Below are positions 1-64,000 of a DNA stretch of 64,000 nucleotides, in pieces; the stretch's first letter is position 1; every line of letters starts with the position of its first letter. The translations under genes and the position numbers were made by a program. The notes below the pieces were generated by a model that made no database searches, was not told the origin of the DNA, and saw nothing but the letters and a program-made list of their open reading frames with translations. Source of the stretch: Thuidium tamariscinum (lineage: Eukaryota > Streptophyta > Bryopsida > Hypnales > Thuidiaceae); NCBI GenBank assembly GCA_947034885.2, contig OX344750.2:39294821-39358820 (forward strand), in the 5' to 3' direction.

Positions 1-291
1 TCCAACAACTTCAAACTCACACACATTCCATCAAGACACGGTTGATTCATACACGATTTACAGATTGTAACATTTGCCCTTTCTTTTTCCGTGATCAGAA
101 GCTTGAATATTGGCCTTCAATGTTTGTTAGTTCTTGTACACTAAGTTGTGACCAGTATTGAAAGAGCGAGGTTAAATTGTAAATCCTAAACCTAAAATTG
201 TACCTTGTTGTTGCCCTTCAATGTGAGTCCAACACAGGATTGTGACCAATTGATTGACAGCGTTGCCATTTCTCTTTTGGGTTTCCTGCAG

Positions 292-839
292 GTGTGAAAG
301 AACTTCCCCAGAGTGGCTTGTTTGCATACGCCCATGTGGAGGATGTTGCCGAGGCTCACATTCGGGCTCTGGAAGCCACGGAAGCTTCTGGGCGTTACAT
401 TTGCTACGAGAACGTTTTGAGTGAGGAGAAGCTGGTGGAACTGATTCGCAAACTCTACCCTGACAGCACGGTGCCTTCCAGGTATTTCTAGACTATTCCT
501 AGAGCCCTTCACTCTGAACCCTAAATCCCTCTCGAATTGCACATCCCGTTCTTGCTCCCTCTCATATTGTCAGTGTCGAAATCAACATTGGGTCGGGCTT
601 ACAGAGGCTTTTGAGTGTAGCAAGAGAAGCATCTGCTGCATTGATTTCGCTTTGATGGTTTTTGATTTCTGTGGGTAGCAGTGTCGGGGATTATGAAAAT
701 TTGAAGCTGATTGTGTGTGGGTTGCGTGTGGTTGGTTGTGTGCAGATTTTCGAAGAATGGGATCCCACATGTATTGTCGAATGAGAAAGTGAAGAATCTA
801 GGGATATTATCATCTCCTGTGCCGCAGAAGTTGCAGTGA
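292..839 (+). CDS. Cinnamoyl-CoA reductase / dihydroflavonol reductase-like protein, 3' end only
   Basis: Two terminal exons are visible: 292-481 (after a CTGCAG acceptor; first full codon 294) and 746-839 (stop TGA 837-839), separated by a GT-AG intron 482-745. The junction is in frame (VPS then RFSKNG). The peptide has AYAHVEDVAEAHIRALE and SGRYICYENVL, which match the C-terminal substrate-domain blocks of extended short-chain dehydrogenases of the CCR/DFR/anthocyanidin-reductase group. These are cytosolic NADPH-dependent enzymes of phenylpropanoid or flavonoid metabolism. The Rossmann fold and catalytic YxxxK would lie upstream of base 1, so they cannot be checked; bases 1-291 read as intron. 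The end is short: after VKNLGILSSPVPQKLQ the frame stops, whereas relatives usually continue about 15-20 residues. Substrate cannot be assigned. Confidence 0.8.
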
Positions 840-3054
840 GGAGTGACCATTCTGGGCTTGAGTTTTTTTTTCCATTTTTGAACATTGGTGGAAATTCTCT
901 CGGCCCTTGTTAGAAATTGCAATCCTCCGTCTCGAATTCCCATTCAATCTACATCCGGAGGGACGCAGTGGTTGTGAAGATCAGATCAGATCATCTGTCA
1001 ACCCATTATGGGGTGAAAAACATTTACATCAACAGCTCATCAACAGCTTCAACTACCTCGGAGATTTTTCTTTAATATCTGTAAAATAAGACCTTCCGTT
1101 TATTGGTAGACTGACAGCTCTCAAAAAAAGATGGGAGATTACCAAAGAGTGTAATTCGTGATGCGGCAATTTTCTGTTGCCCCATTTAGAAAGAAAGCAT
1201 CGGATGTTTCTGCGGAGGTGCACAGGAGACGTCGAGTCACTTATGTCGGTACTGTACACGAGAGAAATTAACAGTGGTAGCTGTGAAAGCAAATGTGTAA
1301 AGGTTGTATATGAATCTAGGTTCTTATGGGACTTATATGTGCCTACCAAATATGCATACAAATTCACATTTTACACTACAACTGATTGTTCAATGTCTTC
1401 AATGGGCGTTTTTGTTGTCTCTCACTGCGGCTGGAAATGGATTATAAACCGTAATATATTCTTGTCATTCTGAAACTCTAGTTCAGTTAAAAAAAGTAGA
1501 ACCTCAACTTCGTTAATTGCTTAGGACTTGGCACAATGTTCACTACGCTCTCAAGCCTTCATGATCGTTAGTCCAAAACCGTCTGTCTGCGACCAAAAGA
1601 GAGAATTTTAAAACATTGCACCTACTCTCTGAAGTCTAAACATGTCACGAGTTGTGTGCAGTACTTAATTTCCTTGATCATTTCATTTCGAAGTCACGAG
1701 TCTTTTGTGGAAGTGCCAACTAAAATCTCGATGATTCCAAGAGGAAGCGGTTTATTCTAAGATAGATAACTATATGAATTCTTCAATATTTAGCCTGTAG
1801 GCTTGGATTGATTACCAAGCCAAACTCGTGACCTTTTTAAGAGCTGATAGTACTGAATTGGGAGGAAGAACCAAACTCCTTGAAACAATTTTCAGTAAAT
1901 TTCTTATAGCAAGAAAAATGGAATTGGCATCTAGTGCAAGTTGTTTCATATTTTGTGGACTTTCATGGAATTAGTTGCTAATTTTTGAAGTTGAAACTTA
2001 ACCCCTCATTGCCAAAGGGGACAAAAGGTGTCCTCACATAGTTTGGTAGTCTAATTCAAAAGTGTTGTAACTTTTGCATCCAATGGCTGAATTCAATAAA
2101 AACTTGTTGGAAAAGTTATATATACTAGTCTAATTTGTGTGGTAAGATTTTCAAATCAATATAAGATGTACATATGCTTTGGGATCCAATTGAAGTTCAC
2201 AAGTTCAATTTGAGTTCACCAAACTTTAGTTGATGGCTGCAACTTTGAGGGCTTGCATTTCCTTCATCCAATGTTTGTTTTCAAGAAAAATTATTGGATT
2301 ATGTTCCTCCCAAAGTTTGGTGGTTGTGGTCAAATCTTCATGCTAATCCAAGTTGTTTTGAATGTTTGGGAGCAACTTGAAGTTCAAAAACCAGACATTT
2401 TTGGATTGCAATGAACTTTGGCGACTTACTTCTTCTTCATAAGGTGTCTGTTTCAATTTTTTAAAATATAAAAAAGTTGTGCATAGTAGTCTACTATGTG
2501 AGGCTAGAATTTCATATCAATCCAAGAAGTTTTGAGTGATTGAGAAGCATTTTAGTAGGAGGTTTACTCATATATGTGTATTTTCAATACTTTGAAACTT
2601 TGTAGTTGATTCATACGATGTCCAAAAAATGTATTTTAAGAGAAACTAGAATTTTTTTTCTGCTACCAAAAGGACCCCACAAAAAAACCCAATATAATAA
2701 TTGAAACCATGTTGATTTACTTATTTGTGTAATATAAGTTTTGGTTACCTTAGCAATCTCAAGAGCGTGAAGCTCTCAACTTACCTTAACCCTTAAAAAA
2801 TGGATTAGTAGTTGTGAAAATCATGGATTTTGATACCTTATGACATCATCTACTTTGAATAAGCCAAATATATTCATTGGAAGTCAAAGTATTGTTGAAA
2901 ATCTCCCCTTTTCACCCTTAATACTGAGGATGAATAGTTGCAATTCTGTCCTACAAAGAAAGATTCTTTGTCATTCATTGAATACAAAATGTCCTCACTC
3001 CGGTTAAGGATTGATAGCTTGGATTCAAACGGGCCTGAAGCTCCGTTCCAGTAA
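840..3054. other. 3' flank of the reductase and AT-rich spacer
   Basis: The first few hundred bases are probably 3' UTR or downstream flank of the reductase gene. Beyond about 1500 the composition becomes AT-rich. No splice-consistent coding segment or recognisable protein was found on either strand. Confidence 0.5.
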
Positions 3055-4035
3055 GTACAGTCAGGTCCAGCTCATTTACGAATTCTTGCATACACAGGGA
3101 ACAAAACTTCACTGCTGCCAATTTTGATGCCCTCCCAAGGGCTGAAAAATTATTTTTTTAACATGAAATTTTTTTCACAAGATCCTCTCTATGTTAATAA
3201 CACATGTGACAAATTTCAAGGTCAAAAAATTTACCAAAAAAAAGATATTTAGAATCTACTAACATGTGTAGTTAAGAAAAAAACTTCACTACTATCATCT
3301 TTGACACCCTCCCAAAAATTGAAAAAAAAAAATTTGGCCATGAGATCACCTCTATGTTAGTTATATGTGTTGTAAATTTCAGGTTCAAAAAATTTATTCC
3401 AAAAAAGATTTTCGAAATCTACTACCATGTGTCAATATAAGGGACAATTTCACTATTGCCAACTTCGATGTACATATTGGTAGATTTCAAATATATTTTT
3501 TGTGTGAATCTTTTGAACTTGAAATTTATCTTACATGTTATCAACACAAAGATGATCTCATGAAAAAAGTTTCATGGCCAAAACTTTCTTTTTCAATTTT
3601 CGGGAGGGTGTCAAAGTTGGTAATAGTGAAAGTTTTTTTCTTAACTACACATGTTAGTAGATTTTGAATATCTTTTTTTCGGTGAATCTTTTGGCCTTGA
3701 AATTTTCCACACATATAATCAACATAGATATGATTTCATTCCAAAAATTTCATGCCAAAATAAAAAAATTTCAATCCTTGAGACATTGGCAAAGTTGACA
3801 GCAGTGAAAGCTTACAACTACACATGTTGATAGATTTTGCATATCTTTTTTTGGGTGAATCTTTTGGCCTTGAAATTTGCCACATATGTTATCAACTTAG
3901 AAATGATCTTTTACAAAAAATTTCATAGTAAAAAAACAATTTTTCAGCCCTCGAGAGGGTGTCAAAGTTGGCTGTAATGAAATTTTCTTTAACTGTGATT
4001 GCAAAAATTTGTAAATGAGCTGGACCTGACTGTAC
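3055..4035. mobile_element. Fold-back (long inverted-repeat) element, about 980 bp
   Basis: The ends are inverted copies: gtacagtcaggtccagctca at 3055 and its complement ending at 4035 (tgagctggacctgactgtac). Inside, a degenerate unit of roughly 150-180 bp recurs. Its signature is a CTTCACTxxTxxCA stretch, then TTTGACACCCTCCC, a run of A/T, and an ACATGTG block. The units read one way in the left half and as complement in the right half, with the centre near 3500. The whole element can fold on itself. No open reading frame of note and no clear target-site duplication were seen. Confidence 0.75.
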
Positions 4036-4634
4036 AATTGTATCAGTTTCACAAAATTCCTCCATTGTAACGAATATGAGAGGTTCATTAGCCAGTTGCA
4101 GAGCATGGGAACCAACTGGTATTTGCAGTCCTTTTAGGATGTTTTGCATATGGCATAAGGTAGACTAGCCTTATTTTGTCTGCAATCCATTTTCGTCATC
4201 CTATTATTGGCTCCATTTCCACCCATTCCATCGTCCGAATTTGTCTAGAAATGAGTCAATTCAGTCTAGAAATCTGACAAAATCAGTGCATTTATGTCAT
4301 TTAGGTTAACATGGTAATAGTTGATTGGTGAATACTTAGATGCTAATAGGAATATAAGAAGGTGGTTATAGGTTGTTATTAAGGTATTCATGACCCTAGT
4401 GATGGGCACTTTTGTAATTAAGGGGCTTTTGTAATTTAGGGCTGAATACTTCAAAATTTTACGAAAATGACAATTGTGATTAGAAAATTCTAATTCCATT
4501 TGGTTTTGATTTGTGAAACATGTGCACACCTTTGAAAAATATGTGTCCTTAGAATTGGCCCCAAAATAGTCAGATTACAAATTAGGATGGTAATAGGTTG
4601 GTCTACCTTATCATATAAAGGTGATGATGTCCTT

Positions 4635-4722
4635 GGTATTTCTTTGGTATGCAACTATACCCCTTGTAAAATTTCTGAAAAGAAGAAGTTTAGGGGGTAT
4701 AGTTGCATATCAAAGAAATACC
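4635..4722. repeat. Short hairpin with 29-nt arms
   Basis: Arms 4635-4663 and 4694-4722 are complementary with a single mismatch and enclose a 30-nt loop. Weaker pairing (GGTGAT / GTCACC) extends the stem outward to about 4619-4739. It could be a tiny MITE or a small-RNA precursor; no coding content. Confidence 0.7.
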
Positions 4723-4739
4723 GGGGAGGGGGTCACCAC

Positions 4740-5639
4740 CTTGTTCTTCTTGTATATGAGAGTTATAAAGAGAGGCTTAAAAATGGAGCATCTAAGGTGA
4801 AAATTGGATTTGCACAGAAGTTACTTGCCCAATCATTTTTAGTTTTTAGTTTTTGGAGGGTGGGGGTGGGGTAAAGAGAAATGAAAAAGGAATCTATGGC
4901 AATCAAAATTGTAATTTGGATTGAGAATGAATTAGATATGATTTTCCAAAGTAAAAGGTGCATAGGTTGCTATTGATGCTCATAGACTATAGCAACAATG
5001 AATTGAAATTTGCCTTTAAATGGAACAAGTTTGTCCAAAAATTAATAAATAGGGTAATTAAGATGTTCATGATACTTCCATAAATGCCCCAACACTATAT
5101 TAAAATATGAGCATTATACACATTAGATGATATTTGAGGGCAACAAAAGGCCATTTAGGAGTTGTTCCCCTTCTTGTTCTTATGTTGTTTAGGAATTGTA
5201 AACCAACCCCTCTTACCTGATTTTCTTAGAAAATATTTTAAAATATTACATATTAAATATAATTAATATAATATAATGTGGCAAGATCTTGGCCACATCA
5301 GCATGCTAATACGGTGATTTACCACAATCCAAAAACAATAAAAGAACTTGAGGGAACTCATGGGCTTTTACTGCCCCAAAATTTCTTCTAATGTGTCCCT
5401 TGCAGTAATGTATGACAACTCACTACTTCAAAACTACATTTGCTTCTAAAATAACATCTTCTAATCATTTATTGTCAAGTATGTTTGACTAATGTTTGAA
5501 AAATCATATGAATTTTTGAATCAATCATTACTTAGTGATTAACAACTCATAATTGTAGCCCTCGTTCATTGTATACTATCCAAAAATCGTGCACTCTAAA
5601 TTACATTCTATTCCTTTAAAAAACATGCTCCATTCTAGC

Positions 5640-5688
<49 letters not shown>

Positions 5689-7199
5689 TTATAGACCTTA
5701 TGTAGGGACAATTCTTAATGCTTGCACTATTACAGAGCCTACTACCTTAGACACCATGTATTTTGAGGAACATTGTTGTACAATCTCCATTTGGTGACTC
5801 TAGAACACATCTTTTTGAAGTGTGATTTTTGCACATAGTCCTACAAATCAAAAGTAGAACCAAGAGATTTGTGCTCTTGCAAGAAATTTGTGAGTGAAGA
5901 TGGATGATGGATTCCTAGAATACAAAGTTTGTTCTATACCAAATTGGAGAAAAAAGAACAAAAAAACATTGTAGACATCTAATATGATGCATCTACACCA
6001 ATTGTTGATCACCACAAAGACCAAAAGCATTAATAGCCAATGTCATTAGATTGTAACCTTGCTATAGTAATTGCCTTGCTTCTTTAAAGAATAAGATGTA
6101 AGCAATACGTGATTTGTTGTTCAATCAAATATTCATTTAAACAAATAAATATCCTAATAAATCTCTTCAAAATTGCTAAAGAAATATAAAACCAAGATAT
6201 TGCCTTCTTTGTCTTGAATTTTCAAGTCCCAATGACTTTTTGACAATGGAGGTTTTCAATGAAATGTATCACTTTGATTTTTTTTTGTACATAAAATAAT
6301 GTGCTTGAAAATTTTAATTTTAATCACAAAAAAGTAAAGAATACTTTGTCTTAAACGCATGGAATTAATTGTGGAAAATTTTGACCATTGGGTTTTAGAT
6401 TATAACAGTTTTGGATAATCGACTTTATAGGCAAAAAATGCAGCTTATGAGAAAAAAATTCATAAAAAATAAATAATTATACATACTCACACACCAAAAA
6501 ATGCTTTAGAATCTAAAGCAAATGTAGTATTTTTAATTTTAAAATTTTAAAATAAAAATTTCTCTTGATTTCATACACTTTTTCAAAGAAAAGAGCCCAA
6601 ATTGACCAAGTTGGATCTTAAATTTTTTTAAATATACATATGTATCAATTTTTTGAAATTTATCAATTGATATTATTATCATATTGTTTGGAACATCTAC
6701 AAAAATCTGGAATCATTCTAATTTTTTCTCAATGTATTTTTCATTGTATTAGATTGAGCCTTTTATTTTTTAAATTGCTAAAAACAAAATTTGAAAAAAA
6801 ATCTCCAAATCTTGTTTGTTTACATAGAATAATGACTAGAATGTCAAAAAAATGTTTTTCTTCCATCTCTAATAGTCCTTTCATTGGAAAATCATTATAC
6901 TTCATCCTTTTTTCTATGAGATTACATTTCCTAAATTAAATTTAAAATTCTTCTCACATTCAAATTCTAAAAATCAGAAAATGTAACAAGTATGAAACCT
7001 TGTTATTGTATAATGTTCAAGTTTATAAAATATTGAGATTTGTTTCACCCTATTGAGAATTTACCATTGAAAATTTGAAGAGGACACATTCTATCCCCTT
7101 GGTCTTTGAGGGATTAAAGGATTAATCTCTATACATTTTTTTAATAAGAGTTGTGAAACAAGAAATTTTGATCATAAGGAGTTTACATAGTAGAAATGT
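4740..7199. other. AT-rich spacer
   Basis: No gene recognised. It holds a perfect (AT)19 microsatellite at 5644-5681 and many A/T runs. The small open frames here have no protein-like composition. Confidence 0.5.
5644..5681. repeat. (AT)n microsatellite
   Basis: An uninterrupted AT dinucleotide tract of 38 nt. Confidence 0.95.
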
Positions 7200-7901
7200 T
7201 TTGGTCAATTGTTTCTCATAATTTTTAACAACATTATTATCAATATTATAGACTTCCAATCCTTCAAGCTATGATCAATTTTCATTTTTATGACAGAATA
7301 TCAACTAAAGATCCTTTACTGTGTGACATATTTTCACATTTACAAAATTTCACAGATAAATTGAGGGAATTTTGTCTATATGATTTACCTCCAAATATAT
7401 TTGCAAACAAATGTTACAAATTTAGAAAAAATACCACTATACATATATTGTACTACCTCAAGTTTAGTAGTTCCTTATTTCTAAAAAAACATACAACATT
7501 GAAAATGTCTTATATCCTTAAAATTATAATTTATATAAATTAAAATATTCAAAATTAATTTTGTTGATTATAATGTTGTGCAAAATATCTTAGTGTCTCA
7601 GTGATAATACAAGATTGATGCCTAATCATACTTTTTAAATACAAAGTCTAAAGTGCTATTCTATTCTATTTTTTTACATGTAAGAACAATGATTCAAAGT
7701 ACAAACTATTCAATAGATAATTTTTTGTTCAAAAAATGATCACAAATGATACAAGATTGGATGGAAAATAAAAAAATACATTAGGCATTAAAATGAACTC
7801 TATATCTTAGAAGACTAATTATCTATTGAGAAATAGATCAAATTGTATCAATTTAACAATGATCAACTCATTTCTATTACCGTATTTTGTGAGACATAAT
7901 T

Positions 7902-8651
7902 GGGCAATGGTACAATATGGGTATCACTTTCAAGACTCTCTAGACTTTTGAATAATGTCCTTTCGGAAATGAAAACAATATTAAAAAACTACAAAAATTA
8001 CATGGTGTTATAGAAGGCATGCTAGTACACCATAATCATGTACTATATAGGTCTAATTCAAGAATTGAATTTTTTCCTAATTTAACATATTCAACATCTA
8101 ATGACATTATAGTAGTGAAAGGACTATGTAAGTATGTATTTAAGGTTTTTTATTTTAAAAACTAGGCATGCACCTTATTAAGTTTGTATTTAAGTATATC
8201 ATATGATTTTTAGAGAAAGATGTTATGAAATCATAATCCTTTTAAATTGTGTAAAAATTTGTGATTTTTGAAAGTTCTCATAAATAAAGAAATATAGTAA
8301 GACATCAAATTTTAACTCAAATTAAACATGGATATAACTCAAACAATGTTTTCACTTATTATCATATTTATGAACAATTTCTCTATGAATTGATATTCTG
8401 GGTTGTTCCTTTTGCCTCAAATCTGAAGACAGTTCCGGATTTTACAACAAAGGAATAAAAAAGAATATCAAAATTCTTCAAATTTTCTTATTCAATAGTA
8501 TTTTGGAAGGAATATTACAACTTTCACATGAATTTGCCATCAAATTCATGGAAATACAAAATGTGTATTTCTAACACACATTGAATGAGTCCAAAAATGA
8601 CATTGTTTTAGTGAGACACTCCTTTTTGGAACCCATATCATGCTATTGCCC
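7902..8651. mobile_element. 750-bp inverted-repeat element inserted only in copy A
   Basis: Ends GGGCAATGGTACAATATGGG (7902) and ACCCATATCATGCTATTGCCC (ending 8651) are imperfect terminal inverted repeats of about 20 bp. Both sides are flanked by AATT (7898-7901 and 8652-8655). The duplicate segment near 17260 shows an empty site (TATTTTGTG then AATTACCATTTTGATATATTA). That supports insertion after the duplication, or clean loss in B. No coding capacity was seen, so it is non-autonomous. Confidence 0.75.
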
Positions 8652-9279
8652 AATTACTTTGATATATTAGTCTATGAATAAATAATTTAATATAAAATTG
8701 AATGTATTTTTAACTCAATGAATGGTCAGTTCATATAAATTACCATGACTCATGTTGTCAAGGTAGTAAATGGACAATTTTACATTGTACTTAAATGCAA
8801 GCAAAGAAGTTCTAAAACAATGAAAGTTGTACAAAACCTTTCAAGAATGGATATATAATCTATGCTTATGAGTAGTTAGTAACATTTATTTCAAAAAATA
8901 TTCATGTAGAAGGATTTTGTAAAACACTTTGCAATCTCAAAACACCATTCAAAAAATCAACAAAAAAGTAATTACACAATATTTGAGGGCCATATCAAAG
9001 TTGTTTCCTTTGTTGTTCAACCCTTCAAGGAATTATGAACCAATCATTGGTGCAAAATTTTTTGAGTTTAAAACAAAATTTAACCCTTTAGTTTATTAAA
9101 ATATTAGTTACCTTTGTTGAATTTGTTCACTTCAAAAATGATCAAAATAGAAATAAATTCAAAAAATTCTCATGATATCAAATAAATTGAAAACCTTGTA
9201 AATAGTATCACCAAACATAGATCCTTCTTCCAAAAAAATTTGTTCACCCATTCAAACCTTCATTAGATTTTTTTTAGAG

Positions 9280-9590
9280 ATTTTAGAAGATTGAGAGTTT
9301 CTAGTCTATGGGAACACTTTTAGAATAATGAAAACGTTGCCATGTATGCAATTTGACATGGTTGAGAGATTGGTACACAAGATAATATTAATAAATTAAT
9401 TTTAAAACATTTTTGTATTTTTTTTCAATTTCTTTCAATTTCTTTCAATTTCAAAAAAAATTCTAAAAATTTTGGAAAAAAATTGAAAATTCAAATCAAC
9501 AATGGCTAGTTTACAACACAAGGAGCATTTTCAAAGAAAAGCCCTGAAACAATCTTTTAGAAGCTTAAAAAAACATCTAATATTGTTCTT
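9280..9590 (+). repeat. Dispersed repeat R1, copy 1 (degenerate)
   Basis: It shares an ordered set of blocks with 25290-25510 and 35200-35520: AGAxTGxGAGTTTCxA, GGGAAC, GCCA.GT, AAxxxTTGxGA.TGG and, farther on, CCCTGAAACAATCTTTTAGAAG. It is followed here by a CTTTCAATTT simple repeat (9425-9455). Confidence 0.5.
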
Positions 9591-9785
9591 CTCTCCTTCC
9601 AAAGCATCAAATTTTTACAATCCTACACTAAACCCTTCTTCCGAGGCATTTTTTCCTACTCACATCCTATACCTAATTCCTTTCTTTAAAACATCCTTCT
9701 CTTTCATTTTCTTGTTATCCCCAACTTTCGAGGCATCACTTTCTCAACTCCAAAGTTGCCTCGGTAGTAATAAATCCAATCTCAA

Positions 9786-9793
9786 TATAAAAA
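9786..9793 (+). promoter_or_regulatory. TATA box of the PLATZ gene
   Basis: TATAAAAA is conserved in both duplicates (also 18125-18132). It lies about 690 bp upstream of the ATG and upstream of a predicted 5'-UTR intron (donor GTAAGTATAG at 9982, acceptor TTGCACAG ending 10408). Confidence 0.55.
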
Positions 9794-10476
9794 CCCATTG
9801 CACAAGGTTTTTATTGTCACTTACAACATTGACAATATGGTGTCTCTTGTAGGCTATTACATTGAGATTAGTTTGTGAAGTTGGTGTGAGTTTTCAATTT
9901 TAGGCATACATTGGTAGTTGGCTTAAGATTTCATGAAGAATTGAAGTCAACCATCGATTTGAATTTGCAGTGTCTTACAAAGTAAGTATAGAATTTTTTT
10001 TCAAATTTCCTTTTTTATGTACCATGTTAAAGGTCATTTACACTTTGTTCAAAGGGTTTTGTTTTAAAAATGCTATTTTTATAAAATTATAAGTTTATTA
10101 TTCCTATATTTAGAATTTTACTTTTTGCACCCTAATTTTATATTTTACTAGGATGAAAATATAAGTTGGTTATTGTAAATAGGCTTAGTGCCATCTTTGT
10201 AAATAATTGGGCATTACATGCAAATGTTCATATTTGATTTGTTATAGTGGTTAATAGCTAGATTTTTCCTTTTTATTACTTGAAATTTCAAAGTTGATGC
10301 CTTACTATTGTTATAAATTATCTTCAAATATTCTAAAATTTATACAACCTTTTATTAGTTAATCAATGATTCTTCACTAATTATGCCTTTTTGTTTTACA
10401 TTGCACAGTTTTCTTTTCAACATCACACCACATTGGAATACTTTTTAGAACAAAAGTGGGATTCCATCTTTCCAAT

Positions 10477-11517
10477 ATGGTGGGCTTGAGCGGTGCAGAG
10501 TGCCTTGACCTTTGGACATGCTTCATCTTTGCAAGTTACTTGACGATTATTGAGGCCCGAGGTAGCTTGAATTGCCAAGGTTGCAATTCAAATCGAGAGT
10601 GCAACAACTATTATTGCTTAGCTTGCAAGGAAGGAGGATTGTGTCCCAACACGTTCAAGACCAACCAACCACATGACCATCATCCTTGGTTGCAAGTGCG
10701 GCGAATTACAAAAGAGAATGTGGTAAATGCAGTTGAAGTGGAGACCTTTCTTGGTGAGAATGCTAACAAAATCCAAAAGTTTATTGGAAATGGAGAGAAT
10801 ATTTTCAAGTTGAAGACACCGGTGAGGGCAAAAGGAAAAATGGTGAAGGGTTTTGATGATGGTCTTCAACCAATGTGTAGAGGGTGTGATTTTCCCATTT
10901 CAAAGACTTCAAATTCAAAAGCTGGAGTTGAGGTATGCTCCATTGAGTGTCTAATTACACATGCACAACGGGTGCATGAATTGGATTGTCTCACGCTTAA
11001 AGCAGGTCTTGACTTACAAAGTAAAGATTATGTGCACCCTTTGACTGTGGAAGAGAAGGTTCATTTGCAGTTTCAAAAGAAACAAAAAACTAGTGCTTTT
11101 GAGTCTATGCGTATGTCAAGTGCACCCACAATCAAAGACAAGGGTGATAGTGGAGTTTGTACTCGTGTAATATCTCCAACTGCAAAGCGGATGAATTCTA
11201 TGGCCACGGCTTTTGCACCCATGGGGAAACAAAGTAGGCCTCCTGGCAAGCTTGGTGCTAGGCTTGGTGCAACAACAATCAAAGGAGAAGATGGTGGTGG
11301 AGCTTCTGTTCCAATGACAAATCAAGTTTTGAAGAGGAAGGCTCATGACACTTCAACTATGGTGAAGCATCAAGAAGCTAGAGAAACTCATGTTGCTCAA
11401 GTGGTGGGTCCAAGTGAAACCCAAGTTCATGTTTACAATTATTCAACCCTTCCACTTGGGTATGAATGGAGGAATCTAGATCAATTGTGTGAGATCTTTG
11501 ATGTGGCTAGTGAGTAG
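10477..11517 (+). CDS. PLATZ-family zinc-binding protein
   Basis: PLATZ proteins are plant-specific nuclear zinc-dependent DNA-binding proteins, generally repressors acting on A/T-rich sequences. Within about residues 30-170 the layout matches the family. A Cys-rich start (NCQGCNSN, CNNYYCLACK, LCP) is followed by an HDHHPWLQVRR block corresponding to the family's H..H.LLQIRR. Next come VVNAVEVETFLGENANKIQ and KLKTPVRAKG, equivalent to the DV...I.K..D...IQ...IN..KVVFL..RP region. A closing CRGCDFPIS / VCSIECLITH zinc knuckle ends the domain. The C-terminal half is low-complexity and basic, ending in an acidic EIFDVASE. I chose ATG 10477; the frame also extends upstream without an ATG. The coding part is intronless, with a likely 5'-UTR intron 9982-10408. 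About 346 residues. A decayed duplicate is at 18822-19814. The motif fit is good but divergent. Confidence 0.75.
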   Translation: MVGLSGAECLDLWTCFIFASYLTIIEARGSLNCQGCNSNRECNNYYCLACKEGGLCPNTFKTNQPHDHHPWLQVRRITKENVVNAVEVETFLGENANKIQKFIGNGENIFKLKTPVRAKGKMVKGFDDGLQPMCRGCDFPISKTSNSKAGVEVCSIECLITHAQRVHELDCLTLKAGLDLQSKDYVHPLTVEEKVHLQFQKKQKTSAFESMRMSSAPTIKDKGDSGVCTRVISPTAKRMNSMATAFAPMGKQSRPPGKLGARLGATTIKGEDGGGASVPMTNQVLKRKAHDTSTMVKHQEARETHVAQVVGPSETQVHVYNYSTLPLGYEWRNLDQLCEIFDVASE

Positions 11518-12318
11518 GCTTGTGTTGAATTGAAGGGAGAAAAGAGCTCCATGACTCTTATAAAAAACAATTTCATTCTCAGGTCACCATTATGCTAGGT
11601 TAGTAATGTTGGTATATGTAATATTTTGCTCTAGCCTTTGATAGAGCATTCAATAAAGGATGACATTCCCAAAATTAATGTCAAATGACAAGCAGAATTG
11701 TCAAAAATGACATTTTAAAAGTTTGAGAGTGATTGATTACAAATTAAAATTATTGTGTTTCACATTTGTTAACTTTGTAGGAGGAATCAATTTATTGTTT
11801 AGCATTAAATTTCTTGGATTTGAAATACAACCAACTATATTGTACTCTTTCCTATAATTCTAAAAGTGATATTTGTTCAAAGCCCTGAATTATTCAAGTA
11901 CAATGACTCAAGCTTATAATCATCACCACCGACCAGAAATTAACTTGTGTTTGAGAAGGCGGAAATGGCATTAGTAACTGGTCAGTACAGTACCCTCTGG
12001 CCGTGACCATGGTTTTGGAATCATTTATCATTTACTAATAAAAATGTTGATGCATTCCCATTGAGAAATCCACATTGGAAAGCAGACAAATGTTGTCCTT
12101 TTGTGTCTAAGCTTACGGAAATTGGACAAACTGAATGTCCTTTCCTTCTGCATCCTAATCTACCATCACTGGCCCTTGACTACATAATCATCTTCAAAAT
12201 TCCAGAGATGGACATTTGGAATTCTCCTGTGATTTTGTACTTCGGATGCCCAGAGCCAACTTGTTCCCAAAGGCAGTGATATACCTTAACTTAAGCTTAT
12301 GTTGTTTGAGATCAGATT
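11518..12318. other. Spacer between PLATZ gene and phytoglobin gene
   Basis: This is PLATZ 3' flank, with sequence similarity to copy B persisting to about 11850, followed by the 3' flank of the convergent phytoglobin gene. Nothing else was recognised. Confidence 0.5.
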
Positions 12319-13542
<1,224 letters not shown>

Positions 13543-14083
13543 TATATATTCTTGTTCGTCACCCTGTCGTTTAATTTCAAACCTGCACAAATCACACCAT
13601 GTCATGCATGAACATGACCGCAATCCAAAAAATCCTTCCACAGAACAATTCCAAATTGGAAATTGGACAACAAAAGGTTCTGTTGTTTCCAAATTTCATT
13701 GATTTCCTAGCTTATCCTACTCTATCATCACTGGACATTAACTATGAACTTCAAAATTCCACAAATAGACACTTCGGAATTTTCTTGTGTAGACTTGGAT
13801 TCAATTCAAAACAGGTTGTATACCAAGATTACAATACGCCACTAGCTAGTGGACATTGTCAAATCTACTCTCAGAGCTCTTGAATCTCACGCACCCTAGA
13901 TGTATGTCGGAAAGGATCGACACCCAAATCAGAATCGAAGGACTGGTAAGGTTACAGTTCTAGATCTTGCAATGCAAATTCAGCAGGTAATTAAGTAATC
14001 TCGATCGACAGCTAGCAATAGTGAAAATGGTGGAATTCTGAATGCGAAGTGAACTGAATTTGCGATGCAAGTGGCAAGGATTT

Positions 14084-14091
14084 TATTTATA
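14084..14091 (-). promoter_or_regulatory. TATA box of the phytoglobin gene
   Basis: The minus-strand reading is TATAAATA, about 540 bp before the ATG. The 5' UTR would hold an intron with a TTTGTGCAG acceptor near 13583. The assignment rests on position and composition. Confidence 0.45.
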
Positions 14092-14502
14092 TGCAGCTGT
14101 TGCCAAGGCCAAGAAGTTCATGTAATGGGAAATTGGGTTCATGGATGTGGCGCCCGATGTGGCGCTTGGGGACCTGAAAAGGCAGGCAAGCAAGCAAACT
14201 CGGCTTGCCGAGTATGACTGAAGCAGCTTCGGAAGAAGGAGACGATCGATCGACATTCCTTGCCGACGCTGGCGATGCGCCGCCGCTCATGAGCTGGGAT
14301 TTTTTCGAAGTTCCGATTTTTTTGGATGGTTTCGGTTTGGGGGTCAAAATGGGTTCAGTTGTTCTTTGGGTGGTGGGCGTAGTTCTCAACTTCTCCTGCT
14401 GAGTCAACACAGACTTCTCATAGCATCGCCACTGGAGCCGTTGAGTAAGGTGAGTACCGATACCTCATTCCAGCCACTCACTTTTAGCCACAGTGGCTAG
14501 CT

Positions 14503-15262
14503 ACTATCATAAGATTGGTCAAATTTTCATATTTTCTTGTTGGAAAATGAAAGGAGGTTTTAATGCACCAAAGAACACAATGTTTGAATATCATATGCAA
14601 AAGTTATGAGGGGGCAAAGTTTATTTTGTTACTATCATGAGATTGGTCAAAATTTCATATTTCCTTGTTGAAAAAGTGAAAAGAGGTTCCAAAGCATCAA
14701 AAAACACAATGGTTAGATATCGTATGCAAAAGTTATGAAGGGTCAAAATTTATTTTGCTACTATCAATTGGTCAAAATTTCATATTTCCTTGTTGAAAAA
14801 GTGAAAGGAGGTTCCAAAGCATCAAAAAACACAATGGTTAGATATCGTATGCAAAAGTTATGAAGGGTCAAAATTTATTTTGCTACTATCGATTGGTCAA
14901 ATTTTCATATTTTCTTGTTGAAAAATGAAAGGAAGTTCCAATGCACCAATGAGCACAATGTTTGGATACCGTATGCAAAAGTTATGAAGGATCAAATTTT
15001 TTTTTGTTACTATCGTGAGATTGGTCAAATCTTCATATTTTCTTGTTGACAAATGAAAGGAGGTTCCAATGCATCAAAAAACACAATGGTTGAATATTGT
15101 ATGCAAAAGTTATGAGGGGTCAAAGTTTATTTTGTTCCTATCATGAGATTCCTCAAATTTTCATATTTTCTTGTTGAAAAATGAAAGGAGGTTTCAATGC
15201 ACCAAAGAACACAATATTTAGATATCATATGCAAAAATTATAAAGGGTCAAAGTTTTTTTGG
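14503..15262 (+). repeat. Tandem array, six units of about 125-129 bp
   Basis: Unit starts (ACTATC-type) fall at 14503, 14631, 14760, 14885, 15009 and 15137. Each unit runs GATTGGTCAAA, TTTCATATTTTCTTGTTG, AAATGAAAGGAGGTTCCAA, TGCACCAAAGAACACAATG, then TATGCAAAAGTTATG and GGTCAAAGTTTATTTTG. Adjacent units are about 85-95% alike by eye. A lone diverged unit occurs at about 49525-49640, followed by similar sequence (TGTACATxxTxATTTTG). The array therefore derives from a dispersed repeat. Confidence 0.9.
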
Positions 15263-15379
15263 TAAAGACATTGAAATCATTACTTCATGTTATGTACATA
15301 TTGATTTTGGAGGTGTACACAAACTGATCATGGCAGTTTTAGGTAGGGTGAGATTATTGGCTATACCTATCTTAATTTT

Positions 15380-16060
15380 TTGTATTGTCTAACATGAAAG
15401 TAGTACAATACAACATACGTGGAAAACCAGTTAATTATAAGAAGTAGAAAATGATTCAAGATAGTAAATAATTAAGAATTTATTTATGAAATTAAAAAAT
15501 GTCAATCCTAATGGTTGTAATGTTGTAATAACCAATCTACATCTGGCAATGTTTTAATTTTTTTCAAAAATATTGAAAATCAAGTAAAATAAAGGACTTC
15601 CAACGGGTTTTTTGAATAGAAAATCCATAACTACCCCAAAAATTATAACTCTTCATAACTCCCATTTCATTAATCAAAATGGCATAATTCAAAGCTTTCT
15701 ACATATATATGAATTTAAAAAAACAATTTCAAGTTTTTATTTATAAAAAAAAGAATTATTCTAGATTTGCCAAGACTACCTAACTCGTGAAAAAAACTAC
15801 ATATCATACAATAACTTTTTAATCATGTAGTCAAAAGTTATAAAATTGTTGAATGAAAAAGATATTCCTCATTTACATGTTGTGTGAAAATTTCAAAGAA
15901 AAATAGTTAAATCTTTAGTCATAAGTACCTCCCTAAATTTTCTTTATTGCCAAAAAATGTAGCTTTGCATGTCCTTTAGGGATTAATGACACTTTTAATA
16001 TTTAAATAGGGTCATGATTAACTACCTATGCATGAGTCATTATATATCACTATAATGGGG
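15380..16060 (+). repeat. Dispersed repeat R2, copy 1
   Basis: It aligns with 22960-23560. Shared blocks include AATGTCAATCCTAATGGTTG, GTAATAACCAATCTACATC, TTTTTCAAAAATATTGAAAA and TAAAGGACTTCCAA, then a stretch alternating CATAACT with AATCCATAACT. A looser relative is at 35520-35900. No protein-coding remnant was found in it. Confidence 0.6.
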
Positions 16061-19000
16061 TCAATTATTTTTTGTGATTTTTAACAACATTATGTATAGG
16101 GCAATGCCCAAGGAAGAGTGCATTTTGCATTATAAAGGGCCAACAAGGAGGGTGGAAGCTGACAAGGAAGCACTTTATATTGTAAAATGCTTGATGACAA
16201 GGAACATTGTCCAACATAAATCATAGGCAGGAAATTTGAAGATGGATGAAATACTTGAGATGGAAAAACAAAGTTGGATGAAGAATTCATAATGCTTGAT
16301 TATGCAATCAAATCCATGTAATTGGGCATTACAGCTTATTGTACCACAAAACTTTCCCAAGAAATGAATGGGCAATTTCCTAGGAGTGGTTTATGATCCA
16401 TATTTAGGGCTTCCAACACTTCATACTATGATCAATTTTCATTTTTATCCATGATGAGATATTAAGATCCTCTACTATGACATGCTTCCAAATGCACAAA
16501 ATTGCACACTTCAATTGAGGGAATTTTTTGTATGTGATTTTAACCCCCCTAAATATATTTGCAAAATGGAAATTGTGAATAATTATAAAAAAATTACTAT
16601 ACTCCATGTATTGTATTGATTTAAGTTTTATATAGTCTTTTATTTCTAGGAAAAAATATGTAACATTGAAAATGTCTTATACCTTGAGAATTATGATTTA
16701 TAAAAACATAAATAGTTTAAATTAATATATTGATTATAATTTTGTATAGAATATCTTTGTGATAATGCAAGATTTATTCCTAATTATTCTAAGAGTAGAA
16801 TATATGTTTTAATATGTCTTGCAAGTATGGATGTATATTGGGATTTCAATGATTTTTAGGTAGAAAAATTTAGAAATCCTAAATATCATTATTATATCCT
16901 TCAAATAAAGTTATTTCTTACAAAGGCTGTATATTTCTCTAATACAAAGTATAAAGTGCTATTCTATAATTATTCTCCTTTTACATGTAAGAGTAATGAT
17001 TCAAAGCACAAACTAATCAATTGCTAATTTGTGGTTCAAAAAAATGATTGAATACAAGATCGGATGGAAATAAAACACTAAATTAGGCATCTAAATGAAC
17101 TCTATATCTAAAAAGATTGCAAATACACAAGTATAAACCCTATCAACATCCATATCACCAAATTCTTAAGAATTTGAGTTTCTATTCTTATAATCTATTG
17201 TAAGAAAAATCAAATTATATTTGTCTATAAGTAACCAATTCATTTCAAATATAGTATTTTGTGAAAAATTACCATTTTGATATATTATTAGGTGACTAAT
17301 TCATTATACACTTGTATATGTATTTAAATCAATGAACAATCAATTCATATAAATTACAATGACACACATTATCAAGGTAGTAAATGGACAAGTTTATATA
17401 GAAGTTCAATGCAAGAAAACAAGTTCCAAAGCTATGATAGTTGTACAAAAGCTTTTGAGAATGGACCCATAATCTATATCTATGAGTAATCAACAAAAAA
17501 AATTCCATATATTAACACGTAAAGGGTTTCATAGAATAATGTGCAATCTCAAAATACCAATCATTTGGAAAAGTCAAGAAAATAAATAAATACAACTTCA
17601 AAATTTAGCTACTTTGAATGTAAAGAAACTACTTCAAAAACTATACAAGTTGTTTAAAAACATATAATTTGTAACAATAGTGAAGATGGTGTAGCTCAAA
17701 ACCCCTCCCAAATCCAAAATTCTTTCTCATGACAACTTCATTTTTAGAAAATTAATTCTTTAGCTTATTGAACTATTGATTACCTTTCTTCACTTAAAAG
17801 ATGATCAAAATAGAAGCAAACTTAGAGAATTAAGGTTTCTCATGATTTTAAATATGTTGAATCCTTTTAAATTATATTACCATCCATAAATCCATCTTCC
17901 AAAGAATTTTGTTCTCACATTCAACCCTCTGTTCTTCTCTCCTACCAAAGCATCAAATTTTCACAATTCTTCAATAAATCCTTCTTCCGAGGCATTTTTT
18001 CCAATTCAATTCCTATCCCTTTCTTGAGAACGTCTTTTTCTTCCATTTAGATCTTATTCCCAACTTTTGAGGCATCCTTTTTTCCACTTGAATGTTGCCT
18101 CGATAGTAGTAAAACCAATCCCAATATAAAAACCCATTGCACAAGGTTCTTATTGTTACTTGCAAGTTGCAACATTGACAATATGGTCTCTAACTTGTAG
18201 GCTATTGCATTGACAATAGTTTGTGAAGTTGGTGCAAGTTTTCAATTTTAGGCATACCATAGTAGTTGGTCTAAGATTTCTAGAAGTCTTGAAGACAACC
18301 ATTGATTTGAATTTGCAATCTTATTAAGTAAAACTTGAATTTTTTTCAAATTTCCATTTTTATATATCATGTTAAAGGTCATTAATAATTTGTTCAAAGA
18401 GCTTTTGTTTAAGGGTGACCATTTTTATGAAATTTCAAGTTTTTTACTACTATATTTTAAATTTTATTTTTTCAAGCCTTATTTTGCATTTGACTAGGAT
18501 GAAAGTATAAGTTGGTTATCAATATTACAATTAGTGTCATCTTTGCAAATAATTGGCATTACATGCAAATGTTTATATTTGATTTATTGTAATAATTAAT
18601 AGCTACATTTCTCTTTTTTATTACTTGAAGTTTCAAAGTTGATGCCTTACTACTGTTATACACACTCTAAAAGTATCCTAAAAGTTATACAACCTTCTAT
18701 TGATTAATCAATGACTCTTCACTAATTATGCCTTTTTGTTTTACATTGCACAATTTTCTTTTCAACATCACACCACATTGAAATACTTTTTAGAACAAAA
18801 GTGGAATTCCATCTTTTCACTATGGTGGGCTTGACCGGTGCATAGTGCCTTGACCTTTGGACATGCTTCATCTTTGCAAGTTACTTGACCACTATTGAGG
18901 CTCGAAGTAGCTTGAATTGCCAAGGTTGCAATTCAAATCGAGGGTGCAACAACTATTATTGCTTGGCATGCAAGGAAGAAAGATTGTGTTCCAACACGTT

Positions 19001-20110
19001 CAAGACCAACCAACCACATGACCATCATCCTTGGTTGCAAGTGCAGTGAATTACAAAAGAAAATGTGGTAAATGTAGTTGAAGTAGAGACCTTTCTTGGT
19101 GAGAATGCTAACAAAATCCAAAAGTTTATTGGAAATGGAGAGAATATTTTCAAGTTGAAGACACCAGTGAGGTCAAAAGGAAAAATGGTGAAGGGTTTTG
19201 ATGATGTTCTTCAACTAATGTGTGATTTTCCCATTTCAAAGACTTCAAACTCAAAAGCTGGAGTTGAGGTATGATCCATTGAGTGTCTAATTACACATGC
19301 ACAACGAGTGCATCAATTAGATTGTTTAATGTTTAAAGCGGTTCTTGACTTACAAAATAAAGATTATGTGCACCCTTTGAGAGTGGAAGAGAAGGTTCAT
19401 TTCCAGTTTCAAAAGAAACAAAAAGCTAGTGCTTTTGAGTCTATGCCTATGTCAAGTACACATGTGCTTGAACTCAATGCACCTGCAATTGTGTCCATGG
19501 GGAAACAAAGTATGCCTTCTGTCAAGCTTAGTACTCGGTTTGGTACTACTCCAACCAAGGGAAAAGTTGGTGGTAGAGCTTCTAATCCAATGACAAATCA
19601 AATTTTGAAGAGAAAGACTCGTGAAGCTTCAACTACAATGAAGCATGAAAAAGCAAGTGATGAAGCTCAACAAACTAGAGCAACTTATGTTGGTCAAATG
19701 ACGGGTCAAAGTGAAACCCAAGTTCATGTTTACGATTATTCAACCTTTCCACTTGGATATGAGTGGAGGAATCTAGATCAATTGTGTGAGATCTTTGATG
19801 TGACTCTTGAGTAGGTTTATATTGGATTGAAGGAAGAAAAGAGCTCCATGGCTCTTGTAGAATGATGTCATTCTTAAGTCACTATAATGTTAGGTTAGTC
19901 AATATAGTGCTACTTTAATTATGTTGGTATGTGTTGTATTTTGCTCTAGCCTTGAATAGAGCACTCAATAATTGATGACATATACAAAAGTAATGTCAAA
20001 TGACATGTGAAGTTGTCAAAAAAATGGCATTTTAAAATTTTGATAGTGATTTTAACATATTTTTCATATGTTAAATTTGTAGAGGGAATGAATTTATTAT
20101 TTAGCAATAA
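16060..20110 (+). repeat. Segmental duplication, copy B
   Basis: Collinear partner of 7200-11850. It has about 310 extra bp near 16095-16405 and no 750-bp element. The 5'-UTR donor GTAAGT of copy A has become GTAAAA here (near 18326). Confidence 0.85.
18822..19814 (+). pseudogene. PLATZ pseudogene (duplicate of 10477-11517)
   Basis: It is homologous to the upstream PLATZ gene throughout. Relative to it there is TAG at codon 8 (18843-18845, from GAG), TGA at 19047-19049 (from CGA in the LQVRRI block) and TGA at 19272-19274 (from the TGC of VCSIEC). There is a 9-bp deletion that removes a zinc-ligand Cys (CRGC region near 19220) and a further in-frame length change in the tail. Open stretches remain at 19065-19271 and 19308-19814, ending EIFDVTLE then TAG. 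Loss of the 5'-UTR donor and of zinc ligands also argues against function. A short downstream-initiated product is conceivable but would lack most of the domain. Confidence 0.85.
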
Positions 20111-20879
20111 GTTTTATATATTTCAAGTTTTTGGTATAATGAAAATGATAAAGTCATGCATAGTTAAGTTTGATTGACTTACAAAAAAATGAAAAATGTC
20201 AGATATAAATATCAAGTATTTTTACAAATCTAGTGTCAATATATATGGCTACATTGTACCTAGAGTTCAATACTTTATAATGTAATATTAAGCATTTCAA
20301 TACCAATATTGGTACCTCCTTTGATACGTATATATATTATCATTTATTACAAGTCTCATGGTGTTATATGTATTTATGGATATTTTATAAAGATTTTGAA
20401 ATTAATATTTATTGTTCTTTAGTTTAGAATAATGTAATAATTTAGAAATATAAAGAAGCATTGCTTAAAGAAAATGATTTTTTATAAAGACAACAATTTC
20501 TAGTAAAGCTATCTTTTGGATATTAAACCAATTGGATGCATATAGACAAAAACACTATGTCATTATTTCCTAAATTGTGTTGTAATGTTTAGTGATTCTT
20601 TTGCACAATAAGACAAGAAAAAATATCTTTTTATTTTTTTGAAATATTTTTATTTTACCACCTCTTAAGATTAAAAAAAGTATAACACCTTCAAAAGATC
20701 ACAAAGCATATAACTTGTAGTAAAATGATCGAAAACCTAAAAGGTAGTTTATAATTTTCTCACATAAAAGAATATCAACCAAAACATTTTGCAAGTATGT
20801 TTTCTGTTGCACTAGTAGAAAATTCAAGATTAAAATCAACTGAAAACTATTGATCATTTTCTGTTGATTTGGTCGAGTT

Positions 20880-21060
20880 GATCATTTTCAAATTTTTTTC
20901 AGCTGCCCGAAACATCCGGGCAGCGGATAAAAATTCAGCCCTAACTGCCCACAACCTCCCCAAGGAAGTCAACAACCACCACTTGACACCCATGAGGTTC
21001 GAACCCAAGACCTCATACCTACAAACACACAAGCCTAACCACTACACCACCACTCACCTT
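20880..21060 (-). mobile_element. tRNA-derived SINE-like head nested in the CACTA element
   Basis: The minus strand reads GTGGTGTAGTGGTTAGGC (A-box-like, 21033-21053). About 30-40 nt later comes GGGTTCGAACCTC (B box, 20994-21006), the spacing of a polymerase III internal promoter. The flanking sequence does not make a tRNA cloverleaf. The downstream limit is uncertain and no clear tail or target duplication was found. Confidence 0.55.
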
Positions 21061-21120
21061 TGATGAACTACACAAGGAGGATTAGTTTAATTATCCACTT
21101 ACTACTTGTGCTTTTTAGAT

Positions 21121-21470
21121 TCAGCAGACTTTGGACGTCATTTTCACATATAAAATCAACTTTTTTTTAAAAACTTTGAACTAAGAAAAGTTGGGCGATG
21201 AAGTTAACTTTCACCTCCAAAAATCCGTTTCAGATTTTGAGCCTCCAATCAAAAGTTATGCACAAAATTCAGAGTAGATGTTTCGAAATGTCAAAAAACA
21301 TTTCCTTCCAATCTCTCTCTGAACTTTGTCCATAACTTTTGATTGGAGGCTCAAAATCTGAAACGGATTTTTGGAGATGAAAGTTAACTTGATCTCCCAA
21401 CTTTTCTTAGTTCAAAGTTTTCTTAAAAAGGTTAATTTTCTATGTGATAATGACATCCAAAGTCTGCTGA
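21121..21470. repeat. 350-bp fold-back inside the CACTA element
   Basis: Left end TCAGCAGACTTTGGACGTCA (21121-21140) pairs with right end TGACATCCAAAGTCTGCTGA (21451-21470). The pairing continues inward through AACTTTGAACTAAGAAAAGTTGGG and AATCCGTTTCAGATTTTGAG to a small loop near 21290-21310. Confidence 0.85.
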
Positions 21471-22959
21471 GTTATGAAAAACATTGAATTGTAAATGATT
21501 AAGTTGAAAAAAAACACTTTCATTGCATAGAATTTCAATTTTGTTGTTTTAATTTGAATAAATCTTCAAATGCTAGTAAGATAAAATTTTATACTTGTAT
21601 GTAATTCAAATTTTGGGCTTATGTTAATAATATAGTTCAAAGTATGTAGTATGAAGAATTTTTGACCACTTAATTGAATCTACTTGCTATAATTATCCAA
21701 ACTACTTATAACACAAAAGAATATATAGAGCTTTTAAAACAAATTTTTTAATTACAAATTGAATCAATTGGATTGAAATTTTATGCGTATTGTATTTGAA
21801 GTGCATACAAATTTGGTAAGAATTTCACAAAAGATATATGTGACAAATATTGCACCAGAAAGGACCTATTCTAAACTTGAAAATAGCTTCAAAGCATATT
21901 TAAATATTTTGAAGTTCATTAGTTAATCAACATCAATGTGCTAACCTTCCCTTTTGCTACATTATCTAAACATTCCAAATTATTCTAAACTTATTGTTGA
22001 TGTGACAAGTAGAATTTAAAAATTCCTACAGAATATACAAGATTTTAGAAGACTTTATTTCATCACGTTCATTACATAAACTTTCATTCCATCAAATTCA
22101 TTACATTCCATTAGATTCCATCACAATCCAAAAGAATCGTAAAGATTCCTAAAAGATTCCTAAAAGATTCCTAAAGAATCCTAAAGATTTTTAAAAGATC
22201 CCTAAAGATTCTTAAAGATACCAAAAATATTCCTAAAATATTCCTAAAGATTCCTAAAGATTCCTAAAAGATTCCTAAAAGATTCTTAAAAGAGCCCAAA
22301 TCAACAAAATTTTGTTGATTTGGTCATTGCATTACTCCAATCAACAAAAAATGACTGCTTGTTCTGTTGATGTTTACAAATAGTCTGTGCAGTACTCCAT
22401 TCAACAAAAAACAACAAAAATCAGTTGGTTTTCTGTTGATCTGAAGAGGATTTTCTACTAGTGTTGATGAACTTTTGTTGTACCAAAAAATCACTTGCTC
22501 TTAATTTTCTTCTAATTTATATTGCTCATTTGGCACTGAATGCAAATTAGGCTATTGTTGTCCTATAATATTGCCACTTTAAGGGATTGTAATTCTTACA
22601 TAAACATTGAAGAAAATTTTAATTCCTTAAGTTCTTTGACAATGTTCACTCCAAAAATGGTCAAGAACTGCCATTTTTAGTACCACTACTAATTTTTCCT
22701 TAAAAAAACCTTTTTTGAGATCTGTAACTGTAGGATCTTGTAGTAAATTGGTTTGAAAACATGTGCAAAAAATTTAAGAGTTTTTCATCATGTCGATTGC
22801 AAGATATTAGTTTTTGAATGCTCAAAAATCATTTTTTTTACCCTATGGAAAACAAGGCAACTACACTTCAGATGACAACAATCATATGAAAAATGGTCCA
22901 AAACGGTTGTGCCTCTTTCGATTCATTGTTGAGGCCAAGTAAGGTACTTATCTAAAAAA

Positions 22960-23560
22960 TTTCAAATTGTTTAGAATTGTACAACATATAGAAAAAAAAT
23001 AGTAAGTAAAAAGTAGTAGCAAATGATTCAAAATACAAAATTGTTAAGAATTTGATTGTGGAATTGAAAAATGCCAATCCCAATGGTTGGAATGTTGTAA
23101 TAAACAATCTACATCCCATAGTTTTATTTTTTTCAAAAAATATTGAAAATTGAATAAAATGAAGGACTTCAAAGTTTATTTTAAAGTAGAGAATCCATAA
23201 TTGCCTGCAAACAAAAAAACCTCATAACTTTTTACTTGTTGATCAAAATGGAATGATTCAAATCTTTCCATGCATATATAAATGAAGAAAACCAATTTTA
23301 ATTTCTTTTTGAAAAAAGTGATTTTTTTCAATCTGCCCAAACTATCCAATTACAAAAAAAAAGTAAAATATTAGGCCATATCTTTTGACTTGTATTTCCA
23401 AATGTCCTGATTTTTTGTGCATATGAAAGATATCCCTCATCCCTACCTTCTATTAAAATTTGGGCCCGAAATATGGAAATCTTTACTCTCACGTACTTGC
23501 CTAAAATCACTATGTTGCCAAATTTGGTAGGCTGGTCTTTTAGGGGTTAACAAAGTTTTC
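22960..23560 (+). repeat. Dispersed repeat R2, copy 2
   Basis: It aligns with 15380-16060: AATGCCAATCCCAATGGTTG, GTAATAAACAATCTACATCC and TTTTTTTCAAAAAATATTGA appear in the same order and at the same spacing. It ends where a GCCAAAxxTxGxAGCxTGxC block closes both copies. Confidence 0.6.
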
Positions 23561-25289
23561 ATAAAAAAAAATTAAAATCATATCCCATGTCTATTCCTAT
23601 TTGAATAAATATTCCATCACATTTTTTATTGATGTGATTTGTAACAAAAAATAATTGAGAGGTTATTTTTTGCTCTTCTAAAAGTTGAAATGGCTATTGT
23701 CAAATATAACAAAATTTTCAAATATAATGATTGTGAGATGGTGCTTAAAGAGTGTCTTAATTAATCTCCACTCTATTAGTTGTTATTATATAAATCAAAT
23801 AAATTAGTCAAATATATATTATTGAAACATTTTAGCATCTAATATTTTAACCCCTTAAGAGACCAAATGAACCATTTTGTGCATGCAATTGGAAATGCAC
23901 ATTTATGTCTATTTATTTAAGGATTTAATAGAACATGTGTGCAAAAAATATTTTTTGAACACAATTATGTTCATAACTTTTGGAAAAAGAACAAAAGATT
24001 ATCATTTGATTGATTTTCTTCCATGAAAGTAGTTTATATAATCAATTTTAAGCTACTAACACCTAACTTTTTTGTAAATTGCTTAGAAGAGGGAGGGTAG
24101 GTGTGAGGACAAAAAATATTCAACTTTCAAAACTAAGTGAATGTAAACAATATAGTCAATTCACAAAAAGATATTGAACTAAGAACATCTCCTATTGTCT
24201 TTTCTCATATGCTCAACAAAACTAGATTTAGAGGGCCTTTAAAAGGTAAGGTTGAAGAATTTAGTGGAAAGGTCTCTAGAACTATCATAATATCTTTATT
24301 CTACAACAAATCAATGGAATTCATTTGATTTGGTGGAAAGAGCTTCTCCATTCATCAAGCCCAATTTCAAATGTCTTCTAAACAAATTGTGAGGTTTTGG
24401 TAAGTATATCAAGGTTGTTTAGCATGCAAGGCCAACTTTTTGCAAGAGCTACAAACTTGAAGGCTTAGATGTCAATTAGCATTAAATGAAATTTAGGTGC
24501 TTGACAAGTTCGCAACTTCCCAGACTATAGGAAATGTTGAAACTATACCACAACAACACTACATCAATGCTTTGAAGTGGCCAAACTTTGCCCATATTAG
24601 ATAATAGTATTTAATTAATTTTTGAACTTTTCAAAATTTTCAATTTTTAATGCTTAATACATGTTGATAGACATCCCTTCCTTCATAGCAAGGGGAAGAA
24701 AAAGGTGAATAGGCTTGAAAATGGCCCTATTTTTACCTGAAATTCCATCTAATTAGTAGGAATTGAAATTCTTTCATATTTTTCAAGACTCACTACTTTG
24801 GTGTTTCAAACAAAGACTTATTATGAATTGCAAGGGATTCTCTAAGGATAAATATTAACTAGGGAACTAAGTAAGCTTATCCTATATCCCTACTTAAAGC
24901 TCAATGCCTTGATATAAAGGTTAGGACAAAAAGTTTGTAATCAAATTTGTAGATTTGATGTTTTATACATATTTGTATTTTTAGAGAACATTTCATATTA
25001 TCATCATTGGAAAGTTGGTATGCAATAACCATCTTAAGAAACAATAAAATTAATTATGACCAAAGGTATGGTAGCTTTTAGATGCTAAGCTTGATTTTAG
25101 AGGCTGTAATAGGCACTCAATAGATTAAAGACTTAAAACAACTAAAGATTTTGAATAAAGCCGTATTTATGAAATTACAAGAATATCTTTCAATCCAAAT
25201 ACAAGAATATAAAGGAAATGGATGCAATGTTCAAAAAGCTTATATGAGGTAGTAATGTTAATATGTTCATAATAAACAAAGCATTAGAT

Positions 25290-25510
25290 GTTTTTTCTGC
25301 TAGTTAGAAGATTGCGAGTTTCCAATTGTAGGAACGCTAGGGAACTCTACCACGTTTGCAATCCGATGTGATTGAGACACTGCCACATTATACTATAATT
25401 AAAAAAATCAATTTTATTATTATTATTATTTATTTTGATTGTTCTCAACATTGTGAAACAGACTTGAAATAGTCTTCTAATCCTTGAAAAAACATCTAAT
25501 GTAAGTGCCA
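25290..25510 (+). repeat. Dispersed repeat R1, copy 2
   Basis: AGAAGATTGCGAGTTTCCAA, GGAACGCTAGGGAACTCTA and ACACTGCCACATTATA are shared with 35200-35300. CAGACTTGAAATAGTCTTCT corresponds to the CCCTGAAACAGTCTTTTGGG block of copy 3. Confidence 0.55.
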
Positions 25511-27497
25511 ACTTATAGGGCCTCTCTATAAAGGTTTAAACTCCCTACCAACAAGAAGAAACAAATCCTTTGTTATAAGGTGGGTACACCTAAAAGCGCC
25601 ACTTTTTGGGTTGTGGATTATTTGAAAGCTGAATATGGAGTAGGGAATGGAGAAAATAGAAGACATGTGTTGGAAAGGAAGACATGAACAATGACCTTTC
25701 TAAAATCAGAAAATCCTAGAGCACAGTAGGGGTGTGAAGTTTTGAAAGTAGGGTGACTAAAACAGCTTATAGGTTGCACTGTAAAAGACGAGTTATGAAC
25801 CTAAGGACATTCTTGCAAAGTGTTAGAAGAGAAATAAAAGTGGGTATTATCACATTCTCCAAGTCTAAAAAGTAATTGATCTCTGAAATTCTGAAAACAC
25901 TTTAATACAATTGACTTCTTCTTGGAAACCGGAATTAAGTACTCATAAGTAGTTTTTATTTTCTATTCTAGTATTTTTTAAAATTTTCTTTCTAATAGTC
26001 CACCCATCACTTGATCTTTCTTCATGAAGTACCTTTCTATGACCTTAATTGCAGTGTAAGTGCAGCAATACCACCTGAAACTGCCATTCCCACTCAGTTT
26101 CCATTTAGAATACATTTACAGTCCATTTTAAAACTGATTTTAGAGTGCGCTTTAAGGCACTGCGCGATTTTGGGTGTATCCACCTTACACATCTGATAAT
26201 GTGGCCCTCACATGTCCAATGTCAAACATATATGTGAGAATTTATCTTTTGTATTTGTACAATATAATGCTCATTTGACATTGTATTGAATACATTCATT
26301 ACTTATATACTATGTACAATGGTATATTATATGGTAAGTATCAAAGGCATTAGAAGGGATTCTCGGAAGGGATTTCACAACAAAAGAAGCCCATTTCAAC
26401 CATGTTCGTGAAACCATTCTCGATATTGTTGGCCGCTAGTCATTGTTAAGCCAACAATTAAATTTTTTTTAAATTCAAAAAAATTCAAAAAAATGTTGGT
26501 CTTGAAATGCAAAAAAGTCCCAAAAAAATTCAAAAAGAAAATTGATGACATAGCACGCTCTCAACCATGTCAGCAAAATCCGTTTTTATGTTTCTCCGAT
26601 AGATTTTGCGTTCTGGTAGTTTGGAAACTCATAGTCTTTTTTTGCCCTAAAATTTCTTTTAATGTTTCCAATGTATGTGTATTTCAACCATACTCATACA
26701 TTTATCAACATTGAACTATAGATATATTGTACACTAATTTATTCAATCCAAAGCAATGGAGGGACTACATTATTTATGGTTTTTTGCTTTTTCATATTTC
26801 ATATGAGCTAGTAATCAAGAAAATATGAGAATGTGCAAGGGTGGACAATATCTACATCTCAAAATATATAATTTGAAATTTGAAAGCGTAACGGAGAATA
26901 TCCACAAAATCCTCATTGAACGTACTCTTTAGATTTCTTTTTGGGTGCTCTAAGACTAACATTCTATAGATACATCCCCATTTAGTTGTTAGAGATTAAT
27001 TTTTAGGAGCATAACAAAGGGGTATTGCAAAAATTGTGAAAATATTCATCTTATCATATTAAGTCTAAAACAATAACACATATTTAGGTTCTAAAAAAAC
27101 TAATTATTTTTCTTACCCTCAAAATTTATCCAATTTTCATTTTTACATTCATTTGGTTGTTTGAGATTAGGGTTGCTAGCGTGCGAGCCTGTAAGCGTGA
27201 GCCTGTGAGCCGGAATTTTTTTTCTTGTCAAAAAAGGATGATGATGTATAACCGTGGATGTACCTATGACTGTGGTTTTAAAGAATGTATATTGTTTTTG
27301 GATTGTTTGGGTTAAGTGTTTAGAGATTCTTATCTAAAAACTTGGAGTTCATCAAAATAGCTTGTATTTCCAAATTTTGGATGAATAAAATTATCTTTGT
27401 ATAACATTGAATAGCTTTAGGGTCATATGTTTGTTTCCTTTCTTCACCTTTTATTTTTTTGGAAGCATATTGAATTTCAAGAAACATGAAATATTTA

Positions 27498-28200
27498 ATT
27501 CACTCCCCATTTTTTTGGATGGAGACATTTTAAGAGGTGAATATTTTTTTCACTCCCCACTTTTTTGGGCGGAGACATTTTAGGAGGTCAATATTGATTT
27601 CAATCCCCATTTTTTTCAACGGAGACATTCCCAAAGGTCAATATTTATTTCAGTCCCCATTTTTTTGGGCGGAGACATTTTAAAAGGTGAATATTTATTT
27701 GACTCTCCTTTTTTTCGATAAAGACATTCCACAATGTCAATATTTATTTCATTCCCCATTTTTTTTGACAGAGACATTCTACAAGGTGAATGTCTATTTC
27801 AATCCCCATTTTTTTCAATAGAGACATTCTGCTAGGTGAATATTTATTTTATCCCCTATTTTTTTTGATAGAGACATTCTATGAACTGAATGTCTATTTC
27901 AATCCCCATTTTGGGGGATAGAGGCACGGAATGATATAAATATATATTTCACTCCCAATTTTTTTCCATGAAGACATTTATATTTATTTCAGTCCCCATT
28001 TTTTTTAAAAGATATTCCAAGAAGTGACTATTTTTTTGAATTCCTATTTTTTAGAATGCAAATATAGTAGGAGGTTTTAGGGATTTGACTCCCCATTTTT
28101 TTCCACAGAGACAGTCTACAAGGTGAATAGTTATTTCACTCCCTATTAATTCCATAGAGAGTTTGAAGAAGGTGAATATTTTTTTCAATCCTCATTTTTG
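27498..28200 (+). repeat. Minisatellite, about twelve units of about 58 bp
   Basis: The repeating unit reads roughly CACTCCCCATTTTTTTGGGC, GGAGACATTTTAAGAGGTGA, ATATTTATTT. Units are moderately diverged, and CCCCATTTTTTT plus GAGACATT mark each one. Confidence 0.85.
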
Positions 28201-28769
28201 GGATGCAAAATTTTAAGGATATGAATATTATTTTGTGAACAATTCTTTTTCACATTGCCCTTCATAGAATAAATTTTTTAATTCATTTTTCATTTTATGG
28301 GTGAAGAATCCTTCTCTATTTGAGAAAAAGATTTACTGTAAGAAGCCGTAAGATATTCAGTTAGGTGTGATGCTATAAATGAATTGGGCCCCATAATTCT
28401 TGGTTTTTGTTTGTATATTGGAAGGTTGAATATTGGCCTTTCAAACTCATCATGTGAATATTAGCATACTATACTAAGGGAGAATTTTAGGATACACCCA
28501 TGTTTTTAAAAATTAAAATTTGCTTCAAAAAAATACAATATGTTCTTCAACTAATTTTAAAAAAATTCAAATATTTGAAATAAGAAGCAAGTAATTCTTC
28601 TCTAGAATTATATACCTCATGTTTTAGGGTTCATAGAATATAAAGGCTTAGAATACAAGATTGGGTGAAAAAAAATAACACAACATATAGCTATAAAGCA
28701 CACAAATCCAATCATAATCAAAATCTAAACATATTGATTTGACTTATGAGATATGTCAATTTCATAAGT

Positions 28770-31700
28770 CTAATTTGCAATAGACTCCGTTGCAGAGTCC
28801 ATGTCACTAGAAGAGTCAGAAGTCTCTCTATCCTCCAATGTTGATCCATCTATAAATTGTAAGACATTTAGAGCATACGAAGGTTTAAGTGATTTGGATT
28901 TCAAAGTACCAAACTCCGCAAACGCTGAAGCTACTTGCTCTGCATAGATTGGAAGATCAAATGGCTTTTCGGGGCTCAAGATGAGTCTTTGTCTCTTTTT
29001 TACTTCGTCCTCCACAATCACTCCCTCACTTCTGTAAATTCAAAGGAAGCATTGTTAGAATTATGAAACATAACAAATATCAAGAAATTGAGAAATTTAA
29101 AAATAAGAAAAACTTACTTACTAGGTTTAGGTCGCCGAATGAATTTGCAAGGTACTATCACCACAGCCTCTTGGTCTTGTGATGAAACAATTGTCGGCTA
29201 CTCTGGACTTGGATCCGCGGTCACTGGAGAAGCGGACTTCTTCATTGGCAGAAGGACGTATTGGAAAATCCTCTTATCTTCCTCCAACGCTACAATATGC
29301 CTCCTAGTTGCACAACAAACAGTAATGGATGCACCTGCTATAAACCAAGAATTATATCATCTGCATAATGATTATCTATTAAAAAAAATTCAGTGTGCAA
29401 AAATAATAGAAGAAGAATTCACCTATGGATGCAGTGTAGTCTAGCACTATGTCCCTTTCATCAGTAGTGCTCCCAATGATGAATTGAATGAAGCGCACGT
29501 CCTTCTCTCATGCTCCTCACTAAGCCATTTGATCCATGTCATTCATCAACATTGTGTCATCCGTGGTATAATTCATAAGCAGGTCATCACGATAGAGGTC
29601 TACCTTTGCCTTGAGCATTATTTGAGAGCACCTGAATTCGAAATTTGATTCTCCTCTGTCTCCAAGATGTTTGTCAAAAAGTGTGATGCCAAACTTCAAC
29701 GTCTGCAAGTATAAACAAAACTCACATGAGATTAGGTAACAATACAAGTAATAAATTCAAATAATTATACTAAATTATTCTAATAAAATGATGGAGTCTT
29801 ACCGTTTGGTCTGGGTGAATTGCCGATGTAAGGTGCATCCGATTCATACCCATCCAGTCCTTCTTCTTCCTGATATTTGGGTATTCCTGAAGAAATCCTG
29901 CAATGATTTCTAGGGAGTTTTGGCCCCAAGAATGAAACACCACAAGTTCTCCTAGCAGGCAAGTTCTTCTAGCAGGCAAAGATCATAAGATCAAATCCTG
30001 GCTGTCGATTAACCACCCCATCATACACCCTCACCTTCCCTATGACCATCTGCAAGAATATTTGTTCAATATATGAGTATTTGCATGAACAAGTTTAAAA
30101 AAAAATCTTGTTAGTCAAATAACACTCTACACTTCAAAGATAAATAAAAACATTACCTTCCGTAGAAAATTCATGACCTTTGTATAAGAGTTTGGTCCCC
30201 GGATTCCTTCGTTGTTGACCACCTCTAAAATTGAGACATTAAGTAGTAATTCTTCGGAATTGATGTCGTCGTCATCTCCAAGAGCAATGACTTGTGTCCA
30301 TTGTGTAATAACCTCCTCCGTGAAGTCTGGAAGTATAGCCTTCTTCTTCATCTCTCCCTCAGATGCACTCTGCATTTCGGAGCCCTCATCCATTGCAGAC
30401 GACACTGGAATGTCACTTCCTTCTTCTTTCCTTTAGCTCGGGCCTTCTCCTCCTTCTCCTTCTCTTTCTCCTTCAACTTGGCCACACGCTTTGCCTCCTT
30501 CTTCTCCTTGTTCTCCAAAGTGATTTAAATCCGTATTGCCTTCCTCCTGTCCATGGTTTCCCTTCGCACAATAGCCTTCTCCCTTTGTTTTTCACTAAGG
30601 CCTAGGAATTGTCAACGTCTATATTGATGGTGCCTTGTCCTTCCAAAGAGGCCCACAATTCTACCTTTGATGGATGCGAATATGAGATTGGACAATCAAT
30701 GTACCATCCACTACCACTGAGATGAGCGGTAGTGAAAGTCTTCAACTGATCGAGTTGGAGTATACATACAATCTTTCGAATTGCGGTCCAAAAAATTGGT
30801 CAAGAAGGTAGGTAGGTCCTCAGTCTTGATTGCTTTTTTACCTTCCAGCTCATATTTGAAGTACCTGAAGTTTGAAGAAGAAACAATAAATAGAAATGAT
30901 AAACTTCAATCTCAACTACCAAATGATTTGGCAACCTTTTGGAATGGATACCAATTACCAATTATTTATTGTAAATTCGTAGTTTGAGATGGAAAATTAT
31001 GACTTTAAAGTTTGCAAGGGACAAGAATTGAGGGGGTCCTTGAGCTACCTCCCTGACATAGCTCAGATCCGAGCTATGATTGGGAGGTAGCTCAAGGATC
31101 CCCCCAGTTTTTGATTTCCTACTTTGATTTTTGATTTTTTTGAATTTTTTTCTGTGTTCAAATGCAACGATTGACTTATAATTACAAATTACTTACTCTA
31201 AATTAGAAATTTGAAATGAAAAACTATGACTTCAAAATTTGCAAGGGACAAGAACTAGAGGGGTCCCTAAGCTACCTCCCAGACATAGCTTGGATCCGAG
31301 CTATGTCTGGAAGGTAGCTTAGGGACCCCTCTACAATTTTTGAATTTCTACTTTGATTTTTGATTTTTTTGAAATTTTGTTTTTGTTCAAATGCAAAGAT
31401 TGACTTATAAAAAGTTCACTACCTATAATGACATGAATGAGCTATCATTTTTAGAAACTCACCGAAAAAGAACCCTTCTTACTACTTGCTTAGATCCCTC
31501 GAAGGTATAGAAGTTATCGTTTTTTTTAAGTAAATAGCTCCTCAAAGGTGAACTAAAAACCTTTGATCCCATATCTTTGTTCTTCATCCTTCCAAATGGT
31601 CCGTGAGAGTCTCTAGTTTTAGTGGAACCTTCATGTCTATGGATATATTGTCCTGCCTCACAACACCCTCAAAGTAATCCACTACAACATCTTCAATTTG

Positions 31701-34106
31701 GAATAGAGAATATAAAATTACAATCCACATGATGAAGAGTAGTATGCTTCATGATTACAAAATTTAAATCATTATTTAACAGAGACTAGAAAACTTGAAA
31801 TACTTGAAAACAAACCTCCAAACATATTTCTTACCTTAGCATATTAAATACAACGGTTGAGAAATGGTCCAAGTAGTGTCTCAGACACTAGCCTTGGTGG
31901 GAGACGCCTTGCATCACGAGAGGGAATAGAAGAGTTCCACCACTTCAGGAATTTGATTTTGTGAGTTGCCGTGGTATTGCACGTTGCAACCATTTGGAGT
32001 TCTTGAGAGTCATCTCGGGAACCTCATTTGTACTCCAATGCTTCTCAACCTGACAAAAATGATGAGAGATTCAGACTTCTAATTGCCATGATATAAAAAC
32101 CATTGTCTTCATTTTTTGAAATTTGCAAAGGCCTTACCTCTTTCAAGAAGTCGTGCTCATTAGCCGGATTAGCAACGGAGGCCAATTTAGACATCTTCAC
32201 ATTGAGCTTTCCGGTCCTCTCTTTTGCTACAAATCTCATAGCGTGTATGAATTCCTTTGGAGTTCTCTCATCTTCTGGTGTGATCTCGTTGTACTTTCGT
32301 ACTACTGCATCTGCGGATTGAGCGATCTCTTGCTGCATAATTGCAAGGCCAATCAAAATGAACCAAAGCTTCAAAAACAAAACTAAACATACTAAAATAC
32401 ATTGTATTGAAAACAAGAATTATCAAAATAATTTCATACCCAAAAAATAAAAAATGTAAAAACCTCTTGTGGCATAAAATACCACATCTTCTTCAATTTA
32501 TGTGTCATACAGCGTTTAAGCTCAGATGGCCTTAACATTTTGTTGAAGTGCTCTATGAGCAAAAGCCCATACTTTTGAACTCTATAAAGGGTATGAACCA
32601 AATTGGTCTTTACATGTGAGTCCTTTGTAGACTTGAAAATAAATGAGGTTTGATAAGTATATGCATTTCATGTATTGCAAGTTTAGGTGAAACAATTTTA
32701 AAACTTAATGAAAACCTAAAATAAAACCTCAAAGACAGAATATAAGTAAATAACTTACTTGTTTATGTCATGCATGACATGCATAACAAGCTCAATTTTG
32801 CCCTTTGTATCCAACACAATTGAGTCCACAATCCAATGCCATTCTAAGTCCTTGGAGTGCATTCGTGAAATGTAATTCATCCATAACAACATGTGGTGAT
32901 TTCCGTCACATACAAAGAATTTTAAGTTCTTCAAAAACCTCAATTCAAGAACGGACTGCACATGGGCGTTGAAGATTTGGTTCTTCAACTTCCATAAAGG
33001 ACCCCAATTTTCTATCTCTTCCTACGAGAATTTGGAGCTTTCTCTTCCTTTGTTTGTAGTTGTTAAGTAGAAAACTATTGCTCTATCATAGTAGCCCTTT
33101 CCAAATTCATGCTCAAGCAAATCAAGGTCGCAAGACAAAGTTGGTCTTACCATGGGCATTGCCACCATCTAACATAAGGGAATTTGAAGCCGAAACAAAT
33201 TATTGGGCTTCATCCTCAAGCCTGTAATAGTATTCACTGAGTCTACCTTGTGGTATTGGCGGAGGTCATCTTTCGATAGGTCTTTGTCATCTTCCTCTAT
33301 CAATTCCTCCACCACATTTTCTCCTGTGACACCTCTCTCTACTTCGCCAGTAATAGAAGGTTGAGTTGTATCATCCGTGTTCGAGATTTCTATAATGGTT
33401 TTTTCTTGGAAAAGAATTAATGGAGACACTTCCATCTGCAATAATAAACCATTCACAAATGTTCAACCACAAGCCTACCTTTATAATCCAGAAATCAATG
33501 CAAAATTCAAGTTCAAATCACAGATAAACTTTCAATAGATAGAATATATAAGTAATACATTAGTATTGGAAGATATAAGGTTTTATAGTGCCATTTGAAG
33601 ATATGTATTTTTTTAAAACACAGATCTCAGTCAATCTCTACATCTTCCTCTAAGTCTGAACTCAAGTGAATGAAAACTAGCACATGCGGACTTCTAGGAT
33701 CATTGCAAGCATACGTACATGTGTCTTGTAGTGGTGGACCATCAATGCTAATGGAGACATGAGGCTCAGAGTTGTACTCAGTCTCAGAGCTCTCTGAAGA
33801 CAAGCACCTAAAACCCCTTCGTCTAGCTATCTCTGCAAGCCTCAAGGTATGTCTTCGTCTCCGTACGTTCGGATCATTGACACGACTGAGTACGGAACTT
33901 TGAAAAGCATCTACTACACTCTCTGGAGCATCCATGACATCTCCAAAACTTACCAAGTCTTCCGCTATAGGTTGTTCCTTCGAATTACTAGAAACATGCT
34001 TGTCTGGACTCTCAAATGCAAGTGGCTGTGAAGGTCTTGCTTTGTGAACAACTGCGACACTTGAGGGCACTAGTAAAGGTGAAGCTACGCCTTCTCCAAT
34101 ATGTCT
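28770..34106 (-). pseudogene. Decayed ParB-like / DNA N-methyltransferase-type gene, about 11 exons
   Basis: Exons inferred on the minus strand from splice sites and phase: 34106-33719 (uncertain), 33435-32759, 32631-32464, 32332-32138, 32049-31835, 31690-31463, 30864-30157, 30049-29803, 29702-29423, 29334-29118 and 29031-28770. Exon 2 encodes a ParB-like module: MVAMPM, a CDLDLLEHEF block, then FFVCDGNHHMLLWMNYI, resembling the DGNHR core of ParB/sulfiredoxin folds. Next is a Lys/Glu-rich linker (KLKEKEKEKEEK). The end carries RFIQFIIGSTTDERDIVLDY-TASIGAS and RRHIVALEED across a phase-matched junction. This is the AdoMet-binding motif I of DNA N4/N6 methylases in its C-terminal (beta-class) position. 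A DPPY-type motif IV is not recognisable. Stops occur in exons 2 (two), 5, 7, 9 (three close together) and 10, and frameshifts in 5, 6, 7 and 8. Function is therefore lost or only partly kept. The family assignment is inference from motifs. Confidence 0.7.
30984..31400. repeat. Two direct repeats of about 200 bp, each with a perfect-type palindrome
   Basis: Units about 30984-31192 and 31209-31400 share GTTTGCAAGGGACAAGAA and TTTCTACTTTGATTTTTGAT. Each centres on a palindrome: 31032-31105 (74 bp, core CAGATCCGAG) and 31259-31330 (72 bp, one mismatch, core TTGGATCCGAG). They lie in an intron of the ParB/methylase-like gene. Confidence 0.9.
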
Positions 34107-34501
34107 CTATTGATTGAATAACACATTCAAATTTCAAATATTCAATAAGTATTACAAGATTACAAGATAATAGCACTATAACTATTTCCTTACAATTCTA
34201 AGCATTCAAATTAATAGAGAAGACCTAATACTTATGAAAATCATTTCAAACTGAATTGAATATAATTGATTGCAAAAGAATAGGAAAAGCTTACTCAAAA
34301 TTGAAGTTTTATATAACATTGTCTCATATCTACAAAATTTGAGCATTTAATTTTTTTAAATGTATTTCAATGATAACTCTTTCCATTGAGTTTAACACTG
34401 ATCTCAAATCAAACAAGCAAGAAGACTATCAGTTCTTCAAAGAACTCAACAAGTGTACAGGGTCTGCTTTCACAACCTCAAATCTACCAATTTATAATAC
34501 T

Positions 34502-34616
34502 GGACCGTTAGATCTTTATTTTGGGAGGTCCAACACATTATGTTCCCATAACCGTATGATCTGTTGCTTAGGGGGTCATCACCTGCTGGACCCCTCAAAA
34601 CAAAGATCTAACGGCC
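34502..34616. repeat. Hairpin element, about 115 bp
   Basis: GGACCGTTAGATCTTTATTT (34502) pairs with AAACAAAGATCTAACGGCC (ending 34615), including GGGAGGTCCA / TGGACCCCTC. It is just upstream of the ParB/methylase-like gene. It is probably a MITE of a different family from its neighbours. Confidence 0.75.
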
Positions 34617-34942
34617 ATTTTCAAACTAGCATCCTGATTGAGAATACTATGAGTGCTTTCTATACGTAATCAACTTATATCTTAAAATAAAACCAAAGAT
34701 TGCATTCCTTACTGAAGACCAATGTTCTCGCTTATGGGGGAACAACATAATCCGAAAATCAGACCTTCCTCTTGTTCGGAAATCAACAATTTCATCTGAA
34801 AAGCTTCTAGAAACTTGTTCCAATTACATGTTCTTCAGATTTATACAACAATCTTTTAGAATTATCAAAATCTCCTCCGGCTTGTTGTTTGCATAAGATT
34901 TTCTCAAAATTCAGAGTTCCCGAAAGCAAAATTCCTCATCAG

Positions 34943-35040
34943 TGTCAAGAACTTGGGGGATCCTCACAATTCCCGTCCGACGTGGCTCGGATCTGAGCCA
35001 AGTCAAACGGGAATTACAAGGACCTCCCAAGTTCTTGACA
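34943..35040. repeat. 98-bp palindrome related to the intronic pair
   Basis: TGTCAAGAACTTGGG at 34943 pairs with CCCAAGTTCTTGACA ending 35040. The centre is GGCTCGGATCTGAGCC. Order and spacing of GAACTxGGGGG, TCC, CCC, GAC and the GGATCxGAGC core match the palindromes at 31032 and 31259. Confidence 0.85.
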
Positions 35041-35199
35041 TTGTTGAGAATCAATCCTAATAGACTCGAGCTGAAGGACATACAACAATTTCGCCACTAA
35101 CGAAATTCATACACAAGTTGGATACACTCAAGAATCAGAGTTCAGGTTTGTCAAATCTTGGAAGCTAGTGTGGCATTTTTTGAAATGATAAGAAGATTT

Positions 35200-35520
35200 T
35201 CAACTGCTGTATAAGACTGCGAGTTCTCAAACGCTGGGAATGCATTGGGAACTCTAGGAACGCGATGCTAATGTGGTCGAGCGACTGCCACGTCAGAAAA
35301 TAATAAATTTTTATTAATTTTAATTAAATATTAAATATTTTTAAATATTTTTTTAAATCATTTTTTTTCTTTAATACATTCTGAAGTTTTTTGGAAAAAT
35401 AATTTAATTTAATTTTTTTAAATTCAAAAATTTAGACCAGTAGGGGGCTGGTCTGCAGCAGTGGGAACAATTTCGGGGAACACCCTGAAACAGTCTTTTG
35501 GGGGCCCAGAAATCCTCTTA
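35200..35520 (+). repeat. Dispersed repeat R1, copy 3 (best preserved)
   Basis: TAAGACTGCGAGTTCTCAAA, GGGAACTCTAGGAACGCGAT, GGTCGAGCGACTGCCACGTC and ACCCTGAAACAGTCTTTTGG appear in the order shared with copies 1 and 2. It has fewer CG-to-TG/CA changes than the others. At 35520-35900 it is followed by R2-like sequence. Confidence 0.6.
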
Positions 35521-36119
35521 TGTCCATATCTACTCGCAAATTAAAATTGCTCATAACTTTTGATTTCTTAATCCAAATGGGATGAATCAAAGCTTCCCAT
35601 GTCTGTAGAAACCTAAAGAATCAATTTGAAATTTCACTTTTGAAAAAAAAAATTCTGAAAGAAGTTTTTTAGGTGCCCGAGTTACCCTCTAAGTAAAGAA
35701 AACAAAATATCATGCTATAACTTTTAACCACAAAGTCAAAAGTTACAAAAATTGTTGGGACTTAAAACTACTCTTTGAGTACATCTTGTATAAAAATTTC
35801 AGCGAAAAAAAATAAAAACTCCATTTGTAGTGAGTTGCTCAAAAGATTTACAATGCCAAAAAATGCACCTCATGGCTGTAGAAGTTAACACAACTAGGTT
35901 CTTGTTTAAGTGTTTGGTAGGGGTGTCTATATGTTGGTCCATTGTGCCTTCCAAAAAATGGATCTTTATATAGTTTCTAAGTGTTTTGAACTCAAAATAA
36001 CCCTAAATTATCCCAAATTAGGTTTTTATTGGTCTTTTTGGCCTCTAATTAGACCGTTGTGATTTTTTAGTTAAGTATTTTTCAGCCAAAATCTTAATTT
36101 AGATTCTTATAGGTTATTT

Positions 36120-37735
36120 TTTACTCATTTCAGAATGGTAAGATTTAAGTTGATTAGACCTTCCTATCAAAAGTTATAAGTGGATGAAGTTTGATCGCTA
36201 ATTAGTATATCAAACTTCATCCACATTTTTCTACTATGTGATAAACTTAAATTATGATTTTTCTACACTCAATTTTTTTTAATTTTTCCCTTTTCCAAAT
36301 TCACTCAATTTGATTCACTTTTACTTTTCCTAACTACTTTTTATCCGTTCTAATGACTAAACTTCATCCAATCCTATCTTATTCGTTTTAAGTACAAATT
36401 CTAAATTTAATATATTTTTGGAAAGCTAAGAAAAAATTCTAAACCATTATCAATTTGTATCTAAGAAGAAACTTGATCTTCAACTACTGAATTACACTTC
36501 TAATTCGGTTTTACTAATATAGTTATTCTACTTTGAAATTGTATAAGTCACAAACAAACTGGGCTTTTACCTCAATAGGCAGAGCGTTTTGAAGGTTGTT
36601 GTAGACTTATTCTTTACTTTTCTCGTTTGCCATGGTTGGAAGTTGTTTAGCAATTTTGTTCACTGCTTGAAAGTAGAATTTTATTACAGCTTGTCGTTTC
36701 AATTTTCTATTTCTTTTCCTTAACTCTTCTTCTTTTTCTTTTTACACTAATGAAACTATTATTTTTCGAACTTCACACACAAACTAGAAATGACTAGGTT
36801 CATTTTCTTATCATAATCTATCCTATCCTCCAATATATGTTGTGTGGTTCGAAGAAAATCTCTCAGATTTCCTTCTCATTCTTCTTCTTCAACTAAACCT
36901 TCAACTACAATTCTATCATTCTATAGTTTGAGTCCTTGAACTTATTTGTCTCTTCTATTGTAATGTAGGCTAATGAGAGAAAGAGTGGTGCAATAGAAGC
37001 TGTTAAATCCTACACTTTGAGTTGTTAATTTCTATATCTATCTTCTAATTCTTTATTCTTTCCTTCCTAAATGCTTTAGTTCTCGGTCTGACTTTCGATG
37101 TATTACTATTTTACACTTCTAATATGTTTTTCTTGTAGAAGCTAAAACCAGCTTTGTAAATTGATATGGAACCTGCAAATCAGACTTTCTTAGTAGAGGT
37201 TATGCATGGATGAAGTTTTGATTACTAATTAGTGATTGAAACTTCATCCACTTATAATTTTTTCAATGCAACTCACTTTTCTTTGTATTTTATGATGTTG
37301 AAAAGCTCTCACCTTCTACTATCAGATTTTTAATTCCACTCTAAACTATAACCTTCTTCTCATGGTCTAACTTTGCTTTTAGCCTCGACTCTACCTACAG
37401 TCTAACTCTGAAATTGACTTTTGATAGATTACTATTTTAAAATTTTGAGTGATTTTTCCTTGTAGAAATAAAAATAAGCTTTCTAAATTGATGTGATACT
37501 TGCAATTGGGATCTTTTTAGTAAAAGTTGTGCATGGATGAAGTTCTAATGGCTAATTGGTATTTAAAACTTCATCCGCTTATATTTTATTCATTTTAGTT
37601 TAGATTTTTTGTATTTTATGTTTTTGAAGAGTTCTTAACTTCTTCTATGAGATTATGAATTCAAATTTATATTGACACCTCTTTTTAGTAGTCCAACTAC
37701 ACTCTTGGTCTCGGCCCTAAGGAAAAATTAATATA
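36120..37735 (+). repeat. Roughly 330-bp tandem repeat with a TGGATGAAGTTT hairpin
   Basis: Two clear units (about 37080-37405 and 37410-37735) share TTGTAGAAxxxAAAAxxAGC, TTxxTAAATTGATxTGxxAC and TTTTTAGTA. Each contains a hairpin TGGATGAAGTTxT...AACTTCATCC (37207-37250 and 37534-37576). A third, older hairpin is at 36180-36224, about three unit lengths upstream. No coding content. Confidence 0.75.
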
Positions 37736-40454
37736 AAAAATAAGACACTGGACCAAATTTGACTAAATTTGACCAAACTAAGACCAAAAGGCCTATTTTC
37801 ATGAAAATGATCACAGGAAAGTAGGAAGTTCAAAGCTTCGCCGTAAAAATAAAAATAAACAAAAATTCAAAATCCTACGAAGTTAAAGCTTCGTTGTGGT
37901 TTTAAAACCAAAAAGAAACTTAACAAATTAAAATCCTATGAAGTTAAAGCTTTGCCGTCCCGAATGGGACAAGGAAAATAGTAAACACAACACATTAAAT
38001 ACAACCCACTACAATGGTTAGTACAAGTATTAGAAAACAACTAAATACGTTAGTACTTCAAATTGTAAACCACTAAATGATACTAGAGTCTCCCCTAAAC
38101 GACATTACTAATCACAAGGGGAAGTGGCTTTAGGATTAATACAAGTTAGTATAAAATACTTCAAAAATACTTCAAAAATCAACAAACCAACAAAAACTCT
38201 TTAAAACATATAAAGAAGGTTAGCAAACTTTGAAGGGACTCCAATCTCCTTCAAAGTTCAACAAAAACAACAAGATGGAGCTTGAAATGCTCCAAAAAAC
38301 ACATGTTTTCGGCCAAAAAGTTCAAATTATTTTACCAACGTGGTATTGTGCCAAAATCTGAGCTACAAATGGTTTGAAGAGGTGAGTTGACAAAGAAATG
38401 GGTGCCCTTTTATACTCTTCCAAGAACACCTACTTCCTCTCAATTTTGTGTGGTAAACTTATCATTTAGGATTTTCATCCTAATCCAACCATTTTTGACT
38501 TTCTATGTTGAACCTATTTGTAATTTTTGTAATTTGGCCCCAAATCACAAATGGATTGCGTCATTAGCTTTAGAAGTCCATTTTTAATCTAAGAGATCCC
38601 CTCCCCTTTTTCATCTTTTAAAAACTCGACAAAATCCAACGCTAGATTAACAACCAAATAGGGTAAAAATTCAACTTTTGGAGGTGATTTTTCTATAAAA
38701 AGTAACTAATCTAGAGTCTCTAATAGGCCTAGGGGAGTGAGAAAACACCTAACTTGGGCCTCATTTTGATGTCATGTGCACTTGTAATGCTAGTCAACTC
38801 TACCATAATATTTAAACATTGTCGCTTTGGGGATGAATTTTTCAATTTGGATACTTCATGCTATCAAAATGTTCTGAAACTTGTTAGGGATTTTTATTAA
38901 TACAAAACAAGCTAGTATTTTAATTTTTAGTGGGATTTTACCACAATCTAGGTAATTTCTATGAATTTTTCATTGGAAATTAAAGTAGTTGACCATCTGA
39001 AAAGGCATCTTTTGAGTATCAAAAAATTTCAAATTTTTTTGTGGGACCTCCTTTAGAATTTCACGAAAGATGTGTAACTCCATATCTGTACTTTATACAC
39101 TTACCAAAGGAGGAATAAATCTCACACCATCCTTTAATTATAGGGCTTTAAAGAATCTTCCATAAAAAGAAGAATCTTAACAAAGAAACTTCGCCATCAA
39201 CCTCCTAGCATGATTTCAACTCTAGAACATTGTTCACCAGTCATAGATTCCCTTTATAAAGTCATCGTGTCCCAATCCATCTTCTAGGCTACAAATCGGG
39301 GTTTTTACTAAATGTAGGAAATAATTCTAAATATGAAATCTATCTAGGGAACTAGACTCTAGGACTTTGCTATATTACTAGGAGCTAATTTTAGCCCATA
39401 TTTATCACATGCAAGGTAGATGAGGCTATTTTGGTAATTTACACAAAATATGGGTATTATTGGGGTTTTAACCTATTTACAGTTGGGATTTAGAGCCAAA
39501 AGGATAAAAACATTGAAAATATGACCAAATACTATATAGGCACATCACATGCCTATTTTGTTTTTACACTCTTTTGGGGGCTTTTTATACTATTCTACAT
39601 ACTATATTTTGCAAAAAATCAAAAGAAAAAAAACAGTAAGTTCTAAATAATAAATTTGGAGCTCACAAATTAGTACATTTTAATTCCATCTTAGAAACAT
39701 AAATAGAATTTATTTTCTTTCTATTTTATATCTATTTCTTTTGATAAATTTTTTAAGAATGAAAATTAAATTCTTTTGGAATTCATTTTTTCCCCTAGAT
39801 TCTCAACATAATTTCCAATAATAAACATTTAAAACTCAAAATTTTGCAATGCAAGAAATTTAAATTAATAAGATTCAAATTCAAATAATCTACTCTTGCA
39901 ATGTGCAAAATAACTTGTTCTTTTCACTTTAAACACAAAATTATATATGTGTTGTCAAAATATCCTACAATTTGTATGGTCAAAGTTTTTGAAATTTATT
40001 CTATAAATTTTCATGCTAATTAGGTGTAAGATCTTATAATTAAATGTTAAAAAAGAAGTCTTAGTCCTTTAAAGATTAATCTAGAGGCATGAAGACTATA
40101 GATATCCTAAGATAAGTAAAGTTACATCAAATTTCTACTTATCAATGCTTTACATTTAGAAATCAAGCTATTATCCTAGATGTTGATTGTGATTGTAAAA
40201 ACTTTGGCCTTGTGTCTAATCACAAGTAGGGATTGCTGGCCTCTTACACAGTAATTAGCTCATACTCTTGTTATAAAGTGTCACTCACTTTAGATTTGGG
40301 ATACCTTCAATTAATACTTGCTCAATTGGCCTTGAGGTTGAATTTTTTATTTTTTGGTTTTATAAACCAAATGAAACAAAATTTCATTGCAGGGGATTCT
40401 ATCTTAATTTTGAAAACAATTGAGCATCTTTCTTTCACCCTTTGAGGAAGCATT
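37736..40454. other. AT-rich spacer
   Basis: No gene recognised. Short imperfect repeats (CCTACGAAGTTAAAGCTTCG-like) occur at 37840-37965. Confidence 0.45.
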
Positions 40455-40669
40455 CACTAGAAGAAATTGGCCAAAATTGCGTTTTTTTCAACATAATCGT
40501 GTCAAGTGGGTGTTGTTGAAAATTGTGTTGTAAATGCAGTGAAAATGCAGAAAAACACAGATTTGCAATTTTCTATGTTTTCACTACGTTTACAACGCAG
40601 TTTTCAACATAACCCACTTGACATAGTCAAGTTGAAGAAAACGCAGTTTTGGCCAATTTTCTTCTAGTG
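40455..40669. mobile_element. CACTA-type MITE, 215 bp
   Basis: It begins CACTAGAAGAAATTGGCCAA and ends with the near-exact complement TTGGCCAATTTTCTTCTAGTG. It is flanked by ATT on both sides (40452-40454, 40670-40672). Nearly the whole element is one inverted repeat, with GTTGAAAACTGCGTTGTAAA-type arms and a centre near 40560. Confidence 0.9.
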
Positions 40670-42880
40670 ATTGCAACAACAAGTTTTACATGCATTAGAG
40701 GGAAACAACAAAAATTTGCCCTTATGCAAACAACATCTTGCCCAAGGAAGTCACTTAGAGTGCATATTCAAAACTATGTGAGATCTAAGATAGAGTACTA
40801 CATATTTACTATACCTAAAATTTTAAAAATTATTATATTTAATATAGAATATATAAAATTACATATAGAGTATTATAACTAATTTAGGGTTATATTTAAT
40901 ACCATGTGTTAGATTTTACATTAAAAAAATATAGGGGGGCAATAATATGTGGGGGTAAATAATTTTGTAGAGTAGGTGTTTAATGTCTTTAAAGAAGACA
41001 TGGATAGAAAATGACAAATCATTTGTTTCAAATTATTCATGAACTTTGGGTGAAGGCCTTTAGTTGCCTCAAGAGTTTTCTATCAATTTCTTTGAAATCA
41101 CTTAAAATTTGAAGAATCTATCATGAATTTTGCTTAACACATTTTTATTTGTTCACTCCAAAAAGTAGCAAAATATGAAAGATCTTGGTGGTCAATCATT
41201 AGTAGGTGTGTAAGAGCTTAGAGCTTTTCAAATTTGGATGAATAATTTAGTAAGAGCTATCTCCTTGAAGAATTATTGTAGAATAGATTTTTTTTTGGAA
41301 TGGACTCATTTTCACTCATTATAGTTTGACTAAGAGAATTAGGCTAGGTATAGACTAAGATCCAAGACCAAGAAACTTCGAAAATTTAGGAATCCCATTG
41401 GTTGAAAACAATCTTATTGGTCATGTAGTTTTGTGAACCCAATTCTAGACTTTAATCTGAACCTAACATTAGTATGTTCATTAGTGCACTTATAATTTTG
41501 TATCATATATATACAAACGATAGATGTTGTTTGATTTGTCTATACTTGTATGTTATGTTGAGTAATTGTACTCATTGTATTCATTGGAATATATTGTAGA
41601 TGATTAGTGGTAAATTGTTTAATACAACCAAAGTTTGTGAAGATATCTGTTTGGCTATAGTAAATTTGTCCAATTATATTGCACTTTATTTTTTAGTAAC
41701 CATAAAAAATAGTTTGAAAAAAAAGGGGACAAAGAATAAAGAAACAAAGGAAAAAAACAAGAATAAGGAAAAAATCATTCTACAACTATTAGTTTTAATT
41801 TTTAAATCTAATGAAGGGGCCAAAAAATTGGACTCAAACTACCTACGACATCCAAAAAATCTAATTTTTTTAATATTAATGATTTTCACACACTAATACT
41901 ACAAATTATACTTTTAGGAAAAGATACTTCCAACTATGTTAAATTGCTTATATTGAAGGTTTTAGATGCTCGCACCTTAACTATTGTAATTCATGAAATT
42001 CATTAAAAAATTTAGTTATAATAGTGTATTCTTAAACCAACCTTTTTCTTCAAAAAATCCTCAAGGAGGTTCTAAAATGGATAGGCGTTCATTAAATTTT
42101 TTGATAATAAGAATTAGTGGCCCAACTACCTTCTTACATAAGCTAAAAAATCTCAAATAATAATTAACTCAACCTTCATTTAACCCCAAAAAGCTTATTG
42201 TCCCTTTAGAGGACAATTTGGAATTCAGGCAAGTTTTGGTGACCTTATTTTTTAGTGAAACTTTTGAATCTTTATCATAAGATAGGGAAACTCATTAGCT
42301 TTGTGGGAATATAATTTTTATTTCAATTGGTATCCAAAAGCAAAAGTTATACTACAAAAAGCCCAAATTTTTACTCGGCGGGCAGAAAAATAAATCCATA
42401 GAAACTTAAAATTAATTTTATTAAAATTCTTTAATCTTATAGATTGTATTTTTGTCTATATATGAAGATTTGATTCATTTGATTTGGATTAGTTATGTGA
42501 AAGTTATGAACAATCTTGTTTTTTGGGTAGTTTGAGCATTTTCTTGAAAAAATAACTTATAGGATTCATTTTTGAATGCAATTTTTACAATTTTTCAAAA
42601 ATAATTGCTTTACAAATTAAATCTACTTGCCAGAACAATCTCACCATTGAGATTTTATTGTGTTTTGACTTCATTTTAGAGCTATTAACGATTTAATTTT
42701 TCTTTCAATCTTGCATCTACCTGTACTTAATAATTTTTAAAGAATGAAAATCAATCATTTAGAAAAAAAATTCCAAGACTTTCAACTCAAATTTTAAACA
42801 CAAAATTTTTTTAATTCAAAATCCATAGTGCAAAAAATTTCAACAAATGGCAATCAAAGTCATCTAAAATTGCAAGACAG
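40670..42880. other. AT-rich spacer
   Basis: Nothing coding was recognised. The Lys-rich frame at 41600-41896 looks like chance A-rich sequence. Confidence 0.45.
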
Positions 42881-43218
42881 TAGAGTTATTCGTAAAGTCC
42901 CCTCTGAAATTCCAGTTTGCAACCTCAATGTGGAAAGTGGGGACCAAACTTTCTAAACCTCCAAAAAGTTGAGAAAAAAAATTTGAACCGGAGTTTGAGG
43001 GAGCCAATGAGAGTTCATGACACATCCCAAGATTTTAGCTGCCATTGTCCCCCCCACCTTCCAAGCCTCAAACCAAAGCCAAAACCATGCCTAAGTGGGC
43101 CACCATGTGGTCCCAACTCAATAAATGTGTGTCTTGTATGTGTCATACTAGCTAAATCCGGTTTCAAAAGTGAGGTCAAAACTCTAGAGAACTCCAGTTC
43201 ACTTTGCGAATAACTCTA
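42881..43218. mobile_element. Inverted-repeat-bounded element, 338 bp
   Basis: Terminal repeats TAGAGTTATTCGTAAAGT (42881-42898) and ACTTTGCGAATAACTCTA (43201-43218) have one mismatch. Imperfect pairing (CCCCTCTGAAATTCCAGTT / AACTCCAGTTC) continues inward. The interior is GC-richer than its flanks. The target duplication is not evident. Confidence 0.6.
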
Positions 43219-43998
43219 GTGTTCAAAAAAATTATTTTTTCCAACTCTGAATGCTCATATCTTCCAATCTATATAGTCAAACTTCATGAAATTTTCACCA
43301 CATAATCTCACACAAACAAAGTACAAGATCCTATGGTTTGATTTTATAAAAACACTTTCTTTTGTTCTTATGGATGAACGCAACAAAAATGGCAGTTTTG
43401 AATGGTTTTTGATAAAAAAAATGGCCTTGGGCCATAAGGGGTTAAGTTTTTATAAGGATTGCATTTGGGAATTGTCCCTTTTACTTTTTGCATGTGGCAA
43501 TGCTTGTTTTTGATGAAGCCATATCTTTTTCCAGACCATTTGTGTGTCAGTTTGGCAAAGGCTACAAGACAGGAATAGGTCTCTATAGCAAATTTCTTTG
43601 GAAATTCATAACTAATTCATATATGCTCCAAAAAATATGAAACCACTTGTGTTAGATTCTGCATCAATTTGTCTTGAAACGAAAAATAAGGGGAAATACT
43701 TCCGAGCATCAAAAGGCCGATCAGCCCTTAAAAGGTCGCATTAAGAGCCCACTACCTTAGTCGGCATCTCAGCACTAACTGGGCTATAATGTAACTAAAA
43801 GATTAGTGTACGGATCTGAACCTGGTTCACGGCACTTGATAAAACTCTGAAACTCAAAGTAAATACCGTCATTCGTGCCAAAAACAAAAGAACGAAACGA
43901 AAAAGGCAGAGTACGAATTCACTTCATTTGTTTCCAAAAAAAAGAAAAGAAAAGGCAGAGTACCGACCTGTAACTTACATGACTTAACTTTATTAATA

Positions 43999-44190
43999 TC
44001 AACTTATTACCATGTTTTCATCGTCAGCAACATGATCCCGTCTGATACTCTTCATGAATGCCCCCACTCTCTCCCAGTATGGTAATTCCACTGTCACTGG
44101 ATCATAATTAAAAGCCTTGAATGCTGCATTCAATCTCATGTACGACGTAATGCAGACGTCGGATGCTCGACCGAGGAAGCGCACTAAGCT
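43999..44190 (-). pseudogene. Isolated exon-like fragment, possibly glutathione-transferase-like
   Basis: The minus-strand frame after an AAGCTTAG acceptor-like site near 44190 reads VRFLGRASDVCITSY, YDPVTVELPYWERV and GAFMKSIRRD before a stop at 43999. Composition and GC content are coding-like. The spacing FLG..SDV..T.Y...F.YD...P.WE.V loosely resembles the C-terminal helical domain of glutathione transferases. No companion exons were found upstream to about 44450. It could be a 3' exon remnant or a chance frame. Confidence 0.35.
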
Positions 44191-44576
44191 TAGTCTTCCT
44201 AAACCTTCACAGACTTGGTGGAATGTAACTTACTGTACAATGCAATGCTTGCACGAACTAGCTTAGACTCTTACCGACGTAGCTCTACGTTAGATGTTTG
44301 TCCAGGTTCAAATCGATCGATCAGAAATAAGTTAGTTTAATATTTAGTACGTCTAGATCGCTAGAGTGTCATGTATGTACTCGGCTTTTCTTGTATGTAA
44401 TCCTTAGCTTGTGGCTTTTGGAGTGACAGAGATGTTGAAGGTATGGCAGTTCCCGGAAGAACAAGAGTTACGACGTACATATTCTTCTAAATCTTGTTCT
44501 TCATGGAGTCCGCGCTGATTCCAAGAAGAACTGAACCGAACATTCTCCAGGCCTAATACCCATATATATCCTCACC

Positions 44577-47284
44577 ATGAGGGTGATCTCCGTGTTTCCT
44601 TTCGTGTTGCTGCTGCTGCTGTTCCATCTTGCTCAATATGCAGCACTGACAGCGGATGGAGAGGCTTTATTGGAGCTCAAGAAGGGCTTGAACGTGACAA
44701 CGGAGCTGCAAACCTGGACTGCAGCAGACTTATCGCCATGCTATTGGGAGGGCATCAAATGCACTGCGAGCTTGGAGCACGTAGAGTCCATCTCTTTGCC
44801 TCGTTTGAAAACTACGGAGGGTGCTGTTCTCTCTCCCACCATTGGGAGATTAGGGTTCCTGAGGAGCATTGACCTCTCGTTCAGTGGGATATCAGGGACG
44901 ATTCCTGTGGAGATCGGGGGCCTTCGGAGGTTGAGTAAGCTGGACTTAAGTGGAAACAAATTAGTTGGTACCATTCCGAAAGAGTTCGGGCGGTTGACGA
45001 GGTTGACAGAGGTGAGGCTTGGGACAAACAAGTTGGAGGGGGAGATACCGGAGGAACTGGCAGCGTGCCCGAACTTGGAAGTTATTGATGTGAGGGCTAA
45101 TGGACTGAATGGCAGCATTCCAGGAGTATTGTACAGGAACCGGATGATCAAGGAGGTCGCGCTGTATGAAAACAATTTTACGGGGGACATAGGCCAAGGT
45201 ACGTGAAAAACAGAGATCAGCTTGCAACAATTGACGAGTAACCTTAGCTGAAATTATCAAACTCTACACGTTCTATTTCATTGAATCTGGACCAGCAACG
45301 GGCTGCCTATATTCTTATTTTAGATTTGTGGTTAAGAACAATTTTACTTGTCAGTTGACGAATAAAAATTATAATTACCGTCTGTTTTGCATACTAATTA
45401 GAGGATTTGGTGCAATTAGGGGTTTGAGGGTTTAGGGTTTAAGGGTCATTTTCACCACTTTCAAACATTGAAGAGTTGAGCGGCTATATTGACAGCACAA
45501 GGATGCTTGACATTTGACCAACATTGTTCGTTCCTAGACCTTATTTTGGTGTAGGATATAAGTTTGACACAAAAGCATCCCCCCCTTCTTTTGGAAGAGT
45601 GGCTCACTGAGGTGTTTTCGGACCGGCAGTTGTGGCAGGCTTGGCGAACTCGCCAAACATCAGCCTCATTGATGTGAGTCACAACAAGTTTTCCGGCACT
45701 TTGCCATCATCGATACAGGGATTTGCTGCTCTTTCGACATTGATTATCATGTTCAACCGTGTCACGGGAAGGATACCTGACTGGCCAGGGCTCTTGCCCA
45801 AGCTCGAGCGTTTGAGCTTGCAGGGCAATGAGCTTCAAGGAACAATCCCGAGTTCACTTGGAAATAGTCGAAGTCTAGTCTTTCTCGCACTCTCTGCAAA
45901 CCCACTCACAGGCACTATTCCACCGGAACTGGGCAAGTTGCAAATCCTTCGTTGGCTGGAGATCAGCGACAGTAGTGTGAGTGGGACGATTCCGGAGTCA
46001 CTGGGGAACTGCTCGTCACTTGAGCTTCTTCTCATCCGTAACACCTCCGTCAATGGCACCATCCCAGCCAGCCTTGGAAACCTCAAAAGCTTACTCATGT
46101 TGGATCTGTCTAACAACAATCTGGAAGGGCCAATTCCATCTACGCTTGGGGAATGCACGCAACTCACCTATCTAGTCTTGGCCAACAACAGAATCTCAGG
46201 GACAGTACCATCCCAACTCGTGGATTGCACGAACTTGCAGCAGCTTCTGCTTCAAAACAACCAACTCTCTGGAGTCTTTGATCTGGACTTCAGTAACATC
46301 AGGTCGCTGACCTATCTCTCCATCTCCAACAACTCCCTGTCAGGAAATATCTACAAGTCCCTCTTGACCAATCCCCATTTCATTTATTTTGACGCCAACA
46401 GGAACAACTTCGTCGGGGAGTTTTTTGGAGACTTCAACGTGGCTTCGTTCTTGTCATTGAGGGTGCTCATGCTTGGACACAATCAACTCCAGGGTCGAGT
46501 TCCCTCATGGATGTGGACTTTTCCAGTTCTCCAAATTTTGGACCTCTCGTACAACCATCTGTCAGGGCCATTTCGAAGTGACTTCACCCAATTCCAAGGC
46601 TTCATCGACAAGAATGTAACAGCCAAGCCTATCGAAACCGCTGTCGGGCCCATACTCACCAACCAAGACTTAGCGCTTCTGGTGAAAGGGGGTACGCAGA
46701 AACTCTCCATAAGCAGTTGGCATTTTGTCATTGCCCTGAATTTAGCGGAGAACAAGTTCAGTGGCAGCATTCCCGGAAATATTGGGGAGCTAAAGAACCT
46801 TGTGTACTGCAATCTTTCGAACAATGCATTCACTGGCACAGTTCCCGAGGGGTTCGGCGCCCTACCTCTTCAATCTTTGGATATTTCCAGCAACTTTCTG
46901 CAAGGGCCCATACCCGAAGAGTTTAGTGCATTGACGCAGTTGAGCACTCTCCGACTGGCCAACAACAACCTTGCGGGTGCAATCCCATCTGGGACGCAGT
47001 TGCAAGGGTTTGGAGAGGATTCCTATCTTCCGGGAAACAGCGATCTGTGTGGGACACCGCTTTCGAAAATCTGCCACAAGGGCTCTAGGGTTGCAGCTGT
47101 TGCTAGCACCCGAAGTCTTGATGTCACGCTTATATCTATTCCTGCATTTGTCTTGGGCACTGCGCTCGGCTTCGTCTCCGTGGGCGCTATGTACCGAGCT
47201 TGCTTCTATCGCCAGCATCCGCAACTCCGTTCTTGGCGAGGGTGGAAAGAACAGCAGTATGGCTTGTGGCGACGTCCCAAGTAA
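44577..47284 (+). CDS. Leucine-rich-repeat receptor-like protein (no kinase)
   Basis: Two exons, 44577-45198 and 45630-47284, joined in phase 1 across a GT-AG intron (donor GTACGTG, acceptor ACCGGCAG); 758 residues. A signal peptide (leucine-rich core, residues about 5-22) precedes an LRRNT cap with CYWEGIKC (about 55-62). About 22 plant-type repeats (LxxLDLSxNxLxGxIPxxLG) follow. A non-LRR island at about 530-570 (FIDKNVTAKP to KLSISSWHF) precedes the last repeats. A closing DLCGTPLSKIC cap leads to one membrane helix (IPAFVLGTALGFVSVGAMY, about 708-730) and a short basic tail (RQHPQLRSWRGWKEQQYGLW). This is the architecture of RLPs related to CLAVATA2/Cf-type proteins, which act at the plasma membrane and need partner kinases such as SOBIR1-type proteins. 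The ligand is unknown. Confidence 0.93.
45421..45446 (+). repeat. Short telomere-like tract in the RLP intron
   Basis: GGTTTGAGGGTTTAGGGTTT resembles degenerate TTTAGGG units. A longer variant lies downstream of the gene. Confidence 0.5.
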
Positions 47285-47484
47285 AGCCCTAGCTACACAA
47301 GCAATTGCTCCCCAACACAAACAATTGCACCCGAAATCAGGAAAAAAGATGAATCTTTCGAAGCATTAGCAGTGAGCTTGAACTAGCTGAGGTAGTTCTC
47401 TCATCTGGCCGGCATGGTATTTCCCCTCCGAAAATGCCATTGATGGCAATTCGTCAAGTAAACGCTGCTAACAGAAACGCTGCT

Positions 47485-47551
47485 AGGTTAAGGTTAAGGT
47501 TAAGGTTAAGGTTTTAAGGTTTAAGGTCTAAGGGTTTTAGAGTTTAGGGTT
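47485..47551 (+). repeat. TTAAGG / TTTAGGG-like repeat tract
   Basis: About five GGTTAA hexamers are followed by GGTTTTAAGGTTTAAGG and GAGTTTAGGGTT. It resembles interstitial telomere-like sequence and is just past the RLP stop codon. Confidence 0.7.
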
Positions 47552-50500
47552 CAGATCTAAGGAATGACTTTCCTGTTAGTCACGATGACAGTTTGAAGAT
47601 TGAATCCTCGACACCTGCTTCTCCATAATCTGCATGTAATATAACGATGACTCTTTCGCGTCTCATTGTTTCCAGGTGTGTCTTGCCTTTTTCCGCCCAG
47701 AGCCTGTTTTCAATGTCTAGCAAATTCACACGATTTAAACTGTCCCTGTGTTTGTAATGCGGGACACTAAGGGAGGAGTCCATAAACCGACCATCTAAAG
47801 GCTGGAACAGAATTTTGGGCAGGTCAAACATCTTGAAGTATTTTCTAGTGAATTTTTCTTGAAAGACAGCTTGAATAGGCATCTAACCCAAGTCGTTTCA
47901 TATTTTTTGGAGCTCTGTAGAGTTAGTTATGAATTTCTGAAGTCAATATGGCATAGGGCTCCAAAACCGCCCACCCCCTCAAATGTTCATTGTTTGTACA
48001 TTACTGTAAAGATCAAAAAGTATCATGTACCACAGATATACATTTTAGAAGGTGAGCGGTTTTGGAGCTTGAGCGGTTTTGGAGCCTCCTCCCTTAAATT
48101 CTCCATTTGAAGTGGGTCTAGTAGGATAAATTTTGGGTTCTTCAGGGGAAAAGTGAAAAAAAGCCCCTTGTTTTGTGCCATGCTTAGGGTATATTGTAGA
48201 CCTCTTCTAGCTAACTTGGATTCTCAAGATTGCAAATATGAAGTTTGATTTTGAAAAAAAAAAAAAATTCTTGTATTTTCCCTAGAGGCAAATCTAAGAT
48301 AAACCACCCCATGACAAGCCAACTCTCTAATGTAGACATGTGCCCATTATAGATTTTTTCTAACTAATGAAGATAAGACTTCATTAGGTAGGTTAATGGT
48401 CATATTCTATATTTTGTATGATGATGATGGAGTTATTAGAGACTGATTTAGGAACTTCCTTCCTTTCTAGTATAAAGTCATATTAAGAACTAACTTTTTT
48501 ATTCCATCATGTCATATCCATGTTAGAAAAATTTGCAACTATATTAGGAAATATTGTGACTGCTATAGTTGATCTAATGATTGTTATGGGTACTTTTTTT
48601 TAATGGTTTTGGGGTAGTCTAGAGACTATTTTAAACCATTTGGACTACACACTTCAAAAATTCTTAACAAATTCATATTTTGTTAAAAAAAAGAAAGAAA
48701 TTTCAAGTGCTCTCTCCATTTCTCATATTTGTCTTTCTATGGAATTATTTTGTAATTTTCAAAAGTACCAAGATGCAAAATTAGTCAATTTGTATGTCAT
48801 AGGTTGGTTTACCTTATTGTGTTGAGCCTACTTTGAGTGAAGGATTTAGTGTTTGTTTGTAATTTGGAAGTTTGGTGAGTCAACAAATTGTGATGATAAT
48901 TTTGGAGTGACAACGAGTAAGCTTTATTACAATCAATTTTTAGTGAGCTTTCTATATGACAAGGTTTACCACTTGAGGTTTTTACTTTTAGCATATTGGC
49001 TTGGGCTGATTTTTTTGTTCATCTTCTTCATTGACATGGTTTTGGAGGGACATGGGAGTGAACCTCATGTGCACAAAAATGAAAGTGTAGATCAACTTTG
49101 CACATTTTTAATTGCTTCATATCTATTTTATTGTGTGTAAAATCATTTGCTTGTGCTCAACTTCACAAGAGAAGATGATGAGAACATTGTAAGAGGGAAT
49201 GCAAAGGGATATATATTTTTTGCTTTAGAAAGATTTTAGTATGAGATATGTAACAAATACTTTAATTATTAGTAAACCAAGTGTATAAAGGCTCTAGAAT
49301 AGCATTTTCAAGATGTAGAACTTTGAATTATAGGTAAACTATGTGAGGTGATTAGAAGAGTAGAGTTGTTTTTTGTAACCTATTTGACTAGAGGTAAGCC
49401 AAGTGATGTTGGAAACACTACAAATTAGGTGCAAGAAATTTATGGAATAGAGGAAAGTGATGTTATTGTATAAGCCAGTGGATATGCCTCAAAGCGCTAG
49501 AAATTGGAGTGTACCTAGTTATTGTTACTAGGTTGTTCAAATTTTTATATAATCTTGTTTGCAAGTGAAAGTACATTCCAATGCACCAAAGAATGTAGCA
49601 TTTGGATACAATATGCAAAAGTTATTAAGGGTCAAACTTTGTTTCTGAAAGAGTCATCTATAGTTTGTGTACATTACTAATTTTGAAAATGTACAAATAT
49701 TGTAGATAGTACTTTAAGGTCATAGGTGCTTTTGGGAGTACCCACTATACTATACACTTCAAAGAAGAGGCTTACATTCATCTATAAAAGAAAAGATATT
49801 GTATCTCTCAAGGCAAAATGCTAAGGTTTATTTAGAATTTGCAAGAAAGAATTGGTATCGGATTATTGATGATCTATACCTTAAGACACGTAGTTTGTTT
49901 TGTTTTGTTTTGTTTGTTTGTTTGTTTGTCACATTGAGATCTCTTGGCCCGTATGTCTCCCTAGAGGCATGCTTGGTACCATTGGAAAGCTCTCAACGAG
50001 GTGGGGTGCAGGGGCTTTGTTTCGTGGCATTCCAACTTATGGTGAAAAAGTTATTGAATTTCAAAGGGGGCTAAAATTAAGAAATTACTTTTACTTTAGT
50101 TCTAATTGTGGCAACGGCACAGGGCCCACTAGTTGGAGTGAAGTAATTTCCAAAGGGGGCTAAAATTAATAGATTTTATTTAGATGGAATAGTTTTGTGT
50201 TAGACTCATGATCTAGAGGGACTTTCAAAGTGGAATGTTATTCCAACAACTAAACATTGTGGTCAGTTTGGTGATGGTAATGGGGATTTATATCTATAGA
50301 TGGACTTGGCCTACACATAGAATTGATGAATTGTTAGCTTCAATCTATATGGTTATCACAACCTTTTGGGAGAATAATTCTATAGTTGGTATAATTCATA
50401 ATTTTAACTTAGATGTTTTAAATGTCATCTTTCAACAACATAATACACCCATTGAACATCTATAGGCAATTGTAGAATTCAAATTAATTCAATATGATGC

Positions 50501-51438
50501 ACAAAAGAAGGATTTAATAGAATTGTCATCTTGTGTGAAAAAACTCTTCTTGTCTTTCACTCATCATGATTACAATAGAGTAAAAAATATGCCCAAACAT
50601 ATAGTAGATGTATTAAAAGCCAAAGGAAAATGGATTAGATAATGAGGAAATCAGGAGCTTTATGGAACATTACTGAAGTCTAATAGTTCATTACAAATGT
50701 CTACATTTGTACCTTTTGCAAATCTAAGGGTGTAAAAATAGGGGTTGCATTGAGTCACAACTCCTCATTACCTAATGGAATCTGCCTAAAAAGCAAGACT
50801 TGGCACTATGGCCAATTTATAGCACAATTGCCTCCAAAACTGTCCCGAAGCATAAAGAAGACTCAATTAATTTCCCATTCTCATTAAATGCTACAATTCT
50901 GCTCAAATCTATGTGAATAGGTAGAGCATTATGAACACTGTTTCAGCAAATCTGTTCCTTCCCTCCCCAATGCATAATTTCATTTTATGTACATCATGCT
51001 CGGAATGTAACATTCACATTCATCGTTTACAGTCACTGGGACAGTTTAGAAGGTCACCGCACAGCACATGTAATCATAACGTACAAGATCTTTGGAGGTC
51101 TAAATACTATTTACAAATAGAACAATGATCCCATCGCCGGAAGTAATTCCTAGTCCATCACCCTGGACAGATACAATGCGTCGTAGGCATTGGTAAGAAC
51201 ACTAGGTGCTTACAGGATTTCTTATTAACCTTGTAAAACTTGAGCACAAAGTCGTATTAAAAGTGCAACCAACAGACTCAGCCAGCATTGAACTTAATGA
51301 ACATACGCAAGAGAATTAATAATCTCAGGAGGCCTTCAACAAATCATTTATTAAAGGCAGTAAATTCTCAGAAAGCGCTGACAAAGTGTCGGCCATAAAG
51401 TGCTCAATGAAACTAGAAAAGTATAAATGACACGTCAC
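47552..51438. other. Spacer between RLP and eL34 genes
   Basis: It holds one diverged unit of the 127-bp repeat (about 49525-49640). Around 49799-50640 there are slightly coding-like frames (for example RIDELLASIYMVITTFWENN, later KKLFLSFTHHDYNRVKNMPK) broken by stops, perhaps an old gene or element remnant that I cannot name. 50650-51438 is probably the eL34 3' flank. Confidence 0.4.
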
Positions 51439-52990
51439 TTAAGCCTGAGACTTAGCAGCTAATTTCTCCTTCGACTTCTGGATCTTCAGAACCTTCTTCA
51501 CAATCTTCTGCTCCTCAACCAGGAAAGCCCGGATGATGCTGCGATAAAAAAACCATGGTCTCAGAAAATTTGAATTCTCCTTTAGGTCTACTGTAACAAA
51601 TAACAGGGAGACTAGTAGAGAGGCGGGCCTTATCACATTTATAGAAACCAAAGGTTAATGTCTTCGACCCCTTGCGTATCCACTTTTCATAAATTTGCAC
51701 CAGTGGCAAATTTGCTATGTATACCAGATTGAAATCTCCTAATTGGCAGATACTCAATTTTTTCATACCTTCCACCGCAGTAGTTTTAAAGACAGACAAC
51801 AGTGCTTAAACGACACCAATACAGCGGACAAGATAAACATACCGTTCCCGCACTGCAGACCCAGCCAAGTTGCCGCCATAGGCCCGGTTCACAGTCTTCC
51901 TGTGCCTGTGAAGACGAGAAGTTTTGTACTCCGTGGGCCTCAAATGAGGAATCTGCAGAAGCCTCACTCATAAGTATCATGTAAATCCTTAAGTCAAAAG
52001 TTTGAAACAGGAAATCTAGCTCCCGTGGGCGTTACCATTGTTCGTCCCTTGAACGACGAAACTAATCGGCAAAACATAACTTCACTCCCTTCAAATTAAG
52101 ATCGACTGCACTGCAGAATAAACTCAAAAGACCTAACTTTCCCTCAGCAATATCAAGAATTATATCAGCACCATGCCCATAAATTTTCAATTAAATCACG
52201 TTCCTTATATGCAGGGCAAGGGCTGCGAGCACACTCGAATGAATTCACTCATGCGACATCAAAGATGTAACCCCTAATAATTCGTGAGAAATTCTGCCTT
52301 GTCCAATTCAACAGGGTTTAGTGTTTCCGCATCATCCAACCTGCTAACAAAAGGGTGGCCAAGGAAGACTTACCCCGGCAATACGCTTTCCGGTGACTGG
52401 GCATTTGGGACCATTCGCCCTCTTCTTGGCGGTCTGAAACACATTCTTACCTCCTACACCACAAAACGGAAAAAAACCCGTATTCGTGAGAACCATATGT
52501 GAAAACTAGAATAGCAAGTGGCGTTTCCTTAGAAAGGTGCCCTTAAACCGGAGTTTGATATGCATTAAGATATACAAAACAGACAATTGTTGATTCTATT
52601 CAATACAGCAAAAAGCGCAACTATTTTCGGATTTCTACACTTCACTGTTATGATCTAAAACGCTTAATCTCAGCCACCCACATCTCCATCACTTGTAAAA
52701 TGCTCGCATGACAAGTGACCCTATCATGAATATACTATTGCAAGCGACCAGTACTTCCCTGCTTAATCGCTGCTTAAACCCTCTAAGAGTGAACGTAAAC
52801 GAAGAAACTCAACCGAGAACCACAAAGGCCCAGAAATCTGCGAAGGCGAAGACGCAAATCCCAAACCCTAGGAGCTACGTACCCTAAAATAAACGAAGCG
52901 CCGTGACGTACCTGGGGTCTTTACCACACGGGTCTGGTTCGACTTGGTGGCGTAGCAGTGGCGACGACGATATGTCAACCGCTGAACCAT
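51439..52990 (-). CDS. RPL34: 60S ribosomal protein eL34 (L34)
   Basis: Four exons on the minus strand: 52990-52912, 52453-52374, 51952-51843 and 51538-51439. All introns are GT-AG, the phases match, and the protein is 122 residues (family about 120). It starts [20 protein letters not shown] and continues with [13 protein letters not shown] and [19 protein letters not shown], the CPVTGK segment being the conserved eL34 signature. It ends in the basic helix [20 protein letters not shown]. It is a structural component of the large cytosolic subunit. The gene is divergent from the branching-enzyme gene, and a telo-box lies in its first intron, as is common for plant ribosomal protein genes. Confidence 0.97.
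52863..52870 (+). promoter_or_regulatory. Telo-box in eL34 intron 1
   Basis: AAACCCTA lies 42 bp into the first intron. Telo-boxes are typical of plant translation-machinery genes; function here is inferred. Confidence 0.4.
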
Positions 52991-53448
52991 GGTGGCAGAA
53001 GCTTGCGCTGGTAGGCTGCAAAAGCTCCGGGGAGAGAGGCGAGGCGGAGCACAGCTTAGCGCGAAGAGAATCGCCTGCGGCCATCCCCTGCACTTTGTAC
53101 CCAACCTCTGCCCTAACTTCATTCATCCATATTAACTTTCGTCCATCCGTTACTAGGACTGGCTGACCCGTTCACACTGCTTCCTGCTTCCGTTCACTTT
53201 TCATCCATGATATTTCGCAGTTTTCATCTGATTTCTGGTAGTCCGACTTGTATGTCGCTTCGCTTGCAATCTGTTTCGTTCCAGACTCCGAGGAGCTATG
53301 GCGGAGCTCCGATTCAGGTTCCAATTTTTCTGAGTACTACCGCTTCCACTGCTTTGTTGACGCTGTGTTTCTTACTCGGTGGTCTGAATTTTGGGATTTC
53401 AGAAGCTGATATAGTGACTTGAATCGTAGACTTCGCAGTACCTGTACA
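52991..53448. promoter_or_regulatory. Shared divergent promoter region
   Basis: The 458 bp between the eL34 ATG (minus) and the branching-enzyme ATG (plus) must hold both 5' UTRs and both promoters. It is GC-richer than the spacers, and no clear TATA box is seen for either gene. Confidence 0.55.
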
Positions 53449-55428
53449 ATGGCTACAATTCCTAGGATGCAATGCACTCTCATAGTGAATTCAAGTGTGG
53501 TTATATTGCGACCTTCGCAAGCTTCCCTGACTTGTGTGAAGCCCTTGGGGTTGCGGCAAAGTTTGGGCTACTTGAGGGACGGCCGTATCGAAGACAGAAG
53601 GGTGGTCAGATTTAGAGGGAGAGGGAGAGAAACAGGGTGGGTGTGTTTTGCGGCAGAGAGGAAGGAGAATTTCACAATTATTAAAGGCAGGAAGAAAGTA
53701 GTTGAAGAGGAGGAGGAGAATCGGGGTATCGACCCTGTGGGATTCCTTAAAGAAAGAAACCTGAAGACGAAAGCATTTCAAACGTTTACACGAGAGAGGT
53801 TTCTCTATCTCTCTCTTGCTTAAACCCTGAGCCCTAGACCTTCCTCTCTTTCGTTGTAGTTGCTTTTCTTTCAATGGTGGCTGAGATTCTGGTATCAGTT
53901 ATCTCATACCCCTTTGCATTCTCAATGATGTGCTGCAATTTGTCCGTTGACTCTTAGATCGGTACTTTGCTCAGATACAAGGCACTGAAGGATATGAAGC
54001 ATCAGATTGCAGATAGTGATGAAGATCTCATTGAGTTTGCAAATGCGTAAGGCACTGATACCCCTGTGGAATGATAAGCATGTCTTACTGATTGTAATCA
54101 AAAGTATTTTACTCATCATCTCCTTTTGAGAATGTTAATACTATCAATGCTGTAAAACATTGTGATTGGCGATAAGGCTGAGAGTATCTTATATGTGATT
54201 CTGACATTGCAGATAACCTTAAACCCTAAACCCTTGAGCATGGGAGAGTTTATTCGAGATAGTGGAAGTCATTCATTAGAAGTTCAGATCCTCGTACTTC
54301 AATGGCATTGTTGTGCGCTTGAAAGTCGATCTTCATACAATTTGGATACTTGGTTGTATGTTCTCAGCTTTAACCTATATTTCGCAGGTACGTGAACATG
54401 GGAATGAAACGACATCCTGAACATCACGTCGAATTTTATGAATGGGCGCCAGGTACACTTCAGTGTGGCAGAAATCACCCTCGTGCTGTCTTTATTTACC
54501 TGAGTATATTGTTGACGCCATTAGATGGAACATATTGGACTTTTTGCCATGTTTTGTTTGATGGCGTGTTACTCAGGCCATCAAATTTGTTGACACTTGA
54601 ATGTTTGTACTTGAAACTGTTATCACTTTCTCAACACAATCTGTCACTTTCTCAATTGGAATTTACTGCACAGGTGCGCGATTCTGCTCAGTGGTAGGAG
54701 ACTTCAACAACTGGGAGCATAGGAAACATTATGCTGGCGAGGGTTATATGGGCAAGGATGACTTAGGTTACTATCGGGTGTACATAGATGACGAACTCCG
54801 TGACGGAGAAGAGAAGGATCGTATAACTCAAGTACGACTCTGTAATTGGCACTTTGCATTGTCTTGAGTACTTTCTTCTGTAGTTGGAAAGTCATCAAAG
54901 AACAATGTTTTCAGTAAAATTAAACTGTTCGAGGAACTTCGACATCATCATACATACCACCTTCTTCATGATTCATAGGTTGATCGCCCTGGGTTCACAG
55001 TGCTTTATGGGGGCCTCCGTATGACCCTAGGAAAACCTCCAGATAAATCTTGCTCTTTATGATACGGTAGTCTAAAGTTCTTGAAATGGTGTAATATTCC
55101 ATATTACCTTGTTCGTTGATTTCAATCTGTATGATCTTGTATGTTGTTCTAAGCGAAATCTGTCTCCAGGAGTATAATTACGCGGCTGACTACGATAAGG
55201 GCGATGAAGACTTCGACGAGGAAGCTCTCTTTGAGAGACTTGACAATGAGTATTGGGAGCCTGGAGAGGATGAATTTTTGTCAGGACACAAGGATGATGT
55301 AGCAGAGGAGTTGTTTCGTACTGTGTTCGGCAGGGATTTCGATCCAGTACAGATAGTGAACGAGGTCACACACAAACGGAAGACAAAGAAGAAGAGATAT
55401 TACGATAACGAGGACGACAGTGATGACG

Positions 55429-55461
<33 letters not shown>

Positions 55462-58400
55462 TGAAAGAGCCTCGCACTCTGGAGGAGTTCAAGGCTGGGG
55501 TGGAGAGTCACATGGAAGAATGGTTAGCAAACAACGCAGATGCACAGAAAGGCAAGAATCTACCCCCAATCACAGTTGTAGACGATGGAAGCAACTCCGA
55601 AGTACCTGAGCTTATTGTTGATCCCGTGTGGGCGAAACGGGTGGCGGAAAAGAAGTTTCCTGAGAAATATTGGGAACATTACGTTAAAGGCCGAAAGGCT
55701 TGGAAGAAGAAGTACCGTCCAGGTGTACCTCATGGTGGTCGCTATCGTGTTTATTTACATACTCCAGAAGGACCCTTGGAGCGTGTGCCTGCATGGGCTT
55801 CTTATGTTCTCCCCGGTAAGCTGAAATCATCTGATTGATCTATCAGTTAGCGTGTTGCAAAGTCTTATTGCATCAGAAGTTTTTACTCTTGTTGAAATAC
55901 CTGGCAAAGTACATGATGCACATGTAGATGACTCTTCCTATTGATCGCAGATACAGGGGGCAATGAAGTAATTGCTGTATTTTGGGACCTTCCCATAGAG
56001 CATCAACATATCTGGAAATTCAAACAACCTTCTAAGCCACAGACATTAAGAATTTATGAATGCCATGTTGGCATTAGCGGTGAAAATCCCGAAATCACGT
56101 CGTTTAATCATTTTACTGACAAGGTAAATTAACCTATTCCCATTTTGCATCTTCTTTTAAACATTTGTCTATGGCGCTTTGTCAATTCCTCTGAAGTTAT
56201 CCCCTAAATGCACAAATGACCGAAATTGGCCGCTCCATATATATGGCAGCTGAAATAAGTCGTTTAGGAAGATTTGAGGAAGGTAACACAATAGAATTAG
56301 AAATCATGTTCTACATTTTTAATGCTTGAAATGTTTTTTAATGTTTACAATAGTCAACCATCAGCTTCCAAAGTTTTCTATCTTTAGATTCGGCATTTAG
56401 GATTAAAGCTGTTTTGTCATTACATTTGCCAATTTTTGGCAACATATATTTGACGCATGTAAAGTGTGTGCCAACTTCTGAAGGTCCTCCCTCGGGTGAA
56501 AAAAGCAGGATACAACATCGTCCAGCTTATTGGCATCCAAGAACACGCTGAATATTCTAGTGTTGGCTACAAGGTGTTTTTGAAGAAGCTTCTACTATCT
56601 ATTCTGGACATATAAAATATGAAAGGATTGTACTAAATAAGACTCGTACAAATGTCTGTCTTCTAGCTACGTTGAGTCGAAGTTAAGTTCTCTCGTTACG
56701 GATTTTCTTATTGTTGACTTAATTAGTAATGATTGCTGAGTTTTCGTGCATGATTTTACTTATTCCCTCATTCTTGAAATGCAGGTTACCAATTTCTTTG
56801 CAATAAGTAGCCGTTTTGGCACTCCCGAAGATTTTAAAAGGCTTGTAGACACTGCTCACGGTTAGTGCACTGCCCTTTCCATCGAGCTTGCTGACACTTT
56901 TTAGCCCAACTTAACTGAGATTTTTATTGCGGGGCTAAATGCTACCCATTGGCATATGTCGCTATTGATTGTCCCATCACCCCACTGACTTGTTCACGTT
57001 TGATGTGCTGCAATGTTTTACAATATTTATGTTCTGCATTTTGGCTTATTTCCTATCGTTGTGGAGTTGCAGGTTTGGGTTTGATGGTGACAATGGACAT
57101 CGTTCACTCGCATGCTGCTCCAAATGAGGGCAATGGCCTAGCTTCTTTTGATGGGGCAAATGATTGCTACTTCTATCCAGGTGAACTTAAGAACTCTGCT
57201 CGGATAAATAGTTTCCTCGATTTTATTTTGAGATGAACTCAGCTATGGTCAAAATCTTGAACAGACTCTTAGAAAATAGACAGCCATTGAGAATAGTTTT
57301 TTTTACATTAATATTCGCTTGCAGTTAACTCTTTGCGCAGTTACGTCATTTATTTGCCTCCAGGATGTCTAGTGCAGTTTTGGGTCTCATGGGTGCACTT
57401 CAATTTTCAACTCTTCTGAAAAATAGTAGGCGATTTTAAGCTTTAGGGGAAGGGAGTATTCGCTTAAGGTAGAAATTTTTGCTTAATATACGATGGGTAG
57501 GTTAGTTTTTTCAGCACACTTTTAAAATTAGATGACATCGACTGGGACTTGGCAATGCTTACACAAGAGCGTTATTCTCTCTAACCTGGCATATATCATT
57601 GTAAAGTTTTTTTCTGACCAGAATTCAGTTGTTAGTTATTAAATAAATGTCCTGACTGGTAACAGGGAAGAGAGGGCATCACAAACGTTGGGGTACGCGA
57701 ATGTTCAAATATGGCGAATATGAAGTTCTCCGTTTTCTTCTATCCAACTTGAAGTGGTGATGCCTTTTTCAACATCTCTGTTCATCTGAATTGCATGCAG
57801 TAAAGAATGTGCGTTAATCCATTACTTTTCAATAAGTGCTGATCTGTGAGTGTACTTGATGGTCATCATCCATGCAGGTGGGTTAAAGAGTATCGAATCG
57901 ATGGGTTTCATTTCCATTCAGTCACCTCCATGCTTTACACGCACAATGGATTTACCCCTTTCACCAATGGTATCGAAGAGTAAGTTCAAAATAAGGCTTT
58001 TTGTTTCAAACTTTGAGCTTCATTGCTGGTGTTTTCTAAATTCTTATCCTGTGCTTGCTTTAGATTTGAGTGCTAAAGAGAAATCTTACCTGACAACAAT
58101 GTGAATGTCTTGGTGGATTCCCCTGCAGTTACTGTAATCAATATGTCGATAAAGATGCACTCATTTACTTATGTCTAGCCAACGAGATGCTGCATCAGCT
58201 TTCACCCAACATGATAACCATTGCCGAGGATGTAAGCCTGTTACTTCACTGTTTCTGTTCTTCGAGAAGAAATCTTTCCTCCATCAAGATTTGGTTTGAT
58301 GTTTAAGGTGTCTAGATGGTGGCCAAAGTATTTTATGTGTGAATTTGTTAATAATTGCTCCTCTCAGCTGGTTTGATACATTTCAAGGAATTTCTGTTTT

Positions 58401-61373
58401 AAGGATAGATTCTCTCATTAAATGTTCTGTAATAGTCGATTTCTGTAATATCACTGCCAAATTATGAAACTGACATGTTTGAATCGGTATTGCATATGAA
58501 GGCCACATTTTATCCTGGGTTAGTTGATCCCATCAGCAAAGGAGGGTTGGGCTTTGACTATTACGTGAATCTTGCGCCATCTGAGATGTGGCCTTTTCTA
58601 GTTGCGAATGTTCCAGTTCAAGACTGGAGCGTGACTGAGGCAAGTCCCTCCTTTTCTGAAAACCAACTGTCGGAATAGATGTCATTTCAATCACAATAAC
58701 ACTTGGGGGGCCTGGGTATATTGTCTCAAGCCATGGCTACTAGACTGTTATGATCGTAACCACCATGTAATCTTGTGCTTAAATAGTATGCAAGACGATG
58801 AATACTTTTGTTGACATTTATATTTTCTGGCACCAGATCACAGAAACTCTGACGAACAGTGAAAACACACTGAAGGCTCTGGTATATGCTGAGAATCATA
58901 ATCAGGTTAGAGGCCGGTGATAAATGGGCATGTCAAAGCTACAGTTCCACGTGTTGGTTTATTTTGTTTTATTGAACTGAAATGTCTAGGTATTTTTTAA
59001 CGAATCTTCTGAGATTTGAATTTGCACTATGAAGAGAATTGGTTGACTCTTGTTTGGTTGCTATGGCTAGTCTATTGTCGGTGGGCAATCACTTGCCGAG
59101 GCTCTTTTGGGCACATCCAAAGAAGTGGACAGAAAAATTTCTAAGTTGGAAGGCATCTCCTTACACAAAGTATGAACCTGGACCTTTTTCATGTTTGCAA
59201 TTTTTTATTTTTTTTATTTCTTGAAATCATTGGCTTCTCTTTTTGTTCTTTTGTAGATCTCTAGAACCAAACACTGACAGAGATGATGATGCTTTGAGAT
59301 CGTCCTCTTATTTCACGTAGGTCTTTTGTGTTGTACTAAAATATTGGTGTCTTGAATCTATGTCAATTCATCGGCTAGGTAATAACATTCTTGTCTGACT
59401 GAGCAGATGATACGGCTAATCACTTTGAGTTTAGCTGGAAGTGCGTACTTGAATTTTATGGGTAACGAATTCGGGCATCCCGAGGTACACTCCTGTCATA
59501 AATTACTCATAGTTTTCAGTCTTTCACTGATCTCTGTTAACGAGGTAAATGCAGTAGAATATCGTCCATCTGTAAGTTGTTTCTCAAAGGTGAACTGGTG
59601 GTGCTAGTGGGTAGAGTTTCCAAGATCCAAAAACGACTTCTCTTTCGCGCATGCCTGTAGGCGCTGGGACCTTCGGGACCAAGGTCCTCATTTACAACTT
59701 GCAGCTTTTGACCAAGTAAGGGAAAGCTTTATCTAACTCAAGTGATTTATATAAAATGCAAACCGGGTAGAGAAGAGGAACTGAATTTTCAGTGTAGACG
59801 AAACCTTTAAGTCAGATCTATGTATCTTTGTCGGGCATCTTGGCTAGCATTGTTATTGTTACATTGAGATTTTATACTTAGGATGTTATTATGCTTGTTG
59901 CAATACGTTTGCAGATGGTGCATGCTGATATGTCAACTGCATAGACTATGTGCTGATTACTAGATAATGAGCTTTACGATGCAGGCAATTATGGAAGTAG
60001 ATGAGACAGTGAACATACTTGGTCAAGGACTTCCTAAACTGTGTCATGTAAATGACAGTACAAAGGTATGATTGCTTTTCTGTGGGAGAGAGGGAGAGAG
60101 TACACAGAAATGCGTCGCTTATATCAAACACGACTCTTTCATAAAAGATTTACATAACGTGTTGCAATCGCTTGACAGGTCATTGTGTTTGCAAGAGGCA
60201 ATCTTCTATTTGCATTCAACTTCCATGTCACGGACACTTACGAGATGTACAAAGTAGGTGTGCACGAAGCTGGAGAATATGAGGTAATTATTACTATGCC
60301 TGCCCTTAGAAATCATATGCTGTACAGCTTGATCCCCAATTCTAGCCTCTAGGGTCTTTTTATGGTTATGAGATAGACCTACTGTTGGAAAAGGGTTATA
60401 TATTTGAATACCGGATGTTTCTTAAAGTTCATTCAAAGCTATGTTGGATGAATATCTAACGTCATTGGCGATATTTGAGTCCGTTTTGCCGTGAAGTACG
60501 TCGGAACTATATTGTTAATCTAGACTGAAATGAAAATATGCTGGCAAATTGGTAGACAAGTGCATCTTAGGGAGACACTGCAGTTAGTGAATCATTGATA
60601 AATATGTTGAAATTACAAAGTAACCTGCTTAATTTGTGGCAGTTTTGCATCTACCTACGATCTGACGACGATCTTCTGTTATGCTGACAACCTTTGAACT
60701 ATTAATAAGAGGCTTAGTTCGCCTCCATGTGGTTGCTGAAGTCATTGTGTCTGTAGCCATTTAGAGGTTTCATCTAGTCTCCAGGAAATGTGAAGTTATC
60801 TCATCTGTGGATTTTCGATGTGCAGCTCATATTAAATTCAGACCAATCCAATTTTGGCGGCTTTAGTCAGATGAGAGTAGCTGAAGGTCTTTTAAAAACC
60901 TCTCGAATACAGTAAGATAAATTTCGACTCACTTTCGATTATGATATGGTGATAAATGTTCGACTTATTTAATATTCTGGAAATCTATTAATCTGTGTTT
61001 GGACTTTGACCCCTTGCATATTTGCATTTAGCCCTTTTGGTTTCGGACACTTCTCATTCACGAATTGGAAATTTGTTGCATGGTGCAGATCAGATGGACT
61101 TCCAAACACGGTGCTACTGGTTTTGCCTCAACTCAGTGCCCAAGTAAGATTCTACTTGTTTAATTTGCGGGATCCGGTATTAACCAGAGATCCCTCAATA
61201 ATTGATGAATTAAAATTATTCCAGCACGCCTAGTATGCATGGTTTTGGTTGGTGGACCTTGGTAGTTTGTTTCTTTTCTCTGATATTACGTTTTTACTTA
61301 TATTTTTAACATCCTTCTTGTGATCTTGCAGGTGTACAAATTGGCCCGAGTTTTTGAAACTATAGATAGATAG
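53449..61373 (+). CDS. Plastid 1,4-alpha-glucan branching enzyme-like protein (BE1/SBE3 type)
   Basis: Twenty-two exons join in consistent phase: 53449-53798, 53975-54046, 54388-54452, 54674-54831, 55170-55815, 55951-56123, 56484-56573, 56785-56860, 57073-57180, 57666-57756, 57878-57979, 58129-58231, 58502-58639, 58837-58905, 59071-59169, 59407-59484, 59608-59715, 59985-60065, 60179-60283, 60826-60911, 61089-61143 and 61332-61373 (964 residues). A Ser/Thr/Arg-rich transit peptide (about 1-60) precedes a CBM48-type module ([20 protein letters not shown]). An acidic insert with ten consecutive Asp (about 302-312) follows, then a GH13 barrel: [25 protein letters not shown] and [14 protein letters not shown]. 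It matches the divergent branching-enzyme homologue of Arabidopsis At3g20440 (EMB2729). The canonical nucleophile Asp of DGFRFD is His here, so classical branching activity is doubtful. Intron 13 has a GC donor. Confidence 0.95.
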
Positions 61374-62860
61374 TTATTAAATCTGTATGACAAGCAGTGG
61401 ACTTTTTTCGCATCATTTTCAGCTACTGAAAAGCTTTTGGAATATTAAAGTGCAGAAAGATAAATTACATTCATGGGTTTTAAGTATAACATCTGTATCT
61501 TCGCCAAGGGATATTATCTTTCAAAGAAAATAAGAGGTCTGTGTCCTCGTGTTGTAATTTGGTTCAATCGCAGAAATAAGTTATGAATCTCAGAGATACA
61601 ACACAAAAGTTAGAAAAATCATAAAAATACTTTCATTAGTAGTAAGAGATGCTACAAAGGGCAATTGTAAAATGCTTGTAACTCTGCTTTTTGAGCACAT
61701 TGTGCCAATTCTACCAATAAAATTAACAATCTAATTGTGTTTATAAAATTTTAAAAAAGAACCCTCATTCTACAGTTATCTTTTATTAGAAATTGTAGTG
61801 ATTACAATCAATATGACGTTTAAAACATGTCATCAACATGAGTATTTAATATACTACATCAAGAATTATGGACGAATATCATACCATAAAAATATTATAA
61901 ATTCTATCCATATGTATTCAATATATCATATTTAGTATATTTTACTTTATAAGTACACATATTATATTGGTAAACCCTAATCTTGACGGCCAAGATTGTC
62001 TTTTAGAATGGTAAAATCAACGGCAATAGATTTTTTTCCAATAATGTACATCAAAGGCATTGAAGTGGTGGGCATTTTTTCCATATGCAAATCAATGGCT
62101 ACAAGTTCTTTTACACTAGAGGGATTCCTTTTGATCTTCAATAGAGTTGTTTGCATCTTTTGAGTACATTAGGGTACATTGTTTCTTGCAAGGATGCGGC
62201 TTAATATTATAAGTCTTGGGCACATAGTCTTAGTTGAAACTTTTGCAAATCTTTTTTTTTGCATCAAAGGTTATAATGTAACCAAATCCACATTTGAAAA
62301 GAAAAATGCAGTGCAAAAATGGAGAATCAAACACTATCTATTGCTTTGTTTCTACTTGACAATGCAACACCCTTGAAACTCTTCCATCTATTGAATAAGA
62401 CCTTGAAAGGTATTGTTTAGATAGGTTTACAAAATATTATTGACACCTCAAATCTTATAGAAATATCAATAAAAATAATTTTAAGAAAATCAATATATAA
62501 ACTAAAGGTGAAAAGTCACAAAAAATAAACTTAACTTCTTTTGCCTACATGGATTGATTGATGGGGCACAATTTGCAACCAAAGAAATTCAAATGCAACA
62601 CTTGAATACCACATAAGAAGCATTTACTTCACGACTTTAAAAATTTGGTAAATTTTGCATATAAATATGCTACTTTTATTTTAAAAATGTGCTCACCAAC
62701 AAATTTGTATACTTTTCACAAATTGTAAAAGTCATACAACAAATGCACATGAAAATAGATATACAACCATACGACCAAGTTGTCTCTATCATAGCCTCAA
62801 ACTATATACAAATGAATGAGTGCATAACCTTAGCCACACATTGGTTGTAATAGTGACACA
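61374..62860. other. Spacer between branching-enzyme and phytocyanin genes
   Basis: 3' UTR or flank of the branching-enzyme gene, then AT-rich sequence. No gene recognised. Confidence 0.5.
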
Positions 62861-63476
62861 TCAACAAAACTTATTCACCCAAACTGTCATCTTCACACCA
62901 CTAGCGCAATGACTAGGAATTCCACTAATGAAGTAGTATTGTGCATTTCCAAAGACGGGCACACTCCAACCTTGTCCACCATTGGATTGCACAAAGGATT
63001 GGCTAGTATCACAAGCATCATAAGCTGTCTTACTCACAACCATGACGCTCTCACCAATTGGGTAATTGAACATTGCACATTCAATACAACATTCAACTCA
63101 TTGTTCACTTGGATCACACATGCATATGTTGATATGTCCAATTAGGCTATGGTGAAGCAATTTCATTAGATTGCAAGATGAAAACAAATGAAAAGTAAAG
63201 CATCAATCTTTTCTAAATGTTTTGGCACATAATCACATAAATGAGGATTGAACCCTTACCAAAGAGGTAATTGTTGCAATAAGGCATGTTGCTTTGCACC
63301 CAACCTTGGTAGAATGTAGTAGGGTTGTTTACGTGTGCCACGGCATCCATGCCCCATCCAAAGGGGCCTCCTACCACCCACGTATTGGCCATGGAGCCTT
63401 GTACTAGCACCATCATTGTCATTGCCGTTGCCAAAAGCATGGAAGATCTCGCCATTATTGCGGACAAAAGCTGCAT
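62861..63476 (-). CDS. Phytocyanin-like secreted protein (copper ligands missing)
   Basis: Two exons on the minus strand: 63476-63260 and 63096-62861. The intron is GT-AG, the phase-1 junction is consistent, and the protein is about 150 residues (143 from the second Met, which better fits a signal peptide). A hydrophobic signal (SSMLLATAMTMMVLVQGSMA) is followed by WVVGGPFGWGM, the phytocyanin strand-1 motif. FNYPIGESVMVVSKTAYDAC and YYFISGIPSHCASGVKM close the domain. The disulfide Cys pair is kept. The first His ligand (usual HNV) is ESV and the Cys ligand (usual FICG) is Ser, so type-1 copper binding is unlikely. It therefore resembles early-nodulin-like members. There is no GPI tail: it ends VNKFC. 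Confidence 0.85.
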
Positions 63477-64000
63477 GCATGCTTACGTTTCATCAATACA
63501 TCAATCAATGCAAGTGAATCCAACATCCAAACATTAGAATTGCAATGCAAGACATGACTTACAATCATTTGTGCACATGTGAGAAAAAGACTACAAAGTT
63601 TGTCATCATGAACCCCATGTCCTAGAATTTTCTTTTCAATAGTCTTTCTAAGGATACAATTACTTGTTACTTTTCACCACATTCAACCTAATTTGGATTT
63701 TCAAGAGGTACAACGTTGCATATTACAAAGGCTAGTACATAGATTGGAAATTTGGAATACTACAATAAGTCCCTTTAATGTAAATGAAATACTTCTATCC
63801 TTTTTGCAATTAGCAATACTTCTTCTATACCACACATTAAAAAAGGTGAGACAAACTTGGGGTTGGTTCAAAAGAAACTAAAAGCAATTGAAATGGAATT
63901 GGGATGCAACTACATAGTTGTAATGAGCCTCTAACAAAATGATCCTATAGCTTGCCTACTAAAAGTGCAACAAATAGAGCTTGCAACCATCTACAAATCT
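63477..64000. other. Upstream flank of the phytocyanin gene
   Basis: It presumably carries the minus-strand promoter. The small plus-strand frames show no recognisable product. Confidence 0.4.

Follow-up and report, generated by a model that had tools for sequence, protein, structure and literature searches.

MULE transposons carry target duplications of 8–11 bp (PMC6446971), and the word 'methyltransferase' is absent from the main text of that survey. In VANDAL transposons, VANC acts as an accessory sequence-specific factor (PMC5735166). The bdelloid N4CMT, an active enzyme joined to a chromodomain, keeps SPPY as its catalytic motif (PMC8885841). M.DpnA and CcrM are enzymes of the N6_N4_Mtase type (PF01555). 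A preliminary description of the 64,000-nucleotide stretch analysed here (the window) claimed an intron-rich gene that fuses a ParB-like module to a bacterial-style DNA methyltransferase. We found that this gene belongs to a large DNA transposon, present in high copy number in a moss-like genome, that has two genes; it is the accessory one and not the transposase gene.

Gene organization in the window

A spliced gene of eukaryotic style runs on the minus strand at about 34.1–28.8 kb of the window; it has an exon with CDGNHR, a linker rich in Lys and Glu, and a methyltransferase segment at the C-terminus. The ORF at 32755–33021 (-) holds the VCDGNHH exon, the linker lies at about 30.55–30.43 kb (-), and LDYTASIG and ASITV...HIVALEED are found in the exon ending at 29423 (-) and the exon starting at 29334 (-), respectively. 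The claim of a spliced gene is upheld. The pieces stand where the preliminary description placed them, and the reading frames of sibling copies have the same exon edges as the window copy. The two phase-matched junctions claimed for the methyltransferase segment were also recovered by eye, namely ...CAAACG/GT to CAG/ACGTTG in phase 0 and ...CCATAG/GTGAAT to GCAG/GTGCATCC in phase 1. The features are as follows.

27168..34106, minus strand: 5'-truncated transposon copy with the gene and the right end, transposase half missing (nucleotide match to complete elements E13/E14)
33642..34106, minus strand: exon A, probable upstream exon, acidic and Ser-rich (related sequence in other copies)
32759..33435, minus strand: exon B, CDGNHR (ParB-like) exon, with two in-frame stops in the window copy (edges by eye)
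32464..32631, minus strand: exon C (edges by eye)
32138..32332, minus strand: exon D (edges by eye)
31835..32049, minus strand: exon E, frameshifted/stopped in the window copy (edges by eye)
31463..31697, minus strand: exon F, frameshifted in the window copy (edges by eye)
30157..30864, minus strand: exon G, Lys/Glu-rich linker, frameshifted in the window copy (edges by eye)
29803..30049, minus strand: exon H, encoding the first half of the methyltransferase-like domain; motif IV stretch absent and frame broken in the window copy
29423..29702, minus strand: exon I, motif X-like REKD... and LDYTASIG (first part of motif I), with stops in the window copy
29118..29334, minus strand: exon J, ASITV...HIVALEED (second part of motif I, and motif II), with one in-frame stop
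28770..29031, minus strand: exon K, C-terminal exon up to the stop codon
27460..28203, no strand: array of tandem units, each about 50 bp, within the element and close to the right end; a candidate binding region
27168..27220, minus strand: right terminal repeat, TAGGGTTGCTAGCGTGCGAGCCTGTAAGCGTGAGCCTGTGAGCC... on the plus strand, with one mismatch against the CAGGGTTGCTA end of other copies

No clear-cut splice pair was found between exons A and B; exon A may belong to the same transcript as the rest. RNA families and tRNAs were not found in the window.

The window copy of the gene is dead. Exon B contains in-frame stops at about 33169 and 33022, exon I has two adjacent stops and one further stop, exons E to G are frameshifted, and exon H is without the motif IV region. 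Because of these stops, frameshifts and the deletion, the copy is unable to act. The gene ends 1.6 kb short of the transposon end at 27168. Positions 33960–27218 match the complete elements E13/E14 at the nucleotide level, and the transposase pieces gave no tblastn match in the window.

The transposon family

Four complete elements were read end to end, with lengths of 15.0–15.9 kb. All four are flanked by exact 10-bp target duplications, and their imperfect terminal inverted repeats reach alignment scores of 20–29 against shuffle maxima of 14–15. The right end is common to 17 of 20 fetched stretches and is shared by the window copy. The second gene of the element is transposase-like and oriented away from the accessory gene. 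The accessory gene was found within 20 kb at 129 of the 150 listed transposase places, compared with a mean of 2.6 and a maximum of 7 upon random placement. The target duplications and the linked transposase-like gene show an element-borne system, as suggested earlier.

In the same genome, the 88-aa exon with VCDGNHH (exon B) has at least 150 matches (the best 150 of 578 candidates were scored), and 119 of these best 150 are without internal stop by our own count, so that the exon pieces in the window represent more than chance. Exon H and a transposase piece likewise gave at least 150 matches each (the best 150 of 620 and of 723 candidates scored, respectively).

Similar to MULEs, the moss element has a 10-bp target duplication, terminal repeats and an extra ORF, and its transposase ends with CxC...CxH, a SWIM-like arrangement that scored under the cut-off with the SWIM zinc finger profile (E 0.011–0.35). 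It differs from MULEs in that the transposase has no match to the MULE transposase domain PF10551 and the accessory gene appears to be methyltransferase-derived. None of the 70 PF10551 places in the genome falls at the 150 listed transposase places, the lists being compared by eye, which rules out an ordinary PF10551 MULE. The likeness to VANDAL/VANC, an extra accessory gene besides the transposase, is one of analogy; the accessory gene of the moss element differs in its apparent methyltransferase origin. In the part of the literature covered, no paper on a methyltransferase-like gene carried by a transposon of mosses was found, which does not prove that none exists.

The methyltransferase-like domain

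Sequence comparison identifies the C-terminal part as a homologue of beta-class DNA adenine methyltransferases of the bacterial/phage type. The relation to bacterial/phage N4/N6 enzymes asserted in the preliminary description is upheld by profile matches to M.DpnA in the PDB (1.2e-7), CcrM (3.5e-5) and a PHROG methyltransferase (1.6e-6), by tblastn against phage enzymes (2e-6), and by hhalign with phage enzymes (96.3% over 64 columns). Homology covers the motif I/II region of N6_N4_Mtase, where the moss DCTASTGAS...ACRATGRHIVALEEDK fits. In colinear alignments with DpnA and CcrM, the blocks follow the beta-class order motif IV, X, I, the motif IV block standing ahead of the motif X/I block as in these enzymes. 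The proposed check with the PF01555 profile gave no match above the threshold: the best score, from a Ceratodon purpureus protein, was 25.2 bits against a gathering cut-off of 26.7, the window and own-genome copies scored 16.4–18.7 bits, and a six-frame search of the genome gave no match. Besides falling below the Pfam cut-off, the moss version differs from M.DpnA and CcrM in being split over exons, joined to the CDGNHR exon and a long linker, and carried by a eukaryotic transposon.

The catalytic motif differs. DPP(Y/F/W) is present in none of the 18 fetched copies covering motif IV and is likewise missing from the aligned homologues; its position is taken by DCPEN, DCQEN or DMPEG-type sequences with the pattern D-x-(P/Q/L)-(E/K)-(N/G)-L. 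In addition, the homologues have WRGxREK in place of motif X HPTQKP. Usual N6/N4 methylation is therefore unlikely, as DPPY is absent from all 18 copies. Retained residues include the acid of motif II as well as the Asp and one Gly of motif I, so the protein may still bind SAM. The bdelloid N4CMT is likewise an amino-methyltransferase fold of bacterial type that a eukaryotic genome has captured; it has SPPY, activity and a chromodomain, whereas the 18 fetched moss copies are without DPP(Y/F/W). The AlphaFold model of the region (pLDDT 35.2) was too poor for use.

The ParB-like exon

The CDGNHR motif of exon B resembles that of the ParB/sulfiredoxin superfamily. By profile comparison the resemblance is one at the motif level only, and the claimed ParB module was not recovered: PF02195 matched nowhere in the genome and in none of 39 homologues at E≤1, a PHROG ParB-like profile appeared weakly in 8 of 39 (best E 0.082), and hhalign against one ParB, SopB, gave 0.2%. 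DUF1015 matched 2 of 39 homologues at E 0.002. Against the PDB, exon B met unrelated proteins alone (E 0.16 or worse), and tblastn against phages and plasmids gave nothing better than E 3. Of the claimed ParB-methylase fusion, the CDGNHR motif and the methyltransferase homology stand, while the ParB profile assignment does not. Scans with two peptide patterns together with tblastn, covering viral and prokaryotic genome contigs for exon B and viral contigs for exons H–J, turned up no relatives. At this sensitivity they exclude a giant virus or a recent bacterial donor as a recognisable source. The full-length protein search, with the best 7999 candidates scored, gave none at E≤0.01.

Selection and proposed function

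Between subfamilies, the substitution ratios show purifying selection on the accessory gene. The dN/dS values are 0.08 for exon H in the pair L016–L019 (dS 0.76), 0.06 for exon I in the pair L016–L021, and 0.16 for exon H in the pair L022–L027. The values of 0.04–0.05 for exon B rest on dS above 2, dS is saturated or undefined for many subfamily pairs, and in some close pairs dN/dS reaches 0.4 or more.

We propose, with moderate confidence, that the gene product derives from a methyltransferase, is probably no longer catalytic and binds DNA as an accessory protein of a Mutator-like transposon in a moss, serving as a transposition or anti-silencing helper. The C-terminal domain would descend from a DNA adenine methyltransferase of the beta class, such as bacteria and phages have, with the fold-defining motif I/II core retained and DPPY exchanged, so that the protein would no longer methylate amino groups in the usual way. 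The loss of the usual catalytic signature suggests that an enzyme may have been turned into a transposon helper. The protein is predicted to bind the GTGAGCCT-type terminal repeats of its own element and may help transposition or protect the element from silencing, by analogy with VANC in Arabidopsis VANDAL transposons.

That the element encodes an active DNA amino-methyltransferase, which uses DxPEN/G as a non-canonical catalytic motif and places 6mA or 4mC on the transposon itself, is unlikely. The fold homology to N6A enzymes, the retained motif IV D and motif II acid, the largely conserved DxxE(N/G)L stretch and the purifying selection would fit such an enzyme; yet all 18 fetched copies miss DPP(Y/F/W), motif X is exchanged, and N4CMT loses activity upon the change of SPPY to APPA (PMC8885841). 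The activity envisaged in the preliminary description is weakened by the missing DPP(Y/F/W). That moss transposons carry their own bacterial-derived methyltransferase with a rebuilt motif, whose self-mark evades or hijacks host silencing, appears quite improbable; if true, it would give a plant lineage with transposon-borne bacterial-derived DNA modification.

A true ParB/Srx-fold module joined to a methyltransferase, as a fusion inherited from a phage or bacterium, is a tentative possibility. A low-confidence AlphaFold model of exon B (pLDDT 47.8) places a helix after CDGNHR and an alpha-beta pattern before it, and the weak PHROG matches and the DUF1015 matches also speak for it, but the PF02195 and SopB results and the lack of viral or prokaryotic relatives at pattern-plus-tblastn sensitivity argue against it. 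The gene is intron-rich, conserved and present in many copies, as a host gene family lying in repeats by coincidence would be. That explanation is highly improbable, and a host gene outside transposons is ruled out by the 10-bp duplications and the transposase linkage: each of the four end-to-end copies, for which it is refuted, is part of a 15-kb unit that has terminal repeats. A single-copy domesticated relative may exist.

A protein with a bacterial DNA-methyltransferase fold, kept by a plant DNA transposon at high copy and under selection, would add a new type to accessory factors such as VANC and the Ulp1-bearing KIUs; mudrB is a further accessory factor for comparison. It would also offer a testable example of how a mobile element recruits an enzyme, one that had probably lost its chemistry by then. 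The finding cautions, too, that bryophyte methylase-like proteins may be transposon genes. Under the proposed helper function, the protein of the window's subfamily may bind the 50-bp array as well. The array of about 50-bp units is absent from some subfamilies and present in that of the window.

Genomic context of the gene

The gene under study, whose exons are designated A to K, is part of a transposon and not a lone gene. In the genome (363 Mb, 19 contigs), exon B, which encodes a CDGNHR motif, has at least 150 matches (best 150 of 578 candidates scored), as does exon H of the methyltransferase-like domain (best 150 of 620 scored). Comparison of 20 stretches of about 9.9 kb fetched around such matches revealed a common right end, TAGCAACCCTG, present in 17 of them with one mismatch or none; it is absent from L020, L021 and L025. 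Four copies drawn from two subfamilies, extended by a further 10 kb upstream and compared, yielded complete units of 15,036, 14,994, 15,742 and 15,881 bp. At the left end all four start with CAATGACGCTAGCGT or a sequence close to it, and each is bracketed by exact direct repeats of 10 bp. The unit ends form imperfect inverted repeats rich in GTGAGCCT, with alignment scores of 20-29 against shuffle maxima of 14-15, and repeats of the GTGAGCCT type occur at the right end in the subfamilies read. In addition, the window's subfamily carries, close to the right end, a tandem array whose 50-bp unit is present in about 6-13 copies, and sibling copy L019 has a 48-bp unit in about 3 copies; the same scan found no comparable array in the L022 and L024 groups. 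The preliminary description had considered an element-borne system possible, and the position of the gene within units bearing terminal repeats and 10-bp direct repeats (4/4) bears this out.

The element is strongly enriched on contig C11 (17.5 of 363.2 Mb, about 5% of the genome), where 54 of 150 scored places for exon B, 46 of 150 for exon H and 37 of 150 for the transposase are found (best 150 per list). Such enrichment would be compatible with C11 being a sex or accessory chromosome.

Partner gene

A second gene, transcribed divergently, lies in the left half of the unit. It has large ORFs (751 and 469 aa in the complete element E22) and terminates in a CxC...CxH stretch. Pfam searches gave sub-threshold SWIM matches (E 0.35, 0.073 and 0.011) and no MULE match; we call the gene a transposase because of its position, copy number and SWIM-like end. 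A 177-aa piece of it occurs at 150 places or more (best 150 of 723 candidates scored), and at 129 of these 150 a listed exon B or H lies within 20 kb in divergent orientation, at a median of 10.4 kb. When places were drawn at random on these contigs, the lengths of two of which were guesses, 200 trials averaged 2.6 such cases and never exceeded 7. PF10551 (MULE) matched 70 places elsewhere in the genome, 35 of them above the cut-off as listed, and none of the 70 coincides with the listed transposase places (best 150; lists compared by eye). The gene is nearest in features to MULEs: the 10-bp duplications fall within the range of 8-11 bp for MULE target duplications given in PMC6446971, whereas the transposase has no PF10551 match.

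Gene model and state of the window copy

27168: right end of the element, one mismatch to TAGCAACCCTG
about 34.1 kb to 28.77 kb, minus strand: exon series, as read from the window sequence

Since tblastn of transposase pieces found no transposase sequence in the window, and no convincing left end was found there, we regard this copy as 5'-truncated. The exons of the preliminary description are real and lie on the minus strand where it had placed them, and its two phase-matched splice junctions in the methyltransferase part agree on reading by eye. In sibling copy L022, a scripted search found frame-consistent GT-AG candidates for junctions B-C through H-I and for J-K, which is weak support because many GT-AG pairs fit; I-J was placed by eye. 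The same search found no clear-cut GT-AG pair for A-B, and exon A is a possible, not a certain, part of the gene. In the window the gene is dead: exons B, I and J contain in-frame stops, there are frameshifts in exons E to G, and exon H has lost the motif IV region through a deletion.

Two tandem 227-bp units with the palindromic core GAGCTACCTCCC...AGCTCGGATCCGAGCT lie in the F-G intron (window 30953-31410), and a similar palindrome is seen at about 34.95-35.04 kb.

Methyltransferase homology and the catalytic motif

The relation of the C-terminal segment to N4/N6 methylases, proposed from the sequence alone, holds. In tests of METHYLTRANSFERASE homology, the window exons alone gave a sub-threshold match to PF01555 (E 0.0092) and a PHROG methyltransferase match with E 1.6e-6; divergent sibling copies gave E 0.0018-0.0051 for PF01555, and 1.8e-4 and 6.3e-4 for a PHROG DNA methyltransferase. 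Against the PDB, a profile of six spliced copies matched M.DpnA (3.5e-4) and CcrM (0.02). A second profile, combining four of these copies with ten mostly partial database homologues, matched DpnA (1.2e-7), CcrM (3.5e-5) and MboIIA (0.12). The alignments pair D-x-P-E-N-L with DPPYN and DCTASTGAS with the motif I region, the same IV-then-I order as in beta-class methyltransferases. The exon H-J profile found 32 proteins at E<=1, among them Ceratodon purpureus KC19_5G032000, which scores 25.2 bits with PF01555. A moss origin of the window is suggested by this match and by plant-like genes nearby. Annotated phage methylases were recovered with the Ceratodon relative by tblastn, with 410 records at E<=10 and 2e-6 as the best E among those listed; in the motif X-I-II block, hhalign against three phage methylases gave 96.3% over 64 columns. 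A six-frame PF01555 search of the genome gave no match, as expected since the domain spans three exons and scores below the cut-off.

Exon H covers motif IV in 18 fetched copies. None of these has the catalytic DPP(Y/F/W), the sequences there being DCQEN, DCPEN, DCLEN, DCQKN, DMPEG, DMLEG and, once, DC*EN; nor was it found in aligned database homologues covering motif IV. PMC8885841 reports that changing SPPY to APPA abolished the activity of bdelloid N4CMT. Ordinary amino-methylation by the element's protein therefore appears unlikely from its sequence, and SAM binding is conceivable. Of the N6/N4 DNA modification suggested earlier, the homology stands but the ordinary catalytic motif is missing from these copies and homologues.

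Exon B

With its CDGNHR motif and a helix-strand-insert-strand-CDGNHR-helix order, exon B resembles ParB/Srx proteins. PF02195 matched at no place in the genome, the control matching in 11 of 14 genomes, and in none of 39 homologues at E<=1. Other profiles matched some of the 39: a ParB-like PHROG_1033 (eight, best E 0.082), DUF1015 (two, 0.002) and the kinetoplastid family KMP11 (four, 0.00072). As KMP11 did as well, these weak E-values mean little. Hhalign against SopB of F gave 0.2%, a single SopB being a poor proxy for the ParB family, and the predicted structure was of too poor quality for use. The ParB-like module claimed previously is thus an unproven resemblance. The exon B profile found 856 proteins at E<=1 among 1702 candidates, where moss DNA in metagenomes may pass for hypothetical proteins. 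Searches by two peptide patterns plus tblastn found no relatives of exon B or exons H-J in IMG/VR contigs (both profiles), and none of exon B in GTDB genomes.

Selection and proposed role

For chosen pairs of copies (Nei-Gojobori), dN/dS was 0.08 for exon H (L016-L019), 0.06 for exon I (L016-L021) and 0.16, 0.13 and 0.16 for exons H, I and J (L022-L027). Exon B gave 0.04-0.05 (L022-L027, L016-L019) with dS above 2, which is saturated, and L024-L026 ranged from 0.14 to 0.61 across the four exons. Saturation also affects many of the wider pairs, and values for close pairs are noisy (L019-L021 exon B, 0.45; L022-L023 exon J, 1.86). Taken together, these values indicate that selection retained the accessory protein while the transposon diverged.

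Most likely, by analogy, the protein would bind the DNA of its own element, possibly at the GTGAGCCT-type terminal repeats and, in the window's subfamily, the 50-bp array, and would serve as an accessory factor. Its likeness to VANC, the anti-silencing factor of Arabidopsis VANDAL transposons, is one of analogy and not homology. Among accessory genes of Mutator-like transposons, this one would be of a new type. The original observation was sound and its interpretation partly right; the transposon is the new point.

Other features of the window

8683-11707 and 17297-20022: tandem duplication, copies about 8.3-8.6 kb apart
10381-11514, plus strand: ORF in the tandem duplication, with a Cys/His pattern and HDHHPWLQVRR
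44535-47281, plus strand: long ORFs with leucine-rich repeats, in a GC-richer stretch
21121-21470: inverted repeat, 154-nt arms, 92% complementary, 42-nt gap
3100-3989: inverted repeats, 174-179-nt arms, 79-82% complementary

The Cys/His pattern and HDHHPWLQVRR of the first ORF resemble those of a PLATZ-type zinc protein, and the leucine-rich ORFs resemble a plant LRR receptor gene. Both sets of inverted repeats are possibly foldback or MITE-like elements.
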